From NCBI RefSeq assembly GCF_022549215.1, contig NZ_JAKZFC010000004.1, positions 186,001 to 250,000 on the forward strand: DNA of 64,000 nt, written 5' to 3'. Each line of letters starts with the position of its first letter. Within the stretch, counting starts at the first letter, position 1. The translations under genes were made by a program, and so were the position numbers. Below are positions 1 through 64,000 of the stretch, one piece after another. Source of the stretch: Solibacillus palustris. Lineage in GTDB: Bacteria > Bacillota > Bacilli > Bacillales_A > Planococcaceae. The notes beneath the pieces are model-generated. The model saw only the letters and a program-made list of their open reading frames with translations, had not been told where the DNA came from and searched no databases.

Positions 1-1458
1 AAGGAATTATCTAAAAAACCATGGTTTCTTGGGAGTCTAGTTTTTGTTTTTGTTGTCGTGATTTTATGGAACATCCCGATTGAGAAAAGAAAATACGGAC
101 TCTCTCAAGGTAATTTGGCAACGGACTATACAGGTCTTCTTCCAGAACGTGTTGAACGAGTAGTTAAAGCGGAAAATCGTATTGAATTACAAAAGATTGT
201 AAAACAAGCAAACAAGAATGGCCAGCAAATATCAGTTGCTGGATTACAGCACTCACAAGGTGGCCATACGTATTTCAAAAATGGTGTTGTTCTTGATATG
301 CGGACATTCAATGAGGTGTTAGAAATTGATAAGCAGGAAAAAACCATCCGTGTAGAAGGTGGAGCAACATGGGAAGATGTTCAAGAAGCCATAACACCTT
401 ATGGTTTGGCATTAAAAGTAACCCAATCTCAGTCAATTTTTTCAGTAGGAGGTTCTCTTTCAGTAAATGCGCACGGGCGAGATATTCGCTTTGGCTCAAT
501 GGCGAGTACAGTAAAAGAAATGACGTTATTAACCCCTATAGGAGAAATCAAGAAAGTAACCCGAGATAACTCAGAGGAATGGATGAAATACGTATTTGGC
601 GGATATGGATTATTCGGTGTGATTTTAGATGTGACATTGGAATTAACGGAAAATGACGTATATACAATCCATACAGAAGAATTGAAAACAGATGAGTATG
701 AATCCTACTTTAATAATTTATTAGATCATAATAATACAGCATTGCACTATGCAAGGCTTAGTGTTGCTCCAAATACCTTTTTAGACGAAATGTATGTGAT
801 TGATTACAATTACACAGGAAAACAGGATCATAATTCGTCACTCAAAGGAGAACAAGGTGTACATCTTAGTAAGCTGGCGCTTGATCTTGGACGACAAGGC
901 GGATTCTTTGAGGATGTTTTTTGGGAAACTCAAAAACTATATATTGATTCAATCGACGGTAATACGATTACAAGAAATAACGCTATGCGCTCGGAATCTA
1001 CATTCATGGAATTTACAAAACCTGGTCGAATCGAAGTGTTGCAAGAGTTTTTTGTTCCAGTCAATTCTTACGAAGAATACATAAATGATGTAAAGCAGTT
1101 GCTCTCACCTGACGACAAAAATGAAGATTTTAAAGTCCATAATATTACGGTGCGATATGTTGCTCAAGACAACCTCACCAGTTTGAACTATGCCAAGGAA
1201 GATATGTTTGGTCTAGTCATTTTGATTCAACATGGATTAAAAGAAAAAGAGATTGCTAATGCCCAAGAAATTATCCAAGATTGGACCAGTTTAACCCTTG
1301 AACATGGAGGAACCTATTACCTTCCTTATTATCGTTATCAATCAAAAGAACAATTCATAAAGTCTTATCCTGAATGGGGAAAGTTCCAGGAAGAAAAATT
1401 ACGAAGAGATCCAAATGAAGTCTTTCAAAATTTGTTTTATGACTATTACATCAAGTGA
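1..1458 (+). CDS. FAD-linked (PCMH/FAD_binding_4) oxidoreductase, 5' end outside window
   Basis: The reading frame is already open at base 1, so the gene starts upstream of the window; the GTG at 58 is only the first internal start-like codon. The visible N-terminus has a hydrophobic stretch (VFVFVVVIL) that looks like a membrane anchor. It is followed by a FAD-binding PCMH domain with SVGGSLSVNAHGRD and GGYGLFGVILDV, which is typical of vanillyl-alcohol-oxidase/GlcD-like flavoenzymes. The C-terminal half would be the substrate domain. The substrate cannot be read from sequence. The next gene starts 12 bases after the stop with its SD overlapping it, so the two are probably cotranscribed. Confidence 0.82.
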   Translation, partial: KELSKKPWFLGSLVFVFVVVILWNIPIEKRKYGLSQGNLATDYTGLLPERVERVVKAENRIELQKIVKQANKNGQQISVAGLQHSQGGHTYFKNGVVLDMRTFNEVLEIDKQEKTIRVEGGATWEDVQEAITPYGLALKVTQSQSIFSVGGSLSVNAHGRDIRFGSMASTVKEMTLLTPIGEIKKVTRDNSEEWMKYVFGGYGLFGVILDVTLELTENDVYTIHTEELKTDEYESYFNNLLDHNNTALHYARLSVAPNTFLDEMYVIDYNYTGKQDHNSSLKGEQGVHLSKLALDLGRQGGFFEDVFWETQKLYIDSIDGNTITRNNAMRSESTFMEFTKPGRIEVLQEFFVPVNSYEEYINDVKQLLSPDDKNEDFKVHNITVRYVAQDNLTSLNYAKEDMFGLVILIQHGLKEKEIANAQEIIQDWTSLTLEHGGTYYLPYYRYQSKEQFIKSYPEWGKFQEEKLRRDPNEVFQNLFYDYYIK

Positions 1459-1469
1459 AGGAGCACAAC

Positions 1470-1991
1470 ATGAAAAATAGAAGTGAAGAGTATATCCCTC
1501 TTGTTGTAACTGTTGGACAGGTCGCTATTTCCCCATATTATATTGTTTGGTTAAAAGAAGTATCTTTGACCTTCACATTATTTGCATGGTTATTTGCCGC
1601 ATTTTCTTTTGCGGCTGCTTGGGGCTATCGAGTCTTTCAATCGAAAAAGAATAAGAACAATTCTTATATGCCTTTTATTTATGTAGGAATGGGAATTGTA
1701 TACATACTAGTTGGTTGTATAAAGAATTCATTTGAAATCCTTCTCTATGCTGTACTCCTATTGCAAGTCATCTTAGGGTTTTTACAGGGTTTCTTTCGTG
1801 CATGGCATATTGAGCAGAAGGCCTATCATTTACAAACTGTTCACCATTATTTAATTGTCGGTGTTACCATGATTGGGCTTTCATTTGTAAAAATAATTTC
1901 CCCTGTTGTCTTTGTTACATTTTTTGGAATATTGTTGTGTGCGTGTGGATTTTGGACTCTTATTAGAAAAAAGGAAGCTGAACTTATCTAG
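1470..1991 (+). CDS. small polytopic membrane protein, function unknown
   Basis: 173 residues with about five hydrophobic segments and a basic C-terminus. I chose ATG 1470 because AAGGAG at 1458-1463 sits six bases upstream; a GTG at 1455 in the same frame has no SD of its own. The gene follows the FAD oxidase almost without a gap and ends at the shared terminator at 2207-2249, so it is probably the last gene of that operon and may hold or assist the oxidase at the membrane (inference from context only). I do not recognise the family. Confidence 0.7.
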   Translation: MKNRSEEYIPLVVTVGQVAISPYYIVWLKEVSLTFTLFAWLFAAFSFAAAWGYRVFQSKKNKNNSYMPFIYVGMGIVYILVGCIKNSFEILLYAVLLLQVILGFLQGFFRAWHIEQKAYHLQTVHHYLIVGVTMIGLSFVKIISPVVFVTFFGILLCACGFWTLIRKKEAELI

Positions 1992-2206
1992 GAGGTAGAC
2001 TACGTTAATATTTTTCCTACAGGCGTTTAAGTACTTTAATCAAAAGTACTAGCTTTCTTCAATAATCGAGCGCTTTAAAGGAATAAAGAAGCGCCCTTAT
2101 TGCATTAGGCGATGGTTAAGATTTTCAAAGAAGAATATTCTGAAATAGACCTTTTCAAGGGGGTGGAAAAAACACTCATATTATATTTAGTAAATGAATC
2201 ACTACC

Positions 2207-2249
2207 AAAAAATCCACTCAAGCATTTTCGTGCGTTAAGTGGATTTTTC
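2207..2249. terminator. bidirectional intrinsic terminator
   Basis: Inverted repeat AAAAATCCACT / AGTGGATTTTT with a GC-containing loop, between the convergent genes ending at 1991 and 2252. It has T-rich tails on both strands. Confidence 0.75.
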
Positions 2250-2251
2250 GT

Positions 2252-3049
2252 TTATTTTAATTTACGTGTAAATTGTGGTTGACGTTTTTCAACAAATGCT
2301 CGAACACCTTCTGCAAAATCTGTTTGAGATACAAACGGTGAAGAACCTTCCCATAAGGCTGGTGTTGATTCGATACATTCTTTCACGGAGCGCTTTACGG
2401 CTAATAATGAATCAGGAGACATACCTGCAACCAGTTTACCCATACGGATAGCAAAGCGATTTAAATCCTTTTCTGCGACTAAATAGTTTAACATACCGGC
2501 TTTATAGGCTTCTTCGGCTTTATACATACGGCCGGTAAAGACAAAATCCTTCGTTGCAGATGGGCCAACTAAATCCACAAGGCGTTTTGCAAATTTATTG
2601 TTTAATGTAATTCCTAATTTACCAACAGGAATCCCCATTTTTGCCTTATCAGAACCGATTCGGATATCACATGCGAGCGCTAATTCTAAGCCAGCGCCCA
2701 TTGCGGGACCATTTATAACACCAATAACCGGAATAGACAAGTTTTCGATTGTTGAAATCGTACGTTCCATATGAATAAATGCTTCCTCGGCTTTTTCTAA
2801 TGAAATAGAATTGAATTCTTTAATATCTGAGCCTGCTGTGAAGTTCTCACCTGAGCCACGCAATAATAACACTTTGTTTTTTGGATTTTCTAATGTGCGC
2901 AGTGCAATTTTTGCCAGCTGATCCCACATATTTGCTGTTAATGCATTTTTTAATTGTGGACGATGAATTGTAATAATTGCAATGCCCGCTGTTTCCTGAT
3001 AAATAATTTTCGCTTCTTCTGCTTCTAGTCTTGTCGTTCGTACTTGCAT
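2252..3049 (-). CDS. enoyl-CoA hydratase/isomerase (crotonase) family protein
   Basis: 265 residues, normal crotonase length. The CoA/oxyanion-hole motifs are present: SGENFTAGSDI at about 66-76 and GPAMGAGLELALACD at about 114-128. The first catalytic glutamate of hydratases corresponds to Glu122. The second, 20 residues later in rat mitochondrial hydratase, is Val142 here (MGIPVGKLGI). Loss of that residue is usual in crotonases that are isomerases or act on other acyl-CoAs, so a simple beta-oxidation hydratase is less likely. It is a single gene, with SD GGGGG seven bases before ATG. The substrate is unknown. Confidence 0.85.
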   Translation of the reverse strand: MQVRTTRLEAEEAKIIYQETAGIAIITIHRPQLKNALTANMWDQLAKIALRTLENPKNKVLLLRGSGENFTAGSDIKEFNSISLEKAEEAFIHMERTISTIENLSIPVIGVINGPAMGAGLELALACDIRIGSDKAKMGIPVGKLGITLNNKFAKRLVDLVGPSATKDFVFTGRMYKAEEAYKAGMLNYLVAEKDLNRFAIRMGKLVAGMSPDSLLAVKRSVKECIESTPALWEGSSPFVSQTDFAEGVRAFVEKRQPQFTRKLK

Positions 3050-3083
3050 AGTTTTTCCCCCTAAACTTACCTGTTATCCCGCA

Positions 3084-3159
3084 TTAAGGGACAGTAAGAC
3101 GCTCATTTCAAGCTGGTAAGTGAAATGAACTAGCTTAGTGGGCCATCCACTGTCCCTAA
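3084..3159. repeat. structured intergenic inverted repeat
   Basis: Nested palindromes: outer arms AGGGACAGT / ACTGTCCCT (3084-3095 and 3149-3159) and an inner perfect 8-bp pair TCATTTCA (3103-3110) / TGAAATGA (3121-3128). It lies between two divergent genes. The following bases (CCCTCACTGAGCAAAG) resemble part of the element near 10.6 kb, so it may be a worn relative of that repeat family. Confidence 0.5.
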
Positions 3160-3374
3160 AAGCCCAATTGGTGAAGCAAATGCTTAGTGGAGGATGTGGA
3201 AAACCCTCACTGAGCAAAGATTGACTTTATCGCTCATTATAGCCTAATTCAACAATAAGAGACATGGATTTAGAATTTTTAAGTAAAAAAGTGTAATGTT
3301 TAGCATTTTTGTTTAATCTTTTTTCTAACAATAGTGCTGAACATGCTACAATAAAGGCAAAGGAGTGAAGAAGC

Positions 3375-4244
3375 ATGCTAGATTTCACACCGAATGTTAA
3401 AGCGTTTGAAGCTTATCTAAAATCGTTGAATAAATCCTTTCATACAGTAAAACAATATACAATTGACGCCAATCAATTCGCAATAATTACCAAAAATATC
3501 GAGGATATAAATGAAGCAGTAAAACGTTATACAATAGAAATTCAAACATTGTATCCATCTACGAACTCCGTGAATCGCAAATTTGCAGCGATTCGTCAAT
3601 TTTTATCGTTTTTGCATTCACGGGGTGTCATTCCAGTTTACAATGAACAATATTTGCAAAAGCTAACAAAAGAACCGACACCGCTTGTTGTATTGAAAAA
3701 AAAACAGTTGCAAAAGGCATTAAGCTTTTGGCCGCATCAATATGAAATTGCACTAACTGAAGAACATGCCTGGCTAGCATTACGCAACACAGCAATTGTC
3801 TATATTATTGCTGAACTCGCTCTGAAACCGGCCGAGGTTGTGCGCATGCAATGGAGACATATAGACGCGACCACAAATGAATTAACAGTAATAGCGTCAA
3901 AATCTTTTCGTATTTTATCTATTACAAAAGAACTATTTGCGCTGTTGCTGCGTTATCAACAGCATACAAACACATTTATGCCGCTAACTGAGTATTCACC
4001 GTATGTTTGGCTTGGTGTTGGTAATAAGCTAGGGGAACCGATTAGTGTAAAAACAATAGAGCGGATATACAAAGCGATGTCCGAACAACTTGGTTTTAAA
4101 GTAACCGCTACAAATATGCGTTATCATGCAATTCAAAAAGAATTGAAAAATTCTGAGGATCTGGATCTATACAAACAATTTGGCTATGCTCGGAAATGGG
4201 TATTAGATGAACGCGGTCAAAGATTTAATCAAAAGGAAAAATAA
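3375..4244 (+). CDS. degenerate tyrosine recombinase-like protein
   Basis: 289 residues with the fold pattern of a XerC/XerD-type recombinase: an N-terminal SAM-like core-binding region (about 1-95) and a C-terminal region aligned to the catalytic domain. The catalytic set is eroded. The GLR motif reads ALKPAEV (Lys151 for Arg), HxLRH reads TNMRYH (only Arg249 kept), GH reads FGYARKW (Tyr271 for His), and there is no nucleophilic tyrosine in the C-terminal tail. It is therefore unlikely to cut DNA, though it could still bind it. SD AAAGGAG at 3359-3365 fixes the start. Two small genes follow closely. Confidence 0.7.
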   Translation: MLDFTPNVKAFEAYLKSLNKSFHTVKQYTIDANQFAIITKNIEDINEAVKRYTIEIQTLYPSTNSVNRKFAAIRQFLSFLHSRGVIPVYNEQYLQKLTKEPTPLVVLKKKQLQKALSFWPHQYEIALTEEHAWLALRNTAIVYIIAELALKPAEVVRMQWRHIDATTNELTVIASKSFRILSITKELFALLLRYQQHTNTFMPLTEYSPYVWLGVGNKLGEPISVKTIERIYKAMSEQLGFKVTATNMRYHAIQKELKNSEDLDLYKQFGYARKWVLDERGQRFNQKEK

Positions 4245-4285
4245 TTATGCTACAATTGAATAAAATACCTAAAGGGGAACAGAAA

Positions 4286-4687
4286 ATGGCGATTTCAATG
4301 ATGGAAGCATACGGGATTGAACTATTAAAAGCGAATGGCATTTCGTTTGAACAATTAAGTGAGCAATTTAAGCAAAATAAGAGTGCATTTAATATTGATG
4401 AAAACTTTGACTTTACAGAACTCAAATCACTTTATGACACGGATTTTGTCACATTCAAACAAGCATACACGGATATTTATACCGTAAAATTTATGACAAT
4501 CAACGGCTTGCGTAATATTATGCGTATGCGCTTTAATATCCCGATTGAGCAATATGAAACATTAGAAACGGGCAACGGATTAAGAAATGTGCCCGCATCA
4601 GAAAGTATTGAACAGCAAATTCGAACAATCGTTTCCTCAAATTGGAACGTGGAGCGTAACGATAAGACGTTAACGTTATTCGTATAA
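4286..4687 (+). CDS. conserved-looking protein of unknown function
   Basis: 133 residues from ATG 4286 (SD AAAGGGG at 4271-4277). An in-frame ATG at 4247 preceded by AAAAGG would give 146 residues and cannot be excluded. The sequence is soluble, alpha-helical and mixed-charge, with no membrane segment or motif I recognise. It lies 41 bases after the degenerate recombinase and directly abuts the 44-residue membrane ORF, so the three probably form one transcript. Confidence 0.65.
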   Translation: MAISMMEAYGIELLKANGISFEQLSEQFKQNKSAFNIDENFDFTELKSLYDTDFVTFKQAYTDIYTVKFMTINGLRNIMRMRFNIPIEQYETLETGNGLRNVPASESIEQQIRTIVSSNWNVERNDKTLTLFV

Positions 4688-4822
4688 ATGGAAGTAATTA
4701 TTCTATTAATTTTGTTGTTTATTTTCATTCCGCTTATTTTTAAAATTGTTAGTAAAGTTTTAAAATATACACTGATTATTATCGTGTTATATATTTTATA
4801 TAAAATGTTTATAGGTCAATAA
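4688..4822 (+). CDS. 44-residue hydrophobic micro-protein
   Basis: The ATG begins on the base after the TAA of the preceding gene, which suggests translational coupling; there is no SD of its own. The product is almost entirely hydrophobic (EVIILLILLFIFIPLIF, then IIIVLYILYKMF) with a Lys-containing hinge, consistent with one or two membrane segments. A strong terminator follows two bases after the stop. Function unknown. Confidence 0.5.
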   Translation: MEVIILLILLFIFIPLIFKIVSKVLKYTLIIIVLYILYKMFIGQ

Positions 4823-4824
4823 TG

Positions 4825-4864
4825 AAAGCAGCTTCGTTTTAAGAAACGAGGCTGCTTTATTTTT
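4825..4864. terminator. strong intrinsic terminator
   Basis: Fifteen-base stem (AAAGCAGCTTCGTTT / AAACGAGGCTGCTTT, one G-U type mismatch), loop TAAG, then ATTTTTG. The stop codon of the small minus-strand reading frame (4857-4859) lies inside the stem, so it may serve both directions. Confidence 0.8.
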
Positions 4865-5049
4865 GTCTTAGTGCACGGTGTTTGCTTCCAGTATCGCTTG
4901 TTAATCGATTATGAATTTGTTTGCCAACTTGTAGGGCAGAATTGGTAAGACCAACAATAGTTAAAATAATAGTAACCCGCAAAAAATGAAAACGACCACC
5001 TATTAACAAAATGGATACTTTAATGACTTTCCGCCGACTTCATAGACAT
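4857..5049 (-). pseudogene. small membrane-protein gene, apparently frameshifted
   Basis: The minus strand has a GAGGTGG SD and ATG (5047-5049) opening a nine-codon frame that stops at TAA. The neighbouring frame then continues open for about 55 codons to 4857 with a protein-like sequence: a basic segment, a hydrophobic helix (VTIILTIVGLTNSALQV), then a charged tail ending RALRQK. A single-base shift would join the SD/ATG to this frame. It is either a decayed gene or a small gene with an unusual start. Confidence 0.35.
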
Positions 5050-5059
5050 TATCCACCTC

Positions 5060-5254
5060 AAAATACCCCTAATAATCCCCCAAAAAAACCCCTTATCCAC
5101 TATCTGCAAAATCGACTTGAGACGAATCGAGATGCATAACTACCCACAAACAATAATTTCACTTCGTCTGAATGCGAAATCAAAAACACAGAACGAATGT
5201 TCTTAATTATGCCTATTTCACCTTGAAATTAGCTGAAAATAGCCCAATTTATTA
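5060..5254. other. non-coding stretch
   Basis: About 200 bases of AT-rich sequence with a C-rich run near 5060-5095. I see no convincing gene, repeat or hairpin in it. The terminator/promoter module at 5255 follows. Confidence 0.4.
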
Positions 5255-5299
5255 AAAAGGTTCCCAAATTTATATTTGGGAACCTTTTTTATGCTATAA
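5255..5299 (+). promoter_or_regulatory. hairpin directly fused to an extended -10 promoter
   Basis: Sixteen-base perfect arms AAAAAGGTTCCCAAAT / ATTTGGGAACCTTTTT end in a T-run. The T-run is followed at once by ATGCTATAAT (TGC before TATAAT, an extended -10) upstream of the recombinase gene at 5328. No good -35 box lies at the right distance, where the hairpin sits. The TTCCCAAA/TTTGGGAA core recurs near 27-28 kb. Confidence 0.55.
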
Positions 5300-5327
5300 T
5301 TGGTCTTAGAAAGGGAGATTTGCGTCT

Positions 5328-6272
5328 ATGAAACTGCCAAAGTATTTACGAGACTTTTTAATTTACTTGACGACGATTACGGGGAAATCTCCTCGCACTC
5401 GAAAAGAATACGAATATGATTTAATATTATTTTTCCGTTTTATCAAGGCAATGGAACAAGACCTTGATATTAAGACTATACATACGATTGATATTTCTGA
5501 AATTACGATTGATAGCATAAAGGATGTAACTCTAGAGGATTTATATTTATTTATGGAATATTGTGAAATGCAGCGCGGAAATTCGGCAGCATCACGCGCT
5601 CGCAAGGTAGCAACGTTAAAGGCCTTTTTCAAATATTTAAAAGGGAAACGTCGACTGATTGAGGATAATCCTGCCGAGCATTTAGAAACTCCAAAAATCG
5701 GAAAACGGCAGCCCGTATATTTAAATTTCCAAGAAGCACAACAATTTATTGAAGCTGTTGAATTTCAGCATTATAGCTCACGTGATTATTGTATGATGAT
5801 ATTCTTTTTGAATTTAGGAATTCGTGTTTCTGAGCTTTGTTCACTGAATATAGACTCGATAAATGATCGCATGCTAACGGTTATTGGAAAAGGGGATAAG
5901 GAGCGCAAAGTCTATTTGAACGATGCGTGTTTGGCCGCGCTTGAAAATTATATGCAGGAGCGTAAAGTCTATAAAGGGGAAGGATCACAGCCATTATTTG
6001 TTTCGCAAAAAGGAACCCGTTTTGCTCGTCAAACAATCGCAAAAATTGTTAAGAAAATCAATCGAAACAGCATTACACCAAAGGATAAATTAACACCACA
6101 TAAACTAAGACATACCTCGGCAACGATGATGTACAAGGCTGGCGCGGATATCCGAAGCTTACAAGCGATTTTAGGTCACTCCAGTGTAGCAACGACCCAA
6201 ATTTATACGCATATTGAAGATGAACAAATTCAAGAAGTATTAAAGAACAATCCGTTCAATAGTTTTAAATAA
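5328..6272 (+). CDS. tyrosine recombinase, XerC/XerD family
   Basis: 314 residues with a complete active site: Arg166 (LGIRVSEL), Lys188 (GKGDKER), His258-x-x-Arg261 (HKLRHTSAT), His284 (LGHSSVATT) and nucleophile Tyr293 (QIYTH). The N-terminal core-binding domain spans about 5-105. The SD AAGGGAG is followed by ATG 5328. The protein may be a chromosome-dimer resolvase or a related site-specific recombinase. It lacks integrase-type neighbours or visible attachment sites, so a housekeeping Xer role is more likely than a phage integrase. The degenerate paralogue lies about 1 kb upstream. Confidence 0.9.
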   Translation: MKLPKYLRDFLIYLTTITGKSPRTRKEYEYDLILFFRFIKAMEQDLDIKTIHTIDISEITIDSIKDVTLEDLYLFMEYCEMQRGNSAASRARKVATLKAFFKYLKGKRRLIEDNPAEHLETPKIGKRQPVYLNFQEAQQFIEAVEFQHYSSRDYCMMIFFLNLGIRVSELCSLNIDSINDRMLTVIGKGDKERKVYLNDACLAALENYMQERKVYKGEGSQPLFVSQKGTRFARQTIAKIVKKINRNSITPKDKLTPHKLRHTSATMMYKAGADIRSLQAILGHSSVATTQIYTHIEDEQIQEVLKNNPFNSFK

Positions 6273-6289
6273 TAAGATTATGTAAACTC

Positions 6290-6335
6290 AAAAACGCATT
6301 TCGAGGTATTATGACTCAAAAAGCGTTTTTTATTT
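6290..6335 (+). terminator. probable terminator of the xer-like gene
   Basis: AAAAACGC at 6290-6297 pairs with GCGTTTTT at 6323-6330, followed by TATTTTTTT. The loop is long (25 bases), so the call is moderate. Confidence 0.5.
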
Positions 6336-6350
6336 TTTTCAGAAAATTTG

Positions 6351-6379
6351 TTGACACTGCACCACAACTGTTATATATT
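6351..6379 (+). promoter_or_regulatory. sigma-A type promoter for the micro-paralogue pair
   Basis: Perfect -35 TTGACA (6351-6356), 17-base spacer, -10 TATATT (6374-6379), about 50 bases before the first micro-ORF. Confidence 0.75.
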
Positions 6380-6428
6380 TAATTCACAAAATAAAAACTG
6401 TTATAGTACAAAAAGGGGATGACGAACA

Positions 6429-6590
6429 ATGACAATGTTTCAACAAGGATATGAAGTATATGTAAAAAAATGCGAGCAGTTCGGATTAGAGCCAGTTAAT
6501 TTCCGATATTATGTAATGCAATTATCATCGGAGCAGCTTCAAGCGTATAATACTTATGCATCAGAAAGGGAGATGAAAAACGAATGTTAG
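6429..6590 (+). CDS. 53-residue protein, first of a tandem paralogous pair
   Basis: ATG 6429 with AAGGGG upstream and a consensus sigma-A promoter at 6351-6379. The product is small, acidic and soluble. It shares an ordered pattern with the next ORF: aromatic-E/Y stretch, CE, EPVN, Y, L-S, Q-L, AYN, A. The conservation between two overlapping frames supports real coding. Function unknown. Too short for many gene callers. Confidence 0.7.
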   Translation: MTMFQQGYEVYVKKCEQFGLEPVNFRYYVMQLSSEQLQAYNTYASEREMKNEC

Positions 6591-6754
6591 ATTACCGAGG
6601 TGGCTTCGAATATTACAAAGAAGCTTGCGAACGACATGATATAGAACCTGTTAATATCCATTACTTTATTATAAATTTATCTCAAGATCAGTTACTCGCC
6701 TATAATGATCGTGCCTGTCAGAATAGGGGGCAAAATGAATTTGCAACTCCATAA
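6584..6754 (+). CDS. 56-residue protein, second of a tandem paralogous pair
   Basis: Its ATG lies within the end of the preceding ORF (7-base overlap), with AAGGGAG about eleven bases upstream. It matches the preceding protein at roughly half the positions over 43 residues, including ACERHDIEPVN against KCEQFGLEPVN and LSQDQLLAYN against LSSEQLQAYN. A terminator follows at 6763-6802, so the pair forms a self-contained two-gene operon. The duplication with overlap suggests a heteromeric small protein pair (inference). Confidence 0.7.
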   Translation: MLDYRGGFEYYKEACERHDIEPVNIHYFIINLSQDQLLAYNDRACQNRGQNEFATP

Positions 6755-6762
6755 TTTCAGAT

Positions 6763-6802
6763 AAATCATTTTACCTATTAGAAGTGTAAAATGGTTTTTT
6801 TT
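6763..6802 (+). terminator. intrinsic terminator
   Basis: AAATCATTTTAC at 6763-6774 pairs with GTAAAATGGTTT from 6785 and is followed by a run of T, ending the micro-paralogue operon. Confidence 0.75.
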
Positions 6803-6959
6803 GTTTTTATTTTTTTATTTTTTTATAAGAATATATATTTTAATTTAGAATAAAAAGCACTTTACTTATAAAAGATAAATTAGTAATATGTAAAAGTGAT
6901 AAATTTTACCTAAACAAGAAAATAATTGTAAAATACTATTGTAAAAGAAGGTGGAACAA

Positions 6960-8483
6960 TTGAATTCCAAACGTAACAACTCGAAAACAATGCTAATTCT
7001 CACAACATTTGTTGTCTTATTATCAATCTTTGCCCATCTATTACATCGTCAATTTCATTTTTTAGATGGCTATTTATTGCTGCAAGGCATTTCAAATGTT
7101 GTTGGTGGTCTGTATGTTATGATGAATGTTCTATTTGTTATTCCAGTAGTTTTATTAGTAATCACTTTTTTGCTATACAGAAAACAGCATGATGCTCTGC
7201 AATTATTCATGACACTATCGTTAACATTTAGTAGTATTTCCATCATCGCTGGTGGTGACGGCTTAACGGAATATCATTTCTCCATTTTTATGGTTGTAGC
7301 GATGATCGCTAGTTTCCAACAAGTTAGGTACATTATTATTAGTACGGCTATTTTTACTGTACACCATTTAACTGGCTATTTTTTCTTTCCACAGCTGTTA
7401 TGTGGAACCGAAGATTATAGCTTTGCATTACTCATGATTCATGCGATTTTCTTAGTGATGACGGCTGTTTCTACAAGCATTGTTATTATATCAACTCGCA
7501 AAGTGGAAACACGTTTAGCAGCAGATAATGATATAGCAGAGCAGCAATTGCAACAATTATTACGTCAAATTAATGAAGAAAGTAATCATTTACACGAGTT
7601 ATCGGCACAAATTGCAATCGACTCTTCCGCTTCTTTTGATTCAAGTCAGAATATTACCAATGCATTATCAAAATTCCAGCAAAATGCAGAAAATGAAGCG
7701 AATTCATTAACCGTAAGTGTACGCAAAAACGAGGAAAGTATCCAGCAATTAGCAAGTATTCATGAACGTACTGAAAATGTAACGCAAAATGCGAAACACA
7801 GCCTAGAACGTGCAGCTCTTGGTAAAGAGAAAGTAAATGCCGTAACAAACCAAATGCTTGTCATTACCGATACGGTTGCATCGATTAAGCATCTAATCGA
7901 AATATTAGAATCACAATCGATAAATATTTCAAACTCCTTAATGGTCGTTCATAACATTTCTGAACAAACAAAGCTACTGGCACTCAATGCATCTATTGAA
8001 GCTGCACGTGCAGGGGATGCAGGAAAAGGCTTTTCTGTCGTTGCAAGTGAAATTCGAAATTTAGCATCTAGTACACAAGAATCTGTAGTAAAAATGGATA
8101 GTGTACTTGAAGGGATTCAACTTCAAATCGGTAAAGTTGCACAACAGATGCAAATCGGTATGGAAGAAATTTATAAGGGTGATCAGTTTATTCGTGAAAG
8201 TGAGCACGCTTTTGAAACAATCTTAAAGACGATTTCAACATTAGAACAAGATATTGATCATATTTCAAATGCTACAAAAGATGTCGTTAACCAGACGCAG
8301 TTATCGAGTTCATTATTCAGTGAAATTGCTAATATGAATGGGCAATCACTTCAAACCGTTAGTATTATTACTGATTCTGCCCGTCAGCAACAAACAGCAT
8401 CGCAAAGTTTAGGACAAGTAATCACCCAATTAAACGCTGTAACCACTCAGTTAAAAGCGTTAACAGATCAAATGCATTCCTAA
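6960..8483 (+). CDS. methyl-accepting chemotaxis-type receptor with six-helix membrane sensor
   Basis: 507 residues from TTG 6960, chosen because GAAGGTGG at 6947-6954 lies five bases upstream; the in-frame GTG 6951 is inside that SD. The N-terminal ~185 residues carry about six membrane helices with [10 protein letters not shown] and VHHLTG motifs, a His/Glu pattern seen in some integral-membrane sensors. There is no Cache, PAS or HAMP domain. The cytoplasmic coiled coil has the conserved MCP tip ([18 protein letters not shown], then [13 protein letters not shown]), which contacts CheA/CheW. No che genes are nearby. The ligand is unknown. Confidence 0.88.
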
Positions 8484-8554
8484 GGCCAAATGGGCATTAC
8501 AAATCGCTAGTGAATAATTACTACTTTTATCACACAATTTATTTCTCATCCTAT

Positions 8555-8595
8555 AAAACCATTTTAAAAGCCTCCCTTTCGAAATGGTTTTTTAC
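8555..8595 (+). terminator. intrinsic terminator
   Basis: AAACCATTT / AAATGGTTTTTT arms flank a 17-base loop downstream of the receptor gene. Confidence 0.7.
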
Positions 8596-8773
8596 TATTT
8601 TCAGGGTATTTTTGACCTATTAACATATGATGAAATTGTGAATGTTTCATAGTAGCCTATGAAATATTAATACTATTTTGCAGAAAAAGTTGGCTAAAAC
8701 AGGGAAACCAATTTATAATTTTTAGATAAGAACATTGTAATTTTTATAATCCAAATGAATTGGAGAGGTTATC

Positions 8774-10480
8774 ATGACCAAAATGACAGAATCAAAAATT
8801 CTTGAATCAATGGAATTATCATACGAACAGCTTGTCGATTTAAAAGCTGCACTCGATAAAACTTCAATTGTAGCAGTAACAGATAAAAAAGGGCTAATTT
8901 TGCAAGTGAATGATCAATTTTGCGAGATTTCAAAATATAATCGTGAAGAACTAATAGGCCAAGACCACCGCATTTTAAATTCAGGCTATCATCCGAAGTC
9001 ATTTTTCAAAGAAATGTGGCGCGCGATTGGCAACGGTGAAACATGGCAAGCTGATGTTTGTAACCGTGCGAAAGACGGATCACTGTATTGGGTAAAAACA
9101 ACAATTGTTCCGTTCATAGGGGCAAATGGTAAACCAGAGCGTTATATATCAATTCGAACTGATATTACAGCACAAAAGAACATAAAAAAAATTGCACATA
9201 TCGCATATCATGATGATTTAACTGGTCTACCAAACCGTCGCAGTCTTTCAAAACGTATTGAAAACGAAATATCAAATGGCTTACGTAATAAAGATCAATT
9301 TGCTGTATTTTTCTTTGACGTAAATCGTTTTAAAAATATTAATGACAGTTTAGGACATAAAATAGGCGACTTATTTTTAATCGAATTAGCGAAGCGTTTA
9401 ACTGATATAGATACGCAATCAAATTCGTTCTACCGCATGAATGGCGACGAATTTGTTTATATTTTAGAAGACGTAAAATTTGTAAACGAAATGGCTGAGA
9501 AAATTTTAGATGTCTTTAAAGCAAGCTTTGTCTTTGACGAATATGAGTTTTACGCCAGCATTAGCTTAGGTATTAGTGTTTATCCGGATCACGGGGAAAA
9601 TGTATCGAAGTTATTAAAAACAGCAGATATTGCAATGTACGCAGCGAAAGCGAAAAAAGGCAATAGCTATAGTGTCTACAGAAAATTAATGCGCGGTTCA
9701 AATGATCAATTTTTAGTGTTAGAAACAAAGCTACATAAAGCATTACGTGAAAACATTTTTGAGCTACGATTCCAGCCAACATATAACCTACAATCAGGAA
9801 AAATCATTGGTACAGAATCGATTATTTATTGGCATGACGAAGATTACGGTGAAATGAATCCGGTTGAATTTATGCCATTTGCATCCCAATGCGGCTTAAT
9901 TATTGAAATTGATCAATACGTATTAAAAAATTCGATTCAACATATGGTACAGCTAAAGCCGCATGTCGATGATGACTTCAAAATTTCTGTGAATTTATCG
10001 ACAGATTATTTAAAAGATGCGAACTTTATTGTTGATTTAACAACTTATTTAGAAGAAGCTCAGCTTGATTCTAAGTATATTGAAATTGAAATCTCTGAGT
10101 TATGTTTACTAGATACGGATTTACAGTTGTACGATAAAATCAATCAAATTCATGAATTGGGCGTTACAATTTCAATTGATGATTTCGGTATGGGTTACTC
10201 GTCACTAAGCTATTTACGTGAAGTGCCAATCAGTTTATTAAAAATTGATCAATCATTTACTCATGAGCTAAACCTTGTACCCGCAAATGCCAAAATGGTA
10301 GCGGCGATTATTTCACTGGCAAGCGCACTGAACTTACAAGTGGTAGCGACTAAAGTGGAAAATGGTGAAGACCTAGCTATTTTAAAAGAGTTAAACTGCT
10401 CATTCGTTCAAGGGTTATATTTAAATGATTTGCTTCCTTTACAAGATCTCATCGCATTTATTGAAGAAAAAAATAATTAA
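8774..10480 (+). CDS. PAS-GGDEF-EAL protein (c-di-GMP related), EAL site degenerate
   Basis: 568 residues: PAS about 25-135 (GQDHRILNSGYHPKSFFKEM), GGDEF about 140-305 with active-site motif NGDEF at 223-227, and an EAL-like domain about 320-560. The EAL signature reads ESI (348-350), and the usual AEGVE motif reads ATKVE, though IDDFGMGYSSL and LLKIDQSF remain. The cyclase half could still work because NGDEF/SGDEF variants can be active. The phosphodiesterase half has probably lost catalysis and may bind c-di-GMP. No transmembrane segment. A single gene directly downstream of a chemoreceptor. Confidence 0.88.
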   Translation: MTKMTESKILESMELSYEQLVDLKAALDKTSIVAVTDKKGLILQVNDQFCEISKYNREELIGQDHRILNSGYHPKSFFKEMWRAIGNGETWQADVCNRAKDGSLYWVKTTIVPFIGANGKPERYISIRTDITAQKNIKKIAHIAYHDDLTGLPNRRSLSKRIENEISNGLRNKDQFAVFFFDVNRFKNINDSLGHKIGDLFLIELAKRLTDIDTQSNSFYRMNGDEFVYILEDVKFVNEMAEKILDVFKASFVFDEYEFYASISLGISVYPDHGENVSKLLKTADIAMYAAKAKKGNSYSVYRKLMRGSNDQFLVLETKLHKALRENIFELRFQPTYNLQSGKIIGTESIIYWHDEDYGEMNPVEFMPFASQCGLIIEIDQYVLKNSIQHMVQLKPHVDDDFKISVNLSTDYLKDANFIVDLTTYLEEAQLDSKYIEIEISELCLLDTDLQLYDKINQIHELGVTISIDDFGMGYSSLSYLREVPISLLKIDQSFTHELNLVPANAKMVAAIISLASALNLQVVATKVENGEDLAILKELNCSFVQGLYLNDLLPLQDLIAFIEEKNN

Positions 10481-10489
10481 ACGTTCATT

Positions 10490-10617
10490 TACGCCTCGGC
10501 ATAATTGCGTCCAGATTTTTTTCGTGCTTGCTTTAATAACTTCACTGAAAAATCTGTGACATCTGCCAGAGGCTTTAACTTGCTTCAGCAGGGGTTGGAA
10601 CCTCACTGAAGCAAATT
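10490..10617. repeat. composite palindromic repeat, short copy (R1)
   Basis: It contains TACGCCTCGG(C)ATAATTGCGTCC, the stem CAGATTTTT / AAAAATCTG and the block GTGACATCTGCCA, all shared with the longer copies at 53.6 and 55.9 kb. It lacks their central hairpins. It sits between two convergent genes, next to a terminator. Confidence 0.7.
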
Positions 10618-10620
10618 AAA

Positions 10621-10651
10621 AGGAGTGTCCCGTAGCTAGTGGGACACTCCT
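10621..10651. terminator. bidirectional terminator
   Basis: Perfect 11-base arms AGGAGTGTCCC / GGGACACTCCT with T-rich flanks on both strands, between convergent genes ending at 10480 and 10655. Confidence 0.8.
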
Positions 10652-10654
10652 TCT

Positions 10655-12028
10655 TTAATTATTCAAATGACTTTCAATTCGGGCAAACTCATCTAAATCA
10701 ATGCTTTCGATATATTTGTAAAGCACATCGATATTGACTTGAATTTGGTCCTTATGTGACAAATAGAAATCCTCGGTTAAATGACGAATAATTAATGGCA
10801 CAACTTTGGAATGATTAAAACGATGCATATACTTTTCTAAAAAGTCGGTATTGACCGCTATATCTGTATTTTGGCCTAGTGCTTCAAAATCTATATATTT
10901 TATATGGGCCATTAAAAACTCTTCTGTTAAATGCTCATTATACTGACAGACATACGACCAATCGATTTCGTTTTTGTAGCGATTAATCCAGTGTAATTCT
11001 GATACAGCCGTAAATAACTTTTGCTGTGTTTTTGACATGATCGTAAACTTGTCGTCCATCTCGCTATTCGTTAATCGCTTATCGCCATAACGGTCGTATC
11101 TTTGACTTTTTAATGACGGGATACCTTTCACTAAATGCTCGCTACCTGGCCATTTATAATTTCCACGGTCATATTCGAAATATTGTAAGTCCATGACTGG
11201 AATTTCATCTGATTCTGGTAAGTAGACAATGTCAAATGATCGATAAAAGATATTACTTTCGATAAAATCGTCTATTTGATCTACAAAATCTGGATGAATA
11301 TGCTTTTTATTTTTTAATAGCTCATCGATTAAAAAACGTTTGAAGCTCGTTGTAAGACGATTTAATACACTTTTATTATGCTGAAGTGCTTCTAAGTTCA
11401 CTGCTTGTAGATGTTCAATTAAAAACTGCTCCGATAATAATGGGTTCTTATAACAAATGTACGTAAACGGAATATAGCCTAAATAAGGTAGTAGCTTACT
11501 ATAGTGCTGCTTGGCGGCTAAATGCAGCCAGTTGTAATATGAATTAATAAACGCGCGGTCATACGGTAATATTTCATAAACCGCTTCATCATTAGATTCT
11601 AATGCCCGGATTACAGATAATGAATCAAAATGAGCCACGTCGAAGTCATTAGGAAACGGAATGGCCTCAAACGCCTTTTTTATATGGATTTGAACTTTCG
11701 GCTTTGTTGAAAGGAAGCTATATGTACCTATTGCGCCGCGCTCTTCCAGTAAAATATATGCAAGTTCCTGGCGTTCTTCATTCGTTAGTTCGCAACCCTT
11801 TGGAAACTTCACTGATGCAAAATATTGGGCTTTTGCTAAATCGTAAAAGAATTTATAGTCTCCTGCTTTTGTATAGGGCTCTTCAGAATTGTTTTGCTGC
11901 CAATAGAGAAGGGCGCCATTTATCGTTTCATAATTCGAAAACGTAATATTCGCGATGGAAAAAATATTTTGTGCTAATGCATCATCATACAATACTTTCA
12001 TAAATTCTATTTTTTTAATTTTAAGCAT
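10655..12028 (-). CDS. 457-residue protein of unknown function with internal repeats
   Basis: ATG 12028 is preceded by GGAGGTG. There are no membrane segments or signal peptide. The sequence is rich in aromatic and charged residues. A motif of the form LS/TEEFLxxHhxxhxxEALxxN recurs at least three times (around 195-230, 375-405 and 425-450), suggesting a helical repeat scaffold. No catalytic motif is recognised. It is flanked by terminators on both sides, so it is transcribed alone. It may be a scaffold or interaction protein (inference only). Confidence 0.75.
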   Translation of the reverse strand: MLKIKKIEFMKVLYDDALAQNIFSIANITFSNYETINGALLYWQQNNSEEPYTKAGDYKFFYDLAKAQYFASVKFPKGCELTNEERQELAYILLEERGAIGTYSFLSTKPKVQIHIKKAFEAIPFPNDFDVAHFDSLSVIRALESNDEAVYEILPYDRAFINSYYNWLHLAAKQHYSKLLPYLGYIPFTYICYKNPLLSEQFLIEHLQAVNLEALQHNKSVLNRLTTSFKRFLIDELLKNKKHIHPDFVDQIDDFIESNIFYRSFDIVYLPESDEIPVMDLQYFEYDRGNYKWPGSEHLVKGIPSLKSQRYDRYGDKRLTNSEMDDKFTIMSKTQQKLFTAVSELHWINRYKNEIDWSYVCQYNEHLTEEFLMAHIKYIDFEALGQNTDIAVNTDFLEKYMHRFNHSKVVPLIIRHLTEDFYLSHKDQIQVNIDVLYKYIESIDLDEFARIESHLNN

Positions 12029-12138
12029 AAGGCACCTCCAGTCCTTCTATTATAAACGTTCTTTAGATATTTCTAAACGAAAACTAGCTTATTATAAATA
12101 GGTTTAATTATTTTTATGGGTGGTATAGTAATTATAGT

Positions 12139-12179
12139 AAAGTTACGGTCATATAATAAGAACAATCGACCGTAACTTT
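12139..12179. other. perfect 12-bp inverted repeat
   Basis: AAAGTTACGGTC (12139-12150) and GACCGTAACTTT (12168-12179) flank a 17-base loop in the gap between divergent genes. It could be an operator or a terminator-like hairpin. It has no strong T-run. Confidence 0.55.
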
Positions 12180-12186
12180 ACACTTT

Positions 12187-12225
12187 ACACTCCTTATCCC
12201 ATAAGGAGTGTTTTTCCTGCTATAA
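12187..12225 (+). promoter_or_regulatory. hairpin directly fused to an extended -10 promoter
   Basis: ACACTCCTTAT / ATAAGGAGTGT (11-bp perfect stem, 3-base loop) runs into TTTTT and then CCTGCTATAAT. TATAAT is at 12220-12225 with TGC in front, as an extended -10. The downstream gene starts at 12261. The layout is the same as at 5255-5299. Confidence 0.55.
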
Positions 12226-12260
12226 TGAATCATAATCTTTACAACAATAGGAGCGTGCCT

Positions 12261-12635
12261 ATGTGGAAAATACATAACGGAAAACTTATTCAAACAGCCG
12301 ATGAATCGCGCATGCGTTATAAAACCCGCATTAGCGCAGGTCTGGTCGAGCAGCTCAAACAAATGGCTGAAACACATGACTCTCATATTAGCTACTTGCT
12401 CGAAAACGGCTATAGTAATTTACTAGAAACAGGCGTTATTACCTTCAACAAAAAAAATCGCCCAAAAGATCGCATTGAATTTCGTACAACATGCGATAAG
12501 GAGCTTTTGCAATGCCTAAAAGACTTTGCACACGCAAAGGACTTAAATTTAAACGATTGTATTGAGGCGAGCATCGCACATATTAATGTCAATGATGTCA
12601 AGCATGCCAATTGGCGTTATCGTATTGAAAGTTAG
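12261..12635 (+). CDS. double ribbon-helix-helix-like DNA-binding protein
   Basis: 124 residues from ATG 12261 (SD TAGGAG seven bases upstream). An in-frame ATG at 12225 would overlap the -10 box and is rejected. Two similar halves are visible: RYKTRISAGLVEQLKQMAE with HISYLLENG (about 20-58), and DRIEFRTTCDKELLQCLKDF with LNDCIEASI (about 70-108). Each has a short basic beta-strand followed by two helices, as in RHH regulators, so one chain could form a dimer-like fold. Automatic annotation of similar proteins as rRNA methyltransferases is not supported: there is no SAM-binding motif. Confidence 0.6.
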   Translation: MWKIHNGKLIQTADESRMRYKTRISAGLVEQLKQMAETHDSHISYLLENGYSNLLETGVITFNKKNRPKDRIEFRTTCDKELLQCLKDFAHAKDLNLNDCIEASIAHINVNDVKHANWRYRIES

Positions 12636-12636
12636 T

Positions 12637-12685
12637 GAATAAGCGTTCCACTGTTCAGAAAGATTGTCGAACGCTCTTATTTTAA
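12637..12685 (+). terminator. probable terminator
   Basis: AATAAG-CGTTC at 12637-12649 pairs with GAACG-CT-CTTATT from about 12669 and is followed by TTAAG. Confidence 0.5.
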
Positions 12686-12820
12686 GAATCAAGTAATAAT
12701 ATAATAGTCTTCAATTATTGTATTTTAATGAGAAACATTAAGTTCTGAGCATCTTATCAAAATATATGAATCAAAATCATATTGTTTGTAAAAAAATGCA
12801 AGTAGAAGGGACGTATGAAA

Positions 12821-13270
12821 ATGTTACATTTAAAACCGATTACAAAAGATAATTGGATTGCTGCGATTAAACTAAAGGTAGCCAAGGATCAAAATCACTT
12901 TGTAGCTACAAATGCCGTATCATTAGCGCAATTAAATTTCCTTGAAAACTTTTATGCACATGGTATTTATGAGGATGAAACGATGGTAGGCTTCACGTTA
13001 TTTGGTATTGATGAAGAAGACCATGAATTTTGGATATATCGTTTGATGATTGATAAGAACTATCAGGGCAAAGGATATGGAAAAGAAGCCGTTAACCTTA
13101 TTATTAAAGCCATTCATACAATGAAAGCGCCACAGCATCAGTTGATACATATCTCATATGAACCAGAAAATATCGTAGCGCAGCAAGTCTACAAAAATGC
13201 TGGATTCTATGAGATAGAAGGATTGATTAGTGATGGTGAGCAAGTCGCGCGGTATGATTTTGCGGAATAG
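12821..13270 (+). CDS. GNAT acetyltransferase, diamine/polyamine (BltD-like) type
   Basis: 149 residues from ATG 12821, which is eight bases after AGAAGGGA; ATG 12815 in the same frame would be too close to it. The acetyl-CoA loop is YQGKGYGKEAV at about 87-97, preceded by YRLMIDKN, and the C-terminal YEPENIVAQQVYKNAGF motif is typical of GNATs. The overall pattern resembles spermine/spermidine acetyltransferases such as BltD and SpeG. Substrate assignment is inference. It stands alone, with a 178-base leader lacking other features. Confidence 0.75.
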   Translation: MLHLKPITKDNWIAAIKLKVAKDQNHFVATNAVSLAQLNFLENFYAHGIYEDETMVGFTLFGIDEEDHEFWIYRLMIDKNYQGKGYGKEAVNLIIKAIHTMKAPQHQLIHISYEPENIVAQQVYKNAGFYEIEGLISDGEQVARYDFAE

Positions 13271-13489
13271 GCGTAAGGAATTATTTTTGGTTTCAGTAGG
13301 AAAGAAGAATACTACGGCAAAATAAAGACAATAACATTTGAATTAAAAAACAACAATATCCTATTACAGAACCAAATGATTAAATTACTTTGATGAAAAA
13401 AGCATAAATGACCCTTCATGTTGAATATAATATAAGCATTCATTGACTTTTGCCATTTAAAAGCATACAATGAAGGCAGAAAGATTCTT

Positions 13490-13605
13490 GTCGTGAAGAA
13501 TCGTATGCAGTGCAACGTCTGGTTTGGTCACCAGACGTTTTTTATATGGCTGAAAACAAAAAGAGGCGTTGATTCTAATTGGAATCAACGTCTCTTTTTG
13601 TGTTT
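13490..13605 (-). terminator. double hairpin downstream of the 46-residue gene (duplicated module)
   Basis: Two strong hairpins lie after the minus-strand small gene: arms AAAGAGACGTTGATTC-type at 13558-13599 (18 bases, one mismatch) and AACGTCTGG / CCAGACGTT at 13514-13542. The whole 110-base module recurs in worn form at 16857-16965. Confidence 0.65.
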
Positions 13606-13746
13606 TTACAACATCATACGAAAGAATCGATACAATGTATCAAATAAACGGAATAGATCCGTTGCGTATCGAAAGATGGTCAGTCCTTCTTCACGCTTTT
13701 TCTCTCGCTCAGCCTTTACTCTTTCTTGTCGTGATAACTTCGGCAT
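13606..13746 (-). CDS. 46-residue basic protein
   Basis: Minus-strand ATG at 13746 is preceded by an excellent SD (AAAGGAGG) and followed after the TAA by a strong terminator at 13558-13599, so this is a complete small transcription unit. The product has a highly charged N-terminal half (QERVKAEREKKREEG) and an amphipathic aromatic C-terminal half (FRYATDLFRLFDTLYRFFRMML). I do not recognise the family. A hairpin with a UUCG loop covers the SD. Confidence 0.7.
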   Translation of the reverse strand: MPKLSRQERVKAEREKKREEGLTIFRYATDLFRLFDTLYRFFRMML

Positions 13747-13755
13747 GCAGTGCAC

Positions 13756-13773
13756 CTCCTTTCGAAAAAGGAG
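13756..13773 (-). promoter_or_regulatory. UUCG-loop hairpin sequestering the ribosome binding site
   Basis: On the minus strand the leader reads CUCCUUU-UUCG-AAAGGAG immediately upstream of the small gene. The 3' arm is the Shine-Dalgarno sequence itself. UUCG is an exceptionally stable tetraloop, so the hairpin could act as a translational gate or thermometer-like element. Confidence 0.6.
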
Positions 13774-14125
13774 TCAGCTGTGATGCTGCCTCAATATTGT
13801 AGCATGAAAATTACTATTTTTATGGCAGAATTCAAAATAAAGTCATATAAAAATCAAAAGTTTAAGAATGTAGGTTTTATTGAATATTCATCATTAAATC
13901 TAAATAGAAAGAAATCATTCTATAAAAATTATAATTCTCAATTCATAGAATAAGCAATATCAACAGTCAATACAACAAATGTAATATATTTGCATATAGC
14001 TTCTTTATTTCCAATATTTTATACTTATAACAACATCGTTTCAGAAAAGGGCAAAATAAAAAACAAATCAAGACAATATTATAGCTACAAGAACTAAACC
14101 CTTAAACGATTCAAGGAGTGAGAAG
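13774..14125. other. AT-rich intergenic stretch
   Basis: About 350 bases containing the minus-strand promoter region of the small gene (TGCTACAAT, an extended -10, at about 13795-13803) and the leader of the ABC operon. I see no other gene or repeat. Confidence 0.4.
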
Positions 14126-15052
14126 ATGACGGTTATTTCATTGCAACATGTCACAAAGGATTATGGACATGGACGGGGGATTTTTGATGTTTCATTTAAT
14201 GTTGAACAAGGTACTGTATATGGATTTCTAGGACCAAATGGGGCTGGAAAAACAACTGCCATTCGTCACATTATGGGATTTTCAAAACCAGAGAAAGGGA
14301 TCGTAACAGTAAATGGTCTAGATTGTTGGACAAATGCTAAAACTATCCAAGAAAACCTTGGCTATTTGCCTGGCGAAGTAGCATTACCTGAAAATTTAAC
14401 AGGCAAACAATTCATTCAAATGATGATGGATTTGCGAAAAGTTAAAGATGATACCCATTGTAAAAAACTAATGGAATTCTTTGACCTTGATGCTTCAGGA
14501 AAGGTAAAACGTATGTCACTTGGTATGAAGAGAAAATTAGCAATTGTGACGGCATTCATGCATGATCCGGATGTACTCGTCCTAGATGAGCCTACAAGCG
14601 GTTTAGATCCGATTATGCAGCAACGTTTTATCGACTTTGTAAAATTAGAGAAAAAGCGCGGCAAAACAATATTACTTTCAAGCCATATTTTCACTGAAAT
14701 TGATGCTACTTGTGATGAAATTTCGATTATTAAAGATGGTTACTTGATTTCTTCATTTAACAAACAAGAACTCTTAAAAATGACAGAAAAGGTCTTTAAT
14801 TTGACAGTTCAAAACGCAATGCATTATATGCAGCTTGTGCAAATGATTGAATCGAATGGCTTTAATCTACTCTTTAAAAATGAACAAACAAATGAACTTC
14901 AAATCGGCTGTTATCCAAATGATTTATCAAAGCTCATTAAAATACTAGCTGATTTTCCTATTTCTAGTTTCAACGAAGTGCCGTTTAGTTTAGAAAAGCA
15001 TTTCATGGAATTTTATGATCGACGGGTAGGGGGGGAAATCCAGTGGCAATAA
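14126..15052 (+). CDS. ABC transporter ATP-binding protein (first of a tandem pair)
   Basis: 308 residues. Walker A GPNGAGKTT (about 35-43), an altered signature RMSLGMKRK in place of LSGGQ, and Walker B VLVLDEPTSGLDP. The signature form and the ~80-residue C-terminal extension match BcrA-like/ABC-2 exporter ATPases. SD AAGGAGTGA before ATG. It overlaps the next gene by ten bases. The operon of two different ATPases with one ABC-2 permease suggests a heterodimeric ATPase exporting a drug, peptide or lipid (family knowledge; substrate not known). Confidence 0.9.
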   Translation: MTVISLQHVTKDYGHGRGIFDVSFNVEQGTVYGFLGPNGAGKTTAIRHIMGFSKPEKGIVTVNGLDCWTNAKTIQENLGYLPGEVALPENLTGKQFIQMMMDLRKVKDDTHCKKLMEFFDLDASGKVKRMSLGMKRKLAIVTAFMHDPDVLVLDEPTSGLDPIMQQRFIDFVKLEKKRGKTILLSSHIFTEIDATCDEISIIKDGYLISSFNKQELLKMTEKVFNLTVQNAMHYMQLVQMIESNGFNLLFKNEQTNELQIGCYPNDLSKLIKILADFPISSFNEVPFSLEKHFMEFYDRRVGGEIQWQ

Positions 15053-15939
15053 TCGAATTACAAAATGTAACGAAAGATTACGGAGATCGTCGAGGTATTT
15101 TTAATATCGATCTTTCAATAGAATCGGGTGAAGCATTTGGATTTGTCGGCACAAACGGGGCTGGCAAAACAACGACAATTCGGCACCTTATGGGATTTTT
15201 AAAACCACATATCGGAACAGTGAAAATTAAGAACCTTGATGCATGGCATGATGCGGCGGAAATCAAACAGTGGATTGGCTATATTCCAGGTGAAATTGCC
15301 TTTCCTGATGTAAAAACGGGTTGGGATTTCATCCATCAGCAAGCAGATCTGTTACAACTAATGGATTTAAGCTTTGCAAACGAGTTAATTGAACGACTTC
15401 AACTCGACCCTTCAGCAAATATTAAACGGATGTCAAAGGGAATGAAGCAAAAAACAGCCATTGTTGTCGCATTGATGGCCAACGCTCCAATTCTTATTTT
15501 AGATGAACCTACAACGGGACTTGATCCATTGATGCGAGCAGAGTTTATACAAATTATTAAAGACGAAAAAGCAAAGGGCAAAACAATTTTTATGTCTAGC
15601 CACATGTTCGAAGAAATCGAGGAAACTTGTGATAAGGTGGCGATGATTAAAGAAGGGAAGATCATTACAATCAAATCGATATCAACGATTATGTCAAATG
15701 ATAATCAACAATTTATCATCGAGTTTAGTAATGAACAAGAATGTACGCGCTTTATGCAAGAAAAGATTGATTCTGTAGCTATTAGCAACACAACTGCTTC
15801 TGTAAATATTGAAAACAATACATTAAATAAATTTTTAGCTATTTTATCAACATATCAATTCGATAATTTAACAGAACAAAAACATACACTTCAAGAGCAG
15901 TTCTATCATATATATTCAGGAGGCCCATCCCATGATTAA
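15043..15939 (+). CDS. ABC transporter ATP-binding protein (second of a tandem pair)
   Basis: 298 residues starting at GTG 15043 inside the end of the previous gene, behind GGGGGGG. Walker A GTNGAGKTT, signature RMSKGMKQK, Walker B ILILDEPTTGLDP. It is clearly paralogous to the upstream ATPase over its whole length (VTKDYGDRRGIFNI against VTKDYGHGRGIFDV), so the pair arose by tandem duplication. It overlaps the permease gene by eight bases. Confidence 0.9.
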   Translation: MAIIELQNVTKDYGDRRGIFNIDLSIESGEAFGFVGTNGAGKTTTIRHLMGFLKPHIGTVKIKNLDAWHDAAEIKQWIGYIPGEIAFPDVKTGWDFIHQQADLLQLMDLSFANELIERLQLDPSANIKRMSKGMKQKTAIVVALMANAPILILDEPTTGLDPLMRAEFIQIIKDEKAKGKTIFMSSHMFEEIEETCDKVAMIKEGKIITIKSISTIMSNDNQQFIIEFSNEQECTRFMQEKIDSVAISNTTASVNIENNTLNKFLAILSTYQFDNLTEQKHTLQEQFYHIYSGGPSHD

Positions 15940-16717
15940 TGGTACGATATTTAAACAAACCTTACGGAATAATGTAAAGCTTTGGCTTATTTTTACTTTA
16001 GTATTAATTTTACTACAAGTAATTATGGTTGCTGTATTTGATGATAGTACATTGACAGATATTAGTCATTTAGTAGAGGGTACACCACTTGCAGGAATGC
16101 TCGGACAAACGACATTACTAAGTATGCTTGCTTCAACATTCTATTCTATTCATGGTGTCATATTCCCAATTATATTCATAATTATGACAGCAAATAGTTT
16201 AATAGCCACTCAAGTGGATCGTGGTTCTATGGCATACTTATTATCAACACCAACCAAACGTTCTACAATTATCGTTACGCAAGCCTTTTACTTAATAGTA
16301 TCTTTAGTAGTGATGTTCTTTATTGAAACAGTGGCTGGTTTTATCGCAATTCAAGTGTTTCAATCTGAGACGGACATCGTGATAGCTGATTTTATTATGC
16401 TGAATGTTGGTTTATTTTTATTAATGTTTGCTATTAGTAGTATTTCGTTCTTTTTCTCAAGCTACTGCAATTTAACGAAAAACTCCCTTGCTTTTGGTGC
16501 TGGTATTCCGATTGCCTTCTTTTTATTTCAGCTAATAAGCTCCGTTGACGATAGTCTTGACGTACTAAGCTACTTCACAATAAATGCATTGTTTGATACG
16601 ACGGCAATTCTAGAAGGGGAAAACTATTGGTGGAAGCTAGGTCTTCTTTTAGGTATTGGCATCGTTCTCTATATAGCTAGTTTAGAAGTATTTAAACGGA
16701 AGGACCTTCCACTTTAA
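15932..16717 (+). CDS. ABC-2 type permease
   Basis: 261 residues with about six membrane helices. There is a large extracytoplasmic segment after the first helix and the typical ATQVDRGSMAYLLSTPTKR coupling region of ABC-2 permeases at about 90-109. It starts inside the second ATPase gene behind AGGAGG and is followed by a strong terminator. It completes the three-gene exporter. Confidence 0.88.
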   Translation: MINGTIFKQTLRNNVKLWLIFTLVLILLQVIMVAVFDDSTLTDISHLVEGTPLAGMLGQTTLLSMLASTFYSIHGVIFPIIFIIMTANSLIATQVDRGSMAYLLSTPTKRSTIIVTQAFYLIVSLVVMFFIETVAGFIAIQVFQSETDIVIADFIMLNVGLFLLMFAISSISFFFSSYCNLTKNSLAFGAGIPIAFFLFQLISSVDDSLDVLSYFTINALFDTTAILEGENYWWKLGLLLGIGIVLYIASLEVFKRKDLPL

Positions 16718-16724
16718 TCTATAT

Positions 16725-16768
16725 AAAAACGAGCATGCAAATTATTAGACTTGCATGCTCGTTTTTTT
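16725..16768 (+). terminator. strong intrinsic terminator of the ABC operon
   Basis: Perfect 16-base arms AAAAACGAGCATGCAA / TTGCATGCTCGTTTTT followed by TTT. Confidence 0.9.
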
Positions 16769-16856
16769 CTATTAAGCACTACGAGAAGATGGGGAAGAGA
16801 TGTATACGCTATTAGAGGATATAGCGCGTTATATTAAAAGAGTTGTAATTGATTAT

Positions 16857-16965
16857 TGTTGTGTAGAATTAAATACAGTGCAACGTTTGATATAGTCACC
16901 AGTCGTTTTTATTTGGCTTAAAACTAAAGAAGCATTGATTTCATTGGTGCACTTTTTACTTAGCA
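16857..16965. repeat. worn copy of the 13.5-kb intergenic module
   Basis: CAGTGCAACG, TAGTCACCAG, TCGTTTTTAT, TTGGCTTAAAAC and ATTGATTTCATTGG align in order with 13490-13600, with substitutions and small gaps (roughly 70 percent by eye). Only the first hairpin is partly kept. It lies 5' of the HD-GYP gene, whose promoter region (16966-17112) shows nothing else distinct. Confidence 0.55.
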
Positions 16966-17112
16966 ACCATATTCGAGTGTCCACTAGACAAAATAGAGCA
17001 GCTTTTTCAAAAGTTTTTTCCTTGCATAAAGCCCGTGATATATATAGAACTAACTTCCAATCTCGTGTTATAATAAGGTCTATTAATTGGTAAATAAATT
17101 GCGAGGTGAAAA

Positions 17113-18306
17113 ATGAAGAAAACGTCTTTGTTACAAGAAGAAAAGCATTCAACAATACTGTTTTTATGGCTATTTTATGTTGTATTTTTTGTATATGAAA
17201 TATTGTATAATAACCTTTTCCCAGCATTTCCATGGAGCGATGCTAATGCAAAGAGTACAATATGGTACGATTTTATGTTTGTTAAATATGGAGTTATGAT
17301 TGCACTCATCCCTTTATCTATTTATTTGATTAAAAAGGAGCAAACAGAATCTGTAAAATACATATTATTTTTCGGTTATTTTTTAACTAATGTAATTTCA
17401 GATATATTGTATTATAAAGACAGTACGCTTACTTACACTAGCGGAAACATGGTAGAACTTGTAGTTGTACTTTTCGCTCCAATCTTTGTAAACAAGAAAT
17501 TTACATATTTTATAACAGTTGGTTTATTACTAAAATATATTTTGGTTGGTATATTTATACAGGATCCATTGATTTTGTTTCCAATTAGTATATTGATAGT
17601 GCTGTCATTTATTTCCTTTGTACTACTTCATCGTTTTTTAAATTATATAAAAGCGTTGAAGTACTCATATGACGAACAATTGGAAGGTATTGTTAAAGGA
17701 GTCATTGCAATACTGGAGTTAAAGGATCCGTATACTCGTGGACATAGTGAACGAGTTGCTGCATATGCAATGAACATGGCAGAAGCTACTGAAAAATTTA
17801 AACCGTCCGAGTTAAATTATTTTTATTATGCCTGTCTATTACATGATATTGGGAAAGTTAATATACCGGACTCGATTTTGACAAAGTCTGGTAGATTGAC
17901 AGATGAAGAATATAGTATAATTAAGACGCATCCGGTTGTTGGAGCCGAAGCGATTCGAGATGTCGATGGGATTGCTGATAATATTGAAGTGATTTACCAT
18001 CATCATGAAAGATGGGACGGCAAAGGGTATCCAGATGGACTGGCCGGGGGAGATATTCCTTTTTTAGCCAGAATTACGGCGGTTGCCGATGCTTTTGATG
18101 CGATGACTTCATCCAGGTCCTATCGTCCGGCACTTCAATTTGAAGAAGCATATAAACGAATTCTCGATGGACAAGGGAGTCAGTTCGATCCACAACTGAT
18201 CGAATTATTTAAACAAGTTTACCCTCAATGGATGCAAATTTCTAAAACATATCGAAAGGGTATGTACATGAGAGGAGGAGAAAAACGTGAAAATTCGCAA
18301 ACTTAA
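17113..18306 (+). CDS. membrane-anchored HD-GYP domain protein
   Basis: 397 residues. About six membrane helices fill 12-182. An HD-GYP domain follows, with HD at 244-245 (LLHDIGKVNIPDSIL), HHHER at 296-300 and GYP at 305-307 (WDGKGYPDGL), all metal ligands intact. HD-GYP enzymes hydrolyse c-di-GMP or related cyclic dinucleotides. The membrane half may be a sensor. SD GAGGTG before ATG. Its last 20 bases overlap a micro-ORF with a very strong SD, and a PqqD-M50 protease follows, so its output or input may be tied to that peptide (inference). Confidence 0.88.
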   Translation: MKKTSLLQEEKHSTILFLWLFYVVFFVYEILYNNLFPAFPWSDANAKSTIWYDFMFVKYGVMIALIPLSIYLIKKEQTESVKYILFFGYFLTNVISDILYYKDSTLTYTSGNMVELVVVLFAPIFVNKKFTYFITVGLLLKYILVGIFIQDPLILFPISILIVLSFISFVLLHRFLNYIKALKYSYDEQLEGIVKGVIAILELKDPYTRGHSERVAAYAMNMAEATEKFKPSELNYFYYACLLHDIGKVNIPDSILTKSGRLTDEEYSIIKTHPVVGAEAIRDVDGIADNIEVIYHHHERWDGKGYPDGLAGGDIPFLARITAVADAFDAMTSSRSYRPALQFEEAYKRILDGQGSQFDPQLIELFKQVYPQWMQISKTYRKGMYMRGGEKRENSQT

Positions 18307-18352
18307 TAAAATTAAAGTGACTTGCTGGTGGTGTTGGTTAATTCCGAAATGA
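18287..18352 (+). CDS. 21-residue Trp/Cys-rich micro-peptide (candidate signal peptide, RiPP-like precursor or attenuator leader)
   Basis: GTG 18287 has the near-consensus SD AGGAGGAG (18273-18280) six bases upstream and overlaps the HD-GYP stop in another frame. The peptide begins with a basic half (RKLNKIK) and ends T-CWWCW-LIPK. A hairpin with T-tail (18368-18397) lies before the PqqD-M50 gene, as is common between RiPP precursors and their enzymes. The alternative reading is a Trp/Cys leader peptide controlling that hairpin by attenuation. Direct evidence is SD, context and composition only. Confidence 0.55.
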   Translation: MKIRKLNKIKVTCWWCWLIPK

Positions 18353-18367
18353 TTAGTAAGTACTTAT

Positions 18368-18397
18368 AGGATGCTGTAATTTCAGCATCCTATTTTA
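18368..18397 (+). terminator. intercistronic terminator/attenuator hairpin
   Basis: AGGATGCTG (18368-18376) and CAGCATCCT (18383-18391) pair perfectly around a 6-base loop, followed by ATTTTAATTT. It lies between the micro-ORF and the protease gene, so it can lower or regulate protease expression relative to the peptide. Confidence 0.75.
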
Positions 18398-18418
18398 ATT
18401 TATAGAGGAGGCTATATA

Positions 18419-19612
18419 TTGAAAGTATCCTTACAATCCAAAATAACGTTATATCCGCTATCCATTCAAAAAGATAAAAAAAATTATATCGTGGAGGAGC
18501 CGATTTCTGGTGATTTCTTTGAATTACCTGAGATAAGTGTTGATGCAATTAAACGATTGGACAAAGGTGAAGGTCTAGCTGCGATTGAAAAGACACTAAA
18601 AGATTCTTATCCCGAGGAAGAAGTGGATATCATTGAATTTGTAGATCAATTGGTAGAGTTAGGCCTTGTTCAAGATGTGGATGGGGTTCGAGTTAATAGA
18701 GATAAAGAGAAGCAGGCTAAATCTGTATCAAATGCAGGTGGTTTCTTATGGATCCCACACTGGGTTGGACATTTGTTTTTTAATGGAACGATGAACAAGG
18801 TTTACTTGCTTCTGCTAGTATCGAACGTATTAATTCTTATTCTAAATCCAGAACTATTGCCCCATTACAAAGACATATTCCTATTCGATTCCATGGTGTT
18901 AAATGTAATTAATTATCTATTAATTTCTATAGTATTAATTTTAATTCATGAATTTGGGCATGTCTTGGCCATTCGATCGTATGATTTACCTGCTAAACTA
19001 AGTATCGGACACCGGCTGATTTTTATTGTTTTTGAAACTGACCTGACTCAAGCGTGGAAGCTCGATCCTAAACAGAGGAATATCCTGTATCTTGCTGGCA
19101 TGTCTTTTGAGCAGATCATTCTTTTCCTTTCATTCGGTTTTATGCTTCTTTTTCCAGATGCAAATTTTGTAGGAATTCTTAGCATCATCGTGTTAGATAT
19201 TTTTATTAAATCAATATATCAATGCTGTTTCTATATGAAAACAGATGTATATTATGTTGTAGAAAATGTAACAGGATGTTATAACCTGATGGAGAGTGGC
19301 AAAATATATTTAAGTTCATTCCTTAAGAGACATCAGAAATCAGGGAAGAATCATAAAGAGATGTTCCAGAATGAATGGAATTTGATTCGTATATATAGCG
19401 CATTTTACATAGTTGGAGTTTTTTTAACGTTACTTTTGACAGTTTTGTATTTTTTACCACAGCTCTATTATATGTTTAGTACAATATATTTTAATATTCT
19501 GGGAGCAGGAGATCGTGCAGCGCTTTGGGATGCTATTGTATTTTTAGTACAGACAACGTTCATGCTTGTCTTGTTGGTTTATTTGGCAAGAAAAGAAAGG
19601 CGTAAGAATTAA
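18419..19612 (+). CDS. PqqD-like domain fused to M50 membrane zinc metalloprotease
   Basis: 397 residues from TTG 18419 (SD GAGGAGG eight bases upstream). Residues about 5-95 look like a PqqD/RiPP-recognition wing. The rest is polytopic with HEFGH at 177-181 and a KTDVYY third-ligand motif at 274-279, as in peptide zinc metalloproteases such as YydH. All zinc ligands are present. PqqD-M50 fusions usually sit beside peptide genes. Here the only candidate substrate is the CWWCW micro-peptide just upstream. No radical SAM or ABC gene is adjacent, so the set is minimal. Confidence 0.8.
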   Translation: MKVSLQSKITLYPLSIQKDKKNYIVEEPISGDFFELPEISVDAIKRLDKGEGLAAIEKTLKDSYPEEEVDIIEFVDQLVELGLVQDVDGVRVNRDKEKQAKSVSNAGGFLWIPHWVGHLFFNGTMNKVYLLLLVSNVLILILNPELLPHYKDIFLFDSMVLNVINYLLISIVLILIHEFGHVLAIRSYDLPAKLSIGHRLIFIVFETDLTQAWKLDPKQRNILYLAGMSFEQIILFLSFGFMLLFPDANFVGILSIIVLDIFIKSIYQCCFYMKTDVYYVVENVTGCYNLMESGKIYLSSFLKRHQKSGKNHKEMFQNEWNLIRIYSAFYIVGVFLTLLLTVLYFLPQLYYMFSTIYFNILGAGDRAALWDAIVFLVQTTFMLVLLVYLARKERRKN

Positions 19613-19633
19613 TAAACGATTCTATAATATTTA

Positions 19634-19840
19634 TTGGGGTATTTAAACAATTTCACAATAAAAGAGGGCACAAAGCTGAATTCAATAGGTTTGCATCGAT
19701 TAAAAAATGATTTCAAAGCAAACTCATATTTAGGAATTACTCAAGTTGATAATCATGCAATGAAAAAAATAATGCTTTCAAATGGCTGCATTCAAAGTGA
19801 AAGTACAATATTTTCATTAGAATATTATGCTGAACAGTAG
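19634..19840 (+). pseudogene. fragment, possibly the C-terminal end of an acetyltransferase
   Basis: The frame from TTG 19634 lacks an SD. Its second half (YLGITQVDNHAMKKIMLSNG) resembles the C-terminal alpha4-beta7 region of GNAT acetyltransferases, but no acetyl-CoA loop precedes it. It is probably gene debris between the protease and the hydrolase. It could also be spurious. Confidence 0.3.
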
Positions 19841-19923
19841 ATATTGTACTTCAAGGAATAGTATTGTTCTTGAAGATACATACTACTAAGCAACATAATA
19901 GTATTTGTTTGAGGTGATTAGGA

Positions 19924-20703
19924 TTGCCAATGTTAGATGTTGAAAGTTGTAGCTTATACTATCAAGCAAAGGGTGAAGGAACCCCAATTGTCTTTATTCA
20001 TCCTCCATTACTTACCTGCACAAACTTTGTTTATCAATTAGAACAATTATCTAAAATATATAAAGTAATCACCTTTGATATTAGAGGTCATGGAAGAAGT
20101 GTGTATTCCAAACAAGCGATCACATACCCACTCATTGTTAATGATATTGTTAATTTATTAAATCATTTAGGTATAGAGAAAGCGTTTATTTGTGGATATT
20201 CAGCAGGTGGCTCTATTTTATTAGAGTTTTTATTGACGAATCCCAGTAGGGCATTAGGTGGTATTTTAATTAGCGGAATGTCTGAAGTGAACGATATTTA
20301 TTTAAAGCAGCGAATTTCTTTAGCAATCAAACTAGCAAATAAAAAAGCCATTTCTATTCTAACACTTGCCATTACATGGGGGAATTCCAAGACTCGAAAA
20401 ATATTTAGTAAACTTTACAAAGATGCAACCTATGGAGACGCACGAAATATCCAGCAGTTTTACCGTTATAGCCTACACTATAATTGTACAAGTCGTCTTC
20501 AAGAGATTGATTCACCGCTTTTGCTTGTGTTTGGTACGAAAGACAAATCATTTCATCAATATGCTCGCATACTGCATGAAAAATTGCCAAATAGTGAATT
20601 AACGTTTTTAGAAAAAGAAAAACACCAAATTCCGACTAAAGCAGCAATTAAATTAAACGAAACGATTGATGAGTTTATCCAGAATCAGCAGGATGTAAAT
20701 TGA
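19924..20703 (+). CDS. alpha/beta hydrolase
   Basis: 259 residues from TTG 19924 (SD GAGGTG seven bases upstream; an ATG at 19930 is the alternative). The nucleophile elbow is GYSAGG (about 89-94), the catalytic aspartate is likely in VFGTKDKSF, and the histidine in EKEKHQIP. The oxyanion motif region is FIHPPLL. Normal length for the family. Substrate unknown: lipase, esterase or haloperoxidase-like are all possible. Single gene with its own terminator. Confidence 0.85.
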   Translation: MPMLDVESCSLYYQAKGEGTPIVFIHPPLLTCTNFVYQLEQLSKIYKVITFDIRGHGRSVYSKQAITYPLIVNDIVNLLNHLGIEKAFICGYSAGGSILLEFLLTNPSRALGGILISGMSEVNDIYLKQRISLAIKLANKKAISILTLAITWGNSKTRKIFSKLYKDATYGDARNIQQFYRYSLHYNCTSRLQEIDSPLLLVFGTKDKSFHQYARILHEKLPNSELTFLEKEKHQIPTKAAIKLNETIDEFIQNQQDVN

Positions 20704-20790
20704 GGAAATAACAGTGGGTAGAACTTCAATTCCCAAAAATAAGTACCTTTTTTAACAAGGAAAGTTGTTTTAAATCACTAAAATAAACAA

Positions 20791-20822
20791 AAGCCTTACT
20801 ATGTTCATATGTAGTAAGGCTT
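20791..20822. terminator. bidirectional terminator
   Basis: AAGCCTTACTA / TAGTAAGGCTT perfect arms around a 10-base loop, between convergent genes. Confidence 0.75.
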
Positions 20823-20966
20823 ATAAAAGTTGTTAAAAACCGAATTGATCTAAAAGAATTTTACTGCATAAAAGGATAGTAAAGTCATATAATTCTTTTT
20901 TAACCAAAGCACGATAACTGGAAGCTCCATTCTTTTACGTCTAATACCCTAATTATTATTATGAAG

Positions 20967-21431
20967 TTATTTAGGAATTACAGGAACCCAAAGTTCGTTT
21001 CTTGGTTTATGCTTTGGTGGATAATAACATTCGATACAAGGTATATCAGCCAGTTCATATCCAGAATTTGGAGCCCATTCTGTGTATAATTGCTTCCACG
21101 CATTCGCTATTCCTGGAAAAACAGCCCAAGTACGGTGAGTAATGAATAGCGTTTCCATATCACTGGTTACCTCTCCATCATATCGGACCCCCATAAAGTA
21201 ATTAAATTCTTCATCCATAATGGTTGACTCTTTTCCACAAACACCTAAAAGACTCTCAAGAGTGCATTTTGGTTCTTCCCAGGACATATCAATCAAATGT
21301 TGCATAAATCCATCTTTTTTAGCACTACTCCAAAGCGTTGGAATTGTTTTAAAGGCTCCACTTGTTTTGACTAGCTTACCTTTTCCTATAACTTTTAAAT
21401 CAAAATCAAGATTCTCAATCCGATAATCCAT
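20967..21431 (-). CDS. GyrI-like / AraC effector-binding domain protein
   Basis: 154 residues, a stand-alone small-molecule-binding domain of the GyrI/SOUL type. The pattern MGVRYDG, HRTWAVFPG, WAPNSGYELADIPCIECYYP is characteristic of the C-terminal sensor of AraC/MerR regulators and of YdeE-like proteins. There is no HTH. It is preceded by AAAGGGG. The role could be binding of a toxic or signalling ligand (family knowledge). The upstream neighbour is a lipoprotein remnant. Confidence 0.75.
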   Translation of the reverse strand: MDYRIENLDFDLKVIGKGKLVKTSGAFKTIPTLWSSAKKDGFMQHLIDMSWEEPKCTLESLLGVCGKESTIMDEEFNYFMGVRYDGEVTSDMETLFITHRTWAVFPGIANAWKQLYTEWAPNSGYELADIPCIECYYPPKHKPRNELWVPVIPK

Positions 21432-21477
21432 TTGGCATCCCCTTTATCATGTTTTGGAGGAAAATTCCTGTAAAAAC

Positions 21478-21659
21478 TTTTAACCTTTGCGTTTTTATAG
21501 CTAAATACATACTTGCCATTTACTCTTGTTTCATAATCAGAAATATTAGTAGAGTATTCACCATTTCAGTTGTCACTTTCTCCTGAACAAGAAAAGGTTT
21601 TATCATTACAACCAATAATCAACAAAATAAAAGGAAACAAAAAATAGCAAGCGTTTCAC
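21478..21659 (-). pseudogene. decayed lipoprotein gene fragment
   Basis: The minus strand has GGGAGG, then GTG (21657-21659) and a hydrophobic signal stretch. A frame change is needed to continue into FILLIIGC (a lipobox-like Cys), then NDKTFSCSGESDN. A TGA follows where a codon such as TGG is expected, before NGEYSTNISDYETRVNGKYV. A frameshift plus a nonsense codon mark it as a pseudogene. The 3' part is missing. Confidence 0.5.
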
Positions 21660-21935
21660 ATTGCGACCTCCCGTTAACCTCATTCTCTATTTTATTCTAC
21701 TTTCAAAAGACTCTATCCTTCTTCCGCTAGACTACCCAATAGGTACATAAGGATTTGTAAATCATTCAACTTTATTATCTCTTTACAAAATAAAGTATCG
21801 TCCTAAATTCTAAATATTAAGTTTATAGGTAAGAGGTTTGCAGATCAGAACGAAAAAGCAGCACACTCGTAAAATTAACGAATGTACTACTTTATTTTTT
21901 TATATTTAACAACAAGCTAACTATGTATTAGATGC

Positions 21936-22070
21936 GCTTAGGTCTAAGCTACATAGGATGAAGTAATTCTAATTCACCTTGTGGACGAACAGTACCACAG
22001 CTAAGCTCGTTTGGATCAATAGTAGGATTCATGCTTTGATACTTTCTACAGCAGTATCAATCGATAAGTG
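21936..22070 (-). pseudogene. internally deleted fragment of a flavoprotein gene 3' end (copy 1 of 3)
   Basis: Plus-strand blocks GTCTAAGCTACATA, AAGTAATTCTAATTCACC, GTGGACGAAC, CCACAGCTA, TTTGGATCAAT and TATCAATCGATAA match the fragment at 28434-28760 in order. A central ~160-base stretch present there is missing here. No intact frame remains. A weak T-tailed hairpin lies just before it at about 21857-21905. Confidence 0.6.
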
Positions 22071-22181
22071 AATTTCTTATAAGAAAGAGAAGTCTGGATT
22101 GTATTTATCTAAAGGTTTTTTCATAAATCATCTGGAATAACCATACCACTAATTATACTCATTGAAAGGTGATAATGTGAA

Positions 22182-22895
22182 ATGTGGTTATTAGGTTTTT
22201 TATGTACTTCTTCAGGAATATTCATAGGCGGCATGATAGCATGGCATTTTAAGGGATTACAGCAGAGGGTAGACATCATTTATGGACTCTGTGCAGGTAT
22301 AATCTTAGGCTTAATTAGTTTTGAAATTTTTCCAGAAGCAATTGAATTAGGCGGGTGGTTAAGTACTATTATTGGATTTACTATTGGAATGATTATATTC
22401 GAAGTATTACATAATAGTTTGCATAATAACCAGGGGAAAAATAGTACTTCAAAGAAAAAATTGTATATACGTACAGGTTTAACATTAATGTTTAGTTTCT
22501 CGGTTCACAATTTACCTATAGGACTTATTTTAGCGACAAATCAAGAATCTGATTTTACAATGACTTTATTGCAAACACTCTTATTCCATAGTATCCCCGA
22601 AGGAATTATTTTGTTTACACCTTTGATTTTGGCAGGTATAAATATCTTTATTGTTTTATTAATTTCCATTATTGTATCGATACCAGTCTCATTAGGCTTC
22701 TTTATTGGCGGTTATTTAGGATTTGATCTCCAGTTAATAAATACCATCTTAATTAGTGTTACTATAGGAATTATTTTTATGGTTACAATATCAGAAATTC
22801 TATACCCAGTATTAATCAAATCTTCAACATTTAAAGTTTTATTTTGGGTCCTAATAGGATTAGGAATAATAGTATTTTATCTAAAATTATTATAA
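22182..22895 (+). CDS. ZIP-family metal transporter
   Basis: 237 residues with about eight membrane helices. The two family signatures are HNLPIG in helix IV and FHSIPEGI in helix V, whose His, Asn and Glu residues bind the transported divalent metal (zinc or iron). A short His-containing cytoplasmic loop (about 75-100) follows helix III. SD AAAGGTGAT before ATG 22182. No metal-regulator box is obvious in the leader, which is occupied by gene debris. Confidence 0.85.
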   Translation: MWLLGFLCTSSGIFIGGMIAWHFKGLQQRVDIIYGLCAGIILGLISFEIFPEAIELGGWLSTIIGFTIGMIIFEVLHNSLHNNQGKNSTSKKKLYIRTGLTLMFSFSVHNLPIGLILATNQESDFTMTLLQTLLFHSIPEGIILFTPLILAGINIFIVLLISIIVSIPVSLGFFIGGYLGFDLQLINTILISVTIGIIFMVTISEILYPVLIKSSTFKVLFWVLIGLGIIVFYLKLL

Positions 22896-23069
22896 GTTAA
22901 TACTTTTCCTTTTAGGATTTACATTATTTTTCAACCCCTAATATGTTGAAAAAGTCAAAATATCTGAACAACTGCGAATGATAGTTGTTGATGGATAAGA
23001 ACAATCTCAGTTGGATAAAATATTTGTGAACTTAAAAAGTTCACATTTTAAGGATTGGGAGGACTAATT

Positions 23070-23411
23070 ATGTCATCTGAAATGGGAGAAATACATCGTA
23101 CAGGTCGAGACATTAACAACGAAATAGTACATTTTGGTGGGCAAGCTGAGAGTGTTTTTAGTTCCTTGGCTGAACAAGGCCGACTTTCAATACAAAAGAA
23201 AGCAGACGAGTTAGCTGCACAGTATCTTGAAAGTAATCCTAATCCAGACTATTATGATTGTGTAAAAATTGTAGCAGAGGGAGTTTTGACAGCAGGGAAC
23301 GAAATCAAGGCTAGCAGTGGTTCTTGGGGAGAATCAGTAGATGCAGCACTTGGTGCTGGTGTTGAAGTTCCAGCAGCAAAAATAGCTTGTAAAAGAATAT
23401 CGATGTCTTAA
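23070..23411 (+). CDS. 113-residue protein of unknown function
   Basis: ATG 23070 has GGGAGG six bases upstream; an in-frame start at 23055 lies before that SD and is rejected. The product is soluble, with alanine/glycine-rich helices and four scattered Cys/Trp positions (YYDCVK, SGSWGESVD, KIACKR). No signal peptide and no known motif. It stands alone between the ZIP gene and a repeat. Confidence 0.6.
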   Translation: MSSEMGEIHRTGRDINNEIVHFGGQAESVFSSLAEQGRLSIQKKADELAAQYLESNPNPDYYDCVKIVAEGVLTAGNEIKASSGSWGESVDAALGAGVEVPAAKIACKRISMS

Positions 23412-23475
23412 TATTAATTCTTGAAAAGCGTAGGCGTATAAAGCTTATGCTTTTTGATATTTATTGATTTTTTTA

Positions 23476-23543
23476 GCTGAGCTACATGAGCAATAAGAGG
23501 AGTCCATCTCTAATAAGAGGTGGATTTTTTCTATTGTCAGATA
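23476..23543 (+). repeat. 68-bp duplicated terminator segment (copy 1)
   Basis: Identical by eye, base for base, to 30915-30982. It includes the last codons of the ORF ending at 30935 and a T-tailed hairpin (CCATCTCT / AGAGGTGG). About 13 bases further, AGTTCGATTATTTTAATAAAGATTG also matches 31074-31099 nearly exactly. Next, 23588-23622 holds an ACTTAAACTAACG-type hairpin related to 27080-27120. Confidence 0.8.
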
Positions 23544-23707
23544 AAACGATAGGGAAGTTCGATTATTTTAATAAAGATTGTGAAGAACTGTACTTAAACT
23601 AACGCAGCACGTTAGTGCAATAAGAATTTACATTAAAATAGTAATATACATCATACACTTTTATTAAATTAAATAAAATGGTTGTAAAAAGAAATTGGGG
23701 GGGTACT

Positions 23708-24253
23708 ATGAAGCTAATAGGGGAACAAATTTATCTCCGACTTTACAAAATTTCTGACGCAAGCGAGTTAGCTAGCTTGCATAATAGAAATCGCGAATTT
23801 TTTCAACGAGTTAGCCCATTACTTCCAGAAGCCTTTTATACAGAGGAATTTCAAAAACAACGCCTTCAACAGGCATTGAAAAAGTCAGATGAAGGGCAAT
23901 TATATCCCTTTGGAATCTTTTTAAAAGCAACTGATAAACTTATCGGAGACATTTCATTAAATCAAATTTCAAGGGGAGACCTACAAAGCTGTTATACGGG
24001 ATTTACTTTAGATAAGGGGTATAATGGAAAGGGTTATACAACGGAGGCTCTTAAAATTGTTGTAGACTTTGCTTTTCAAGAATTAAAACTCCATAGAATT
24101 GAGGCAGGAGCTATGCCTGACAACATAGCATCCATTCGTGTATTAGAAAAAGTAGGATTTGAAAAAGAAGGTATAGCTAAAGAAAATCTGAAGATTAATG
24201 GCAAATGGACAGATCATCAAATATTGGCTATCATCAACAGCTTGGATGTGTAA
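23708..24253 (+). CDS. GNAT acetyltransferase, RimJ/RimL type
   Basis: 181 residues from ATG 23708, directly behind a GGGGGGG SD. The acetyl-CoA loop is KGYNGKGYTTEA at about 109-120, followed by HRIEAGAMPDNIASIRVLEKVGF, the hallmark of the RimJ/RimL branch that acetylates protein N-termini or small amines. It is terminated by the hairpin at 24273-24322. Target unknown. Confidence 0.85.
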   Translation: MKLIGEQIYLRLYKISDASELASLHNRNREFFQRVSPLLPEAFYTEEFQKQRLQQALKKSDEGQLYPFGIFLKATDKLIGDISLNQISRGDLQSCYTGFTLDKGYNGKGYTTEALKIVVDFAFQELKLHRIEAGAMPDNIASIRVLEKVGFEKEGIAKENLKINGKWTDHQILAIINSLDV

Positions 24254-24272
24254 GCTCTTTTCACTTCATTTA

Positions 24273-24322
24273 CTTGAGCGCGGCTAAAAAGACTTTTTGT
24301 CCTTGTGAAGCCGTGCTCAAAT
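24273..24322. terminator. bidirectional terminator
   Basis: TTGAGCGCGGCT pairs with AGCCGTGCTCAA (one wobble), between convergent genes. Confidence 0.65.
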
Positions 24323-24327
24323 CAATC

Positions 24328-25752
24328 TTACCAATAGCCAAGTAGTTTCCACCATAAGCCGCCGATTATAACAAAAATGAGAATCGTAACGATAGAAACA
24401 ATAAAACCTACCGTCCACCATTTTTTCTGTTCAATATAACCTGCGCCAAAGAATACAGGAGCAGGACCAGAACCGTAATGAGTTGTCGCACCAAATAAAT
24501 TACTGAATGCTGCTAATAGGATTACCGAAAGCATGGCTGGTGCCCCAGCTTGAAGCATAACAGATAGAAACGCGGCATACATGGCACTAATATGCGCTGT
24601 AGAACTTGCAAAGAAATAGTGTGAATAGAAATAGATAAGTGCTAATATCAATACCGCAAACATCCAATTATAGCCAGACACAAACGAACTGACCTCTTTA
24701 CTAAACCACGGAATCAGTCCAAGCTTGTTCATGTAAGAGGCCATCATAAAGAGCGTCGCAAACCAAACAAGCGTATCCCAGGCTCCTTGTTCATTTTTAA
24801 TATCTGACCATGTTAGTACTTCTAATAATAAAAGTAAGGAAAGCCCTATTAAAGCAGCAGTTGTGGCACCAATGCCTAAAGAATCCCCACCAATCCAAAG
24901 TCCTAAAATAACAATAAACACTGCAATCATGCGTTTCTCAGAGCTTTTTAATGGCCCAAACTCATCTAATTTCTCTTTGGCAATTCGACTTGCTTCTGGA
25001 GTTTGTTTAATCTCTGGAGGAAAAATCTTATAGATAATAAATGGAACAACAATCAATGCTACTAATCCTGGAGCAATCATAGCAGTTGCCCACCCAAACC
25101 ACGTTATTGTCACACCAGCCGTATCACTTGCTAGCTTAACAATTAAAGGATTGGCTGCCATAGCTGTCATAAACATAGCTGATGTAATCAAGTTCCCTTG
25201 AAATCCTACCGTCAAAAGAAAGGCTCCCATTTTACGTTCTGTACCATCTTCTGGTTTAGAACCAAATGTATGTGATAAGGATTGGATAATAGGAAAAATC
25301 ACACCACCTGCACGTGCCGTATTACTCGGAATAGCAGGTGCCAAAATTAAATCGCTTAGCAATAAAGAATACGACAAGCTTAAAGTTTTCTTTCCAAATA
25401 ACCGAACAAATACATAAGCTATACGTTCACCTAACCCCGTCTTAATAAATCCACGCGAAATAAAGAACGCAATAACGATAAGCCAAATAGTCGAATTACC
25501 AAACCCACTTAGCGTTTCTTCAATTGTTAGCGTGTTAGTCACCGCGATCACTGCCATAGCAATAATTGAAATAGCTCCCATAGGTAATGGTTTTGAAATA
25601 AAACCGACAATTGTCGCAACAAACACAGCAAACAAATGCCATGCACTTTCTTCCACTCCAGCAGGTGCCGGTATAAACCAAATAATAATACCAATTGCAA
25701 TGGTAATGAAGAAAGGAATCCATTTTATCGTACTTCCTGATGTTTCTTTCAT
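24328..25752 (-). CDS. DASS/SLC13-type dicarboxylate carrier (YflS-like)
   Basis: 474 residues with about 12-14 hydrophobic segments. It has the DASS substrate/sodium motifs SNTARAGG (about 141-148) and ASSTAH (about 380-385), plus GATTHYGSGPAPVFFG. Length and motifs fit the YflS/2-oxoglutarate-malate translocator group, so malate or a related dicarboxylate is the likely substrate (family knowledge). No two-component system is adjacent, unlike B. subtilis yflS. The ~400-base upstream gap holds no visible gene. Confidence 0.85.
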   Translation of the reverse strand: MKETSGSTIKWIPFFITIAIGIIIWFIPAPAGVEESAWHLFAVFVATIVGFISKPLPMGAISIIAMAVIAVTNTLTIEETLSGFGNSTIWLIVIAFFISRGFIKTGLGERIAYVFVRLFGKKTLSLSYSLLLSDLILAPAIPSNTARAGGVIFPIIQSLSHTFGSKPEDGTERKMGAFLLTVGFQGNLITSAMFMTAMAANPLIVKLASDTAGVTITWFGWATAMIAPGLVALIVVPFIIYKIFPPEIKQTPEASRIAKEKLDEFGPLKSSEKRMIAVFIVILGLWIGGDSLGIGATTAALIGLSLLLLLEVLTWSDIKNEQGAWDTLVWFATLFMMASYMNKLGLIPWFSKEVSSFVSGYNWMFAVLILALIYFYSHYFFASSTAHISAMYAAFLSVMLQAGAPAMLSVILLAAFSNLFGATTHYGSGPAPVFFGAGYIEQKKWWTVGFIVSIVTILIFVIIGGLWWKLLGYW

Positions 25753-26148
25753 GCCAACAAACTCCTTTTATGTGGATCTTCAATAACAATTATGTCCTCT
25801 GTCTAACATTTCACCTTCATTAGTTACTCACATTGAGTTTAACCAATTTAAATTGTTAACTATGCACCACATTTACTTGAAAAATAAAATTTTATAACTA
25901 GATCGTGTCCTAATGATAAGAATTTTTTCATCATTCGATGTATTTTCTTTGGATCTCACCAAAACTCGAAGTTAGAAAGATCACAATAGACTTACTCATT
26001 CATTAATTCATTCGTCTCGTGAACTGTAGCTTTGTAAAAAAGACGATCGTTTATAACAAAGATAGATAAAATTTATAATTCTTGATGGAGTCTTGATTTT
26101 TACCTGTTAAACTCAAGTCACTAAAGGTGAAAAGGAGATATTTTATTT
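25753..26148. other. intergenic stretch without visible genes
   Basis: AT-rich leader of the divergent carrier gene and of the truncated ABC gene. I saw no repeat, hairpin or ORF worth calling. Confidence 0.4.
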
Positions 26149-26363
26149 ATGAATGATGAGTATATCTTGCAAACTAGACAGCTAACTAAGAAATACAAAA
26201 GAACCTCAATTTTAAATACTATATCAATCAATGTAAGGAAGAACACCATTTATGGTCTTTTGGGTCCAAATGGGGCAGGGAAGTTATATCTAAAACAATG
26301 AGTATGGTTCCGATAGTGACCAAAATAACAGCTCTTTTTTTCTTTTTGAATTAACGTGGCAGG
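26149..26363 (+). pseudogene. ABC ATPase truncated at Walker A and joined to the tail of another gene
   Basis: ATG 26149 with AAAAGGAG upstream encodes a normal ABC ATPase start (LTKKYKRTSILNTISINV, then YGLLGPNGAGK), which resembles lantibiotic-immunity (LanF/BcrA) ATPases. It breaks off exactly after GPNGAGK, and the frame ends at 26301. In another frame, 26283-26363 reads as a convincing protein C-terminus ending FELTWQDS. This is a deletion scar joining two genes. Neither half can be functional. Confidence 0.65.
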
Positions 26364-26480
26364 ATAGTTGAATAAGAAGGTATATTTTAAAGACTGTCGA
26401 AATATTAAAGACGTAAAGAGTTAACGTTGTTCATCTAAGAATAAACGTTCCTAATTTAGTTATCATAAGGAGTGCTTAAA

Positions 26481-27044
26481 TTGACTGTACATAGTAAATT
26501 CCCTAATTTAGAAACTGAAAGATTGATTTTACGGAATGTGGGAAATGAGGATATTGACTTTATTTATCGACTCTTCAGCAACGAAAAAGTATGTGAATTT
26601 TTATATGATGAAGAATTGTTTACGACTAGAAATGAAGCTACAAAGTTTGTTGAATGGAATTCAAATCCTGAAGAGAAAGGATTTAATCGGTGGATATTAG
26701 TCGAAAAAAGTAATGATCAACAACTTGGAACGTGTGGATTTCATTGTTGGGATAGAACGAACAATATAGCGGAGATCGGCTATGATTTATGGCACGAATA
26801 TTGGGGACAGGGATATATGAAAGAGGGATTGATAAGTGCTATTGAAATTGGCTTTAATAATATGGCACTGAATAGAATTAACGCATTTGTAGCTTTGGAA
26901 AATGTCAATTCTATAAAATTATTAGAAAAGCTAGGATTTAAGAATGAAGGGGTTTACAGAGATAAGCATTTATTTAGAGGTAAGTATTATGACCACTACT
27001 CTTTTTCTTTGTTAAAAAGAGACTGGAATCAAATCAAAGGTTAA
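26481..27044 (+). CDS. GNAT acetyltransferase, RimJ/RimL type
   Basis: 187 residues from TTG 26481 (SD AAGGAG at 26468-26473; GTG 26472 overlaps that SD). The N-terminus LETERLILRNVGNEDIDFIY and the motifs YWGQGYMKEG and NRINAFVALENVNSIKLLEKLGFKNEG define the family. It is one of four GNAT genes in this window and similar in type to the one at 23.7 kb. Substrate unknown. Confidence 0.85.
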   Translation: MTVHSKFPNLETERLILRNVGNEDIDFIYRLFSNEKVCEFLYDEELFTTRNEATKFVEWNSNPEEKGFNRWILVEKSNDQQLGTCGFHCWDRTNNIAEIGYDLWHEYWGQGYMKEGLISAIEIGFNNMALNRINAFVALENVNSIKLLEKLGFKNEGVYRDKHLFRGKYYDHYSFSLLKRDWNQIKG

Positions 27045-27084
27045 TTCAACAATTCGATTGACGGTCCCTTTAGTATGTGAATGA

Positions 27085-27116
27085 TTGCACTTAAACTAAC
27101 AGGGGCTTAAGTGCAA
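27085..27116. other. perfect 10-bp inverted repeat
   Basis: TTGCACTTAA (27085-27094) and TTAAGTGCAA (27107-27116). The flanking ACTTAAACTAAC...GTGCAACAAG is related to 23588-23622. Confidence 0.6.
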
Positions 27117-27135
27117 CAAGTGTTTCAAAAAAATT

Positions 27136-27157
27136 TTCCCAAACGACGCTTTGGGAA
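27136..27157. repeat. TTCCCAAA/TTTGGGAA hairpin
   Basis: TTCCCAAA-CGACGC-TTTGGGAA. One of four hairpins with this core in the window (also 5255, 27654 and 28064). Confidence 0.6.
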
Positions 27158-27240
27158 CCTCTTTGGACATTTTATATAAATATTCATTGGAATATAGGAT
27201 AGTAGATGTATATATTAAGGTAAAACCAGGGAGGTGTAAT

Positions 27241-27603
27241 ATGCCTTACGTTCACGAGTTTGGAATAGTTGCTTGTATAGAAAAAGATAAAGAATATAAT
27301 CATTATGAACCTGAAAAATATGATTGCATAATTGTGGATGGTGATTTCCTTGATGAACTAAGGTCTAAGGATTTTGGTAAAAAAATGCTTCAGTTAGATA
27401 CATTCGCACATAACACAAATTTCCCTTATAAAAGCCTTGTCTATTTTGGTATAACATTGATACCACCGAGTTCTCATAAACAGTTTTTACATATTGTTAA
27501 TGAAGCAAACGGCAAATACAAATCAGAAGAACTAGAAGAATTGATGAAAAAAATAACCGAGGCAATAAAAGGGGATAAATGGATGATTCACTTTGGTGTA
27601 TAA
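27241..27603 (+). CDS. 120-residue protein of unknown function
   Basis: ATG 27241 behind GGGAGGTG; the frame extends upstream to 27151 without an SD. The protein is acidic, with a beta-alpha pattern (VHEFGIVACIEKDKEY, YDCIIVDGDF, KSLVYFGITLIPPSS) and a C-terminal helix rich in E and K. No motif recognised. The size, solubility and placement among hairpins and debris would suit an immunity or accessory protein, but this is only a guess. Confidence 0.6.
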   Translation: MPYVHEFGIVACIEKDKEYNHYEPEKYDCIIVDGDFLDELRSKDFGKKMLQLDTFAHNTNFPYKSLVYFGITLIPPSSHKQFLHIVNEANGKYKSEELEELMKKITEAIKGDKWMIHFGV

Positions 27604-27653
27604 CTTTGTTAATCAATACTCAATGTGCAACATACACCCATTATTCAAATAAC

Positions 27654-27675
27654 GTTCCCAAATGAAACTTTGGTT
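27654..27675. repeat. TTCCCAAA hairpin, imperfect
   Basis: GTTCCCAAA-TGAAAC-TTTGGTTAC, preceded by ATAAC as at 28064. Confidence 0.45.
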
Positions 27676-27786
27676 ACTTTATGTAAAAAAGTCTCCAAAT
27701 ATCAAAAGGTAATTAATTCTAATTTAATTTAGTAGGAAATGTATAATTGAATTATTAGAATTCTTTAATACGAAGGTGGTAAAATA

Positions 27787-28005
27787 ATGAATTTCCCAGA
27801 ACATTCTCAAATACGTTTCCCAAAGTTAATATTACACTCATTTTTATTACTCATCTTTTTGACACTAATATCTATAATTACCCAAGGCTTGATTAAGTGG
27901 ATATTTAATATAAATTTCTCTTCAGTAAAAGGACCTACTACAACCTTAGTTATGATTTGGATTTTCTTTGCTATTCAGAATAAAAAATATCAGAAAGATG
28001 CTTAG
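27787..28005 (+). CDS. 72-residue membrane protein
   Basis: ATG with AAGGTGG upstream. Two hydrophobic segments (about 15-35 and 50-66) are separated by a short polar loop, and the C-terminus is basic. Function unknown. It is bracketed by TTCCCAAA hairpins at 27654 and 28064. Confidence 0.55.
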   Translation: MNFPEHSQIRFPKLILHSFLLLIFLTLISIITQGLIKWIFNINFSSVKGPTTTLVMIWIFFAIQNKKYQKDA

Positions 28006-28063
28006 TTTAAATGGGTATAACGCTATAATTTTACGAATAGCTTATGCATCTCATAGTTAAATA

Positions 28064-28089
28064 ACGTTCCCAAATAAAAGTTTTGGGAC
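28064..28089. repeat. TTCCCAAA hairpin
   Basis: CGTTCCCAAA / TTTTGGGACG arms (one mismatch). A second hairpin ACACTTAA / TTAAGTGT with a T-run follows at about 28096-28138 and may terminate the 72-residue gene. The remaining bases to 28400 show nothing. Confidence 0.5.
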
Positions 28090-28405
28090 GAAATAATACA
28101 CTTAAAACGTTGTCATACCAATGTATTAAGTGTTTTTCTGTACTTCATTCATATACACTTTTTTATGCACTATCGTTTGAACTTAGATACAACAAAGCTT
28201 TCAATGCTGTTCAAAAGAAATTGCACTGGATCATATTTTGAATAAAATCTTGCATATACAGCGAACTTTATTCAAAAGCTACAAATCCCTTAGCGTTGTA
28301 TGACTGCTATCGTTGTAACTGTCAGACTATCCACCGCTATTACTAAGTCTGTACCTCGTCTACATATGCATTATTCCAAATATTGTGCTACTTGATAAAT
28401 AAACA

Positions 28406-28442
28406 AATCCCCTTGAAAATTGCTTCAAGGGGATTATTTTTT
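28406..28442. terminator. strong terminator
   Basis: AATCCCCTTGAA / TTCAAGGGGATT perfect 12-bp arms, 6-base loop, T-run on the plus strand. It abuts the 3' end of the minus-strand flavoprotein fragment and was probably that gene's own terminator. Confidence 0.8.
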
Positions 28443-28760
28443 ACAGCAAGTGGTCTTATTACTACTATTTAAATCTAAACCACATACACCTGTTTCAGGT
28501 AAGTCTAACTCTACTTTACGAGCAGCCTCCAAATCACCTGTTAAATACGCTACAATGGAACGCACTTGCTCATAGCCAGTTGCCATTAAAAATGTAGGTT
28601 CGCGTCCGTAGCTTTTCATTCCAACAACGTAGAATCCAGTTTTAGGGTGACGTAATTCTAGCTCACCGTGTGGACGAACGGTTCCACAGCTATGTTCATT
28701 TGGATCAATTAATGGTGCCAATGCTTCGACACTTTCAACAGAAGCGTCAATCGATAATCT
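28434..28760 (-). pseudogene. C-terminal fragment of a flavin-dependent oxidoreductase (copy 2 of 3, longest)
   Basis: 95 open codons with HPKTGFYVVGMKSYGREPTF, MATGYEQVRSIVAYLTGDLE, VELDLPETGVCGLDL and a C-terminal TCCKK. This is the tail of a FAD/NAD(P)-binding monooxygenase-like flavoprotein. The FAD and NADPH motifs are absent, and upstream the sequence changes abruptly into an unrelated lipoprotein start. It matches the fragments at 21936-22070 and 33558-33763. No intact parent is present in the window. Confidence 0.65.
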
Positions 28761-28761
28761 T

Positions 28762-28840
28762 CACTTTCCCCACCTTCCAAACATGCACTTAAAAACATTA
28801 TAGTAAGAAGAACCCACATAACAATACAGTATTTCTTCAT
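28762..28840 (-). pseudogene. lipoprotein N-terminus cut off by a deletion
   Basis: The minus strand has AGAGAGGAATG, then ATG at 28840 and a signal peptide ending MFLSAC (lipobox Cys), then LEGGESED, where it runs out of frame into the flavoprotein fragment. The frame stops near 28719. It is a fusion scar, not a working gene. Confidence 0.55.
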
Positions 28841-29023
28841 TTTCTCATTCCTCTCTTTGGATACCATTATAGAAGGTGACCCCTCGGCAGTTTCAAGGTT
28901 TATATAGATTAATTAAGAATAGTCAAAAAAACACTTGAAGCTAACGTTACGTCATTTTGTATACTGTTTAAGAACTACTTTTTTTTGCAATATCTAGATT
29001 ATTCAGAAAAATAGGGGGATTAG

Positions 29024-29167
29024 ATGAAACAGGGAGATATTATAATTTATGGTTGTGTCATTATAGGTGCTGGTGTTGGACTGACTCTGGATAATTCATT
29101 TCCTGGTGTACTGATTGGCTTGGGAGCAGGGTACTTACTTAAAACTTTTTTTCGTAAAGAAGAATAA
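29024..29167 (+). CDS. 47-residue membrane protein
   Basis: ATG 29024 with AGGGGG upstream. The product has two glycine-rich hydrophobic segments (IIIYGCVIIGAGVGLTL and GVLIGLGAGYLL) and a basic tail, FFRKEE. It is complete, with no overlap. Function unknown. Confidence 0.55.
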   Translation: MKQGDIIIYGCVIIGAGVGLTLDNSFPGVLIGLGAGYLLKTFFRKEE

Positions 29168-29231
29168 AAGTGGAATGAATAAAACAGTTGTTAACGATAA
29201 GGTCTTACGAACAGGAAGGTAGGTTAATCAG

Positions 29232-29990
29232 TTGATACACATTAACAAAGTCGGAGAGCTGACAGGTGTTACAGTAAGAACACTACGTTACTACGATAAA
29301 ATCGGATTATTGAAACCAACATCTAAAACAGAAGGTGGTCATCGTTTATATACGAATAAAGAAATAAAAAAACTACAGCAGGTTCAATTTTTAAAAAAGA
29401 TTGGATTTCGCTTAAATGAGATTAAGAATATGCTCGCTTCCAGTGAGTGGGATTGGTCGGATAGTTTAAAGAGTCAATTATCTTTTGTAATAGAAGAACA
29501 GGAAAATTTAAAGAAAATAGAGCAGTCTTTACGGGAATTGATACATGGAATTGCTATAGAAGGAGATGAAAACTGGATTGCGATTCAGAAGATTATGCAA
29601 TTATCCAGTAAAGATAAAGAAATACAGCAGAATTATCGCGAATCTGTATTTAAAGAAAGAGAAATAAAGCTATGGAAAAAGGTTCCCAATATGACAAGTG
29701 ACAGTTCTGACTCACTAGAATGGATTGCACTAATAGGTCAGTTAAAACGTTATATCAAGGACGGTCCAAAAGCAATAAAAGTTCAAAATATCATTAGAAG
29801 AATGGATGAAAAGCGTTTAGAGGAATTTGCTGGTGAAAATGAATTTTTAGATAAGCTGTGGAAAATAAGGATGTCGCAAAAACAGTCAGAGAAACTGGGA
29901 TTATATCCGATTGATCAGGATGTGCTTGAGTTGATGAACCAGGCATATGTATTCTTTATGTCTGAAAAGAATAAACCTCAACCGGAATAA
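29232..29990 (+). CDS. MerR-family transcriptional regulator
   Basis: 252 residues from TTG 29232 (SD AGGAAGG). The N-terminal winged HTH is VGELTGVTVRTLRYYDKIGL followed by the GGHRLYTNKEI wing, then a coiled coil (about 75-105) and a ~140-residue effector region without Cys clusters, so it is probably not a metal sensor. It lies eight bases before a GAP-family exporter gene and likely regulates this operon. No MerR-type spaced dyad promoter was identified with confidence. Confidence 0.88.
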   Translation: MIHINKVGELTGVTVRTLRYYDKIGLLKPTSKTEGGHRLYTNKEIKKLQQVQFLKKIGFRLNEIKNMLASSEWDWSDSLKSQLSFVIEEQENLKKIEQSLRELIHGIAIEGDENWIAIQKIMQLSSKDKEIQQNYRESVFKEREIKLWKKVPNMTSDSSDSLEWIALIGQLKRYIKDGPKAIKVQNIIRRMDEKRLEEFAGENEFLDKLWKIRMSQKQSEKLGLYPIDQDVLELMNQAYVFFMSEKNKPQPE

Positions 29991-29998
29991 GGGGGGAA

Positions 29999-30658
29999 AT
30001 GATGAGTACAGAACTAATTCTCCTGATAGGATGTTTGGCTTTAATGGATACGTTAAGCCCTGCCACATTAGGGGTAACGGTGTATCTACTTTTAACAGAC
30101 AAAGAGAAACTTACCAAACGTTTATTGGTATATTTATTGACGGTTGCAGGATTTTATTTTGCTGTTGGAGTTTCACTCATGTTAGGACTAGTTTTTTTAC
30201 TTGAGATTATTTCTGGCGTATTTCAAAATCGAATCGTAAGCTGGACAGTCTTTATTATTGGAGCAATCTTGTTCATTACAAGTTTTTATGTTCCAACAAA
30301 GAAAAATTCAGACCTACCTTCACCAAAATCAAAAAGCATTCTTTCAATGGTTGCTCTGGGATTCACTACTTCATTAATAGAAGTAGGTACAGCATTTCCA
30401 TATTTTGCAGCAATCGGAATAATGACTACTTCTAACCTATCATGGATGGAATGGTCTTCTATTTTAGCTGGATACAATCTTATCATGGTGATGCCTTCCA
30501 TCTTGTTGTTTCTCTTTTATCTCCTGTTTGGTCGGAGGATGCAAAAACCTCTTAAGAAACTTCGGGTGAAAATAGCTGATAATACAGGATCTGCTCTTTC
30601 TTGGATAATGTGTATTGTTGGAATCATCCTAATTTTTAATAGTCTGGATTACTTGTAG
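29999..30658 (+). CDS. GAP-family (LysE-like) membrane exporter
   Basis: 219-220 residues with six membrane helices. The signature LIGCLALMDTLSPATLGVTVYLL at the N-terminus, and a second-half repeat starting GFTTSLIEVGTAFPYF, are typical of the GAP/Sap family. ATG 29999 or 30002 behind AAGGGGGG. Cotranscribed with the MerR gene, so probably an efflux protein for the compound sensed by that regulator (inference). Confidence 0.8.
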   Translation: MMSTELILLIGCLALMDTLSPATLGVTVYLLLTDKEKLTKRLLVYLLTVAGFYFAVGVSLMLGLVFLLEIISGVFQNRIVSWTVFIIGAILFITSFYVPTKKNSDLPSPKSKSILSMVALGFTTSLIEVGTAFPYFAAIGIMTTSNLSWMEWSSILAGYNLIMVMPSILLFLFYLLFGRRMQKPLKKLRVKIADNTGSALSWIMCIVGIILIFNSLDYL

Positions 30659-30707
30659 GTTACAATTCATGCTTAAGAAGAAAATGGTCAGCTCGGCTTA
30701 GTTTTAC

Positions 30708-30935
30708 TTGGCTACGAGCAATCAAGTTGCTAGTATGCGTGTACAGCACTCAAGTACATTAACAGTTCCTTATTTCTTAAGTTATGCACAGCTTGTCATG
30801 AAGAGTCGAGAACTATCGGTAGAAGAAAAAAAACAGTTTATTGAAGAGTTTTTCTTTAAAGGAGATCCATTTGTTTACGGAAAGGCAATACGCCAACAAT
30901 TTTTACAAGCAATGGCTGAGCTACATGAGCAATAA
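30708..30935 (+). pseudogene. small open frame, probably a truncated gene
   Basis: 75 codons from TTG without an SD. An in-frame ATG-VSSA-TAG lies just upstream, which suggests a nonsense-interrupted or truncated gene. The coding-like part reads YAQLVMKSRELSVEEKKQF, then FFFKGDPFVYGKAIRQQF. Its last codons and terminator (30915-30982) are duplicated at 23476-23543. No family recognised. Confidence 0.4.
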
Positions 30936-30982
30936 GAGGAGTCCATCTCTAATAAGAGGTGGATTTTTTCTATTGTCAGATA
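30915..30982 (+). repeat. 68-bp duplicated terminator segment (copy 2)
   Basis: Same 68 bases as 23476-23543, including a T-tailed hairpin. From 31074, GTTCGATAATTTTAATAAAG matches the continuation there. The bases between (30983-31073) have no counterpart at 23.5 kb. The rest of the gap to 31253 shows no gene. Confidence 0.8.
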
Positions 30983-31271
30983 ATACGTTAGGAATAGTAA
31001 TTTACTAAGGGGCTTCAATATGAGTTCAAAAGAATCCTGTAGCCTTTTAATTAAGATTGATAATTTATAATAAAGTTCGATAATTTTAATAAAGATTGTT
31101 AAAAATTATCTCCCTTCTAGATAATCGGGCCATTTAATGGAGTAAGGCTTATCTACAATTGGGTAAAGGAATAAATTTATAATGTTAATTTTTTATTATG
31201 TATTGACTTAAAATATTAGATATTTAACAATAAAGCAATGTGTATTAATAAGCTTGAAGGTGGGAATAGAA

Positions 31272-33389
31272 GTGGGAAGAATGGAAAGAAGACAACAACG
31301 CAAATTGTCTAGGAATACTGTATGGAATAAGATACAATCTAAAAGTTTTGTAGTTAAGTTAGTATTGGCAGGTATAACGTTAGTCTTAATTAGTTTATTT
31401 ATTTTTAATATCTTTATCTGGAAAAGTGATGTTAGTAAATTAGAAAATCCGGTTCCACAGCCAACTATTATATATGATCAAAACGGAGACATTGCAAGCA
31501 AGATATCTAATTCAAATATTGAAGGAGTTAGTATAGAAGAAATACCAAAAGAAGTCATACAAGCTGTTATATCAACAGAGGACCAGCGTTTTTATAAGCA
31601 TAATGGTGTTAATTATATAGGTATCATTCGGGCATTTTTTCAAAACTTGATAAGTGGAGAAGTTGTTGCAGGCGGAAGCACAATTACACAGCAGTTAGCA
31701 AAAAATGTTTTTCTAACACATGAACGTACCTTTACAAGAAAGATAAAAGAATTAATTCTAACTAAAAAAATTGAACGAACTTACACCAAAGATGAAATCC
31801 TTGAACGATACTTAAATCAAATTTATTTCGGTGAGGGAGCTTGGGGCATTCAACGTGCTGCTCAAACTTATTTTGGAAAAGACGTAAGTGAATTGTCGTT
31901 AAGTGAATCTACAATTCTTGCTGGTTTAATTAAGGCACCTTCCGTTCTGTCACCTATAAAAAATTTAGATAAGGCTGTTGAAAGAAGAAATATAGTCTTA
32001 ACACTAATGAAAAATGAGGGATATATTGACCAAAGTGATGTTGAAAAGGCGAAGAAACAGACTATTGTATTAGAAAGTAAGAAAGTCGATGACAAGTACA
32101 AAGGTAAATACCCTTATTATGTAGATCATATCATCGAGGAGGCTATTCAAAAATATGATCTGACAGAAAATGAAGTACTTTCTGGTGGTCTTCATTTTTA
32201 TACTGAATTAAATCCTACTATTCAGAATGCTACTGAAGAAGTATATGGAAATGGAAACATGTTTCCAGAAAGTCAGTCGGATCAGTTGATCCAAAGTGGA
32301 GGTATCTTTATTAATCCTTCAACCGGTGGAATTAACGCACTTGTTGGTGGAAGAGGCGAACATACTTTTCGTGGTTTCAATCATGCCACACAATTAATAC
32401 GCCAGCCTGGATCAACAATGAAACCATTAGCAGTGTATACACCAGCTTTGGAACAGGGATATGATACATTTGATTTGTTAGAGGATAACCCCCTTAATAT
32501 AGATGGATATCAACCGACTAACTATGATAAGCAATACCGTGGTCAAGTGACGATGTATGATGCCGTTGTTAACTCATATAATGTACCAGCAGTTTGGTTA
32601 TTAAACAAAATGGGATTGGATTACGGGATAAATGCAGTGGAGCGTTTCGGTATCCCATTAAATGAAGAAGATCATGGACTTGGGTTAGCTCTAGGAGGAA
32701 TGTCTAAAGGAACATCACCATTATTAATGGCACAAGCATTCTCGACATTTGCCAATAATGGATTAATGGTAGAGGCACATGCCATTCAAAAAATAGAGGA
32801 TGCAAATGGGAATCTACTTGGAGAATGGCAGAAAAATGCGACGCGAGTTACTGAACCAGATGTTGCTCAAAAAATGACATATATGCTTAAAGGTGTTGTA
32901 AATGAAGGTTCAGGGATAAAGGCTCAGGTTGAAGGTATAGAAATAGCAGGGAAAACAGGAACAACACAGCTCCCATTTCTGGCAGATGGAGGAGCAAAAG
33001 ATCATTGGTTTGTCGGATATACCCCTCAATTAGTCGGTGCGATATGGTTAGGGTATGATAAAACAGATCAAGATCACTATCTTTTATCAACTAGCAGTGG
33101 AACTACGACAGTAATTTTTAAAGAAATAATATCAAAGTCTGCATCGGAGATTTCCAATAAAGATTTTGACTTAACTTTGATTGAGAACAAATACAAACAA
33201 GAGTTGAAGAAGAAAAAATATGAAGAGGAAAGGAAAGAAGAGGAAAAGGAAAAGGAAAGAAGAGATGAGAGAAAAGAAAGAAAAGAAGCGGAAAAAGAAA
33301 GGAAAGAAGAGGAAAAGAAAAAGCAAAAGGAAAGGAAGGAAGAAGAAAAAGATAGAAATAGTAAAGATAAAAAGGAAGATGAGGACTAA
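31272..33389 (+). CDS. class A penicillin-binding protein (PBP1/PbpG type)
   Basis: About 705 residues from GTG 31272 (SD AAGGTGG at 31257-31263; TTG 31254 precedes it). It has a short cytoplasmic tail and one membrane helix (about 30-50). A GT51 glycosyltransferase domain follows with STEDQRFYKHNG and GGSTITQQLAKN, then a transpeptidase with SxxK (GSTMKP), SYN and KTGTT, all intact. The last ~60 residues are almost only K, E and R, coded by a purine-only tract (33195-33389). It polymerises and crosslinks peptidoglycan outside the membrane. Being isolated in an accessory region, it may be an extra copy. Confidence 0.92.
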   Translation: MGRMERRQQRKLSRNTVWNKIQSKSFVVKLVLAGITLVLISLFIFNIFIWKSDVSKLENPVPQPTIIYDQNGDIASKISNSNIEGVSIEEIPKEVIQAVISTEDQRFYKHNGVNYIGIIRAFFQNLISGEVVAGGSTITQQLAKNVFLTHERTFTRKIKELILTKKIERTYTKDEILERYLNQIYFGEGAWGIQRAAQTYFGKDVSELSLSESTILAGLIKAPSVLSPIKNLDKAVERRNIVLTLMKNEGYIDQSDVEKAKKQTIVLESKKVDDKYKGKYPYYVDHIIEEAIQKYDLTENEVLSGGLHFYTELNPTIQNATEEVYGNGNMFPESQSDQLIQSGGIFINPSTGGINALVGGRGEHTFRGFNHATQLIRQPGSTMKPLAVYTPALEQGYDTFDLLEDNPLNIDGYQPTNYDKQYRGQVTMYDAVVNSYNVPAVWLLNKMGLDYGINAVERFGIPLNEEDHGLGLALGGMSKGTSPLLMAQAFSTFANNGLMVEAHAIQKIEDANGNLLGEWQKNATRVTEPDVAQKMTYMLKGVVNEGSGIKAQVEGIEIAGKTGTTQLPFLADGGAKDHWFVGYTPQLVGAIWLGYDKTDQDHYLLSTSSGTTTVIFKEIISKSASEISNKDFDLTLIENKYKQELKKKKYEEERKEEEKEKERRDERKERKEAEKERKEEEKKKQKERKEEEKDRNSKDKKEDED

Positions 33390-33442
33390 GTAAAGACATC
33401 GGAATAATCAATCTTTATTATTAAAACCAAACTAGATAAATG

Positions 33443-33540
33443 AAAAACCAACTGTTTTGATCATAATTTGTTTCAAAAAAGTTGGTTTTTTTCTGTATAA
33501 ATCAGCGTTTTCAACTTACTTTTTATCGATTTTTATTCAA
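33443..33540 (+). repeat. terminator module, duplicated at 44.1 kb
   Basis: CCAACTGTTTT...AAAAAAGTTGGTTTTTTT hairpin plus a downstream tail (CTGTATAAATCAGCG, CAACTTACTTTTTAT). It aligns over about 100 bases with 44107-44210. It acts as the terminator of the PBP gene. Confidence 0.75.
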
Positions 33541-33557
33541 AAGGTACAGATACTTTT

Positions 33558-33763
33558 TTAACAACAATTTGTTTTGTTATTATTGCTACTTAAATCTAAG
33601 CTACATACACCTGTTTCTGGTAAGTCTAACTCTACTTTACGAGCAGCCTCCAAATCACCTGTTAAATACGCTACAATGGAGCGCACTTGCTCATAGCCAG
33701 TTGCCATTAAGAATGTAGGTGCGCGTCCGTAGCTTTTCATACCAACAACGTAGAAGCCGGGAT
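33558..33763 (-). pseudogene. C-terminal fragment of the flavoprotein gene (copy 3 of 3)
   Basis: Nearly identical to 28440-28650: MKSYGRAPTFLMATGYEQVR, AYLTGDLEAARKVELDLPET and GVCSLDL are kept. The match ends abruptly at about 33763 (GTAGAAGCCGGGATTC). From there to 34037 only a short GACAAG/CTTGTC hairpin (33823-33841) is seen. Confidence 0.65.
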
Positions 33764-34037
33764 TCTATGTTACATGAAATACATTAAAAATTTGAACTTC
33801 TAGTCCATATTCATTTATACAAAAGACAAGAAACTCTTGTCCAAAATTTAGTCAGGACATAAAAATAAAATGTACAAATTTTATAGGGAATTTAATGGAT
33901 AACCTCTTTATGGAATTAGATTTTAGGGACACGGTCATAATATATATTATAGGAAGTTGTGTATCATCTCAAAAGTATACTTAAAATAGTGAGACGAAAC
34001 ACAAAAAAATCATTAGATCTGTAAAATGCATTCAAAA

Positions 34038-34068
34038 AAATCCTATGTTACTTTTTCACATAGGATTT
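34038..34068 (-). terminator. intrinsic terminator
   Basis: AAATCCTATGT / ACATAGGATTT arms; on the minus strand they run into TTTTTTT after the transglutaminase-like gene. Confidence 0.8.
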
Positions 34069-34079
34069 CCATTACATAT

Positions 34080-35597
34080 TTATCTCTTAATTTGCACATG
34101 TAAACTTCGACTTACTTCAAGTATCACGGTACGTTCCTTTACAACTAATTGTTCAGCAAATTGCTTTTGTAATGCTTGTAAATCCTTTGCAACTAGCTGA
34201 ATCGGTACTATTAATTTTGCTGCTTGTTCAAATTGGACTTGCTTTCGATTCGCTGTCATTTGCAGTTGGATCCCTTTATCTAGCTCTAATGATACTGTTA
34301 ATTGCTTTACTGGCTCATTTATGAATAACTCCACACCGTCCGCGCTTTTCAATGCAACAAATATCTCTGAAGTCTCATCAAATGTTGCTAGCCAGCTATC
34401 TCCAAACGACATCATCGCAACTTCCGTATATTGCTTTTCATCCAATTCATTCACAGTAATCGTTTTCGCATCAATCGTTTGTGAAATATGCTCCAGTTCA
34501 ATATATTTCGTTCTATCGTTATCATACGTAACAACAACTTGATTCAAATCTCTAGCAATTGACTTAACTTTATCCGCGCTCAGTTTCGTTATTTCAGCGG
34601 TCTCAATATGATACGAATACAAAGTTTCTCCATCCGAGTAATTACTCACATACACAATCCCATTCGCAAATGTACATTGCTGCACACTAATGTCAGCAAG
34701 TTTCCTAGCCTTTAACTTTTTTAGGGACATCGCCGTTAAACAAGCCGTTTTCGGATGCGGATAAATAAGTTCATCACCCACAATACATGCATCATACAAA
34801 TGATGTAGCATATGAAAATGATCACTTGTACATGGTGGATACAAATCCAAATCCCATTGATGATTGTTGGCAATTTGATCATCCGTCAATAAAAAATAGC
34901 GATAACGAATTTCATGATGCTCATACGCATGGCCAATATCATCCCACGTCACATCCACATGATACCAATCCACATCAAGCTTCACTATATTCCAAGCATG
35001 ACCGGCATCTCCTTCCCCATCTGCCTTCCCTATTACGTAATAACAAGGAATATCGAGCATATCCATCATTTTCTCAAATAATAACGCATACGCCATACAA
35101 ACACCGCGCTTTTCTGCCATAAATGTTGACACCGCAAATGGCGAACCTTTTGTGTGCATTTCATAGCTATAGGTACGCACAATATAATCATGCACCGCAA
35201 CAATCTTTTGTAACGTAGACATCGCTGGTGTTGTAATCCGCGCTAGTACCTCAGTAATTTCTGCAAGCATGTCCTTTTCCTGCGTCCGATTCATGCGATA
35301 ACTAAGTGTGAAATCCACTTTCACACGATTTTTAGACAAACTCCGGTAACGATAGCTCCGATTGGCACAATGCTGCGTGTAAAACGCCTTATACAAATGA
35401 CTTTGCTCAAACGCGTCGTCTAAAATTTCATGCAAAGGCTTTGGTAAATGACCATTAATCGTTAACGAAAACTGCTTATCCAAACGCTCCATATGCATCG
35501 TTAACACCGCTAACAGCTCTTCATATGTAATTGTTGAAGATTTAATGGAACCACCTTTTGCTTTAAAATCTTCATAACTTATAAAATAACTTTTCAT
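34080..35597 (-). CDS. transglutaminase-like (cysteine protease fold) protein
   Basis: 505 residues from ATG 35597, which follows GAGGAAGC by seven bases; the in-frame TTG 35612 lies within that SD. The triad is visible: Cys in KRGVCMAYALLFEKMM, His in GDAGHAWNIVKL, Asp in WYHVDVTWDD (about 165-230). The N-terminal ~110 residues resemble the lead-in of bacterial transglutaminase-like proteins. The C-terminal ~230 are beta-rich and unassigned. No signal peptide, so it is probably cytoplasmic. It appears coupled to the frameshifted gene upstream, whose stop overlaps this SD. Confidence 0.82.
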   Translation of the reverse strand: MKSYFISYEDFKAKGGSIKSSTITYEELLAVLTMHMERLDKQFSLTINGHLPKPLHEILDDAFEQSHLYKAFYTQHCANRSYRYRSLSKNRVKVDFTLSYRMNRTQEKDMLAEITEVLARITTPAMSTLQKIVAVHDYIVRTYSYEMHTKGSPFAVSTFMAEKRGVCMAYALLFEKMMDMLDIPCYYVIGKADGEGDAGHAWNIVKLDVDWYHVDVTWDDIGHAYEHHEIRYRYFLLTDDQIANNHQWDLDLYPPCTSDHFHMLHHLYDACIVGDELIYPHPKTACLTAMSLKKLKARKLADISVQQCTFANGIVYVSNYSDGETLYSYHIETAEITKLSADKVKSIARDLNQVVVTYDNDRTKYIELEHISQTIDAKTITVNELDEKQYTEVAMMSFGDSWLATFDETSEIFVALKSADGVELFINEPVKQLTVSLELDKGIQLQMTANRKQVQFEQAAKLIVPIQLVAKDLQALQKQFAEQLVVKERTVILEVSRSLHVQIKR

Positions 35598-35608
35598 ATC
35601 AAGCTTCC

Positions 35609-35904
35609 TCAAATCATTTTCATTTCTATGATATATAGTTTAACAAATTTCTCTACTGCAATTAAAAGGTATGCCTCAGCTAAAGAATGCGTATCAAACG
35701 GTGAAAAGGTTTGTGACTGTTCAAATCTCCACTTGACGCCATCTAGCTGCGTTGTATAAAAATCATATTGCTGCCTTTTTTCCCCTCTATTTCTGCCAAC
35801 CAATATAGCCGCGCAATACTTAAAGGTGAAAGTCCTTGTAAAATATTTCTGTCCTCAGACGTTTTAAGCGCTTCATATGCAGTTAATTCTTGTTCAATTT
35901 CCAC
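35609..35904 (-). pseudogene. frameshifted gene upstream of the transglutaminase-like gene
   Basis: GTG 35904 opens a frame (TAYEALKTSEDRNILQGLSP, ARLYWLAEIEG) that stops after about 56 codons. From a GGGGAAAAAAGG tract near 35785-35800 the -1 frame continues as a matching protein (RQQYDFYTTQLDGVKWRFEQ) to TGA at 35609. Joined, it would be a ~98-residue helical protein. It is most simply a one-base indel in the A6 run. A sequencing error or slippage cannot be excluded. Confidence 0.55.
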
Positions 35905-35910
35905 TTTAAA

Positions 35911-35950
35911 CTAAAAAACCCCTTAATTTGATAATACGTATTAAGAGGTT
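35911..35950 (-). terminator. intrinsic terminator
   Basis: Minus-strand AACCTCTTAAT / ATTAAGGGGTT stem containing the palindrome TAATACGTATTA, then TTTTTTAG. It ends the chromate transporter gene. Confidence 0.8.
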
Positions 35951-35977
35951 TGCGAATCCTATTCAACTATTTAATAA

Positions 35978-37171
35978 TTACATAAACGAAATAGCCCATC
36001 CGCCAACCGCTCCGGTTAACACAATGACCCAGGGCGATAACTTACAGAACACAAGCAAACTAAATAAAATCGCAGCTAAAGCAAAATCAATTGGCTGTAA
36101 GATGGCACTCGTCCAAATCGGATGATAGAATGCCGCAATTAAAATGCCTACTACCGCAGCGTTGATGCCCATAAATGCGCCTTTGATTTTCGAGTTGCTT
36201 CTTAGTTGATTCCAAAATGGTAATGTTCCTAAAATAAGTAGAAACGCTGGTAAAAAAATAGCGACCGTTGCCAATACCCCACCTTGCCAACCGCCAATAA
36301 TTGTCCCAATATATGCTGCAAATGTAAATAACGGTCCAGGTACAGCTTGCGTAACACCGTAACCTGCTAAAAATGTCGCTTCATCAATTAACCCTGTATG
36401 GACAAATTCATTCTCTAACAATGGTAGAACTACATGACCTCCACCAAAAACTAATGCTCCTGCGCGATAAAAAGAATCCACCATCGTAATCCATTTAAAT
36501 GCAGTCACATTACTTAATATCGGCAAAACCACAAGTAAACTGAAAAATAACGATAAACATACATAGCCAACCTTTTTAGAAATGAAATGTACGCCATTCG
36601 GTCCATTCGTTTCGGCATCATCTTTATATAGAAGATAACCAAGTAAACTAGCGATTAAGATAATGACAACTTGAGTAAAAGTCGATTGAACTAATAATGC
36701 AGCGACTAACGCCAATAATGCGATTGCTTTCCGCTTGATATCGGGTGCTAAATTTTTTGCCATACCTATAATCGCATGCGCTACAACAACAACCGCCACT
36801 ATTTTTAACCCGTGAAGCCAACTAAAATTGTCTATGTTCGCACCATGTAATAGGAGTGCAAAACCCATTAATGCTAAAACAGATGGCAATGTGAAGCCGA
36901 TAAAGGAGACAATCCCACCTACAATACCAGCTCGCATAACACCAATGCCAATCCCTACTTGACTACTTGCAGGACCAGGCAAAAACTGACATAAGGCAAC
37001 TAAGTCCACATAGCTTTTTTCATCAATCCATTGCCGTTTTCGGACATATTCTTCATGGAAATAGCCTAAATGTGCAACTGGGCCACCAAACGATGTTAAA
37101 CCAAGACGAGTTGAAACGAAGAGCAGTTCTAATAATATTATTAATTTACTTTGCTGTGAGATTTTTTGCAT
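35978..37171 (-). CDS. chromate transporter (CHR family), fused two-domain form
   Basis: About 397 residues from ATG 37171 (MQKISQQSK, SD GAAAGG); the longer frame to 37240 has no SD. The family's duplicated motifs are present in both halves: FGGPVAHLGYFHEEYV and LCQFLPGPASSQ, then FGGGHVVLPLLENEFV and GVTQAVPGP. About ten to twelve membrane helices. It exports or moves chromate, or possibly sulfate-like anions (family knowledge). No regulator is adjacent, and it is terminated immediately downstream. Confidence 0.9.
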   Translation of the reverse strand: MQKISQQSKLIILLELLFVSTRLGLTSFGGPVAHLGYFHEEYVRKRQWIDEKSYVDLVALCQFLPGPASSQVGIGIGVMRAGIVGGIVSFIGFTLPSVLALMGFALLLHGANIDNFSWLHGLKIVAVVVVAHAIIGMAKNLAPDIKRKAIALLALVAALLVQSTFTQVVIILIASLLGYLLYKDDAETNGPNGVHFISKKVGYVCLSLFFSLLVVLPILSNVTAFKWITMVDSFYRAGALVFGGGHVVLPLLENEFVHTGLIDEATFLAGYGVTQAVPGPLFTFAAYIGTIIGGWQGGVLATVAIFLPAFLLILGTLPFWNQLRSNSKIKGAFMGINAAVVGILIAAFYHPIWTSAILQPIDFALAAILFSLLVFCKLSPWVIVLTGAVGGWAISFM

Positions 37172-37258
37172 ATTGAAAGACCTTTCTTGTTCATTCCCCA
37201 CAATGTAGCATTGAATCATAGCGAATACAATTTGTTGCATACAGATTTTACAAAATCT

Positions 37259-37801
37259 TTAGATCGAGTAGGTATCTTCTTCGTAATCAATCTCATTCTC
37301 AATTACATAGATTTCTACCTCTTTCCCCTCCATCTGAATGACTTTTTCTAGCTGCATACCATTTTTTAAAGCAATACGTTTTGAACCTTCATTCCCAACC
37401 TGAATGGCCGAAACATAGCGTTCTAAATACAACGTTTCATCTGCATAGATTTTTAAGGCATGCGCGGCTTCGTACCCATATCCTTGCTGCCAAAATTCTG
37501 GCTTTATCCAATAGCCTAACTCTATCTCAAAGGCATCATCAATAATTTGTGCAACTAAGCCAGCATGACCAATCACTTCATCCGTTTCTTTGAGTACAAG
37601 TTTATGTAATCCATAATCTCCGAAATTTTTATATTGCTCTAGCATACGTTCAATTAAATTTTCTGCATATGGTATCCCCTTTATTTGACCATCACCAATA
37701 TAGTTCATGACATCTGGATTCGAGACCAATTCCAAAACGAAAGCTATATCCTCTTTCGTATAACGTTCGAACCAAAACCTTTTTGTTGTTAAATTTAACA
37801 T
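37259..37801 (-). CDS. GNAT acetyltransferase, RimJ/RimL type
   Basis: 180 residues, ATG 37801 behind AGAGGGTGAT. Typical N-terminus TTKRFWFERYTKEDIAFVLE; the acetyl-CoA loop is PEFWQQGYGYEAAHA at about 113-127, followed by YVSAIQVGNEGSKRIALKNG. A single gene 87 bases upstream of the chromate transporter start on the same strand. Substrate unknown. Confidence 0.85.
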   Translation of the reverse strand: MLNLTTKRFWFERYTKEDIAFVLELVSNPDVMNYIGDGQIKGIPYAENLIERMLEQYKNFGDYGLHKLVLKETDEVIGHAGLVAQIIDDAFEIELGYWIKPEFWQQGYGYEAAHALKIYADETLYLERYVSAIQVGNEGSKRIALKNGMQLEKVIQMEGKEVEIYVIENEIDYEEDTYSI

Positions 37802-38240
37802 GAAATCACCCTCTTTTTGATAATTATTTGCTTCAAGTATAAAAAAACACGGGTTATGACAACTAAAAAATCAAATTAATATCATTTTACAATGAATACC
37901 ATAAAATTTCCTGCTTCCCATTGAATTTATTTTAACATTTAATGTTAAGAAATTTTAAATATTTTTTAATATCAAATTTTTATTATTTTTTAATTGTTAT
38001 AGTACAAAGATGACTTAATGCGAAAATATACAAAAAATCATGATATTAGCGAGTCGAAATATTATATCGTACTTAATGTATCTTATTTTCTATTAAAATA
38101 TATTATTTTGTACTAAATTAAATTGGAATAATATTGCATATAACAATTCTATATAATTAGCATCGTTATTTTCTTAAAAAAACCTAATAATTCTGCTTCA
38201 AACAAAATCAAACAATTAAAAGTTTTCAGAAAAAATGTTA
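37802..38240. other. very AT-rich upstream region of the first symporter operon
   Basis: About 440 bases, dominated by A/T runs and with no ORF. It holds the divergent leader of the acetyltransferase and, at 38223-38240, a TTTTCAGAAAAA block that is repeated upstream of the second symporter operon. Confidence 0.4.
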
Positions 38241-38269
38241 TTGCATTATAAAGAATTCCCCCTTACAAT
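38241..38269 (+). promoter_or_regulatory. promoter of symporter operon 1
   Basis: -35 TTGCAT (38241-38246), 17-base spacer, -10 TACAAT (38264-38269), preceded by TTTTCAGAAAAAATGTTA. The same architecture occurs at 40551-40594. A small hairpin CGGAAT / ATTCCG (38282-38304) would lie near the transcript 5' end. AATTCCCCCTT in the spacer is an exact complement of the SD region AAGGGGGAATT (38328-38338). Confidence 0.65.
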
Positions 38270-38342
38270 CAAATTTATCAGCGGAATCAAACAGTAATAT
38301 TCCGTTTAAAACAGAATAATAATTCTTAAGGGGGAATTAATA

Positions 38343-38681
38343 ATGAGTAGTTTAGAGGGAAAACACTCAAAAAACCAACAAACAATCAACTATGATAAGA
38401 TTGATCGTATGGATTCATTCAATACATTTGTAAGGAAGAAAAACACGTTTTTATTCGGTATAACTTTTACATTTTTGACATTTTACATTCTATTACCGAT
38501 ATTAGCGTTCACTCCTGTGTTACAACAGAAGGCAATTGGAAGTATTACTTGGGTTTGGGTATACTCGCTTGCCCTATTCATTATGACAATTGTGCTTTGT
38601 ACGGTTTATGTCAAAATGGCATCTAAGTTCGACAAAGCGGCTGCGGCTGTATTAAGTGAATATGAAAAGGCAGGTGCTTAA
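38343..38681 (+). CDS. DUF485 small membrane protein (YwcB/YjcH-like)
   Basis: 112 residues with two membrane helices (about 38-60 and 72-95) and the motif YILLPILA with QKAIGSITWVWVYSLALFIM. It is always found just upstream of acetate-type symporters, as here (three bases to the next start). Probably a partner or stabiliser of the symporter. SD AAGGGGG before ATG. It is paralogous to the product of 40669-40995. Confidence 0.88.
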   Translation: MSSLEGKHSKNQQTINYDKIDRMDSFNTFVRKKNTFLFGITFTFLTFYILLPILAFTPVLQQKAIGSITWVWVYSLALFIMTIVLCTVYVKMASKFDKAAAAVLSEYEKAGA

Positions 38682-38684
38682 TTC

Positions 38685-40235
38685 ATGAATTTAGTTTCTA
38701 TTGGTTTCTTCTTAGGTATAGTTGGATTAACATTAATCGTTACATACATCGCGGCAAAACGAACTTCTTCGGCAAGCGATTTCTATACAGCTGGCGGTGG
38801 ATTAAAAGGTTGGCAAAATGGTTTTGCGATTGCTGGTGACTACTTATCAGCAGCAGCATTTTTAGGGGTATCCGGAGCGATTGCACTAACAGGGTTTGAT
38901 GGCTTCTTCTTCTCAGTAGGTTATGTAGTAGCAAACTTAGTTCTTCTATATATTATTGCTGAACCAATGCGTAATTTAGGACGTTTCACATTAGCAGATA
39001 TGTTAACAGCACGTTTCAATGAAAAACGTATTCGTGGTGTTGCAGCAACAGGAACAATTATTATCGTTATTTTATATATGATTGCGCAATTAGTAGGTGC
39101 TGGGGCACTTATCAAATTATTATTCGGAATTGAATACTGGATGGCGGTATTAATCGTAGGTGTGATGATGACAACTTACGTATTATTCGGTGGTATGACG
39201 GCTACATCTTGGGTTCAAATTATTAAAGCCGGTTTACTATTATTTGGTACTACCCTATTAGCATTTTTAGTATTTGCAAAATTTGATTTTAATTTAGTAA
39301 ACATGTTTGACACAATTAGCACAAATTATGGTGAAGAATATTTAGTACCAGGAATTAAGTACACTTCTTCTATTGATTCTGTATCAATGATGTTAGCTTT
39401 AGTTTTAGGTACATCGGGCTTACCACATATTTTAATGCGCTTCTTTACAGTAAAAGATGCGAAAACAGCTCGTTCATCTATTTCTTGGACAACTTGGATT
39501 ACGGCGATTTTCTTCTCATTAACAATTTTCTTAGGTTTTGGTGCAATGCATTTCGTAGGTATTGATGCGATTAAAGCAGAAAATGCTGCGGGGAATACAG
39601 CCGCACCATTACTTGCTGAATTTTTAGGTGGTAACATTTTATTATCATTTATTTGTGCAGTAGCCTTTGCAACAATTTTAGCAGTAGTATCAGGCTTAGT
39701 ATTAACAGGTGCGTCTGCCATTTCACATGATATATATGGTGAAATTTTAAATGATGGTAAATTAACTGAAAAACAACAAGTTTTAGCTGCGCGTATCGGA
39801 TCGATTTCAATTGCGATTGTGTCAATCACTTTAGCTTTATTCGCACAAAGCTTAAACGTATCATTCTTAGTATCATTCGCCTTCTGTATCGGAGCATCTG
39901 CAAACTTACCAGTAATTCTATACACAATTTACTGGAAAAAATTCAATTCAAACGGCGCCGTTGCGGCCATGGTTACAGGTTTAGTATCATGTTTAGTATT
40001 AGGTGCAATGGGTCCAAACATCTGGAGCCCAACTGGTAACGCTATTTTCGTAGGTGAACCATTAGTAAATCTAGCAGTACCAGCAATTATTACTATTCCA
40101 CTTAGCTTCATTGCAGGCTACTTAGGATCCGTATTAACAACTAGTAAAGTAGAACAAGCTGAAGCAGAGCGTATTTACAAAGAAATTCGCGTAAAAGCAC
40201 ATACAGGAGTTTCAGTACAAGACGTATCACACTAA
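38685..40235 (+). CDS. sodium:solute symporter, cation/acetate (ActP/YwcA) type
   Basis: 516 residues, 13 predicted membrane helices. SSS-family signatures include AGGGLKGWQNGFAIAGDYLS, FTLADMLTARF and LGTSGLPHILMRFFTVKDA. The substrate is likely acetate, propionate or a related monocarboxylate, taken up with sodium or protons (family knowledge). It forms an operon with the upstream DUF485 gene and is followed by a terminator at 40241-40283. It closely resembles the second symporter at 40992-42536, including the C-terminal SVQDVSH. Confidence 0.9.
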   Translation: MNLVSIGFFLGIVGLTLIVTYIAAKRTSSASDFYTAGGGLKGWQNGFAIAGDYLSAAAFLGVSGAIALTGFDGFFFSVGYVVANLVLLYIIAEPMRNLGRFTLADMLTARFNEKRIRGVAATGTIIIVILYMIAQLVGAGALIKLLFGIEYWMAVLIVGVMMTTYVLFGGMTATSWVQIIKAGLLLFGTTLLAFLVFAKFDFNLVNMFDTISTNYGEEYLVPGIKYTSSIDSVSMMLALVLGTSGLPHILMRFFTVKDAKTARSSISWTTWITAIFFSLTIFLGFGAMHFVGIDAIKAENAAGNTAAPLLAEFLGGNILLSFICAVAFATILAVVSGLVLTGASAISHDIYGEILNDGKLTEKQQVLAARIGSISIAIVSITLALFAQSLNVSFLVSFAFCIGASANLPVILYTIYWKKFNSNGAVAAMVTGLVSCLVLGAMGPNIWSPTGNAIFVGEPLVNLAVPAIITIPLSFIAGYLGSVLTTSKVEQAEAERIYKEIRVKAHTGVSVQDVSH

Positions 40236-40240
40236 TTTCT

Positions 40241-40283
40241 AGAGAAAAAGGAGGTTTTACCCCCTACTTTTTCTCTTTTTTAT
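40241..40283. terminator. intrinsic terminator
   Basis: AGAGAAAAAG / CTTTTTCTCT arms (with GG/CC inner pairs), followed by TTTTTTATT. The next ~280 bases to the second promoter are AT-rich, with no gene seen. Confidence 0.75.
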
Positions 40284-40565
40284 TGCAGTAAATTTACAAT
40301 AATAAGGAAAAAAATTGTTTTCTTGTAAAACAATTCGCTTTATTAAATTTATTATTGTGACAAAATTTGAATAATAATTCTGTACTAAAATTTCTCGTAA
40401 AAGCAAAAATGTTCTCTCCCGATAATTCCGAAAAAGTTGATATATCAAGGCTTACCGCTGATATATAACATAAAAATAGCGTTTTTTTAGTTGTTAATGC
40501 ACTATATTTTCTCTCTTAAACTTATATTTACAAAAAATTTATTTGCATAATTTTCAGAAAAAGTA

Positions 40566-40594
40566 TTGCAATTTTGTTACAGCTAAAATAGAAT
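40566..40594 (+). promoter_or_regulatory. promoter of symporter operon 2
   Basis: -35 TTGCAA (40566-40571), 17-base spacer, -10 TAGAAT (40589-40594), with TTTTCAGAAAAAG directly upstream as at operon 1. Confidence 0.65.
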
Positions 40595-40668
40595 GAAAAT
40601 GTAAAATCCTTGAAAGAGAATTTTGCACACATAAAGTAGAAAAAATAAACACAATTGGGGGTATGTTT

Positions 40669-40995
40669 ATGGAAAAAAACAAAAAACCAGTCATTGATTA
40701 TGACAAAATTGCTTCACAGCCTTCTTTCAAGCAGCTAGCGAAAAAGAAAAATTCATTTCTGTGGACTATGACATTTATTTTCCTAGCACTTTATATGTTA
40801 TTACCGATTTTAACGTCATACACAGACATTCTTCACCAAAAAGCAATTGGGGATATCACTTGGGTTTGGGTTTATTCAGCTGGGTTATTTATTATGACTT
40901 GGGGCTTAGCTCACTTCTACGTTTCAAAAGCAAACAAATACGACTCAGATGCAAAAGATATTATTGCAGAGTATGAAGGAGGTCGTGCGAAATGA
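40669..40995 (+). CDS. DUF485 small membrane protein, second copy
   Basis: 108 residues from ATG 40669 (SD TTGGGGG; ATG 40663 is too close to it). Same layout as the copy at 38343: two helices with YMLLPILTSYTD and QKAIGDITWVWVYSAGLFIM. It overlaps the downstream symporter start by four bases (ATGA type), indicating tight coupling. Confidence 0.88.
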   Translation: MEKNKKPVIDYDKIASQPSFKQLAKKKNSFLWTMTFIFLALYMLLPILTSYTDILHQKAIGDITWVWVYSAGLFIMTWGLAHFYVSKANKYDSDAKDIIAEYEGGRAK

Positions 40996-42536
40996 GTTTC
41001 ACAGCTATATCCTTCTTCGTAGCAATCGTAGGTTTAACATTAATTATTACTTGGTGGGCATCTAAACGTACATCAAGTGCATCTGATTTCTATACAGCTG
41101 GTGGAGGTTTAACTGGTTGGCAAAATGGACTAGCTATCGCGGGTGACTACTTATCAGCAGCTTCATTCTTAGGGATCGCTGGTTCAATCGCATTATTCGG
41201 TTTCGATGGATTCTTCTTCTCTATCGGTTACTTAGTAGCCTATTTAGTAGTTCTTTACATCGTTGCTGAGCCATTACGTAACTTAGGTCGTTTCACTTTA
41301 GCAGATATGATCACTGCTCGTTTCGACAAAGCAAAAGTTCGTGGTACAGCGGCATTATCTACAATTACAATCGTATTATTCTACATGATTGCACAATTAG
41401 TAGGTGCAGGTGCTTTAATCCAATTATTATTAGGTATTGAATATTGGATGGCCGTTCTTCTAGTTGGTGTCATGATGACTATTTACGTATTATTCGGTGG
41501 TATGACTGCAACATCTTGGGTACAAATTATTAAAGCTTGTTTATTAATGGTTGGTACAGTTATTATTTCATTCTTAGTATTAGCAAAATTCGACTTCTCT
41601 ATCGCGACCATGTTCACGCAAATGGCGACGGAAACTGAGCATGGCGCAGCATACTTAAATCCAGGTTTACGTTACTCGAACGGTATTGATACAATCTCAG
41701 TGCTTATCGCGTTAGTACTTGGTACAGCGGGTCTTCCGCACATCTTAATGCGTTTCTTCACAGTAAAAGATGCGCAAACAGCTCGTTCTTCAGTAATTTG
41801 GGCTACTTGGATTGTTGGTCTGTTTTACGTATTAACAATCTTCTTAGGATTCGGTGCTGCGGCATTCGTAGGTAAAGAAGCAATTGTTGCCGCTAACCCT
41901 GCTGGTAACATGGCTGCTCCACTTCTTGCAAAAGCACTTGGTGGCGACATTTTATTCTCATTCGTGTGTGCTGTAGCATTCGCGACAATCTTAGCGGTAG
42001 TAGCTGGTTTAGTACTTTCAGGTGCATCAGCATTATCACATGACATTTATGGTCAAATCATTAAAAAAGGTAAAATCACTGAAAAAGAAGCGGTTAAGGC
42101 TGCTCGTATCGGTTCTATCATTATCTCTGTAATATCTATTTTATTAGCATTAGGTGCACAAACATTAAACGTTGCATTTTTAGTATCTTTAGCATTCTGT
42201 ATCGCAGGTTCTGCAAACTTACCAGTAATTATCTACACAATTTACTGGAAAAAATTCAACACAAATGGTGCAGTAACTGCAATGTTAACTGGTTTAATTT
42301 CTGCATTAGTTTTAGTAGCAATTTCTCCAAACGTTTGGAACCCAGAGGCAGGTAAAGCAATTTTCGTTGGTGAGCCATTAATTATGTTAACAAACCCAGC
42401 GATTATCTCAGTTCCACTTGGTTTCCTAGGTGGATTTATCGGTACATTGTTATCGAAAGAAACTGACGAAGCGAAATACCGTGAAGTTGAAGTAAAAGCG
42501 CAAACAGGTATCTCAGTTCAAGACGTTTCTCACTAA
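40992..42536 (+). CDS. sodium:solute symporter, cation/acetate type, second copy
   Basis: 514 residues; the same signatures as the first copy (AGGGLTGWQNGLAIAGDYLS, FTLADMITARF, LGTAGLPHILMRFFTVKDA). The two proteins align without large gaps. Its codon usage looks somewhat less A/T-biased than the first copy, hinting at a more highly expressed gene (by eye). Together the region is a tandem duplication of a whole two-gene operon with promoter. Confidence 0.9.
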   Translation: MSFTAISFFVAIVGLTLIITWWASKRTSSASDFYTAGGGLTGWQNGLAIAGDYLSAASFLGIAGSIALFGFDGFFFSIGYLVAYLVVLYIVAEPLRNLGRFTLADMITARFDKAKVRGTAALSTITIVLFYMIAQLVGAGALIQLLLGIEYWMAVLLVGVMMTIYVLFGGMTATSWVQIIKACLLMVGTVIISFLVLAKFDFSIATMFTQMATETEHGAAYLNPGLRYSNGIDTISVLIALVLGTAGLPHILMRFFTVKDAQTARSSVIWATWIVGLFYVLTIFLGFGAAAFVGKEAIVAANPAGNMAAPLLAKALGGDILFSFVCAVAFATILAVVAGLVLSGASALSHDIYGQIIKKGKITEKEAVKAARIGSIIISVISILLALGAQTLNVAFLVSLAFCIAGSANLPVIIYTIYWKKFNTNGAVTAMLTGLISALVLVAISPNVWNPEAGKAIFVGEPLIMLTNPAIISVPLGFLGGFIGTLLSKETDEAKYREVEVKAQTGISVQDVSH

Positions 42537-42563
42537 GAACCTCCAATTTTTTGGACAAACTAT

Positions 42564-42600
42564 ATCAGCTTCTAACAACTGTTAGAGGCTGATTTTTTTA
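42564..42600 (+). terminator. strong intrinsic terminator
   Basis: ATCAGCTTCTAAC / GTTAGAGGCTGAT (one wobble), 4-base loop, TTTTTT. Confidence 0.88.
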
Positions 42601-42654
42601 TCCATTTAAAAGCGTTCTCTCCCCTATTCTTTTTAGATGAAGGAAGTGATCAGG

Positions 42655-43131
42655 TTGACTTTTGGACAGCATGTTCGTGTATTGATTTGCGTTGTCATTA
42701 TGGGCTGTATTGTTGGCTATGTACTAACAGCTTCAGAAATTGAAACCGACTCGCCATATATTGGCTTTATAAAAGCGCAGCAACTCCCCCTTACAGAAGG
42801 AAAAATCATTGGTGATGTCTTTGCCGATTATTATGAACTGACCTATTGGGAATACTTTACCGCGCGTAAAGGTGAGCATGTCGTACAATTCACAGGTACA
42901 CACGGTAAGCAGCAACTGATTTTTCAATTTATCATTTCAGAGGATCGTTCGAGCTTTGAACTCGGCGCGATTAAGCAAAATAATATTGTGCTATCATCTG
43001 AGGCAAAATGGGATTATGTGCGACAATTAACAAACCAAAAGAACCGAGTAAAAGCGGGATATACGCTCTTGCTCGGTTTTTTATGCTATAAATCATTTAA
43101 TACGTCATGTAACGCCGTTTTTCGCAGATAG
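42655..43131 (+). CDS. membrane-anchored protein of unknown function; 3' end runs through a hairpin
   Basis: TTG 42655 follows AAGGAAGTGAT; the in-frame ATG 42637 has no SD. One N-terminal helix (VRVLICVVIMGCIVGYVL) anchors a ~120-residue soluble domain with several aromatic residues. A terminator-like hairpin (43042-43078) lies inside the last 30 codons. The real C-terminus may therefore have been QLTNQKNR, with the present tail produced by a frameshift. Family not recognised. Confidence 0.55.
   Translation: MTFGQHVRVLICVVIMGCIVGYVLTASEIETDSPYIGFIKAQQLPLTEGKIIGDVFADYYELTYWEYFTARKGEHVVQFTGTHGKQQLIFQFIISEDRSSFELGAIKQNNIVLSSEAKWDYVRQLTNQKNRVKAGYTLLLGFLCYKSFNTSCNAVFRR
43042..43083. terminator. 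terminator-like hairpin inside an ORF end
   Basis: AACCGAG / CTCGGTT with inner AGCG / CGCT, then TTTTTTAT. On the minus strand it directly follows the stop of the frameshifted small gene at 43086, so it probably serves both genes. Confidence 0.65.
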
Positions 43132-43254
43132 GTCGTGCGTAAATAGTGGGTTAGTTCTCGTCCCTTTTCTTCATAGCCTAATATGAATAAGCGCTCTAAT
43201 ATATTGGCTAACTCCTGAATTACGACTTTTTCAATGTCGATTCAAGTCCTTCAC
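43086..43254 (-). pseudogene. frameshifted small gene (~56 residues)
   Basis: Minus-strand AGGGGAC and GTG (43252-43254) start KDLNRH then TGA. The +1 frame continues DIEKVVIQELANILERLFIL, GYEEKGRELTHYLRTTYLRK to TAG at 43086. One inserted base separates a good start from a good coding frame. Between 43255 and 43498 I see only a short CACGTTAG-type repeat remnant near 43290. Confidence 0.5.
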
Positions 43255-43501
43255 AAAGTCCCCTATACTGAAGCACACTATTTGTCTTTACGGGCACGTT
43301 AGTTGTAGCCTTATTAATAAGTTTGATCTTTTATAATAAATTTTGATTAAAAACATCTTACCTCTATAGATTTTTAGCGGTGGGGTTTTTATTGGAAATT
43401 TATGATAATATCACTATAGAGATACTTGTAATGATCAACGTGGGCATACTTTATTAAATTTATCTCTTCCAAAATACAAGTATATAAAATCTTGGAGAGT
43501 G

Positions 43502-44017
43502 ATGGAGATGGGTGGGTTGAAAAACCTTGGAAGGGTCTTAGTTCTGACAGCTTTATGTGGACTTATTTGGTGGACCTATTCGGCAAAAGAACAAGTAAAC
43601 CAAATGGAAAGAGAAATAAGCAATCAATACTTTTATGCAAACTCATTACTGAGGAATACAGTTGATGAACTTTTAGAATGGAATTTCAGTCAACCCTTAA
43701 CCGATGCGGTTGAAGACAAAGATTATTTATACGAGCTTTTCGCTGAACTGGATAACACAACGAGCCTGATTTTTAGTGGGTATGTGGTGCATCACGAATG
43801 GAGAAGTCGAATGTATGATATCCTGAATTATATCCATCGTTATATAATGGATTCTTCCCTTTCAGAAGAAGATGTTGCTGATTTACATCAGGCACTGCGG
43901 GCAACTCTTTTTATCACTATGGATTTAAAAGATACTAACGACTATTATGAAGCTATGCATGATGAAAAACATGAAATGGTCAAACAAGTTAAAAGTCGCC
44001 TAAACGCACAATATTAA
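43502..44017 (+). CDS. membrane-anchored extracytoplasmic protein, function unknown
   Basis: About 172 residues. The start could be ATG 43502 or 43508 behind TTGGAG. One N-terminal helix (LGRVLVLTALCGLIWWTY) is followed by an all-helical acidic domain with LLEWNFSQPLTDAVEDKDYL and a basic C-terminus. No lipobox. Unrecognised family. Its downstream terminator module is duplicated at 33.4 kb. Confidence 0.65.
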   Translation: MEMGGLKNLGRVLVLTALCGLIWWTYSAKEQVNQMEREISNQYFYANSLLRNTVDELLEWNFSQPLTDAVEDKDYLYELFAELDNTTSLIFSGYVVHHEWRSRMYDILNYIHRYIMDSSLSEEDVADLHQALRATLFITMDLKDTNDYYEAMHDEKHEMVKQVKSRLNAQY

Positions 44018-44106
44018 TCCTATTCTCCATATTAAGATAACGGGGTGCTATAATTGAAAATTCACATCCCGAAATAATCAATTATTATGACCAAAATAAA
44101 GAAAGA

Positions 44107-44212
44107 ACCAACTGTTTTAATCAAACTTTGTTTCAAAACAGTTGGTTTCTTTCTGTATAAAATCAGCATTTGCAACTTACTTTATATCAAACTTTATCCA
44201 AAAAACTACATT
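44107..44212 (+). repeat. terminator module, second copy
   Basis: AACCAACTGTTTT / AAAACAGTTGGTT hairpin (13-bp arms), then CTTTCTGTATAAAATCAGC and CAACTTACTTTATATC, aligned with 33443-33540. Confidence 0.78.
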
Positions 44213-44271
44213 TTTGGCACAATATAGGTAGAAAATGACCCGGATTTTTTAGTGAATTTAAACCCAATGAA

Positions 44272-44312
44272 AAAGAATCCACTTTGACTAATGTTTTGTC
44301 AAAACGGATTCT
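44272..44312 (-). terminator. terminator of the sigma/anti-sigma operon
   Basis: AAGAATCC-TTTGAC / GTCAAA-GGATTCTT compound stem, about 40 bases beyond the stop at 44352 on the minus strand. Confidence 0.6.
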
Positions 44313-44351
44313 TGTGATTTATTTTAAGTTGAGCTGTCTTCCATCAATCAT

Positions 44352-45038
44352 TCAGTTTCCAATTTGTTTTTCATTCACATAAATTAAGTATTGTTGCGCT
44401 TCAGAGAATTCCTCTTGAAGCTCTGTAGGAATTACCCCGATCTCAGGAACACTTGATACTCCTGCTTTTGCCATAATTGATTCATAGGTCATAAGGGCTT
44501 GAATATATTTTTCAAATTCTTCAGCTGTTAAAACCTCTTGGCTTGATGGGAGTCCATTTAATTTATCAAAGTATGCTTGAATTTCGTACATAGCTACTTT
44601 AATTTTTTCTAATGATTCTGCAGGGACTTGAGAATAATCTATATTTCCATTGCTATCACCATATTCAAGTTTCGCACTTGTAAATACATTTAATAACTCT
44701 TTAAATTGCTTAAACTCTTCTTTACTTAGATCGCCTTTTGCTTGATTCAGTTTTGCGTCAAATAATAAGTAGCTCTCCATAGTTAAACTTGCCACATGTT
44801 TTTTGAGATTATCAAAAGAACCATATAAATCATCGGCCAATAACGCTTGATAAGCAAATACACCGGTTGGAACCATTAAACAAGCCGAAATTACCGCTAT
44901 AGCCAATCGTTTTTTAAAAAAACGATTCATTTTGCCTCCCATTTCAGATTTTGCTTTCGTAATGCCCCGCTTACTTCTTTCATGAATCTCCACAGGGATT
45001 TCGATGTTTGATAACTCTTCCTTAAGATGGTTATGCAT
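44352..45038 (-). CDS. DUF3600-type anti-sigma-like membrane protein
   Basis: 228 residues. The N-terminal ~35 residues are cytoplasmic (IPVEIHERSKRGITKAKSEM), with one membrane helix at about 46-66 (FFKKRLAIAVISACLMVPTG), then an extracytoplasmic helical domain starting YQALLADDLYGSFDNLKKHV. The pattern matches DUF3600 proteins encoded with ECF sigma factors, so it likely restrains the sigma factor at the membrane and senses envelope stress (inference from context). It overlaps the sigma gene by eight bases. Confidence 0.75.
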   Translation of the reverse strand: MHNHLKEELSNIEIPVEIHERSKRGITKAKSEMGGKMNRFFKKRLAIAVISACLMVPTGVFAYQALLADDLYGSFDNLKKHVASLTMESYLLFDAKLNQAKGDLSKEEFKQFKELLNVFTSAKLEYGDSNGNIDYSQVPAESLEKIKVAMYEIQAYFDKLNGLPSSQEVLTAEEFEKYIQALMTYESIMAKAGVSSVPEIGVIPTELQEEFSEAQQYLIYVNEKQIGN

Positions 45039-45555
45039 AGTTATCTACCTCCTTTAAATTTTGGCGAAGTTTATCTAAAGCGCGGTATAACACTGACTTT
45101 GCGGTTCCTAGTGGGATATCTAATATCTCTGAAATTTCCTTTAATGTACGATCATCGTAATATTTTAGTAAAATTACACTCTTCTCATCCTCTTTCAAAG
45201 TATCAATCAGCTTATGTAAAGACAATGTAAGTGCAACATCTTTATCTTCTGACCCTGTAAACACTTCAAAGTCTACATTTAGTGGGATGATCTTTTTATT
45301 TTTATTGATTAAGTTCAGTGCACAATTGATCGTAATTTTCATAAGCCATGTCTTGAAATATTCTGGGTTTTCCAATGTACGGATTTTCTTAAAAGACTGA
45401 TAGGCCACTTCTTGAACAAGATCTAATGCATCTTCTTTATTTTTTACATAAACATAGGCCATTCGATAAATATCTGCTTCGTACTGCTGGAAAAGCATTA
45501 AATAAGCTTTATCATTTCCTTTTTGTGCTTTCTTTACTAAACGTTCAAGTTTCAT
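45031..45555 (-). CDS. ECF-type RNA polymerase sigma factor
   Basis: 174 residues from ATG 45555 (SD AGGAGG; the longer frame to 45597 is upstream of the SD). Region 2 is FQQYEADIYRMAYVYVKNKEDALDLVQEV. Region 4 is DDRTLKEISEILDIPLGTAKSVLYRALDKLR. It resembles the SigV/SigM branch. Upstream on the minus strand is TGTCTAATAG, similar to ECF -10 elements, which may mean autoregulation (weak). Confidence 0.9.
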   Translation of the reverse strand: MKLERLVKKAQKGNDKAYLMLFQQYEADIYRMAYVYVKNKEDALDLVQEVAYQSFKKIRTLENPEYFKTWLMKITINCALNLINKNKKIIPLNVDFEVFTGSEDKDVALTLSLHKLIDTLKEDEKSVILLKYYDDRTLKEISEILDIPLGTAKSVLYRALDKLRQNLKEVDNYA

Positions 45556-45597
45556 CTTAATTCCTCCTTTCGTTTTGGTTGTACATCTATTAGACAA

Positions 45598-45835
45598 ACG
45601 GGAAGGTAATTTGGCTTAAATTTTTTTAAAAATTTTTATGTATTTCAATGTGTTAGGTTTAATAATGAATGTAGGCTTTGTAAAAATAACACATAATTGT
45701 ATTTAGTAGTAGAGAATAATCCCCATTTGATATATTGGTTCTGATGCGAAATAATGCTTTAAAAAGGTAAATTGATCACCCCTTACTTAATTGTATAAGA
45801 AAATTCTTTACTTGCGGAGAATTGGAGACAAAAGA
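45598..45835. other. intergenic, AT-rich
   Basis: Holds the presumed promoter of the sigma operon. I see no other feature before the parC terminator. Confidence 0.35.
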
Positions 45836-45877
45836 AAAGCAAACAATCGTTGATATATCAGTGATTGTTTGCTTTAT
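45836..45877. terminator. strong terminator downstream of parC
   Basis: AAAGCAAACAATC / GATTGTTTGCTTT perfect 13-bp arms. It sits about 75 bases beyond the parC stop and may also act on plus-strand transcription. Confidence 0.75.
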
Positions 45878-45951
45878 CAATTTTAGGACATAGCCACCTA
45901 ATGGCATAGCGACATCTTAAAAGTTCTTCAACTTTAATAATTTTCTATATG

Positions 45952-48381
45952 TTACTCCATTTTCTCCACAAATGCGCGGATAATGGCACCGTCACCATCA
46001 GTATCAATACGTAACGAGCCATTTGAATAACGGTCAGCACGCGTTAAATTCGTCACAGCAATGGATTCTTGTACACCTTTTTCTGTTTCGATTGTAATCG
46101 TATTTCTAAAGTTGACAACTAAAATCGTGTAAATGCGATGTGGATTAGTTTTTAACTCTTTTAAAATCACAACGCCGCGTTTCGCACGGTTACCTATTTC
46201 AATTTCACCAACAAGCATGCGTTTTACAGCACCGCGCTGGGTCACGATTATTAACTCTTGATCTTGTTCAGGGTTTAAAATAACTACACCAGCCAACTGT
46301 TCGCCTTCTTTAATAACCATCCCTTTCACACCGGCAGTTCTCACACCAGTAACAGGTAAATCATCCATCGGGAAGCGAATAGTATAGCTTGTATTCGTAG
46401 ATAATAATACTTCTTCATTTTCCTTCACAAGTTGGGCGAAAATCATCTCGTCATCGCCTTTTAGGTTCATCGTCTTAATTGGCTTCGAATAACGAGTTAC
46501 AACGTAATCTGCTAGCGCTGAACGCTTTATTTGACCATCTTTAGTTGCAGTAAATACATAAACATCTTTTTGTTCAAACGTTTCAATGCCTATGACTTCA
46601 ATGATTACTTCGTTTTGCTCGAGCGGCACAATACTTGAAATATGCTGGCCTAAATCTTTCCAACGAATATCCGGTAATTCATGCACCGGCTGATAAATAT
46701 AATTGCCTCGATTTGTAAATAGCAGTAAGTGATGCTGCGTATTGGAATGCGCTTCGTATAAGAGATAATCAGATTCCTTCATTGCAAAATCTTTACCATT
46801 TGACGCGTTATGTGAGCGCAGGCTTGTACGTTTGACATAGCCATCTTTTGTCACCGTTACAACAACTTCTTCACTTGGTACTAACACATCACGTGTAATT
46901 TTAATTTCTTCAATTTCTGCTTCAATTGTAGAAACACGTGGTAATGCAAAACGTTTTTTAATGTCGGCAAGCTCCGATTTAATAACACGAATCAATTTCT
47001 TCTCATCCTCTAAAATCGCAGTAAACTTCACAATTTGCTTGTTCAGTTCATCTTGCTCTTCCTGAAGTTGTGTAATATCGGTATTTGTTAAGCGGTACAG
47101 TTGTAAGCTCACAATTGCTTCAGCTTGCACCTCTGTAAAGCCAAATTTATCGATAATATTATTTTTGGCATCGCGTTTGTCTTTTGACGCACGAATGGTT
47201 TCAATGACTTGATCTAAAATCGATAATGCCTTCATTAGCCCTTCGACAATATGTAAACGGTCCTTGGCACGTTTTAAATCAAATGCTGTACGACGGCGCA
47301 CTATTTCCTTTTGGTGGTCGATATAGGCATCAAGCATCAACGGTAAAGTCATCATCATTGGACGACGATTATGGATCGCAATCATATTAAAGTTGTACGA
47401 TACTTGTAAGTCCGTTGATTTTAATAAGAAATGGAGAATTCCCTGTGCTTGTACGTCTTTTTTCAATTCAATAACAATACGTAGTCCTTCGCGGTCTGAT
47501 TCATCTCGAATTTCAGAAATGCCATCTAATCGGCGGTCACTAACACGTAACTCGTCCATTTTACGAATCATATTGGCTTTATTCACTTCAAACGGAATTT
47601 CGGTAATGACGATTTGCTCTTTATTGCCCTTTAACTGCTCAATTTCGGTACGAGAGCGCACAATAATTTTGCCTTTTCCTGTTTCGTAAGCTTTTTTAAT
47701 CCCGTCAATCCCCTGAATAATCCCACCTGTCGGGAAATCTGGCCCCTTAATAACCGTCATCAGCTCGTCAACCGTACAGTTTGTATTATCTAATCGCATT
47801 AGCACCGCATCAAGCGCTTCGTCTAAGTTATGTGGTGGAATATCCGTCGCATAACCAGCAGAAATCCCTGTTGCCCCGTTTACTAAAAGGTTTGGAAAAC
47901 GTGATGGTAATACAGTTGGCTCCATGTCCTGATCATCAAAGTTTGGCACAAAATCAACTGTATCCTTGTTTAAATCACGTAATAGCTCGCCTGCAATGGA
48001 TGATAACCGAGCTTCCGTATAACGCATCGCAGCTGGTGGGTCACCATCAACCGAACCGTTATTTCCGTGCATTTCGACTAACATATGACGCGTTTTCCAG
48101 TCCTGACTCATACGCACCATCGCTTCATATACCGATGAATCTCCGTGTGGATGGTAGTTACCGATAACGTTACCAACTGTTTTGGCTGATTTACGGAACG
48201 GCTTGTCATTCGTGTTGCCTTCGTTAAACATCGCAAATAATATGCGGCGTTGAACTGGCTTTAACCCGTCACGTGTATCTGGTAACGCACGGTCTTGGAT
48301 AATATATTTTGAATAGCGACCAAAACGGTCACCCATGACTTCTTCTAATGGTAAGTCTTGAAATTTTTCTACAGAGCTCAT
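45952..48381 (-). CDS. parC: DNA topoisomerase IV subunit A
   Basis: 809 residues. The active-site tyrosine is Tyr121 ([11 protein letters not shown]). The quinolone-determining region reads [12 protein letters not shown], with Ser82/Ser83 and Glu86, i.e. the unaltered, presumably sensitive form. Six C-terminal beta-propeller blades (for example [16 protein letters not shown]) bind DNA. ATG 48381 has GAGGAGGG upstream and overlaps the parE stop by four bases. With ParE it decatenates daughter chromosomes. The match to GrlA/ParC rather than GyrA rests on the parE-parC order and the tail motifs. Confidence 0.95.
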
Positions 48382-50354
48382 TTGTCACTACCCTCCTCAT
48401 GCTGGATGAATTCATTTTCTAAAATGCTTGCATCCTCTTCCATGCCGAAGTTGACATTTGATTCAATCCATTTACGGCGCGGCTCTACCTTATCACCCAT
48501 TAACGTTGTCACACGGCGTTCTGCACGTGCTCCGTCTTCGATTTTTACACGAATTAACGTACGAGTTTCTGGATTCATCGTTGTGTCCCATAATTGGTCG
48601 GCGTTCATTTCACCAAGACCTTTATAGCGTTGGATGATATAGCCTTTACCGATTTTTTTAATCGCTGCATCTAGTTCATTTTCAGTCCAAGCATATACAA
48701 GTTCTTGCTTTTTACCAGAACCTTTTGACACTTTATATAGAGGTGGTAACGCGATATATACTTTACCGGCCTCGATTAATGGTCGCATGTAACGATAGAA
48801 GAATGTTAATAGTAACACCTGGATATGCGCACCATCCGTATCGGCATCGGTCATAATCACGACTTTGTCATATGCCGTATCCTCTACTGTAAAATCCGCT
48901 CCAACACCAGCACCGATTGTATGAATAATCGTCGAAATCTCTTCGTTTTTCATAATGTCTTGGAGCTTTGCTTTTTCCGTGTTAATAACTTTTCCGCGCA
49001 ATGGTAAAATCGCTTGGAACGTACGGTCACGCCCTTGCTTAGCCGAACCACCGGCAGAGTCACCCTCTACTAAATAGAGCTCGTTTTTCGCTGCATTTTT
49101 TGATTGTGCAGGCGTTAATTTTCCTGACAATAACGTGCTCGATTTTTTCTTTTTGCCGTTTCGTGCATCATCACGTGCTTTGCGCGCTGCTTCACGAACT
49201 TGTTGTGCACGTATTGCTTTACGAACAAGAGAAGATGATAATTCAGCGTTTTCTTCCAGTACATACATGAGCTTTTCCGAAACAACGGTATCTACCGCTG
49301 AACGCGCTTCTGAAGTACCTAGCTTACCCTTCGTTTGCCCTTCGAATTGTAATAAATGCTCTGGAATTCGAACGGAAATAATCGCAGTTAAGCCTTCGCG
49401 AATATCAGCGCCTTCTAAGTTTTTATCTTTTTCTTTTAGCAAGCCTATTTTTCGTGCATAATCGTTAAATACACGTGTCATAGCTGCTTTAGCACCTGTT
49501 TCATGGGTACCACCATCTCGCGTACGCACGTTATTTACGAATGACAAAATCGTTTCAGAATACCCATCGTTAAACTGGAACGCAAATTCAACCTCTATTT
49601 CTTGCAAATCACCCTCAACATATTTAACTGGATGCAATACATCTTTTTCTTCGTTTAAATACGTGACGAATGCTTCGATACCGCTTTCGTAATGGAAAAT
49701 CTCGTGCTTACCTTCACCGCGCTCATCAATAAGCTCAATTTTTAAGCCTTTTAATAAAAATGCAGACTCACGTAAACGCTCTGCTAATGTATCATAATTA
49801 TATTTCGTTACTGAAAAAATCGTTGGATCTGGTAAGAAATGCACTAATGTACCATTTTCTTTTGTTTTTCCGATAATATCTAACGAAGTAGCAGGCTTTC
49901 CACCGTTTTCGAAACGTTGTTTATATATTTGTCCATCACGATGAATCGTTACTTCTAAAAACGTAGACAGGGCATTTACGACCGATGAACCTACACCATG
50001 TAACCCGCCACTTGTTTTATAGCCTCCCTGACCAAATTTACCACCGGCATGCAGCACGGTGAAAATAATTTCAGGCGTCGGCTTACCCATTTTATGCATC
50101 CCCGTAGGCATACCGCGACCGTGATCACGTACACTAATACTATTATCTTCATGAATTTTCACGATGATATGATTCCCAAATCCAGCAAGTGCTTCATCCA
50201 CAGCATTATCTACAATTTCATAAACTAAGTGGTGAAGACCTCGGCTATCCGTGGAACCAATATACATCCCTGGTCGTTTTCGTACGGCTTCTAAACCTTC
50301 TAATACTTGAATGGCATCTTCATTATAAGAAACACCCGTTTGGTTTTTTACCAA
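48378..50354 (-). CDS. parE: DNA topoisomerase IV subunit B
   Basis: 658 residues from TTG 50354 (SD GGAGGGG; the longer frame to 50378 crosses that SD). GHKL ATPase motifs: [20 protein letters not shown] and [23 protein letters not shown] motifs: [23 protein letters not shown] and [10 protein letters not shown]. It works with ParC, whose start overlaps its stop. No unusual substitutions noticed. Confidence 0.95.
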
Positions 50355-50401
50355 ATGTAATCCCCTCCAAAAATACAAACAAACGTTCTATTTCTATCTA
50401 A

Positions 50402-50777
50402 TCGTACCGCCAAAATCGCACTCTGTCAATGTTTGGAGCGGTTTTTTAGTCTTTGCAAAGACTAATTGTATCATCAAAAATGTCCCTTTAAAAGCATATC
50501 CTCTAATACTTTTTCTCTAAATGTAACTATTTTCCTGTAAATTTCGTTGGATTCGGTAAATTGACATAGATAAATAAAAAATGTTGTATTACTTTTCAAT
50601 ACGTTATATTATCAATTGCATATTTATTTTTTTCACTGAATGTTATAGCCATATACATATTATCACTCAATTCCATTTTTTATTTCTTCTTTTCTTCTAA
50701 TTGAAAACGGTGTAGAATATTCATTACATACTATTAGTACCAACTAATAATTCTGAATTTCGAAAGGAGCACAACTC
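50402..50777. other. divergent promoter region parE / plsY
   Basis: AT-rich, with no ORF. It should contain promoters for both directions, but I cannot pick boxes with confidence. Confidence 0.4.
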
Positions 50778-51380
50778 TTGTTTAACGCTTTTATTATTAT
50801 TTGTGCTTATTTAATCGGTTCGATTCCATCGGCTTTATGGATCGGCAAAATTTTTTACAAAACAGACATTCGCCAGCAAGGCAGTGGTAACTTAGGAACG
50901 ACAAATACATTTCGCGTATTAGGTAAGAAACCTGGTATTGCTGTCATGCTGATTGATATTTTAAAAGGGACAGCTGCTGTTCTATTGCCACTATTACCAT
51001 TATTCGCAGATAGCACGGTGCATCCTCTTACTTTAGGGATTATTGCAGTAGCGGGCCATATGTTCCCTATTTTCGCAAAGTTCCGTGGCGGTAAAGCAGT
51101 CGCAACAAGTGCAGGTGTTATTTTGGGCTATAACTTACCTTTATTTTTAGTGTTATTAGCTGTATTTTTAATCTCATTAAAAACAACAAAAATGGTAAGC
51201 TTAACTTCAATGATTACCGCAACGGCTGCGATGATTTATGTTACTATTTTCTGGATTGTAACGGGAAACTTTGCCTTATTTATTTTAATCTCATTTTTGG
51301 CTAGCTTTATTTTCTACCGCCATCGTGAGAACATTAAACGAATCAAAAATGGTACTGAACCAAAAATTAAAGGCTTTTAA
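50778..51380 (+). CDS. plsY: acyl-phosphate:glycerol-3-phosphate acyltransferase
   Basis: 200 residues, start TTG 50778 (SD AAAGGAG eight to nine bases upstream). An integral membrane enzyme with the three PlsY loop motifs: [15 protein letters not shown] (about 35-49), [20 protein letters not shown] (about 94-113) and TKMVSLTSM. It makes lysophosphatidate from acyl-phosphate and glycerol-3-phosphate, the first acylation of phospholipid synthesis. Divergent from parE, an order common in Bacillales. Confidence 0.95.
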
Positions 51381-51382
51381 AT

Positions 51383-51433
51383 AGCGTGCTGGAAGTGTAA
51401 AAACTTTCAGCATGCTTTTTTTATCGTTATAAT
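51383..51433 (+). promoter_or_regulatory. terminator fused to a -10 element
   Basis: AGCGTGCTGGAAGT / ACTTTCAGCATGCT hairpin, TTTTTTT, then ATCGT and TATAAT (51428-51433) before the HesB-like gene. It ends plsY and may start the next transcript within about 50 bases. Third case of this layout in the window. Confidence 0.6.
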
Positions 51434-51482
51434 GAATGTGCACTGGAAGTTTTACGCCAAAAAGAATTTTGAGGTGAATCAT

Positions 51483-51773
51483 ATGGAAATTAAACTATCA
51501 AAAGAAGCAATCGGTTGGTTCAAGCAAGAAATGGAAGCAGAATCTGGAGATTATATTCGCTTTTATGCACGATACGGAGGCTCTTCTCCATTTCACGAGG
51601 GGTTTTCACTTGGGATGAATCGCGAACAACCACATGAAATTGCTGTTGAAACAGTGGTAGACAGCATTCATTTTTATATTGAAAAGGCAGATGAATGGTT
51701 TTTCAATGAGCATCATTTAATTGTAAATGTTGATACGAATACCGATGAACTAAGTTATACCTATGAAAAATAG
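51483..51773 (+). CDS. HesB/YneR-like iron-sulfur-domain protein
   Basis: 96 residues from ATG 51483 (SD GAGGTGA); the frame upstream to 51432 is not translated sensibly. The pattern SKEAIGWFKQEM, FYARYGGSSPFHEGFSLGM and ADEWFFNEHHLIV matches the HesB/YneR family of the Fe-S biogenesis fold. However, the three conserved cysteines of A-type carriers are missing, so it probably does not carry a cluster. Confidence 0.8.
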   Translation: MEIKLSKEAIGWFKQEMEAESGDYIRFYARYGGSSPFHEGFSLGMNREQPHEIAVETVVDSIHFYIEKADEWFFNEHHLIVNVDTNTDELSYTYEK

Positions 51774-51866
51774 TTTAAATTTTTTAAATATATTGTAATC
51801 CCTGTTTTGGCATTTTGACTCGTTATAATAAACAAGTCGAATTTTATGAACAATGAGGGATTACAA

Positions 51867-52499
51867 TTGAATGTAAAACAGGGTTTTTATTGGCGCTGCG
51901 TATTTTTTATTACCGGCATTATTATTTTATCACTTGGCATCGCATTAACAATTAAGGGGCAAATTCTAGGTGTTGGCTCTTGGGACGTGCTTCACATTGG
52001 CTTACAGAAGAACTTAGGCTTAACCGTAGGAACATGGTCGATTATTATAGGTCTAACCATTTTAGCGATTGATGCAATTTTCACTAAACGATTACCGAAA
52101 ATCGGAACATATTTAGATATGTTTTTAGCTGGGATTTTTGTCGATATCTTTTTGTACACACTACCTGATCTACATAATCTATTTGAACAAACATTGGCAT
52201 TTGTCATTGGCATTGTTCTATTAGGCTTTGGTTGTGGGATGTATATGGTCGCAAATTTAGGGATTGGCCCACGTGACACATTGATGTTACTACTTGTCCG
52301 TCGCTTCGGCTGGACTGTTAACCGTGCGCGGACAACGATGGAAGTTTCAGTTGCAGTTATTGGTTTTTTATTAGGTGGTCCTGTTGGTGTAGGTACCGTC
52401 TTTATGGCATTTGGTTTAGGGCCTGTTGTTCAATGGGCATTACGATTAAATGAAAAACTATTTTTCCGTGCTTCTGGTATGGAAAGTGCTGTTTTATAA
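51867..52499 (+). CDS. YczE/YitT-like membrane protein
   Basis: 210 residues from TTG 51867, seven bases after GAGGGA; ATG 51846 lies upstream of that SD. Five to six membrane helices. The family pattern LGIALTIKGQILGVGSWDVLHIGL at the N-terminus and GCGMYMVANLGIGPRDTLML later form an internal repeat. Role unknown in this family (some members affect lipopeptide production or export). Terminator at 52568. Confidence 0.82.
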   Translation: MNVKQGFYWRCVFFITGIIILSLGIALTIKGQILGVGSWDVLHIGLQKNLGLTVGTWSIIIGLTILAIDAIFTKRLPKIGTYLDMFLAGIFVDIFLYTLPDLHNLFEQTLAFVIGIVLLGFGCGMYMVANLGIGPRDTLMLLLVRRFGWTVNRARTTMEVSVAVIGFLLGGPVGVGTVFMAFGLGPVVQWALRLNEKLFFRASGMESAVL

Positions 52500-52567
52500 T
52501 AAATTTAGGGATTGTAACTTGATGTGTAAGTGATTCCTTAAAATTAGCGCTAATATATTTTTTAACT

Positions 52568-52615
52568 GGCTAGCTTGAATGCAGTGTATCACTAAATTCA
52601 TGCTAGCCTTTTTCT
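52568..52615 (+). terminator. intrinsic terminator
   Basis: GGCTAGC / GCTAGCC with inner GAAT / ATTC pairing and TTTTTCT tail. Confidence 0.75.
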
Positions 52616-52719
52616 ATTCGCTTAACGGTTACCATCATTTGCATAAATAACAAGAAAATTCAAAAAATACTTTTCGTTTCAATCAAAAAGGTGCATAGTT
52701 ATATTGGAGGTGTATTCAT

Positions 52720-53490
52720 ATGATACATATCGAAAACATAGAACTTTACCGTAATGAAAAGCGTATATTACATCAATTGAATTGGCATGTCGAAAAAAAT
52801 CAGCATTGGGCAATTTTAGGCTTAAATGGCTCTGGCAAAACGACTTTATTAAAGGTCATTAATGGCTATATCTGGCCAAACGAAGGCAAAGTACAAGTAT
52901 TAGGCGAAACCTATGGCGAGTCATATATTCCGAAGCTACGTCGTCGAATTGGTTGGGTAAGCAATGCAATGATTGATAATTTAAACTGGCAGGATAATGC
53001 CATTGAAATTGTTTTAAGCGGCAAATTTGGCGCATTACGCTTATTTGAGGAAGTTAGTGAAGCGGAAATTGAAGAAGCAGTGCGGATTATGAAGCATTTT
53101 AACTGTGATCACTTGGCGAATAAAACATTCGAATATTTATCACAAGGTGAACGTCAACGGGTTCAGATTTCACGCGCAATCATGTCCGATCCTGAAATCC
53201 TAATTTTAGATGAACCTTGTGGTGGCTTAGATATCATTGAGCGAGAAAATTTACTACAAACAATCGAACAAATTGCAGGTCGTGACAACTGCACAACGTT
53301 GATCTATGTAACACATCATGTAGAAGAAATATTGCCCTGCTTTAATCATGTTTTATTGATGAAAGATGGTAAAGATGTCGCTGCTGGTACGCGTGAACAA
53401 ATTTTAACCACGCCAGTATTAAGCGACTTTTTCGGTCGCGAAGTAAGCCTACAAATCGAACGTGACCGCGCTTGGGTTGCGGTGAAATAA
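52720..53490 (+). CDS. ABC transporter ATPase, YlmA-like
   Basis: 256 residues, ATG behind TTGGAGG. Walker A GLNGSGKTT (about 34-42), signature YLSQGERQR, Walker B ILILDEPCGGLD, H-loop YVTHH. The length and the CGGLD variant match YlmA/ModF-like stand-alone ATPases. No permease or binding protein gene is next to it, so its partner is elsewhere or it is a soluble ATPase. Confidence 0.85.
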   Translation: MIHIENIELYRNEKRILHQLNWHVEKNQHWAILGLNGSGKTTLLKVINGYIWPNEGKVQVLGETYGESYIPKLRRRIGWVSNAMIDNLNWQDNAIEIVLSGKFGALRLFEEVSEAEIEEAVRIMKHFNCDHLANKTFEYLSQGERQRVQISRAIMSDPEILILDEPCGGLDIIERENLLQTIEQIAGRDNCTTLIYVTHHVEEILPCFNHVLLMKDGKDVAAGTREQILTTPVLSDFFGREVSLQIERDRAWVAVK

Positions 53491-53583
53491 GCGAATAATT
53501 AAAAACGTACTCAAACGAATTGAATGAGTATGTACCCATCTTGCGTCCATTTCAATTCGTCTGAGCTGCGAATTAGATATATC

Positions 53584-53845
53584 ACTTACGCCTCGGCGTA
53601 AGTGCGTCCAGATTTTATTGAGCTTGGGGCCACAGGATGTGGGTCAGTCAGCCGTTGTCACACGATGTGACGTCGTTAGGCTGACTTCCTCTTAAAAATC
53701 CCTCTAAAAATCTGTGACATCTGCCATAGGCTTTGGGCCAACACGATGTTGGTCACTTAGGCTTTGCCGCACGATGCGGCGCACTTAGCATAAGTTCATC
53801 TATTAAGCCAGAGTTTGAACCCCACTTAATATAGGATATCCTTGT
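53584..53845. repeat. composite palindromic repeat, long copy (R2)
   Basis: Starts with CACTTACGCC-TC-GGCGTAAGTG (10-bp perfect arms). Then a CAGATTTT / AAAATCTG stem encloses CCACA-GGA-TGTGG and GTCAGCC..GTCACA-CGA-TGTGAC..GGCTGAC. After it come CCAACA-CGA-TGTTGG and GCCGCA-CGA-TGCGGC. It lies between convergent genes. Its far end (GAAGCAAGTTAAA) overlaps the metA stop codon. Confidence 0.85.
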
Positions 53846-53891
53846 AATTCATCCCCCTATTATAGAAGTGCAGGATGAATGCTGAAGCAAG

Positions 53892-54833
53892 TTAAATGTG
53901 AAACTCAATTTGCTCATCTACAAAATGCCAATCATACGGTGTTTCTTGATAAACGTAGTAATTTAACCAATTGTAAAATAATAAATGCGAGTGCGCACGC
54001 CAAACATTTTTAGGTGCTTGTTGTGGGTCATTACTTGGGAAGTAATTAACCGGAACTTCCGTATTTTCTGGATCCTTTGCAATATCGCGGAAATATTCGT
54101 CAGATAGCGTCGTCGCATCATATTCAAGATGCCCTGTAATCATAATATGCTTATTATTTTTCGATTGCGCAATAAATACCCCAGCATCATCTGAATAGCT
54201 AAGTAAGCGTAAATCAGGATGCGCTCTTACTTCATCAATAGACACAGTCGTATGTCGTGAATGCGGTGCTACATATTCATCACTAAAACCTCGCACTAAA
54301 TCAACTGTTAAATCGGTGATAACATGAGAATAAACACCCGAACATTTTTTCGGAAGTTCAAACTTACCAATGCCAAAGTGGTGGTATAACGCTGCTTGTG
54401 CGCCCCAACAGATGTACATAATCGATGTTACATTTTTATCTGCCCAATCCATTACCTTCGTAATCTCTTGCCAATAGCCAACTTCTTCAAATTCCATTTT
54501 TTCAACCGGCGCCCCTGTGATAATTAATCCATCATAGCGACGGTGCTTAATTTCATCAAATGTTTGATAAAATGTATCCAAATGCGATTTTGACACATTT
54601 TTCGATTCATAGGTAGCCGTATTTAAAAATGTAACATCAACTTGAAGTGGCGTATTCCCTAGTAAACGTAATAACTGTAGCTCCGTTTTCTCTTTTTCAG
54701 GCATTAAGTTAAACACCAAAATATTTAATGGTCGGATTTGTTGTGTTTTCGCACGGTCCTCTTCCATCACGAAAATTTTCTCTTGTCTTAATAGCTCACC
54801 AGCCGGTAAACTTTTTGGAATATTAATTGGCAT
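53892..54833 (-). CDS. metA: homoserine O-acyltransferase (MetA type)
   Basis: 313 residues. The class-I amidotransferase-like fold has nucleophile Cys in [10 protein letters not shown] (about 140-149), with His in TGHLEYD and Glu following. The N-terminus [15 protein letters not shown] and the [18 protein letters not shown] motif are diagnostic. It activates homoserine (acetyl- or succinyl-CoA; Bacillales enzymes usually use acetyl-CoA) for methionine synthesis. Directly downstream of an S-box riboswitch, which confirms pathway and regulation. Confidence 0.93.
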
Positions 54834-54874
54834 CGCTTGTTCCCCCTAGTTTTTTCTCCATTTTACACAAATCA

Positions 54875-55029
54875 AAAAGCCCCTCATTTCCAGCGTAAAC
54901 AGAAAGGAGGGGCTTTTAAACCGAACTTATCTGCCAAGGGAAGTCCCTTGCTGGAATTAGCACCTTTCTAACCATGTTAGAGGTTGCTGAAACATCAAAG
55001 GGCCAAGTCCCTCCGTTTCTCTTGATAAG
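54875..55029 (-). promoter_or_regulatory. SAM-I (S-box) riboswitch with terminator, upstream of metA
   Basis: Read on the minus strand: CTTATCAAGAGAAACGGAGG, then GGCCCTTTGATGTTTCAGCA, a variable P3/P4 region and GCAGATAAG closing P1 (54926-55029). A strong terminator GAGGGGC / GCCCCTC with T-run (54875-54917) follows. Conserved K-turn and SAM-pocket segments are in place. High SAM should terminate transcription before metA. Confidence 0.93.
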
Positions 55030-55047
55030 GCATATGAAATTGTCATA

Positions 55048-55076
55048 AGTGTACCATGTTAAGATAAATTATGCAA
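55048..55076 (-). promoter_or_regulatory. promoter of the S-box-metA transcript
   Basis: Minus strand -35 TTGCAT (55071-55076), 17-base spacer, -10 TACACT (55048-55053), about 20 bases before the aptamer. Confidence 0.65.
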
Positions 55077-55091
55077 TAATTCTAATAATAA

Positions 55092-55832
55092 TTATATTGC
55101 CTTTTCAAACTCAAACAATAATGCTTCTAGCTTTGCATCCCACTCACCCGTTAGCGTATTATACACACGGGCAAACTGTTGATTTTCCGCATCGTTATGT
55201 GCCATAAAGCAAATGACCGGCACATCATTAATTTGTACAGATAATGAACTCACAACACTTGAAATCGATGATGGCACTTCACCTTCAGCTAAAGGCTGCT
55301 CTGATAATTGTTGTTGAATATACTGTACCAGTATAGCTTCATCCATTTCTTCAATCTCTTCAGAATCTATTGTCGGAAATACTTCCGGAAACTGCTCCAA
55401 TTCTTCAAATTGCTCTAAATCTCCCTCTAAAATGGCTTCATGCAAGGGGCTATATTGTACAAAATAGCTTGTTTCATCAAGCTCCTCTTCAAAAATACCA
55501 CTTGCTAATTGTGCCTCACCTTTAGCAGTTAGTGAGAAAGCCTCTTCTTTTTTAATCATACCTAGGCTCAGCATTTTATTCGTTAAATCATGAATAAATA
55601 GCGGTTCTACAAGTAAAATATCCGCTAAAAGCTCTGCATTTGTAAGCCTTGCTTTGTTTAATGAAATCAGCATCATCTTCATCAAAATATCCATCGCATT
55701 ACGCATGACAGGGTGGTAAATGACTTCAAGTGTATGCACTGGAATGGAAAAGATCATTTGCTTTTCTATCGATACATCCTTTTGCTGCAAAATTTGTTGC
55801 TGCAATTTATCTGTTAAGCTTTGTAAATCCAT
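55092..55832 (-). CDS. protein of unknown function with a winged-helix-like N-terminus
   Basis: 246 residues. The N-terminal ~110 residues look like a winged helix (NAELLADILLVEPLFIHDLT, then SLTAKGEAQLASG). The middle is strongly acidic (about 115-175, FEEELDETSYF, LEQFEELEQFPE, EEIEEMDE), and the C-terminal part is mixed alpha/beta. No catalytic motif. It is downstream of the large helicase gene with one repeat element between, so the two may be cotranscribed and act together (inference). Confidence 0.6.
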   Translation of the reverse strand: MDLQSLTDKLQQQILQQKDVSIEKQMIFSIPVHTLEVIYHPVMRNAMDILMKMMLISLNKARLTNAELLADILLVEPLFIHDLTNKMLSLGMIKKEEAFSLTAKGEAQLASGIFEEELDETSYFVQYSPLHEAILEGDLEQFEELEQFPEVFPTIDSEEIEEMDEAILVQYIQQQLSEQPLAEGEVPSSISSVVSSLSVQINDVPVICFMAHNDAENQQFARVYNTLTGEWDAKLEALLFEFEKAI

Positions 55833-55846
55833 AGGTTACTCCTTAT

Positions 55847-56092
55847 CAATTACGCCGAGGCGTAATTGCGTCTAGATTTTTTTTGAGCTTGGGGCCACAG
55901 GTCGTGGGTCAGTCAGCCGTTGTCACACGATGTGACGTCGTTAGGCTGACTTCCTATTTAAAATCCCCTCTAAAAATCTGTGACATCCGCCGGGGGGTTG
56001 GGCCAACACGATGTTGGTCACTCAGGCGTTGCCGCACGACGCGGTGTTCTTAGCCTGAGTTCATCTGCTTCACCCTCTTCTGAAGCAAGTTA
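55847..56092. repeat. composite palindromic repeat, long copy (R3)
   Basis: Same modules as R2. CAATTACGCC-GA-GGCGTAATTG, CCACAG-GTCGTGG, GTCAGCC..GTCACA-CGA-TGTGAC..GGCTGAC, CCAACA-CGA-TGTTGG and GCCGCA-CGA-CGCGGT. Its end (GAAGCAAGTTAAA) overlaps the stop codon of the helicase gene exactly as R2 does with metA. Confidence 0.85.
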
Positions 56093-59000
56093 AACCGCGT
56101 AATATCCGTTTTGCTGCTTTACGGTATCTAATACATGCCCATACATTGTACGTACTTTTTCAGCTTTCGGGCGCTCGGTAAACATTTTACTACTACCAAT
56201 CATAATAAGTAGTTCACGCGCGCGCGATAATGCAACATTTAAACGACGATAATCCTTCGCGAATCCGATATCACCGCGCTCATTTTCATGATTCCTCACC
56301 ATACTAACGAGTATTACATCCATCTCCATTCCTTGGAACTTATCGACAGAACCTGTTCGAATGTGTAAATGTGGCACATGAAGCTCCTGCTCAATTAATC
56401 GATTAACTCGCTTTACTTGTTCAGCGTAGAATGAGATTACACCAACTGATTTACATGCATCTGGTGCGATTAAACCGTCTGCCTTCGCTTGTGCAGTAGC
56501 ATCATTTATTTCGATTAACTGCGCTTTAATTTGAGCTAGCTCAGCTTCATTATATAAACTCGAACCTTCTTTCATACGTTGTTCAAAGTTTGCCTGCTCA
56601 TTCGCAATATCGAGCCATAGTAAATGATGATGGCGTGAAATTTTTGGAGTCGATAAATAATGATCACGTACTGCATCGGAATCATCTAAACCGCATTGCA
56701 AGCGTTCAGATTCCTGCTCGTAAAATGGAGTAATGGTTTCCATAATATTCGCATGCATACGATATTGTAACGCTAACATCGTTTTGTTTTGCTGCGGTAA
56801 GTTATTATATAATCGCTCAAATAATGATTCTTCAAGTAACTTTTCAAGCTCTCGTTTTTCTTCAAATGTCGTACTTTCCTTCACGACTTGCTCTAATGTT
56901 TCCTCAAATGTAGCATCACCGACAAGTGGTGGTAGCTGATGATGATCTCCTACTAGGATAATTTTTGCCCCTTTTAGCATTGGTAAGAGTAGTTCAGGTG
57001 GCGTTGCTTTTGACACTTCATCAATAATAACTACATCAAATGTTGGATAATTATCCATGAACTCTTTATTGGCAGACGCTACACATGTTGTACCAATCAC
57101 ATTTGCATGTTTTACATACAGCTTGCGAATTTCGTCTAAATCATGCTCGTTTGCTTCGTTTAATAAACCATGCCATTCATTTTGTAGCTCTGCTGTTACA
57201 GGTAATAAGTCGATTTTCACTTGCAATGTGGCAATCATTTCTTGTAAACGTTCGATTTGTGCATTTACTTCGAGAATCGCTTGCTCTGGATTGGATTTTG
57301 TTAATTGCTCCAATTCTGCGCGACGTTTTTCATGTTGTACGCCATCACTATTGAAATGTTTAAAACGAGTTGTCATCTCTTCGACTGTTGTTGTACCGAG
57401 TGCAATTTGTTCGTTGAGCACAGAAAGTTCTTGTGATTTTTTTGCAAATTGAGTATCAAGCTTTTCGCGGTTTTGGCGCTGCGTTTCCACTTTCACTTGC
57501 TCAAGTTCATTTGATGCCAACGTTTCTTGTAATTGTGCCAACGTTTGCGTAATGTCGATTGAACCGTTGATGCGATCTTTTAGCGCTTGCAATTGATTGT
57601 CATACGTTGTCGCTTCAGTTTGTAACTTTGTTAATAGCTCCACCTTCACGTCATTTTGCTCTTTAAATTGTAAAATGATTTCTTCTTTTAGCTTTTCAAA
57701 AATAAGCACGGTTTCACGAATAGCGTCCATATATTTTTCGTTTAGCTGTTCCATGTATTGCATACGTAAATGAATGCCCTGTATCGAACGCGCACCATTT
57801 TGCACATTGACTTTACGTTCAGCAAATGCTCGGCTTAGCTTCGATAAAAATTCCTGTACCTCGTCTAATGAATAATGGTGATTCATCGCTAACTTCTCGG
57901 CATTAACATGAATACCTAGCGCGGTCTCACTATATTTTAACGCCTTTTCTAGTCGTTCTATTACGTCTTTAATCGGCTTGTATTGTTCCATTTGCGGCTG
58001 AATGCGGTCGAGCGCTGTCAGTAATCGGTCCATCGCATAATTTCGGCGTATATCATACTGCTGCATAAATTCTTCAATTTCATACACCTTTTTAAGTGAA
58101 GCTATTTTTTCAATAAGTGGATCAACATTTGCTGTTTCATTTGCACGCTCAATTTTTACCATCACTGTTTGTTTCCGAGATTGGAATTGTTCAATTTGAG
58201 CACGGAGCTGACTTTGCTCAATATGCAGCTTCATTTCGATTTGTTGTTCAGTTAATTGCTGTTCTTTTTCATCTAATTGCGCCAATGTTAAGCTGTCCGT
58301 TCGCTGCTGTTCAAAATTACTTACTGCTTCCGCAACAGATAGATGTGTTTGCTGTAGCTTTTCTAGCTTGCGTTCATTCTCTTCTAGCTCTTTTTTACAT
58401 GCTGTGAGCTCTTTTTTTAACGCGTTAATTTTTTCGGCTAACACATGAAGCTCGGCTTTAGCGGCTTCTTTTTGCTCGATTTGCTGTTGTAGCGCTGTTT
58501 GTTCTTGTTCTAGTGCTGTAATTTCTGTTGTTTTTTCATCAATCTCGGCGAATAATAATTGCTCTTTTTGCGTGTGTAATGAGATTTCGTGACCTATTGC
58601 CTCAAATGTTTGCTGTTGCCAATAACTCGCTACATTTTCCTCGATGAATTTCTTGCCTTCTTCTTCAATACTTTCCGTTCGACCATAACGTAAAATGCGA
58701 ATGTCTTTATTTGATAGGAGACGACTTAGTGCGTTATCAACTGCTAAGTTGGACTGCGAGGCGACAAGCGTCTTCAAACCAGCCTTAGCATTTTGATAGC
58801 AAATTTCTGAAATCACGGTAGTTTTCCCAGTACCTGGTGGGCCTTGAATCACATATAAATCCTCAGCGCTCATTGCACCTTCAACTGCCTGCTGCTGATA
58901 TTCATTCAGTCGATTATGAAAATCAAGTGGAATGGTTGATTTCCGATCGGCAATGGTTGGCTTGTCTTCAAATAATATCGTTTCTAAATTGGCATTTGCA

Positions 59001-59836
59001 GCTAAGCCTTCTTTTAAACGCTCAAAACCTTTCAATAATCGCTTTAACTGCGATTTCGTTGCTGCATTTGAAAATTCAATGTCTTCCGATTGGAATTGTA
59101 ATTCATTTCTACGTGCTAAATTACTATAAAACGGCTTCAATGCAATTTCGACTGTATTTTCATTGCGGCGAACTTTCGCTACATCGCCGATTTCTTGAAT
59201 ATAGCCGCGCAAACGAGCACTCAATCCATCTAACTGCTTCCATTGCTTATTGTCTAATGTCGAAATACGAAATGTCGCATGGCTAAAGTCAGCATCATAA
59301 GTGACATTAGAAAAACGCGCATGAATATCTTCTATATCCGCGTTTTTATTTAACACTTTTAAATACCCTTCCCAGCTCGAAATACGTTTATTTACATAGT
59401 CAAAACGTTCCTGTGCAATTGGTAACTCATCTAGAACTTTCATAAAAGATTCATTGTATGTATGACCACTAATGCGTGATGCAACAAAATGTAGTTTCAT
59501 CGTAGCACGACGATTTGTGACAACAGGTGTGCCTTTACCACGAGTACGGAAGCTTTTTGCAACAAGTCCATTTTTTTTATCAAAAACGCAGTCCATTATG
59601 ACAACACGTTCATCAAATTTGTTTTTTAGTTTTAAGTTTTTATCATTGTCGAAATAAATTGTTACGTGTAGTTGCTCATCTTCAACGGAAACTTTTTCAA
59701 TTGCAACAATGAAATATTGCTGTAAATTAAAAAAGGCGTGTTCATCTGGAACATGCTCCTTCATCGCTTCACGCGCGGTATTTGTAAGTAAAATGTGACA
59801 TCTGGTTTGCACTGTGGCGATTATTTTCGGTGCCAT
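56090..59836 (-). CDS. large superfamily 1 helicase (UPF1/DNA2-like) with coiled-coil insertion
   Basis: 1248 residues from ATG 59836 (SD GAGGAGGTG). N-terminal ~300 residues are of unknown fold. Walker A GPPGTGKTT lies at about 333-341. A ~450-residue, Gln/Glu-rich coiled coil interrupts the motor. The rest of the motor follows: DEVSKATPPELL (motif II), GDHHQLPP (III), QYRMH (IV), DKFQGMEMDVILVS (V) and NVALSRARELL (VI). All motor motifs are intact, so it likely translocates on DNA or RNA. Role unknown. The coiled coil suggests a long arm or dimerisation, as in SMC/Rad50-like remodelers. Confidence 0.88.
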   Translation of the reverse strand: MAPKIIATVQTRCHILLTNTAREAMKEHVPDEHAFFNLQQYFIVAIEKVSVEDEQLHVTIYFDNDKNLKLKNKFDERVVIMDCVFDKKNGLVAKSFRTRGKGTPVVTNRRATMKLHFVASRISGHTYNESFMKVLDELPIAQERFDYVNKRISSWEGYLKVLNKNADIEDIHARFSNVTYDADFSHATFRISTLDNKQWKQLDGLSARLRGYIQEIGDVAKVRRNENTVEIALKPFYSNLARRNELQFQSEDIEFSNAATKSQLKRLLKGFERLKEGLAANANLETILFEDKPTIADRKSTIPLDFHNRLNEYQQQAVEGAMSAEDLYVIQGPPGTGKTTVISEICYQNAKAGLKTLVASQSNLAVDNALSRLLSNKDIRILRYGRTESIEEEGKKFIEENVASYWQQQTFEAIGHEISLHTQKEQLLFAEIDEKTTEITALEQEQTALQQQIEQKEAAKAELHVLAEKINALKKELTACKKELEENERKLEKLQQTHLSVAEAVSNFEQQRTDSLTLAQLDEKEQQLTEQQIEMKLHIEQSQLRAQIEQFQSRKQTVMVKIERANETANVDPLIEKIASLKKVYEIEEFMQQYDIRRNYAMDRLLTALDRIQPQMEQYKPIKDVIERLEKALKYSETALGIHVNAEKLAMNHHYSLDEVQEFLSKLSRAFAERKVNVQNGARSIQGIHLRMQYMEQLNEKYMDAIRETVLIFEKLKEEIILQFKEQNDVKVELLTKLQTEATTYDNQLQALKDRINGSIDITQTLAQLQETLASNELEQVKVETQRQNREKLDTQFAKKSQELSVLNEQIALGTTTVEEMTTRFKHFNSDGVQHEKRRAELEQLTKSNPEQAILEVNAQIERLQEMIATLQVKIDLLPVTAELQNEWHGLLNEANEHDLDEIRKLYVKHANVIGTTCVASANKEFMDNYPTFDVVIIDEVSKATPPELLLPMLKGAKIILVGDHHQLPPLVGDATFEETLEQVVKESTTFEEKRELEKLLEESLFERLYNNLPQQNKTMLALQYRMHANIMETITPFYEQESERLQCGLDDSDAVRDHYLSTPKISRHHHLLWLDIANEQANFEQRMKEGSSLYNEAELAQIKAQLIEINDATAQAKADGLIAPDACKSVGVISFYAEQVKRVNRLIEQELHVPHLHIRTGSVDKFQGMEMDVILVSMVRNHENERGDIGFAKDYRRLNVALSRARELLIMIGSSKMFTERPKAEKVRTMYGHVLDTVKQQNGYYAV

Positions 59837-59906
59837 GAACACACCTCCTCGTTGTTTTAGTCATAACGTTTATTATAACAACTTTACAAGTTTCTATAAA
59901 GGAAAA

Positions 59907-59935
59907 ATGCCCTGTTTATTTAAAACAGGACATGT
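59907..59935 (-). terminator. terminator of the thioesterase gene
   Basis: CCTGTTT / AAACAGG stem just past the stop at 59945 on the minus strand, with A/T-rich flanks. Confidence 0.6.
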
Positions 59936-59944
59936 TTGATCATA

Positions 59945-60364
59945 CTAAAATTTTGCAACTTCTGCGTATTTGGCATCCCAATCTGGGTCTATTTTCTTTA
60001 ATGCTACTGGACGGAAATTTTCTTTTTTCACTAAAATATGAACCGATTTCGCTGTAACCGCAACTGTGCCATCTTCATGTGAAATTTCATAGCCATATGT
60101 AGTACGTAAATTTGTGTGTTCTTCAATCCACGTACGAACTGTTGCTGTTTGACCGTAACGCATTGCCGCCTTGTATTGAATTGAAAAATCCATTACCGGC
60201 GATAAAAAGCCATCATCTTCAAGTTTTGCATAATCAAAACCCAAATCCTTCACAATTTTCGTACGCCCTAGCTCGCACCAAATTAAATAATTGGCATGAT
60301 ACACAACACCCATCTGATCTGTCTCGGCATATCGTACATCTACTGTTGTTTCTGAAATAAACAT
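59945..60364 (-). CDS. acyl-CoA thioesterase, 4HBT (YbgC/FadM) family
   Basis: 139 residues from ATG 60364 (SD AGAGGTG); the frame extends to 60457 without an SD. Hot-dog fold with the catalytic-aspartate motif YAETDQMGVVYHANYLIWCE at about 10-29 and the central helix that follows. Such enzymes hydrolyse short- or medium-chain acyl-CoAs. Its own transcript, divergent from nothing nearby. Confidence 0.88.
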   Translation of the reverse strand: MFISETTVDVRYAETDQMGVVYHANYLIWCELGRTKIVKDLGFDYAKLEDDGFLSPVMDFSIQYKAAMRYGQTATVRTWIEEHTNLRTTYGYEISHEDGTVAVTAKSVHILVKKENFRPVALKKIDPDWDAKYAEVAKF

Positions 60365-60549
60365 TTCTTTCACCTCTAGGGGTATTATAGCGTGAAAAAC
60401 GTTGGTATGTAATGATTTTTGGTGAAAACTTTTTTGTATAGCTTTTACCGCCAGCAAAATACAGACAGCAGCTTCAACAAGTTATGACTTTTACAAAGGA
60501 TACATGGTACATATTAAAGTCTACCTAAAGCTCTTTACGAAAGAACACA

Positions 60550-60939
60550 TTAGTTTTTAATCATTTTGGTTAATAAAGAGCGTTGTATAGAAGTATAAAA
60601 TAGTATAACTACGATTGGGCAAATAATTAAAAATATAACCAAATTAATTGCATTCAGTTCTTGCATCAGTGAGAACTCCCCCCACTCCAAAATAATCCTA
60701 ACAAGTAACCCAATTAGATTAATAATAAATGTTAAAACTAGAACTAATAAAGGGCGATACTTATAGAATGCGACGAAAACATAACTTACGAAAAAGTAAC
60801 TCATAACAGTTAGTATCACTAATGGGAAAAAATTGGATAGGTTAATTGGGAATATTAGCGCTCCAATAAATACAAGGTATGAAAAAACAATATATTTAAT
60901 AAATTTATTTTTTTCTATCATTTCGAGATCAGCAGTCAT
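60550..60939 (-). CDS. four-helix membrane protein, function unknown
   Basis: 129 residues, ATG 60939 behind AAAGGGGAATTT. Four hydrophobic helices are spread over the length, with short charged N- and C-termini (KNKFIK, LLTKMIKN). No motif recognised. It sits at the edge of the IS3/Kiwa island and its A/T content is high, so it may belong to the accessory segment. Confidence 0.6.
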   Translation of the reverse strand: MTADLEMIEKNKFIKYIVFSYLVFIGALIFPINLSNFFPLVILTVMSYFFVSYVFVAFYKYRPLLVLVLTFIINLIGLLVRIILEWGEFSLMQELNAINLVIFLIICPIVVILFYTSIQRSLLTKMIKN

Positions 60940-61021
60940 GATTTAAATTCCCCTTTCATAGTAATTTTTTATTTCTACAATTTAGTATTTGTATAGTCTG
61001 TTTCACTCTAATATAATTTTT

Positions 61022-61165
61022 CTAATATTTTGTCAAGTTTGCTGAAAGTCCTTCCGAAATTTCTTCAAGATCTCCATTTAAGTAATCATAAATACTTGAA
61101 GGAAACCCCTTTTCTCCATTTGCTGATGACTATTTGCTACTAAAACAATTTGGTATGCATCTGTA
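61022..61165 (-). pseudogene. C-terminal gene remnant of unknown family
   Basis: The minus strand reads GFPSSIYDYLNGDLEEISEG LSANLTKY-stop in one frame; the preceding TDAYQIVLVANSHQ is in a second frame. This is coding-like text with a frameshift and no start. It abuts the IS3 remnant, so it was probably cut by that element. Identity not recognised. Confidence 0.45.
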
Positions 61166-61290
61166 ATGTGACCGCTAAAAGTTAGACACGGTTATTTCAT
61201 CTAGGCAGCTTGGGTAAACTGAGTTCGGTAATGCACCGGATTCAATTTTAATTTTGCCTTAATCCGTTTCGTGTTGGAAGGGCTAATCTC
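61166..61290 (-). mobile_element. IS3-family (IS150-like) right-end remnant
   Basis: The minus strand encodes SPSNTKRIKAKLKLNPVHYR then TQFTQAA-stop (stop at 61201), which is the conserved C-terminus of IS3-family OrfB transposases. It is followed by the GTGTCTAACTTTT...GTCAC end sequence. Only this tail remains. No left end or OrfA was found in the window. Confidence 0.8.
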
Positions 61291-61496
61291 TCCCACCCCT
61301 TATTTCCATTTTATCGTAAATATAAGGCAATTCTATAACACTTTTCTGCCTTCAATAGTACGCACCCTCTCTTAACTGCGAAAGAATTAAGTGCTCATCA
61401 CCCTTAGGATTTCTAGGTTTAGCCATATCTTCTAACCACACCTCCAACATTTGTTTGTTTTGTAAACACCCCATTATGCTAGTTGCATAGTGAAAA

Positions 61497-61520
61497 TAAA
61501 AAACACCCCTAGGGATGTTT
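61497..61520 (-). terminator. terminator of the kwaB-kwaA operon
   Basis: Minus strand AAACATCCC-TAG-GGGTGTTT (one wobble), then TTTATTTTC, about 15 bases after the kwaA-like stop. Confidence 0.65.
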
Positions 61521-61534
61521 GAAAAAAATCTATA

Positions 61535-62080
61535 TTATTTTCTGTGTAAATAAATATTGATACCTAGTTGCTTTACAGCTAATTCCTTGTTTCCTCTTTC
61601 CATTCTAATAAAATAATCTGGATTTTCTTTAGAAATTATAATCCTTCCGAGTTCGTCCTCGTATATATTCCAACCAAACAATAAAAAAGTTATGTTGATA
61701 TGAAGCATGTTTGATTTCACATATAAAAAACCAATTAAAGTAAACAAAATAGCATTTGTTATCAGCGTGCTTATTTCTTCCATCTTTATAGCCAATAACG
61801 GTACTATATATGTAACTAAATAACTTAAAGTCTCTTCGTTTTTTCTTGAAACCCTTTTACTAACGATATCATCGTTACATTCACATTTATTTATATACAC
61901 CAATGGTAAAAATGACAGTATAAATAATACAATTAAAATTATATAAACCGTCAGATCAACCTTATCCTGAATAATCGAATTTATATCAAAATTTTTATAG
62001 GGTAGTATTGAAAGTGCCACTATCAAGTATAAGGGCGAATATGACGAAATAAAAAGAAACATTTTAAATAAATTTGTCAA
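61535..62080 (-). CDS. kwaA: KwaA-like transmembrane subunit of a Kiwa-type anti-phage system
   Basis: 181 residues from TTG 62080; purine-rich AAGGGGAGGGG serves as SD, 20 bases after the kwaB stop. About four membrane helices (6-28, 47-68, 88-105, 112-132). The segment LSYLVTYIVPLLAIK and NMLHINITFLLFGWNIYE resembles the conserved end of KwaA proteins. In Kiwa, KwaA is the membrane sensor. The assignment relies mainly on the DUF4868-like neighbour and this pattern. The order here is B then A, the reverse of the described E. coli operon. Confidence 0.6.
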   Translation of the reverse strand: MTNLFKMFLFISSYSPLYLIVALSILPYKNFDINSIIQDKVDLTVYIILIVLFILSFLPLVYINKCECNDDIVSKRVSRKNEETLSYLVTYIVPLLAIKMEEISTLITNAILFTLIGFLYVKSNMLHINITFLLFGWNIYEDELGRIIISKENPDYFIRMERGNKELAVKQLGINIYLHRK

Positions 62081-62100
62081 TTTCCCCTCCCCTTCCACAA

Positions 62101-63018
62101 TTACCTTAAATCATCTCTTCCTTTTTCACCACTTAATACGGTTTTATAATACGCATCGTTAAGTAACTTTACAATATCATTTAATTGTTTTTTATCTGTA
62201 TATTTTATTTTGGTTTTATCATCGTTCAATTCAATATTCAAATCAAATTCTGTAATAATTTCTTCTACCTTTATGAAGTTTTCAACAAATCTCGTCATCC
62301 TTTCGGGTTTTGTCATTAGTCTTGAAATCCGCTTTACTATATTTCCATCTTCAATGCTATCAACTTTAAATTGATCAAAACCTTCTATTTTATGTGTTTC
62401 TTCAAAAGAATTTAAGACAGTACTAGCATTTTGAATATATTTTGTTTTTAAATCAAAAATCCTTTGCATGGATACATTATTAATAATAAGAATTTCGTTT
62501 TCATAAATAAGTAAGTCAAAATTCGGTTCAATTCCAATAAATGAATCAGAAACTTTTCTAAAAGTAGAGTCCGCCAATGTTCCCCAAAGACCCTTTGAAA
62601 ATTTTTTAAATTGTGGAATACGATTAATTAGATAACAGTACTTCCCTGTTTCTATTTCTATTTTTATACAATAAATATCTTTCTTAACATCGTCATTTAC
62701 ATTCTCACCAGGTTCATTCAAACTATTTAATAAATTATTAAACGTTATTCCTACATAGGACTGTTCACAGTATTCTACGACCCCATTTGGTCGGCCGTTT
62801 TCGTTGTATTCAATTTGTTCTTTTTCAATCAATTTATTAATCGTCGGTTGAACAATCTCAACTATTTCTTTTTGTAAAGAACGACTTAAAGATAGTTTAT
62901 GTGCAAAATAATCCAATGCATCATCAGTTTTAATCTTTTCAATTATAAACAAGTTTAATTTTGGTGTATTACTTATTAACAGTTCTATAAGCTTGCTATT
63001 AATAATATCGATATTCAA
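62101..63018 (-). CDS. kwaB: KwaB-like (DUF4868) subunit of a Kiwa-type anti-phage system
   Basis: 305 residues, TTG 63018 behind AAAGGGGG. The region FIGIEPNFDLLIYENEILII followed by MQRIFDLKTKYIQNASTVLN fits the DUF4868 signature (a beta hairpin, then an F-x-x-I/hF helix) found in KwaB. Normal length for KwaB (about 300-320). Known Kiwa KwaB is the DNA-binding effector that blocks phage replication after KwaA senses infection. Cotranscribed with the membrane subunit and next to transposon debris, a typical defence-island setting. Confidence 0.65.
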   Translation of the reverse strand: MNIDIINSKLIELLISNTPKLNLFIIEKIKTDDALDYFAHKLSLSRSLQKEIVEIVQPTINKLIEKEQIEYNENGRPNGVVEYCEQSYVGITFNNLLNSLNEPGENVNDDVKKDIYCIKIEIETGKYCYLINRIPQFKKFSKGLWGTLADSTFRKVSDSFIGIEPNFDLLIYENEILIINNVSMQRIFDLKTKYIQNASTVLNSFEETHKIEGFDQFKVDSIEDGNIVKRISRLMTKPERMTRFVENFIKVEEIITEFDLNIELNDDKTKIKYTDKKQLNDIVKLLNDAYYKTVLSGEKGRDDLR

Positions 63019-63257
63019 CTTTGTAATCCCCCTTTAGCTATATGATTTTAACACTAAAATTATACAGTATATGATTACTTCAATCATATTATCAATCAGA
63101 ACACTTGTTCTATATCGATATTATTTCTCCTTTTCTAGAAATTCAAGAAAAAAGTCCGTCTAAAAAATAATTTCTTACTACTTCCTTAATATAACTAAAT
63201 CTTTTGTGATTTTTAGCATATTCCAAAGAGGATCAATAATGCTTACTGTTCAAAGTA

Positions 63258-63407
63258 TCACTCCAACTCCACATGAATCTCACCACCATAAGAACACGTC
63301 TTTTCATATTCCTTCTTCACTTCTGTATGTGTGCTCTTTTCAGCTTTCGTCACACTAATCAACTGCGCTGGTCGCTTACAATCCTCACATTGTAATACAT
63401 AATTCAT
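63258..63407 (-). CDS. 49-residue CxxC protein
   Basis: ATG 63407 behind GGAAAGGAA; the longer frame to 63473 crosses the terminator at 63427-63466 and is rejected. CEDC at residues 7-10 and a single later Cys suggest a partial zinc knuckle; the tail is acidic and basic mixed. Function unknown. It stands alone, downstream of a terminator. Confidence 0.55.
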   Translation of the reverse strand: MNYVLQCEDCKRPAQLISVTKAEKSTHTEVKKEYEKTCSYGGEIHVELE

Positions 63408-63426
63408 CCGCTCATTCCTTTCCAAA

Positions 63427-63466
63427 AGAAAAAGAGTGCCGCATTCATAAACGGCACTCTCACACA
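63427..63466 (-). terminator. intrinsic terminator of the upstream minus-strand gene remnant
   Basis: Minus strand AGAGTGCCG / CGGCACTCT perfect stem with 10-base loop, then TTTTTC. Confidence 0.8.
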
Positions 63467-63472
63467 AAATCA

Positions 63473-63640
63473 TTATTCAGTTGTAATTGTTTGAATAGTG
63501 TAGACTCGCATCCAAAATGTTCGTTTTTCTGACTTGAGTGGATGCTCAGGTTTTTTTACATTTATTTCCCGTGCAATATTTTCAGAATATTCAGCAACAT
63601 GAATGTTTAAACTTCCTTTTTGACGAAATGTTGATTAAAG
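63473..63640 (-). pseudogene. C-terminal remnant of an unidentified gene
   Basis: The minus strand reads FRQKGSLNIHVAEYSENIAR, PEHPLKSEKRTFWMRVYTIQ then TITTE-stop, followed directly by a terminator, so a real gene ended here. Upstream there is no start and the frame is closed near 63640. Possibly truncated by a rearrangement. Confidence 0.45.
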
Positions 63641-63849
63641 AATTTGGTATTATTTTTAATATAAATTGTATTGGAGTTAATCAATATGTTATTTGCAAAT
63701 ACACCCCCTCCCCCTTACTATGCTGTTATTTTTACCTCGCAAAGAAGTAATAACGATCCTGAAGTTGTGCATTAATCTTATTTTTCTAAAGCCAGACAGG
63801 CACTTGCTAAATACATAGTTAATATTATGTATTTGAAGGGGTGATGACG

Positions 63850-64000
63850 ATGCCGTGGCATCAAAAAATTGGTTATTTAATTGGTCAACCTGTTGGAATT
63901 TCATTAATAAATGGCCAAGGAACTTCCGGGGTATTATGTGGTACATCCAATGGAAAACTTCTTGTCATTGAATATTTATATCAAGCACAATTCGCCTTGA
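63850..64000 (+). CDS. protein running off the window end, unknown function
   Basis: ATG 63850 with AAGGGG eight bases upstream (ATG 63844 is too close). Fifty codons are visible: GQPVGISLINGQGTSGVLCG followed by GKLLVIEYLYQAQFAL. The glycine-rich beta pattern is reminiscent of small Sm-fold-like proteins of Bacillales, but the gene is incomplete here. Remainder outside the window. Confidence 0.55.
   Translation, partial: MPWHQKIGYLIGQPVGISLINGQGTSGVLCGTSNGKLLVIEYLYQAQFAL

Follow-up and report, generated by a model that had tools for sequence, protein, structure and literature searches.

In the window, the whole 64,000-nucleotide stretch of DNA analysed, a micropeptide gene lies between a gene for a membrane-bound HD-GYP protein and one for a membrane metalloprotease; this observation of the first-pass annotation is confirmed. 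The three genes look like an apparently undescribed peptide-signalling system shared by many relatives of Bacillus, and no report of the cassette was found in the literature searched. The features are as follows, with their basis in brackets.

17066..17074, + strand: candidate extended -10 promoter element of the operon, TGTTATAAT (sequence)
17113..18306, + strand: MASE12 membrane sensor joined to an HD-GYP phosphodiesterase, 397 aa (Pfam, fold match, 40 of 40 loci)
17134..17631, + strand: MASE12 domain, aa 8-173 (Pfam PF20971, E 1.8e-64)
17704..18198, + strand: HD-GYP catalytic domain, aa 198-362 (Pfam HD_5, E 9.4e-41; residue conservation)
18273..18278, + strand: ribosome binding site AGGAGG of the micro-ORF (sequence)
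18287..18352, + strand: micropeptide MKIRKLNKIKVTCWWCWLIPK, GTG start, 21 codons plus stop (homologue comparison, pN/pS)
18366..18393, + strand: 11-bp terminator-like hairpin with a T-rich tail (terminator scan, conservation)
18406..18411, + strand: ribosome binding site AGGAGG of the protease gene (sequence)
18419..19612, + strand: PqqD/RRE-like plus M50 membrane metalloprotease, 397 aa, TTG start (Pfam, NCBIfam, alignment, predicted fold)
18443..18688, + strand: PqqD / RiPP-recognition-element (RRE)-like domain, about aa 9-90 (Foldseek)
18947..18961, + strand: HEFGH zinc-protease motif (26 homologues aligned; H, E, G and H unchanged in every one)
19238..19246, + strand: KTD motif, the likely third metal ligand (invariant in 26 aligned homologues)

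At the promoter position, most aligned Solibacillus rows carry GTGTTATAAT or GTGCTATAAT, which are absent from L002, L032 and L033; the element at 17066..17074 is not among the matches of a consensus promoter scan.

The start of the micro-ORF overlaps the end of the HD-GYP gene by 20 nt, and the 21-codon frame and its AGGAGG site lie where the first-pass annotation had placed them. Counterpart micropeptides, which it had proposed to seek upstream of M50 homologues, were found at all 62 loci with a close PqqD-M50 homologue, from Solibacillus to Paenibacillus, each with an SD-like sequence no more than 20 nt upstream of its start; the annotation had staked its reading on both being kept beside homologous proteases. 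These loci represent about 54 genomes, because eight of the named loci, a set drawn with two M50 patterns, come from the same genomes as family-search loci (seven duplicates were recognised by identical HD-GYP ends, and L036/L021 by their same place), and they encode 50 distinct peptides. The peptide lies 5' of the M50 gene at 40/40 named loci and for 22/22 close homologues in the family, compared with 0/6 remote ones (L024-L029); three further peptides (L106-L108) came from profile matches outside the 62 loci. In three other genomes, three nearly identical ORFs of 21 codons lie before the gene of a remote RRE-M50 homologue. The peptides share a layout of a conserved basic half, MKIRKLxKIK, followed by CWWC and a hydrophobic tail, with a mean charge of +5.3 before CWWC and a hydrophobic part of 7-12 residues from CWWC onwards. 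CWWC itself is nearly fixed, its first W being F or Y in 5 of 49 peptides, and the C-termini differ in length and sequence. Over codons 2-16, pS is 0.356 and pN 0.051 among 11 Solibacillus/Ureibacillus genes, and 0.668 and 0.098 among 49 of the 50 distinct peptide genes (L053, with a two-residue insertion, was left out); a pN/pS of about 0.14 supports purifying selection on the encoded peptide.

Gene order is fixed as well. A MASE12-HD-GYP homologue lies 5' of the peptide and M50 genes at 40 of 40 named loci, and the order HD-GYP, peptide, protease is thus kept across Bacillales, as the first-pass annotation had suggested checking. An HD-GYP gene is present at locus L036, and a MASE12 match was found in G205, the genome of locus L021. 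Of 398 Bacilli genomes, nine carry the peptide, a close M50 and MASE12, and none of the three turns up outside these nine, which fall in 5 of 146 genera, so that these counts are not phylogenetically independent; among 261 genomes of the family, strong MASE12 and close M50 matches occur in the same 22. Four Solibacillus genomes are without peptide, M50 and MASE12, and one weak MASE12-like HD-GYP protein (G106, 34 bits) has neither peptide nor M50 nearby. These comparisons support the view that the three genes form a self-contained unit conserved across Bacillales. With regard to phage carriage, a search of viral_contigs returned no relative. A plasmid search gave M50 matches in 27 records, 21 of them from Streptomyces, with a best listed identity of 28%, and no HD-GYP match that reached 80% query coverage. 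PADLOC reported only weak HD-type and CARF matches, and the three RNA-family matches within 14000-22000 are all far under the gathering score.

The protease keeps HEFGH and KTDVYY as first described, and an HExxH motif with a conserved downstream Asp, characteristic of M50 metalloproteases, is therefore present. Its Pfam matches to M50 (E 0.0041, 16.9 bits) and PqqD (E 0.0016, 19.2 bits) lie below the respective cut-offs of 27.2 and 23.4, and a PDB sequence search with the M50 profile reached a best E of 0.08. For the modelled N-terminal domain, the best PDB matches are RRE domains, several of them solved with leader peptide; Foldseek returned structures such as 6jx3 and 5v1v with probability 1.00 and E of 0.04-0.05, none below 0.001. 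This domain is accordingly predicted to fold like RiPP recognition elements, and the model supports a tentative assignment as PqqD/RRE. A vicinal Cys pair beside KTD (YQCCFYMKTD) was considered as a mark of CWWC-linked proteases and dropped, because the search pattern for the named loci contained the pair and profile matches without it exist, with AA and LC variants (L106, L107).

The upstream gene encodes a predicted membrane enzyme that would destroy the second messenger c-di-GMP. In an alignment of 45 of 60 HD-GYP frames, with the window sequence in place of L001, the residues HD.GK and HHERWDG.GYP are invariant, and the predicted fold matches PA4781 (4r8z, TM-score 0.82 by target) and also 4mcw; the HD and HHE..DG.GYP residues and the fold of an HD-GYP phosphodiesterase are thus all found. 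MASE12 is a domain named in Pfam; a PDB structural search with it gave no match, and a literature search on the word MASE12 found no relevant paper. Additional MASE12 histidine kinases occur in some cassette genomes, and the presence of MASE12 on kinases too points to a role in sensing. In Pfam, the two proteins match MASE12, HD, PqqD and M50 and, beyond these, only weak unrelated families.

When neighbouring families were counted at 41 loci with flanks of up to 10 kb per side, only HD-GYP and M50 exceeded 10 of 41. No post-translational modification enzyme recurs within these flanks, and the 41 loci share no gene for a dedicated exporter or re-importer. In the window, two ABC ATPase genes and an ABC-2 permease gene (14126-16717) stop about 400 nt 5' of the HD-GYP gene. 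The earlier statement that no radical SAM or ABC partner is adjacent needs qualifying for these ABC genes, though neither type is a constant neighbour. ABC ATPase homologues are confined to 10 of the 41 loci, mostly at other positions, and the upstream genes were set aside as exporters because they are not constant neighbours.

As in RiPP loci, a short precursor gene adjoins an enzyme gene at 62 of 62 loci; a radical SAM epimerase beside the precursor, which would mark an epipeptide (yyd/epe) locus, is not constant among the 41. The peptide could be the precursor of a RiPP-type product, antimicrobial or metal-binding via CWWC, that the M50 protease matures while the HD-GYP protein couples production to c-di-GMP. 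Many bacteriocin cores are not nearly fixed, in contrast to CWWC; moreover, the neighbourhood holds no constant gene for modification, export or immunity, and the occurrence of MASE12 on kinases argues for sensing rather than product formation. We consider this explanation improbable, even though the RRE-like domain and the adjoining short peptide would suit it and membrane M50 proteases do mature epipeptides and pearlins (PMC10885120). The first-pass wording, a minimal peptide-signalling or RiPP-like unit, is partly supported: the conserved unit, the constrained, precursor-like peptide and the predicted recognition domain stand, and the constant modifying enzyme is missing. A pearlin-like scaffold, from whose C-terminus the M50 enzyme would trim a modified residue, seems to us the least probable explanation. 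Pearlins need an aminoacyl-tRNA-dependent ligase, and none is constant here, since the locus has no constant genes beyond the three; the variable peptide C-termini also fit poorly with it. Its attraction lies in the membrane M50 enzymes TglG and TmoG, which remove the C-terminal residue of a scaffold peptide (PMC10885120).

Between the peptide and protease genes, a stem of at least 7 bp was found at all 53 loci tested (of the 62, leaving out duplicates and near-duplicates), and at least six T in 12 nt occur at the 3' end of the hairpin at 59 of 62 loci. Taken alone, the terminator scan of the window is not significant: it gives 3 sites, and shuffles give 1.5 (sd 1.5). What speaks for the hairpin is its conservation, together with a motif that matches once in the window where 0.00 matches are expected. 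Its position after the WW codons, mostly about 34 nt past the second Trp codon (range 22-96), recalls a trp-type leader peptide, in which Trp and Cys codons would sense charged tRNA and govern read-through into the protease gene. At 52 of the 62 loci, again without duplicates and near-duplicates, complementarity to the 5' arm is slightly longer than in shuffles if G-U pairs are tolerated (7.33 versus 6.25), but no longer with Watson-Crick pairs (3.73 versus 4.02). The alternative duplex averages -6.3 kcal/mol; synonymous or shuffled controls average -6.8 and the terminator -15.3, and at none of the 52 loci does the duplex reach to within 2 kcal/mol of the terminator. Neither Watson-Crick pairing nor duplex energy thus reveals an antiterminator that competes with the terminator. 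Furthermore, the non-Trp residues 2-12 are kept at the amino-acid level with silent changes, and the first W is replaceable. Attenuation is therefore disfavoured, and we think it very unlikely.

We favour the view, at a probability of roughly 55%, that the locus is a self-contained peptide-signalling cassette whose M50-processed micropeptide acts via MASE12 on c-di-GMP. The micropeptide would be translated from the operon and its basic leader, MKIRKLxKIK, bound by the RRE-like domain of the M50 protein. The membrane M50 domain would then cut the peptide to give a short C-terminal product with CWWC and the hydrophobic tail, which may be released in the membrane or exported by a housekeeping transporter. 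This product, perhaps a CxxC disulfide loop or dithiol, would be sensed in or at the membrane by MASE12, which would switch the fused HD-GYP enzyme and alter the c-di-GMP level in one direction or the other; in some species, MASE12 histidine kinases may read the same signal. The intergenic hairpin could keep the substrate in excess over the protease. In favour of this reading are the constraint on the peptide, the constant gene order, the shared occurrence of peptide, close M50 and MASE12, the predicted RRE-like domain, the additional MASE12 kinases, the conserved hairpin and the 21-codon ORFs beside the remote RRE-M50 homologue. Points against this reading are the lack of a constant exporter, the lone MASE12-like HD-GYP protein of G106 and the weak RRE E-values. 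Moreover, peptide tails and MASE12 divergence do not correlate (rho 0.06 over the 24 loci represented in both protein alignments), which counts against it because a specific pheromone-receptor pair might show such co-variation.

The main rival shares nearly all of the supporting evidence. Here the peptide would act intact and associated with the membrane, as a microprotein whose binding to MASE12 keeps the HD-GYP enzyme (or kinase) in an off or an on state. Its removal by the RRE-M50 protein would be a case of regulated intramembrane proteolysis, with the trigger acting on the protease and no signal leaving the cell. The short hydrophobic Trp-rich end after a strongly basic half, the lack of a constant dedicated exporter and the absent tail-receptor co-variation would all agree with such a microprotein. 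However, the hydrophobic part is too short for a membrane span, and an RRE-like domain is more like precursor maturation than membrane surveillance. We regard this rival as unlikely, if less so than the other alternatives.

On the reading of a peptide-signalling cassette, the locus may tentatively be taken, at somewhat less than even odds, to represent a new class of peptide communication, in which an RRE-guided membrane protease frees a CWWC micro-pheromone. The signal would be read by MASE12 receptors coupled directly to the hydrolysis of c-di-GMP, as well as to histidine kinases in some species, and the system would have neither a dedicated exporter nor a modifying enzyme. The MASE12 domain would thereby gain its ligand, a genetically encoded peptide would directly control c-di-GMP turnover, and RRE-fused M50 proteases without modification enzymes would become a recognisable signalling module. 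As the cassette is small and occurs in environmental Bacillales, the genes can be deleted one by one and the question is directly testable.

Several known systems resemble parts of this unit. YydH, the older name of EpeP, is PqqD-fused, and the usual precursors are about twice as long as the micropeptide. EpeP, an M50 protease, is thought to cleave and export EpeX (PMC10885120). Like EpeP, TglG and TmoG, the M50 protein of the unit would be a membrane protease with a small ribosomal peptide as its substrate; by contrast, the loci have no constant radical SAM epimerase or ligase, and the link is instead to a MASE12-HD-GYP protein. The best NCBIfam match of the protease is the daptide intramembrane metalloprotease NF041824 (E 3.1e-5, residues 118-324), of which it is not a member by that model, with 23.3 bits against a cut-off of 300. 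Eep is likewise an M50 protease, and SHP precursors have a basic N-terminal part. In streptococcal SHP/Eep/PptAB-Rgg signalling, a signal from a very short peptide gene needs a membrane metalloprotease and has no dedicated exporter, its exporter PptAB being conserved among Firmicutes (PMC5167397). In these three respects the two systems would work alike; here, however, the protease is encoded within the operon and bears an RRE-like domain, and membrane MASE12 takes the place of the cytoplasmic Rgg as candidate receptor. As with other MASE-type sensors on c-di-GMP enzymes, a one-component membrane sensor is fused to the enzyme; a census of the stimuli of c-di-GMP signalling uses 'peptide' a single time in its main text and 'pheromone' not at all (PMC8846402). 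No AgrB, ComQ or Rgg homologue is among the Pfam matches of the two proteins of the unit. Agr and ComQXP place a processing membrane enzyme, a peptide and a membrane receptor in one operon; the same arrangement of three part types would recur here, with all three from other families (Pfam) and with an HD-GYP enzyme as the output of the candidate receptor.

The cassette in the window comprises a MASE12-HD-GYP gene, a 21-codon micro-ORF and a protease gene, arranged as follows.

17113-18306: MASE12-HD-GYP gene, 397 aa; MASE12 membrane sensor at the N terminus (Pfam E 1.8e-64), HD-GYP domain at the C terminus
From 18287: micro-ORF with a GTG start, encoding MKIRKLNKIKVTCWWCWLIPK; overlaps the end of the HD-GYP gene by 20 nt
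Peptide-to-protease spacer, 66 nt: 11-bp hairpin and T-rich tail
18419-19612: gene for the PqqD-like and M50 protein, TTG start; HEFGH and KTDVYY present

The sequence AGGAGG stands eight bases 5' of the micro-ORF GTG. Genes for two ABC ATPases and an ABC-2 permease (14126-16717) lie 5' of the cassette on the same strand, which qualifies the first-pass view of a unit with no adjacent ABC partner; these genes are inconstant neighbours of the cassette.

The micro-ORF peptide is real. Searching the 261-genome family set with the window M50 protein matched 28 genomes; the peptide lies directly 5' of the M50 gene in all 22 with at least 60% M50 identity and is absent upstream of M50 in the other six (at most 27% identity). 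Profile scanning, with a single genome for each species and two short M50 patterns that sampled rather than exhausted the family, yielded 40 named loci, every one with the peptide, at M50 identities down to 38%. They range over Solibacillus, Sporosarcina, Ureibacillus, Oceanobacillus, Virgibacillus, Gracilibacillus, Neobacillus and Paenibacillus. Conservation of the peptide and its ribosome binding site beside homologous proteases, which the first-pass annotation had set as a check, is borne out for the close homologues, an SD-like sequence preceding the peptide gene in 62/62 loci. These loci (about 54 genomes) encode 50 distinct peptides, usually of the form MK[IV]RKLxK[IV]K[VTA]TCWWC followed by a tail that varies and is mostly hydrophobic; a single peptide, that of L053, carries two additional residues ahead of CWWC. 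Changes in codons 2-16 are mostly silent (pN/pS 0.14 and 0.15), and the tail is less constrained (0.39 in Solibacillus/Ureibacillus, 0.77 over all).

The expected gene order across Bacillales was likewise borne out: a same-strand HD-GYP homologue precedes M50 in 40/40 named loci, its gene ending 111-428 nt before the protease gene, including L034, where the contig starts within the HD-GYP gene and the match is split in two pieces. In 37 of 60 loci the peptide gene begins inside the HD-GYP gene (median overlap over the 60, 4 nt). When ORFs of at least 80 aa from the named loci and the window were clustered, no further family occurred in more than 10 of the 41 loci, and upstream the only other family to recur was a short GGDEF-type gene (6/41, all on the same strand). 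The constant unit is HD-GYP, peptide and protease. In L050, a short GGDEF-type gene with a visible GGDEF motif sits directly 5' of the cassette, spanning -1994 to -1311 relative to the start of M50.

The three parts are plainly present or absent as a block. Among 398 sampled Bacilli genomes, the peptide profile (E<1e-7; next match 3.5e-3), the M50 profile (E<1e-150; next match 3.1e-78) and MASE12 (11 proteins) each mark nine genomes, the same nine every time, these counts being phylogenetically non-independent (5 of 146 genera). In the family set, strong MASE12 matches (E<1e-40) and close M50 homologues fall in the same 22 of 261 genomes; a weak MASE12 match in G209 is below the Pfam cut-off. 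The sole exception is G106, which has a divergent MASE12 match above the cut-off (34 bits) on an HD-GYP protein (L181 4437-5597, reverse-complement coordinates), with no CWWC peptide or M50 in the 9 kb scanned there. All three parts are jointly missing from four of 16 Solibacillus genomes (G002, G010, G013 and G014).

In an AlphaFold2 model of the M50 protein (26 sequences, mean pLDDT 86.5), the best PDB matches of the N-domain are the RiPP recognition elements (RREs) 6jx3, 5v1v and 5v1u, then McbB, TigE, CteB and ThcOx, with about 85 of 397 residues aligned and E-values from 0.04, none below 0.001. Several of these structures were solved with leader peptide. The membrane part gave no RiPP- or M50-type match among the best 50 PDB matches listed, and all Pfam and NCBIfam matches of the protease are below cut-offs; H, E, G and H of HEFGH and K, T and D do not vary across the 26 sequences aligned. 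A vicinal Cys pair just before KTD (window 19223-19228) is present in 24 of the 26, with AA or LC in L106 and L107, and the M50 match of G206 (L020) contains one in-frame TGA. RRE domains in other systems bind short leaders, and the conserved MKIRKLxKIK of the adjacent peptide would be the obvious candidate leader for the RRE-like domain.

Three genomes from a different genus of the family (G085, G086 and G093) have three near-identical 21-codon ORFs, each with its own SD, ahead of a remote RRE-M50 homologue. They encode M[KA]KIKVK[VA]LPKVGLPANRA[NT]T, with a KIKV stretch similar to the one in the CWWC peptide.

L130 7702-7971, L131 8103-8372 and L132 6315-6584: tandem 21-codon ORFs, MKKIKVKVLPKVGLPANRANT and variants, before the remote RRE-M50 homologue
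L130 8060-11422: further interval of this system

DUF2785 and ThiF genes (Pfam) follow the protease gene in G086 (L130). This set has the look of a small RiPP-like system in its own right, and the tandem copies of a different short peptide next to a related protease support the view that RRE-M50-type proteases act on small peptides encoded beside them. M50 homologues of a second tier (L109-L129; E 1e-42 to 1e-78; 26 Bacilli genomes) are preceded, among the loci listed, by a similar-looking gene, ThiF by Pfam in the one copy tested (L114); the CWWC peptide was not seen among them.

Between the peptide and protease genes, a stem of 7-17 bp occurs in 53/53 loci tested. Its arms are mostly GGATGCT/AGCATCC; compensated variants include GGTAGTT/AACTACC in L054 and AAGATGCTTCTC/GAGAAGCATCTT in L069. 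In 59 of 62 loci, at least six of the 12 nt at the 3' end of the hairpin are T. Most likely, the hairpin lowers the protease transcript relative to that of the peptide. The tandem Trp codons of the peptide prompted a test of trp-type attenuation, with the micro-ORF as a leader peptide controlling read-through. The result disfavours it: the upstream alternative pairing is no stronger than in synonymous or shuffled controls, and its energy lies within 2 kcal/mol of that of the terminator in 0/52 loci.

MASE12 also occurs with histidine kinase output in several cassette genomes.

L143 1465-2703, L144 1405-2682: MASE12 kinases, Pfam HisKA and HATPase
L176 4147-6960, L178 3796-5040: MASE12 kinases, NCBIfam kinase models
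L177 876-2108, L180 4907-6514, and in L060, L064 and L068: MASE12 kinases, HE[IV][KR]NP-type motifs
L179 5949-7220: MASE12 fused to histidine kinase domains

Some adjoin the cassette; those of L176, L177 and L178 lie elsewhere, with no CWWC peptide. Of the kinase halves, those tested also match the sporulation kinase KinD model, below cut-off. The proposal that MASE12 reads the peptide is circumstantial, and is made mainly because this sensor is common to the phosphodiesterase and the kinases and is confined to peptide-bearing genomes among the 398 Bacilli. Of 34 named genomes, 33 have a MASE12 match; the exception is that of L034, with its gene cut by the contig end. MASE12 evolves faster than the other domains (mean pairwise identity 0.42 vs 0.71 for HD), and its divergence tracks that of the M50 domain (rho 0.71) more closely than that of the HD domain to which it is fused (0.43). 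Similarity of the peptide tail does not track that of MASE12 (rho 0.06, 24 loci), and no PDB fold match was found for MASE12. The best reading is that the micropeptide would be processed into a signal acting through MASE12 on c-di-GMP. Its main rival, an intact microprotein that acts by binding MASE12 and is cleared by the protease, draws on nearly all of this evidence too. A RiPP natural product is less likely, because constant modifying, exporting and immunity genes are missing.

Three of the peptides were compared with NCBIfam and matched no model. Literature searches on MASE12, HD-GYP and PqqD/M50/YydH proteins, RiPP precursors, and CWWC or pheromone peptides, judged by title or listing and covering neither bioRxiv nor most subscription papers, did not find the cassette. 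With its micropeptide processed into a signal, the cassette would belong with peptide-signalling operons, its parts being drawn from families other than the classical ones. Its protease can be likened to the M50 proteases that mature RiPPs, namely EpeP for epipeptides and TglG and TmoG for pearlins, as described in PMC10885120.
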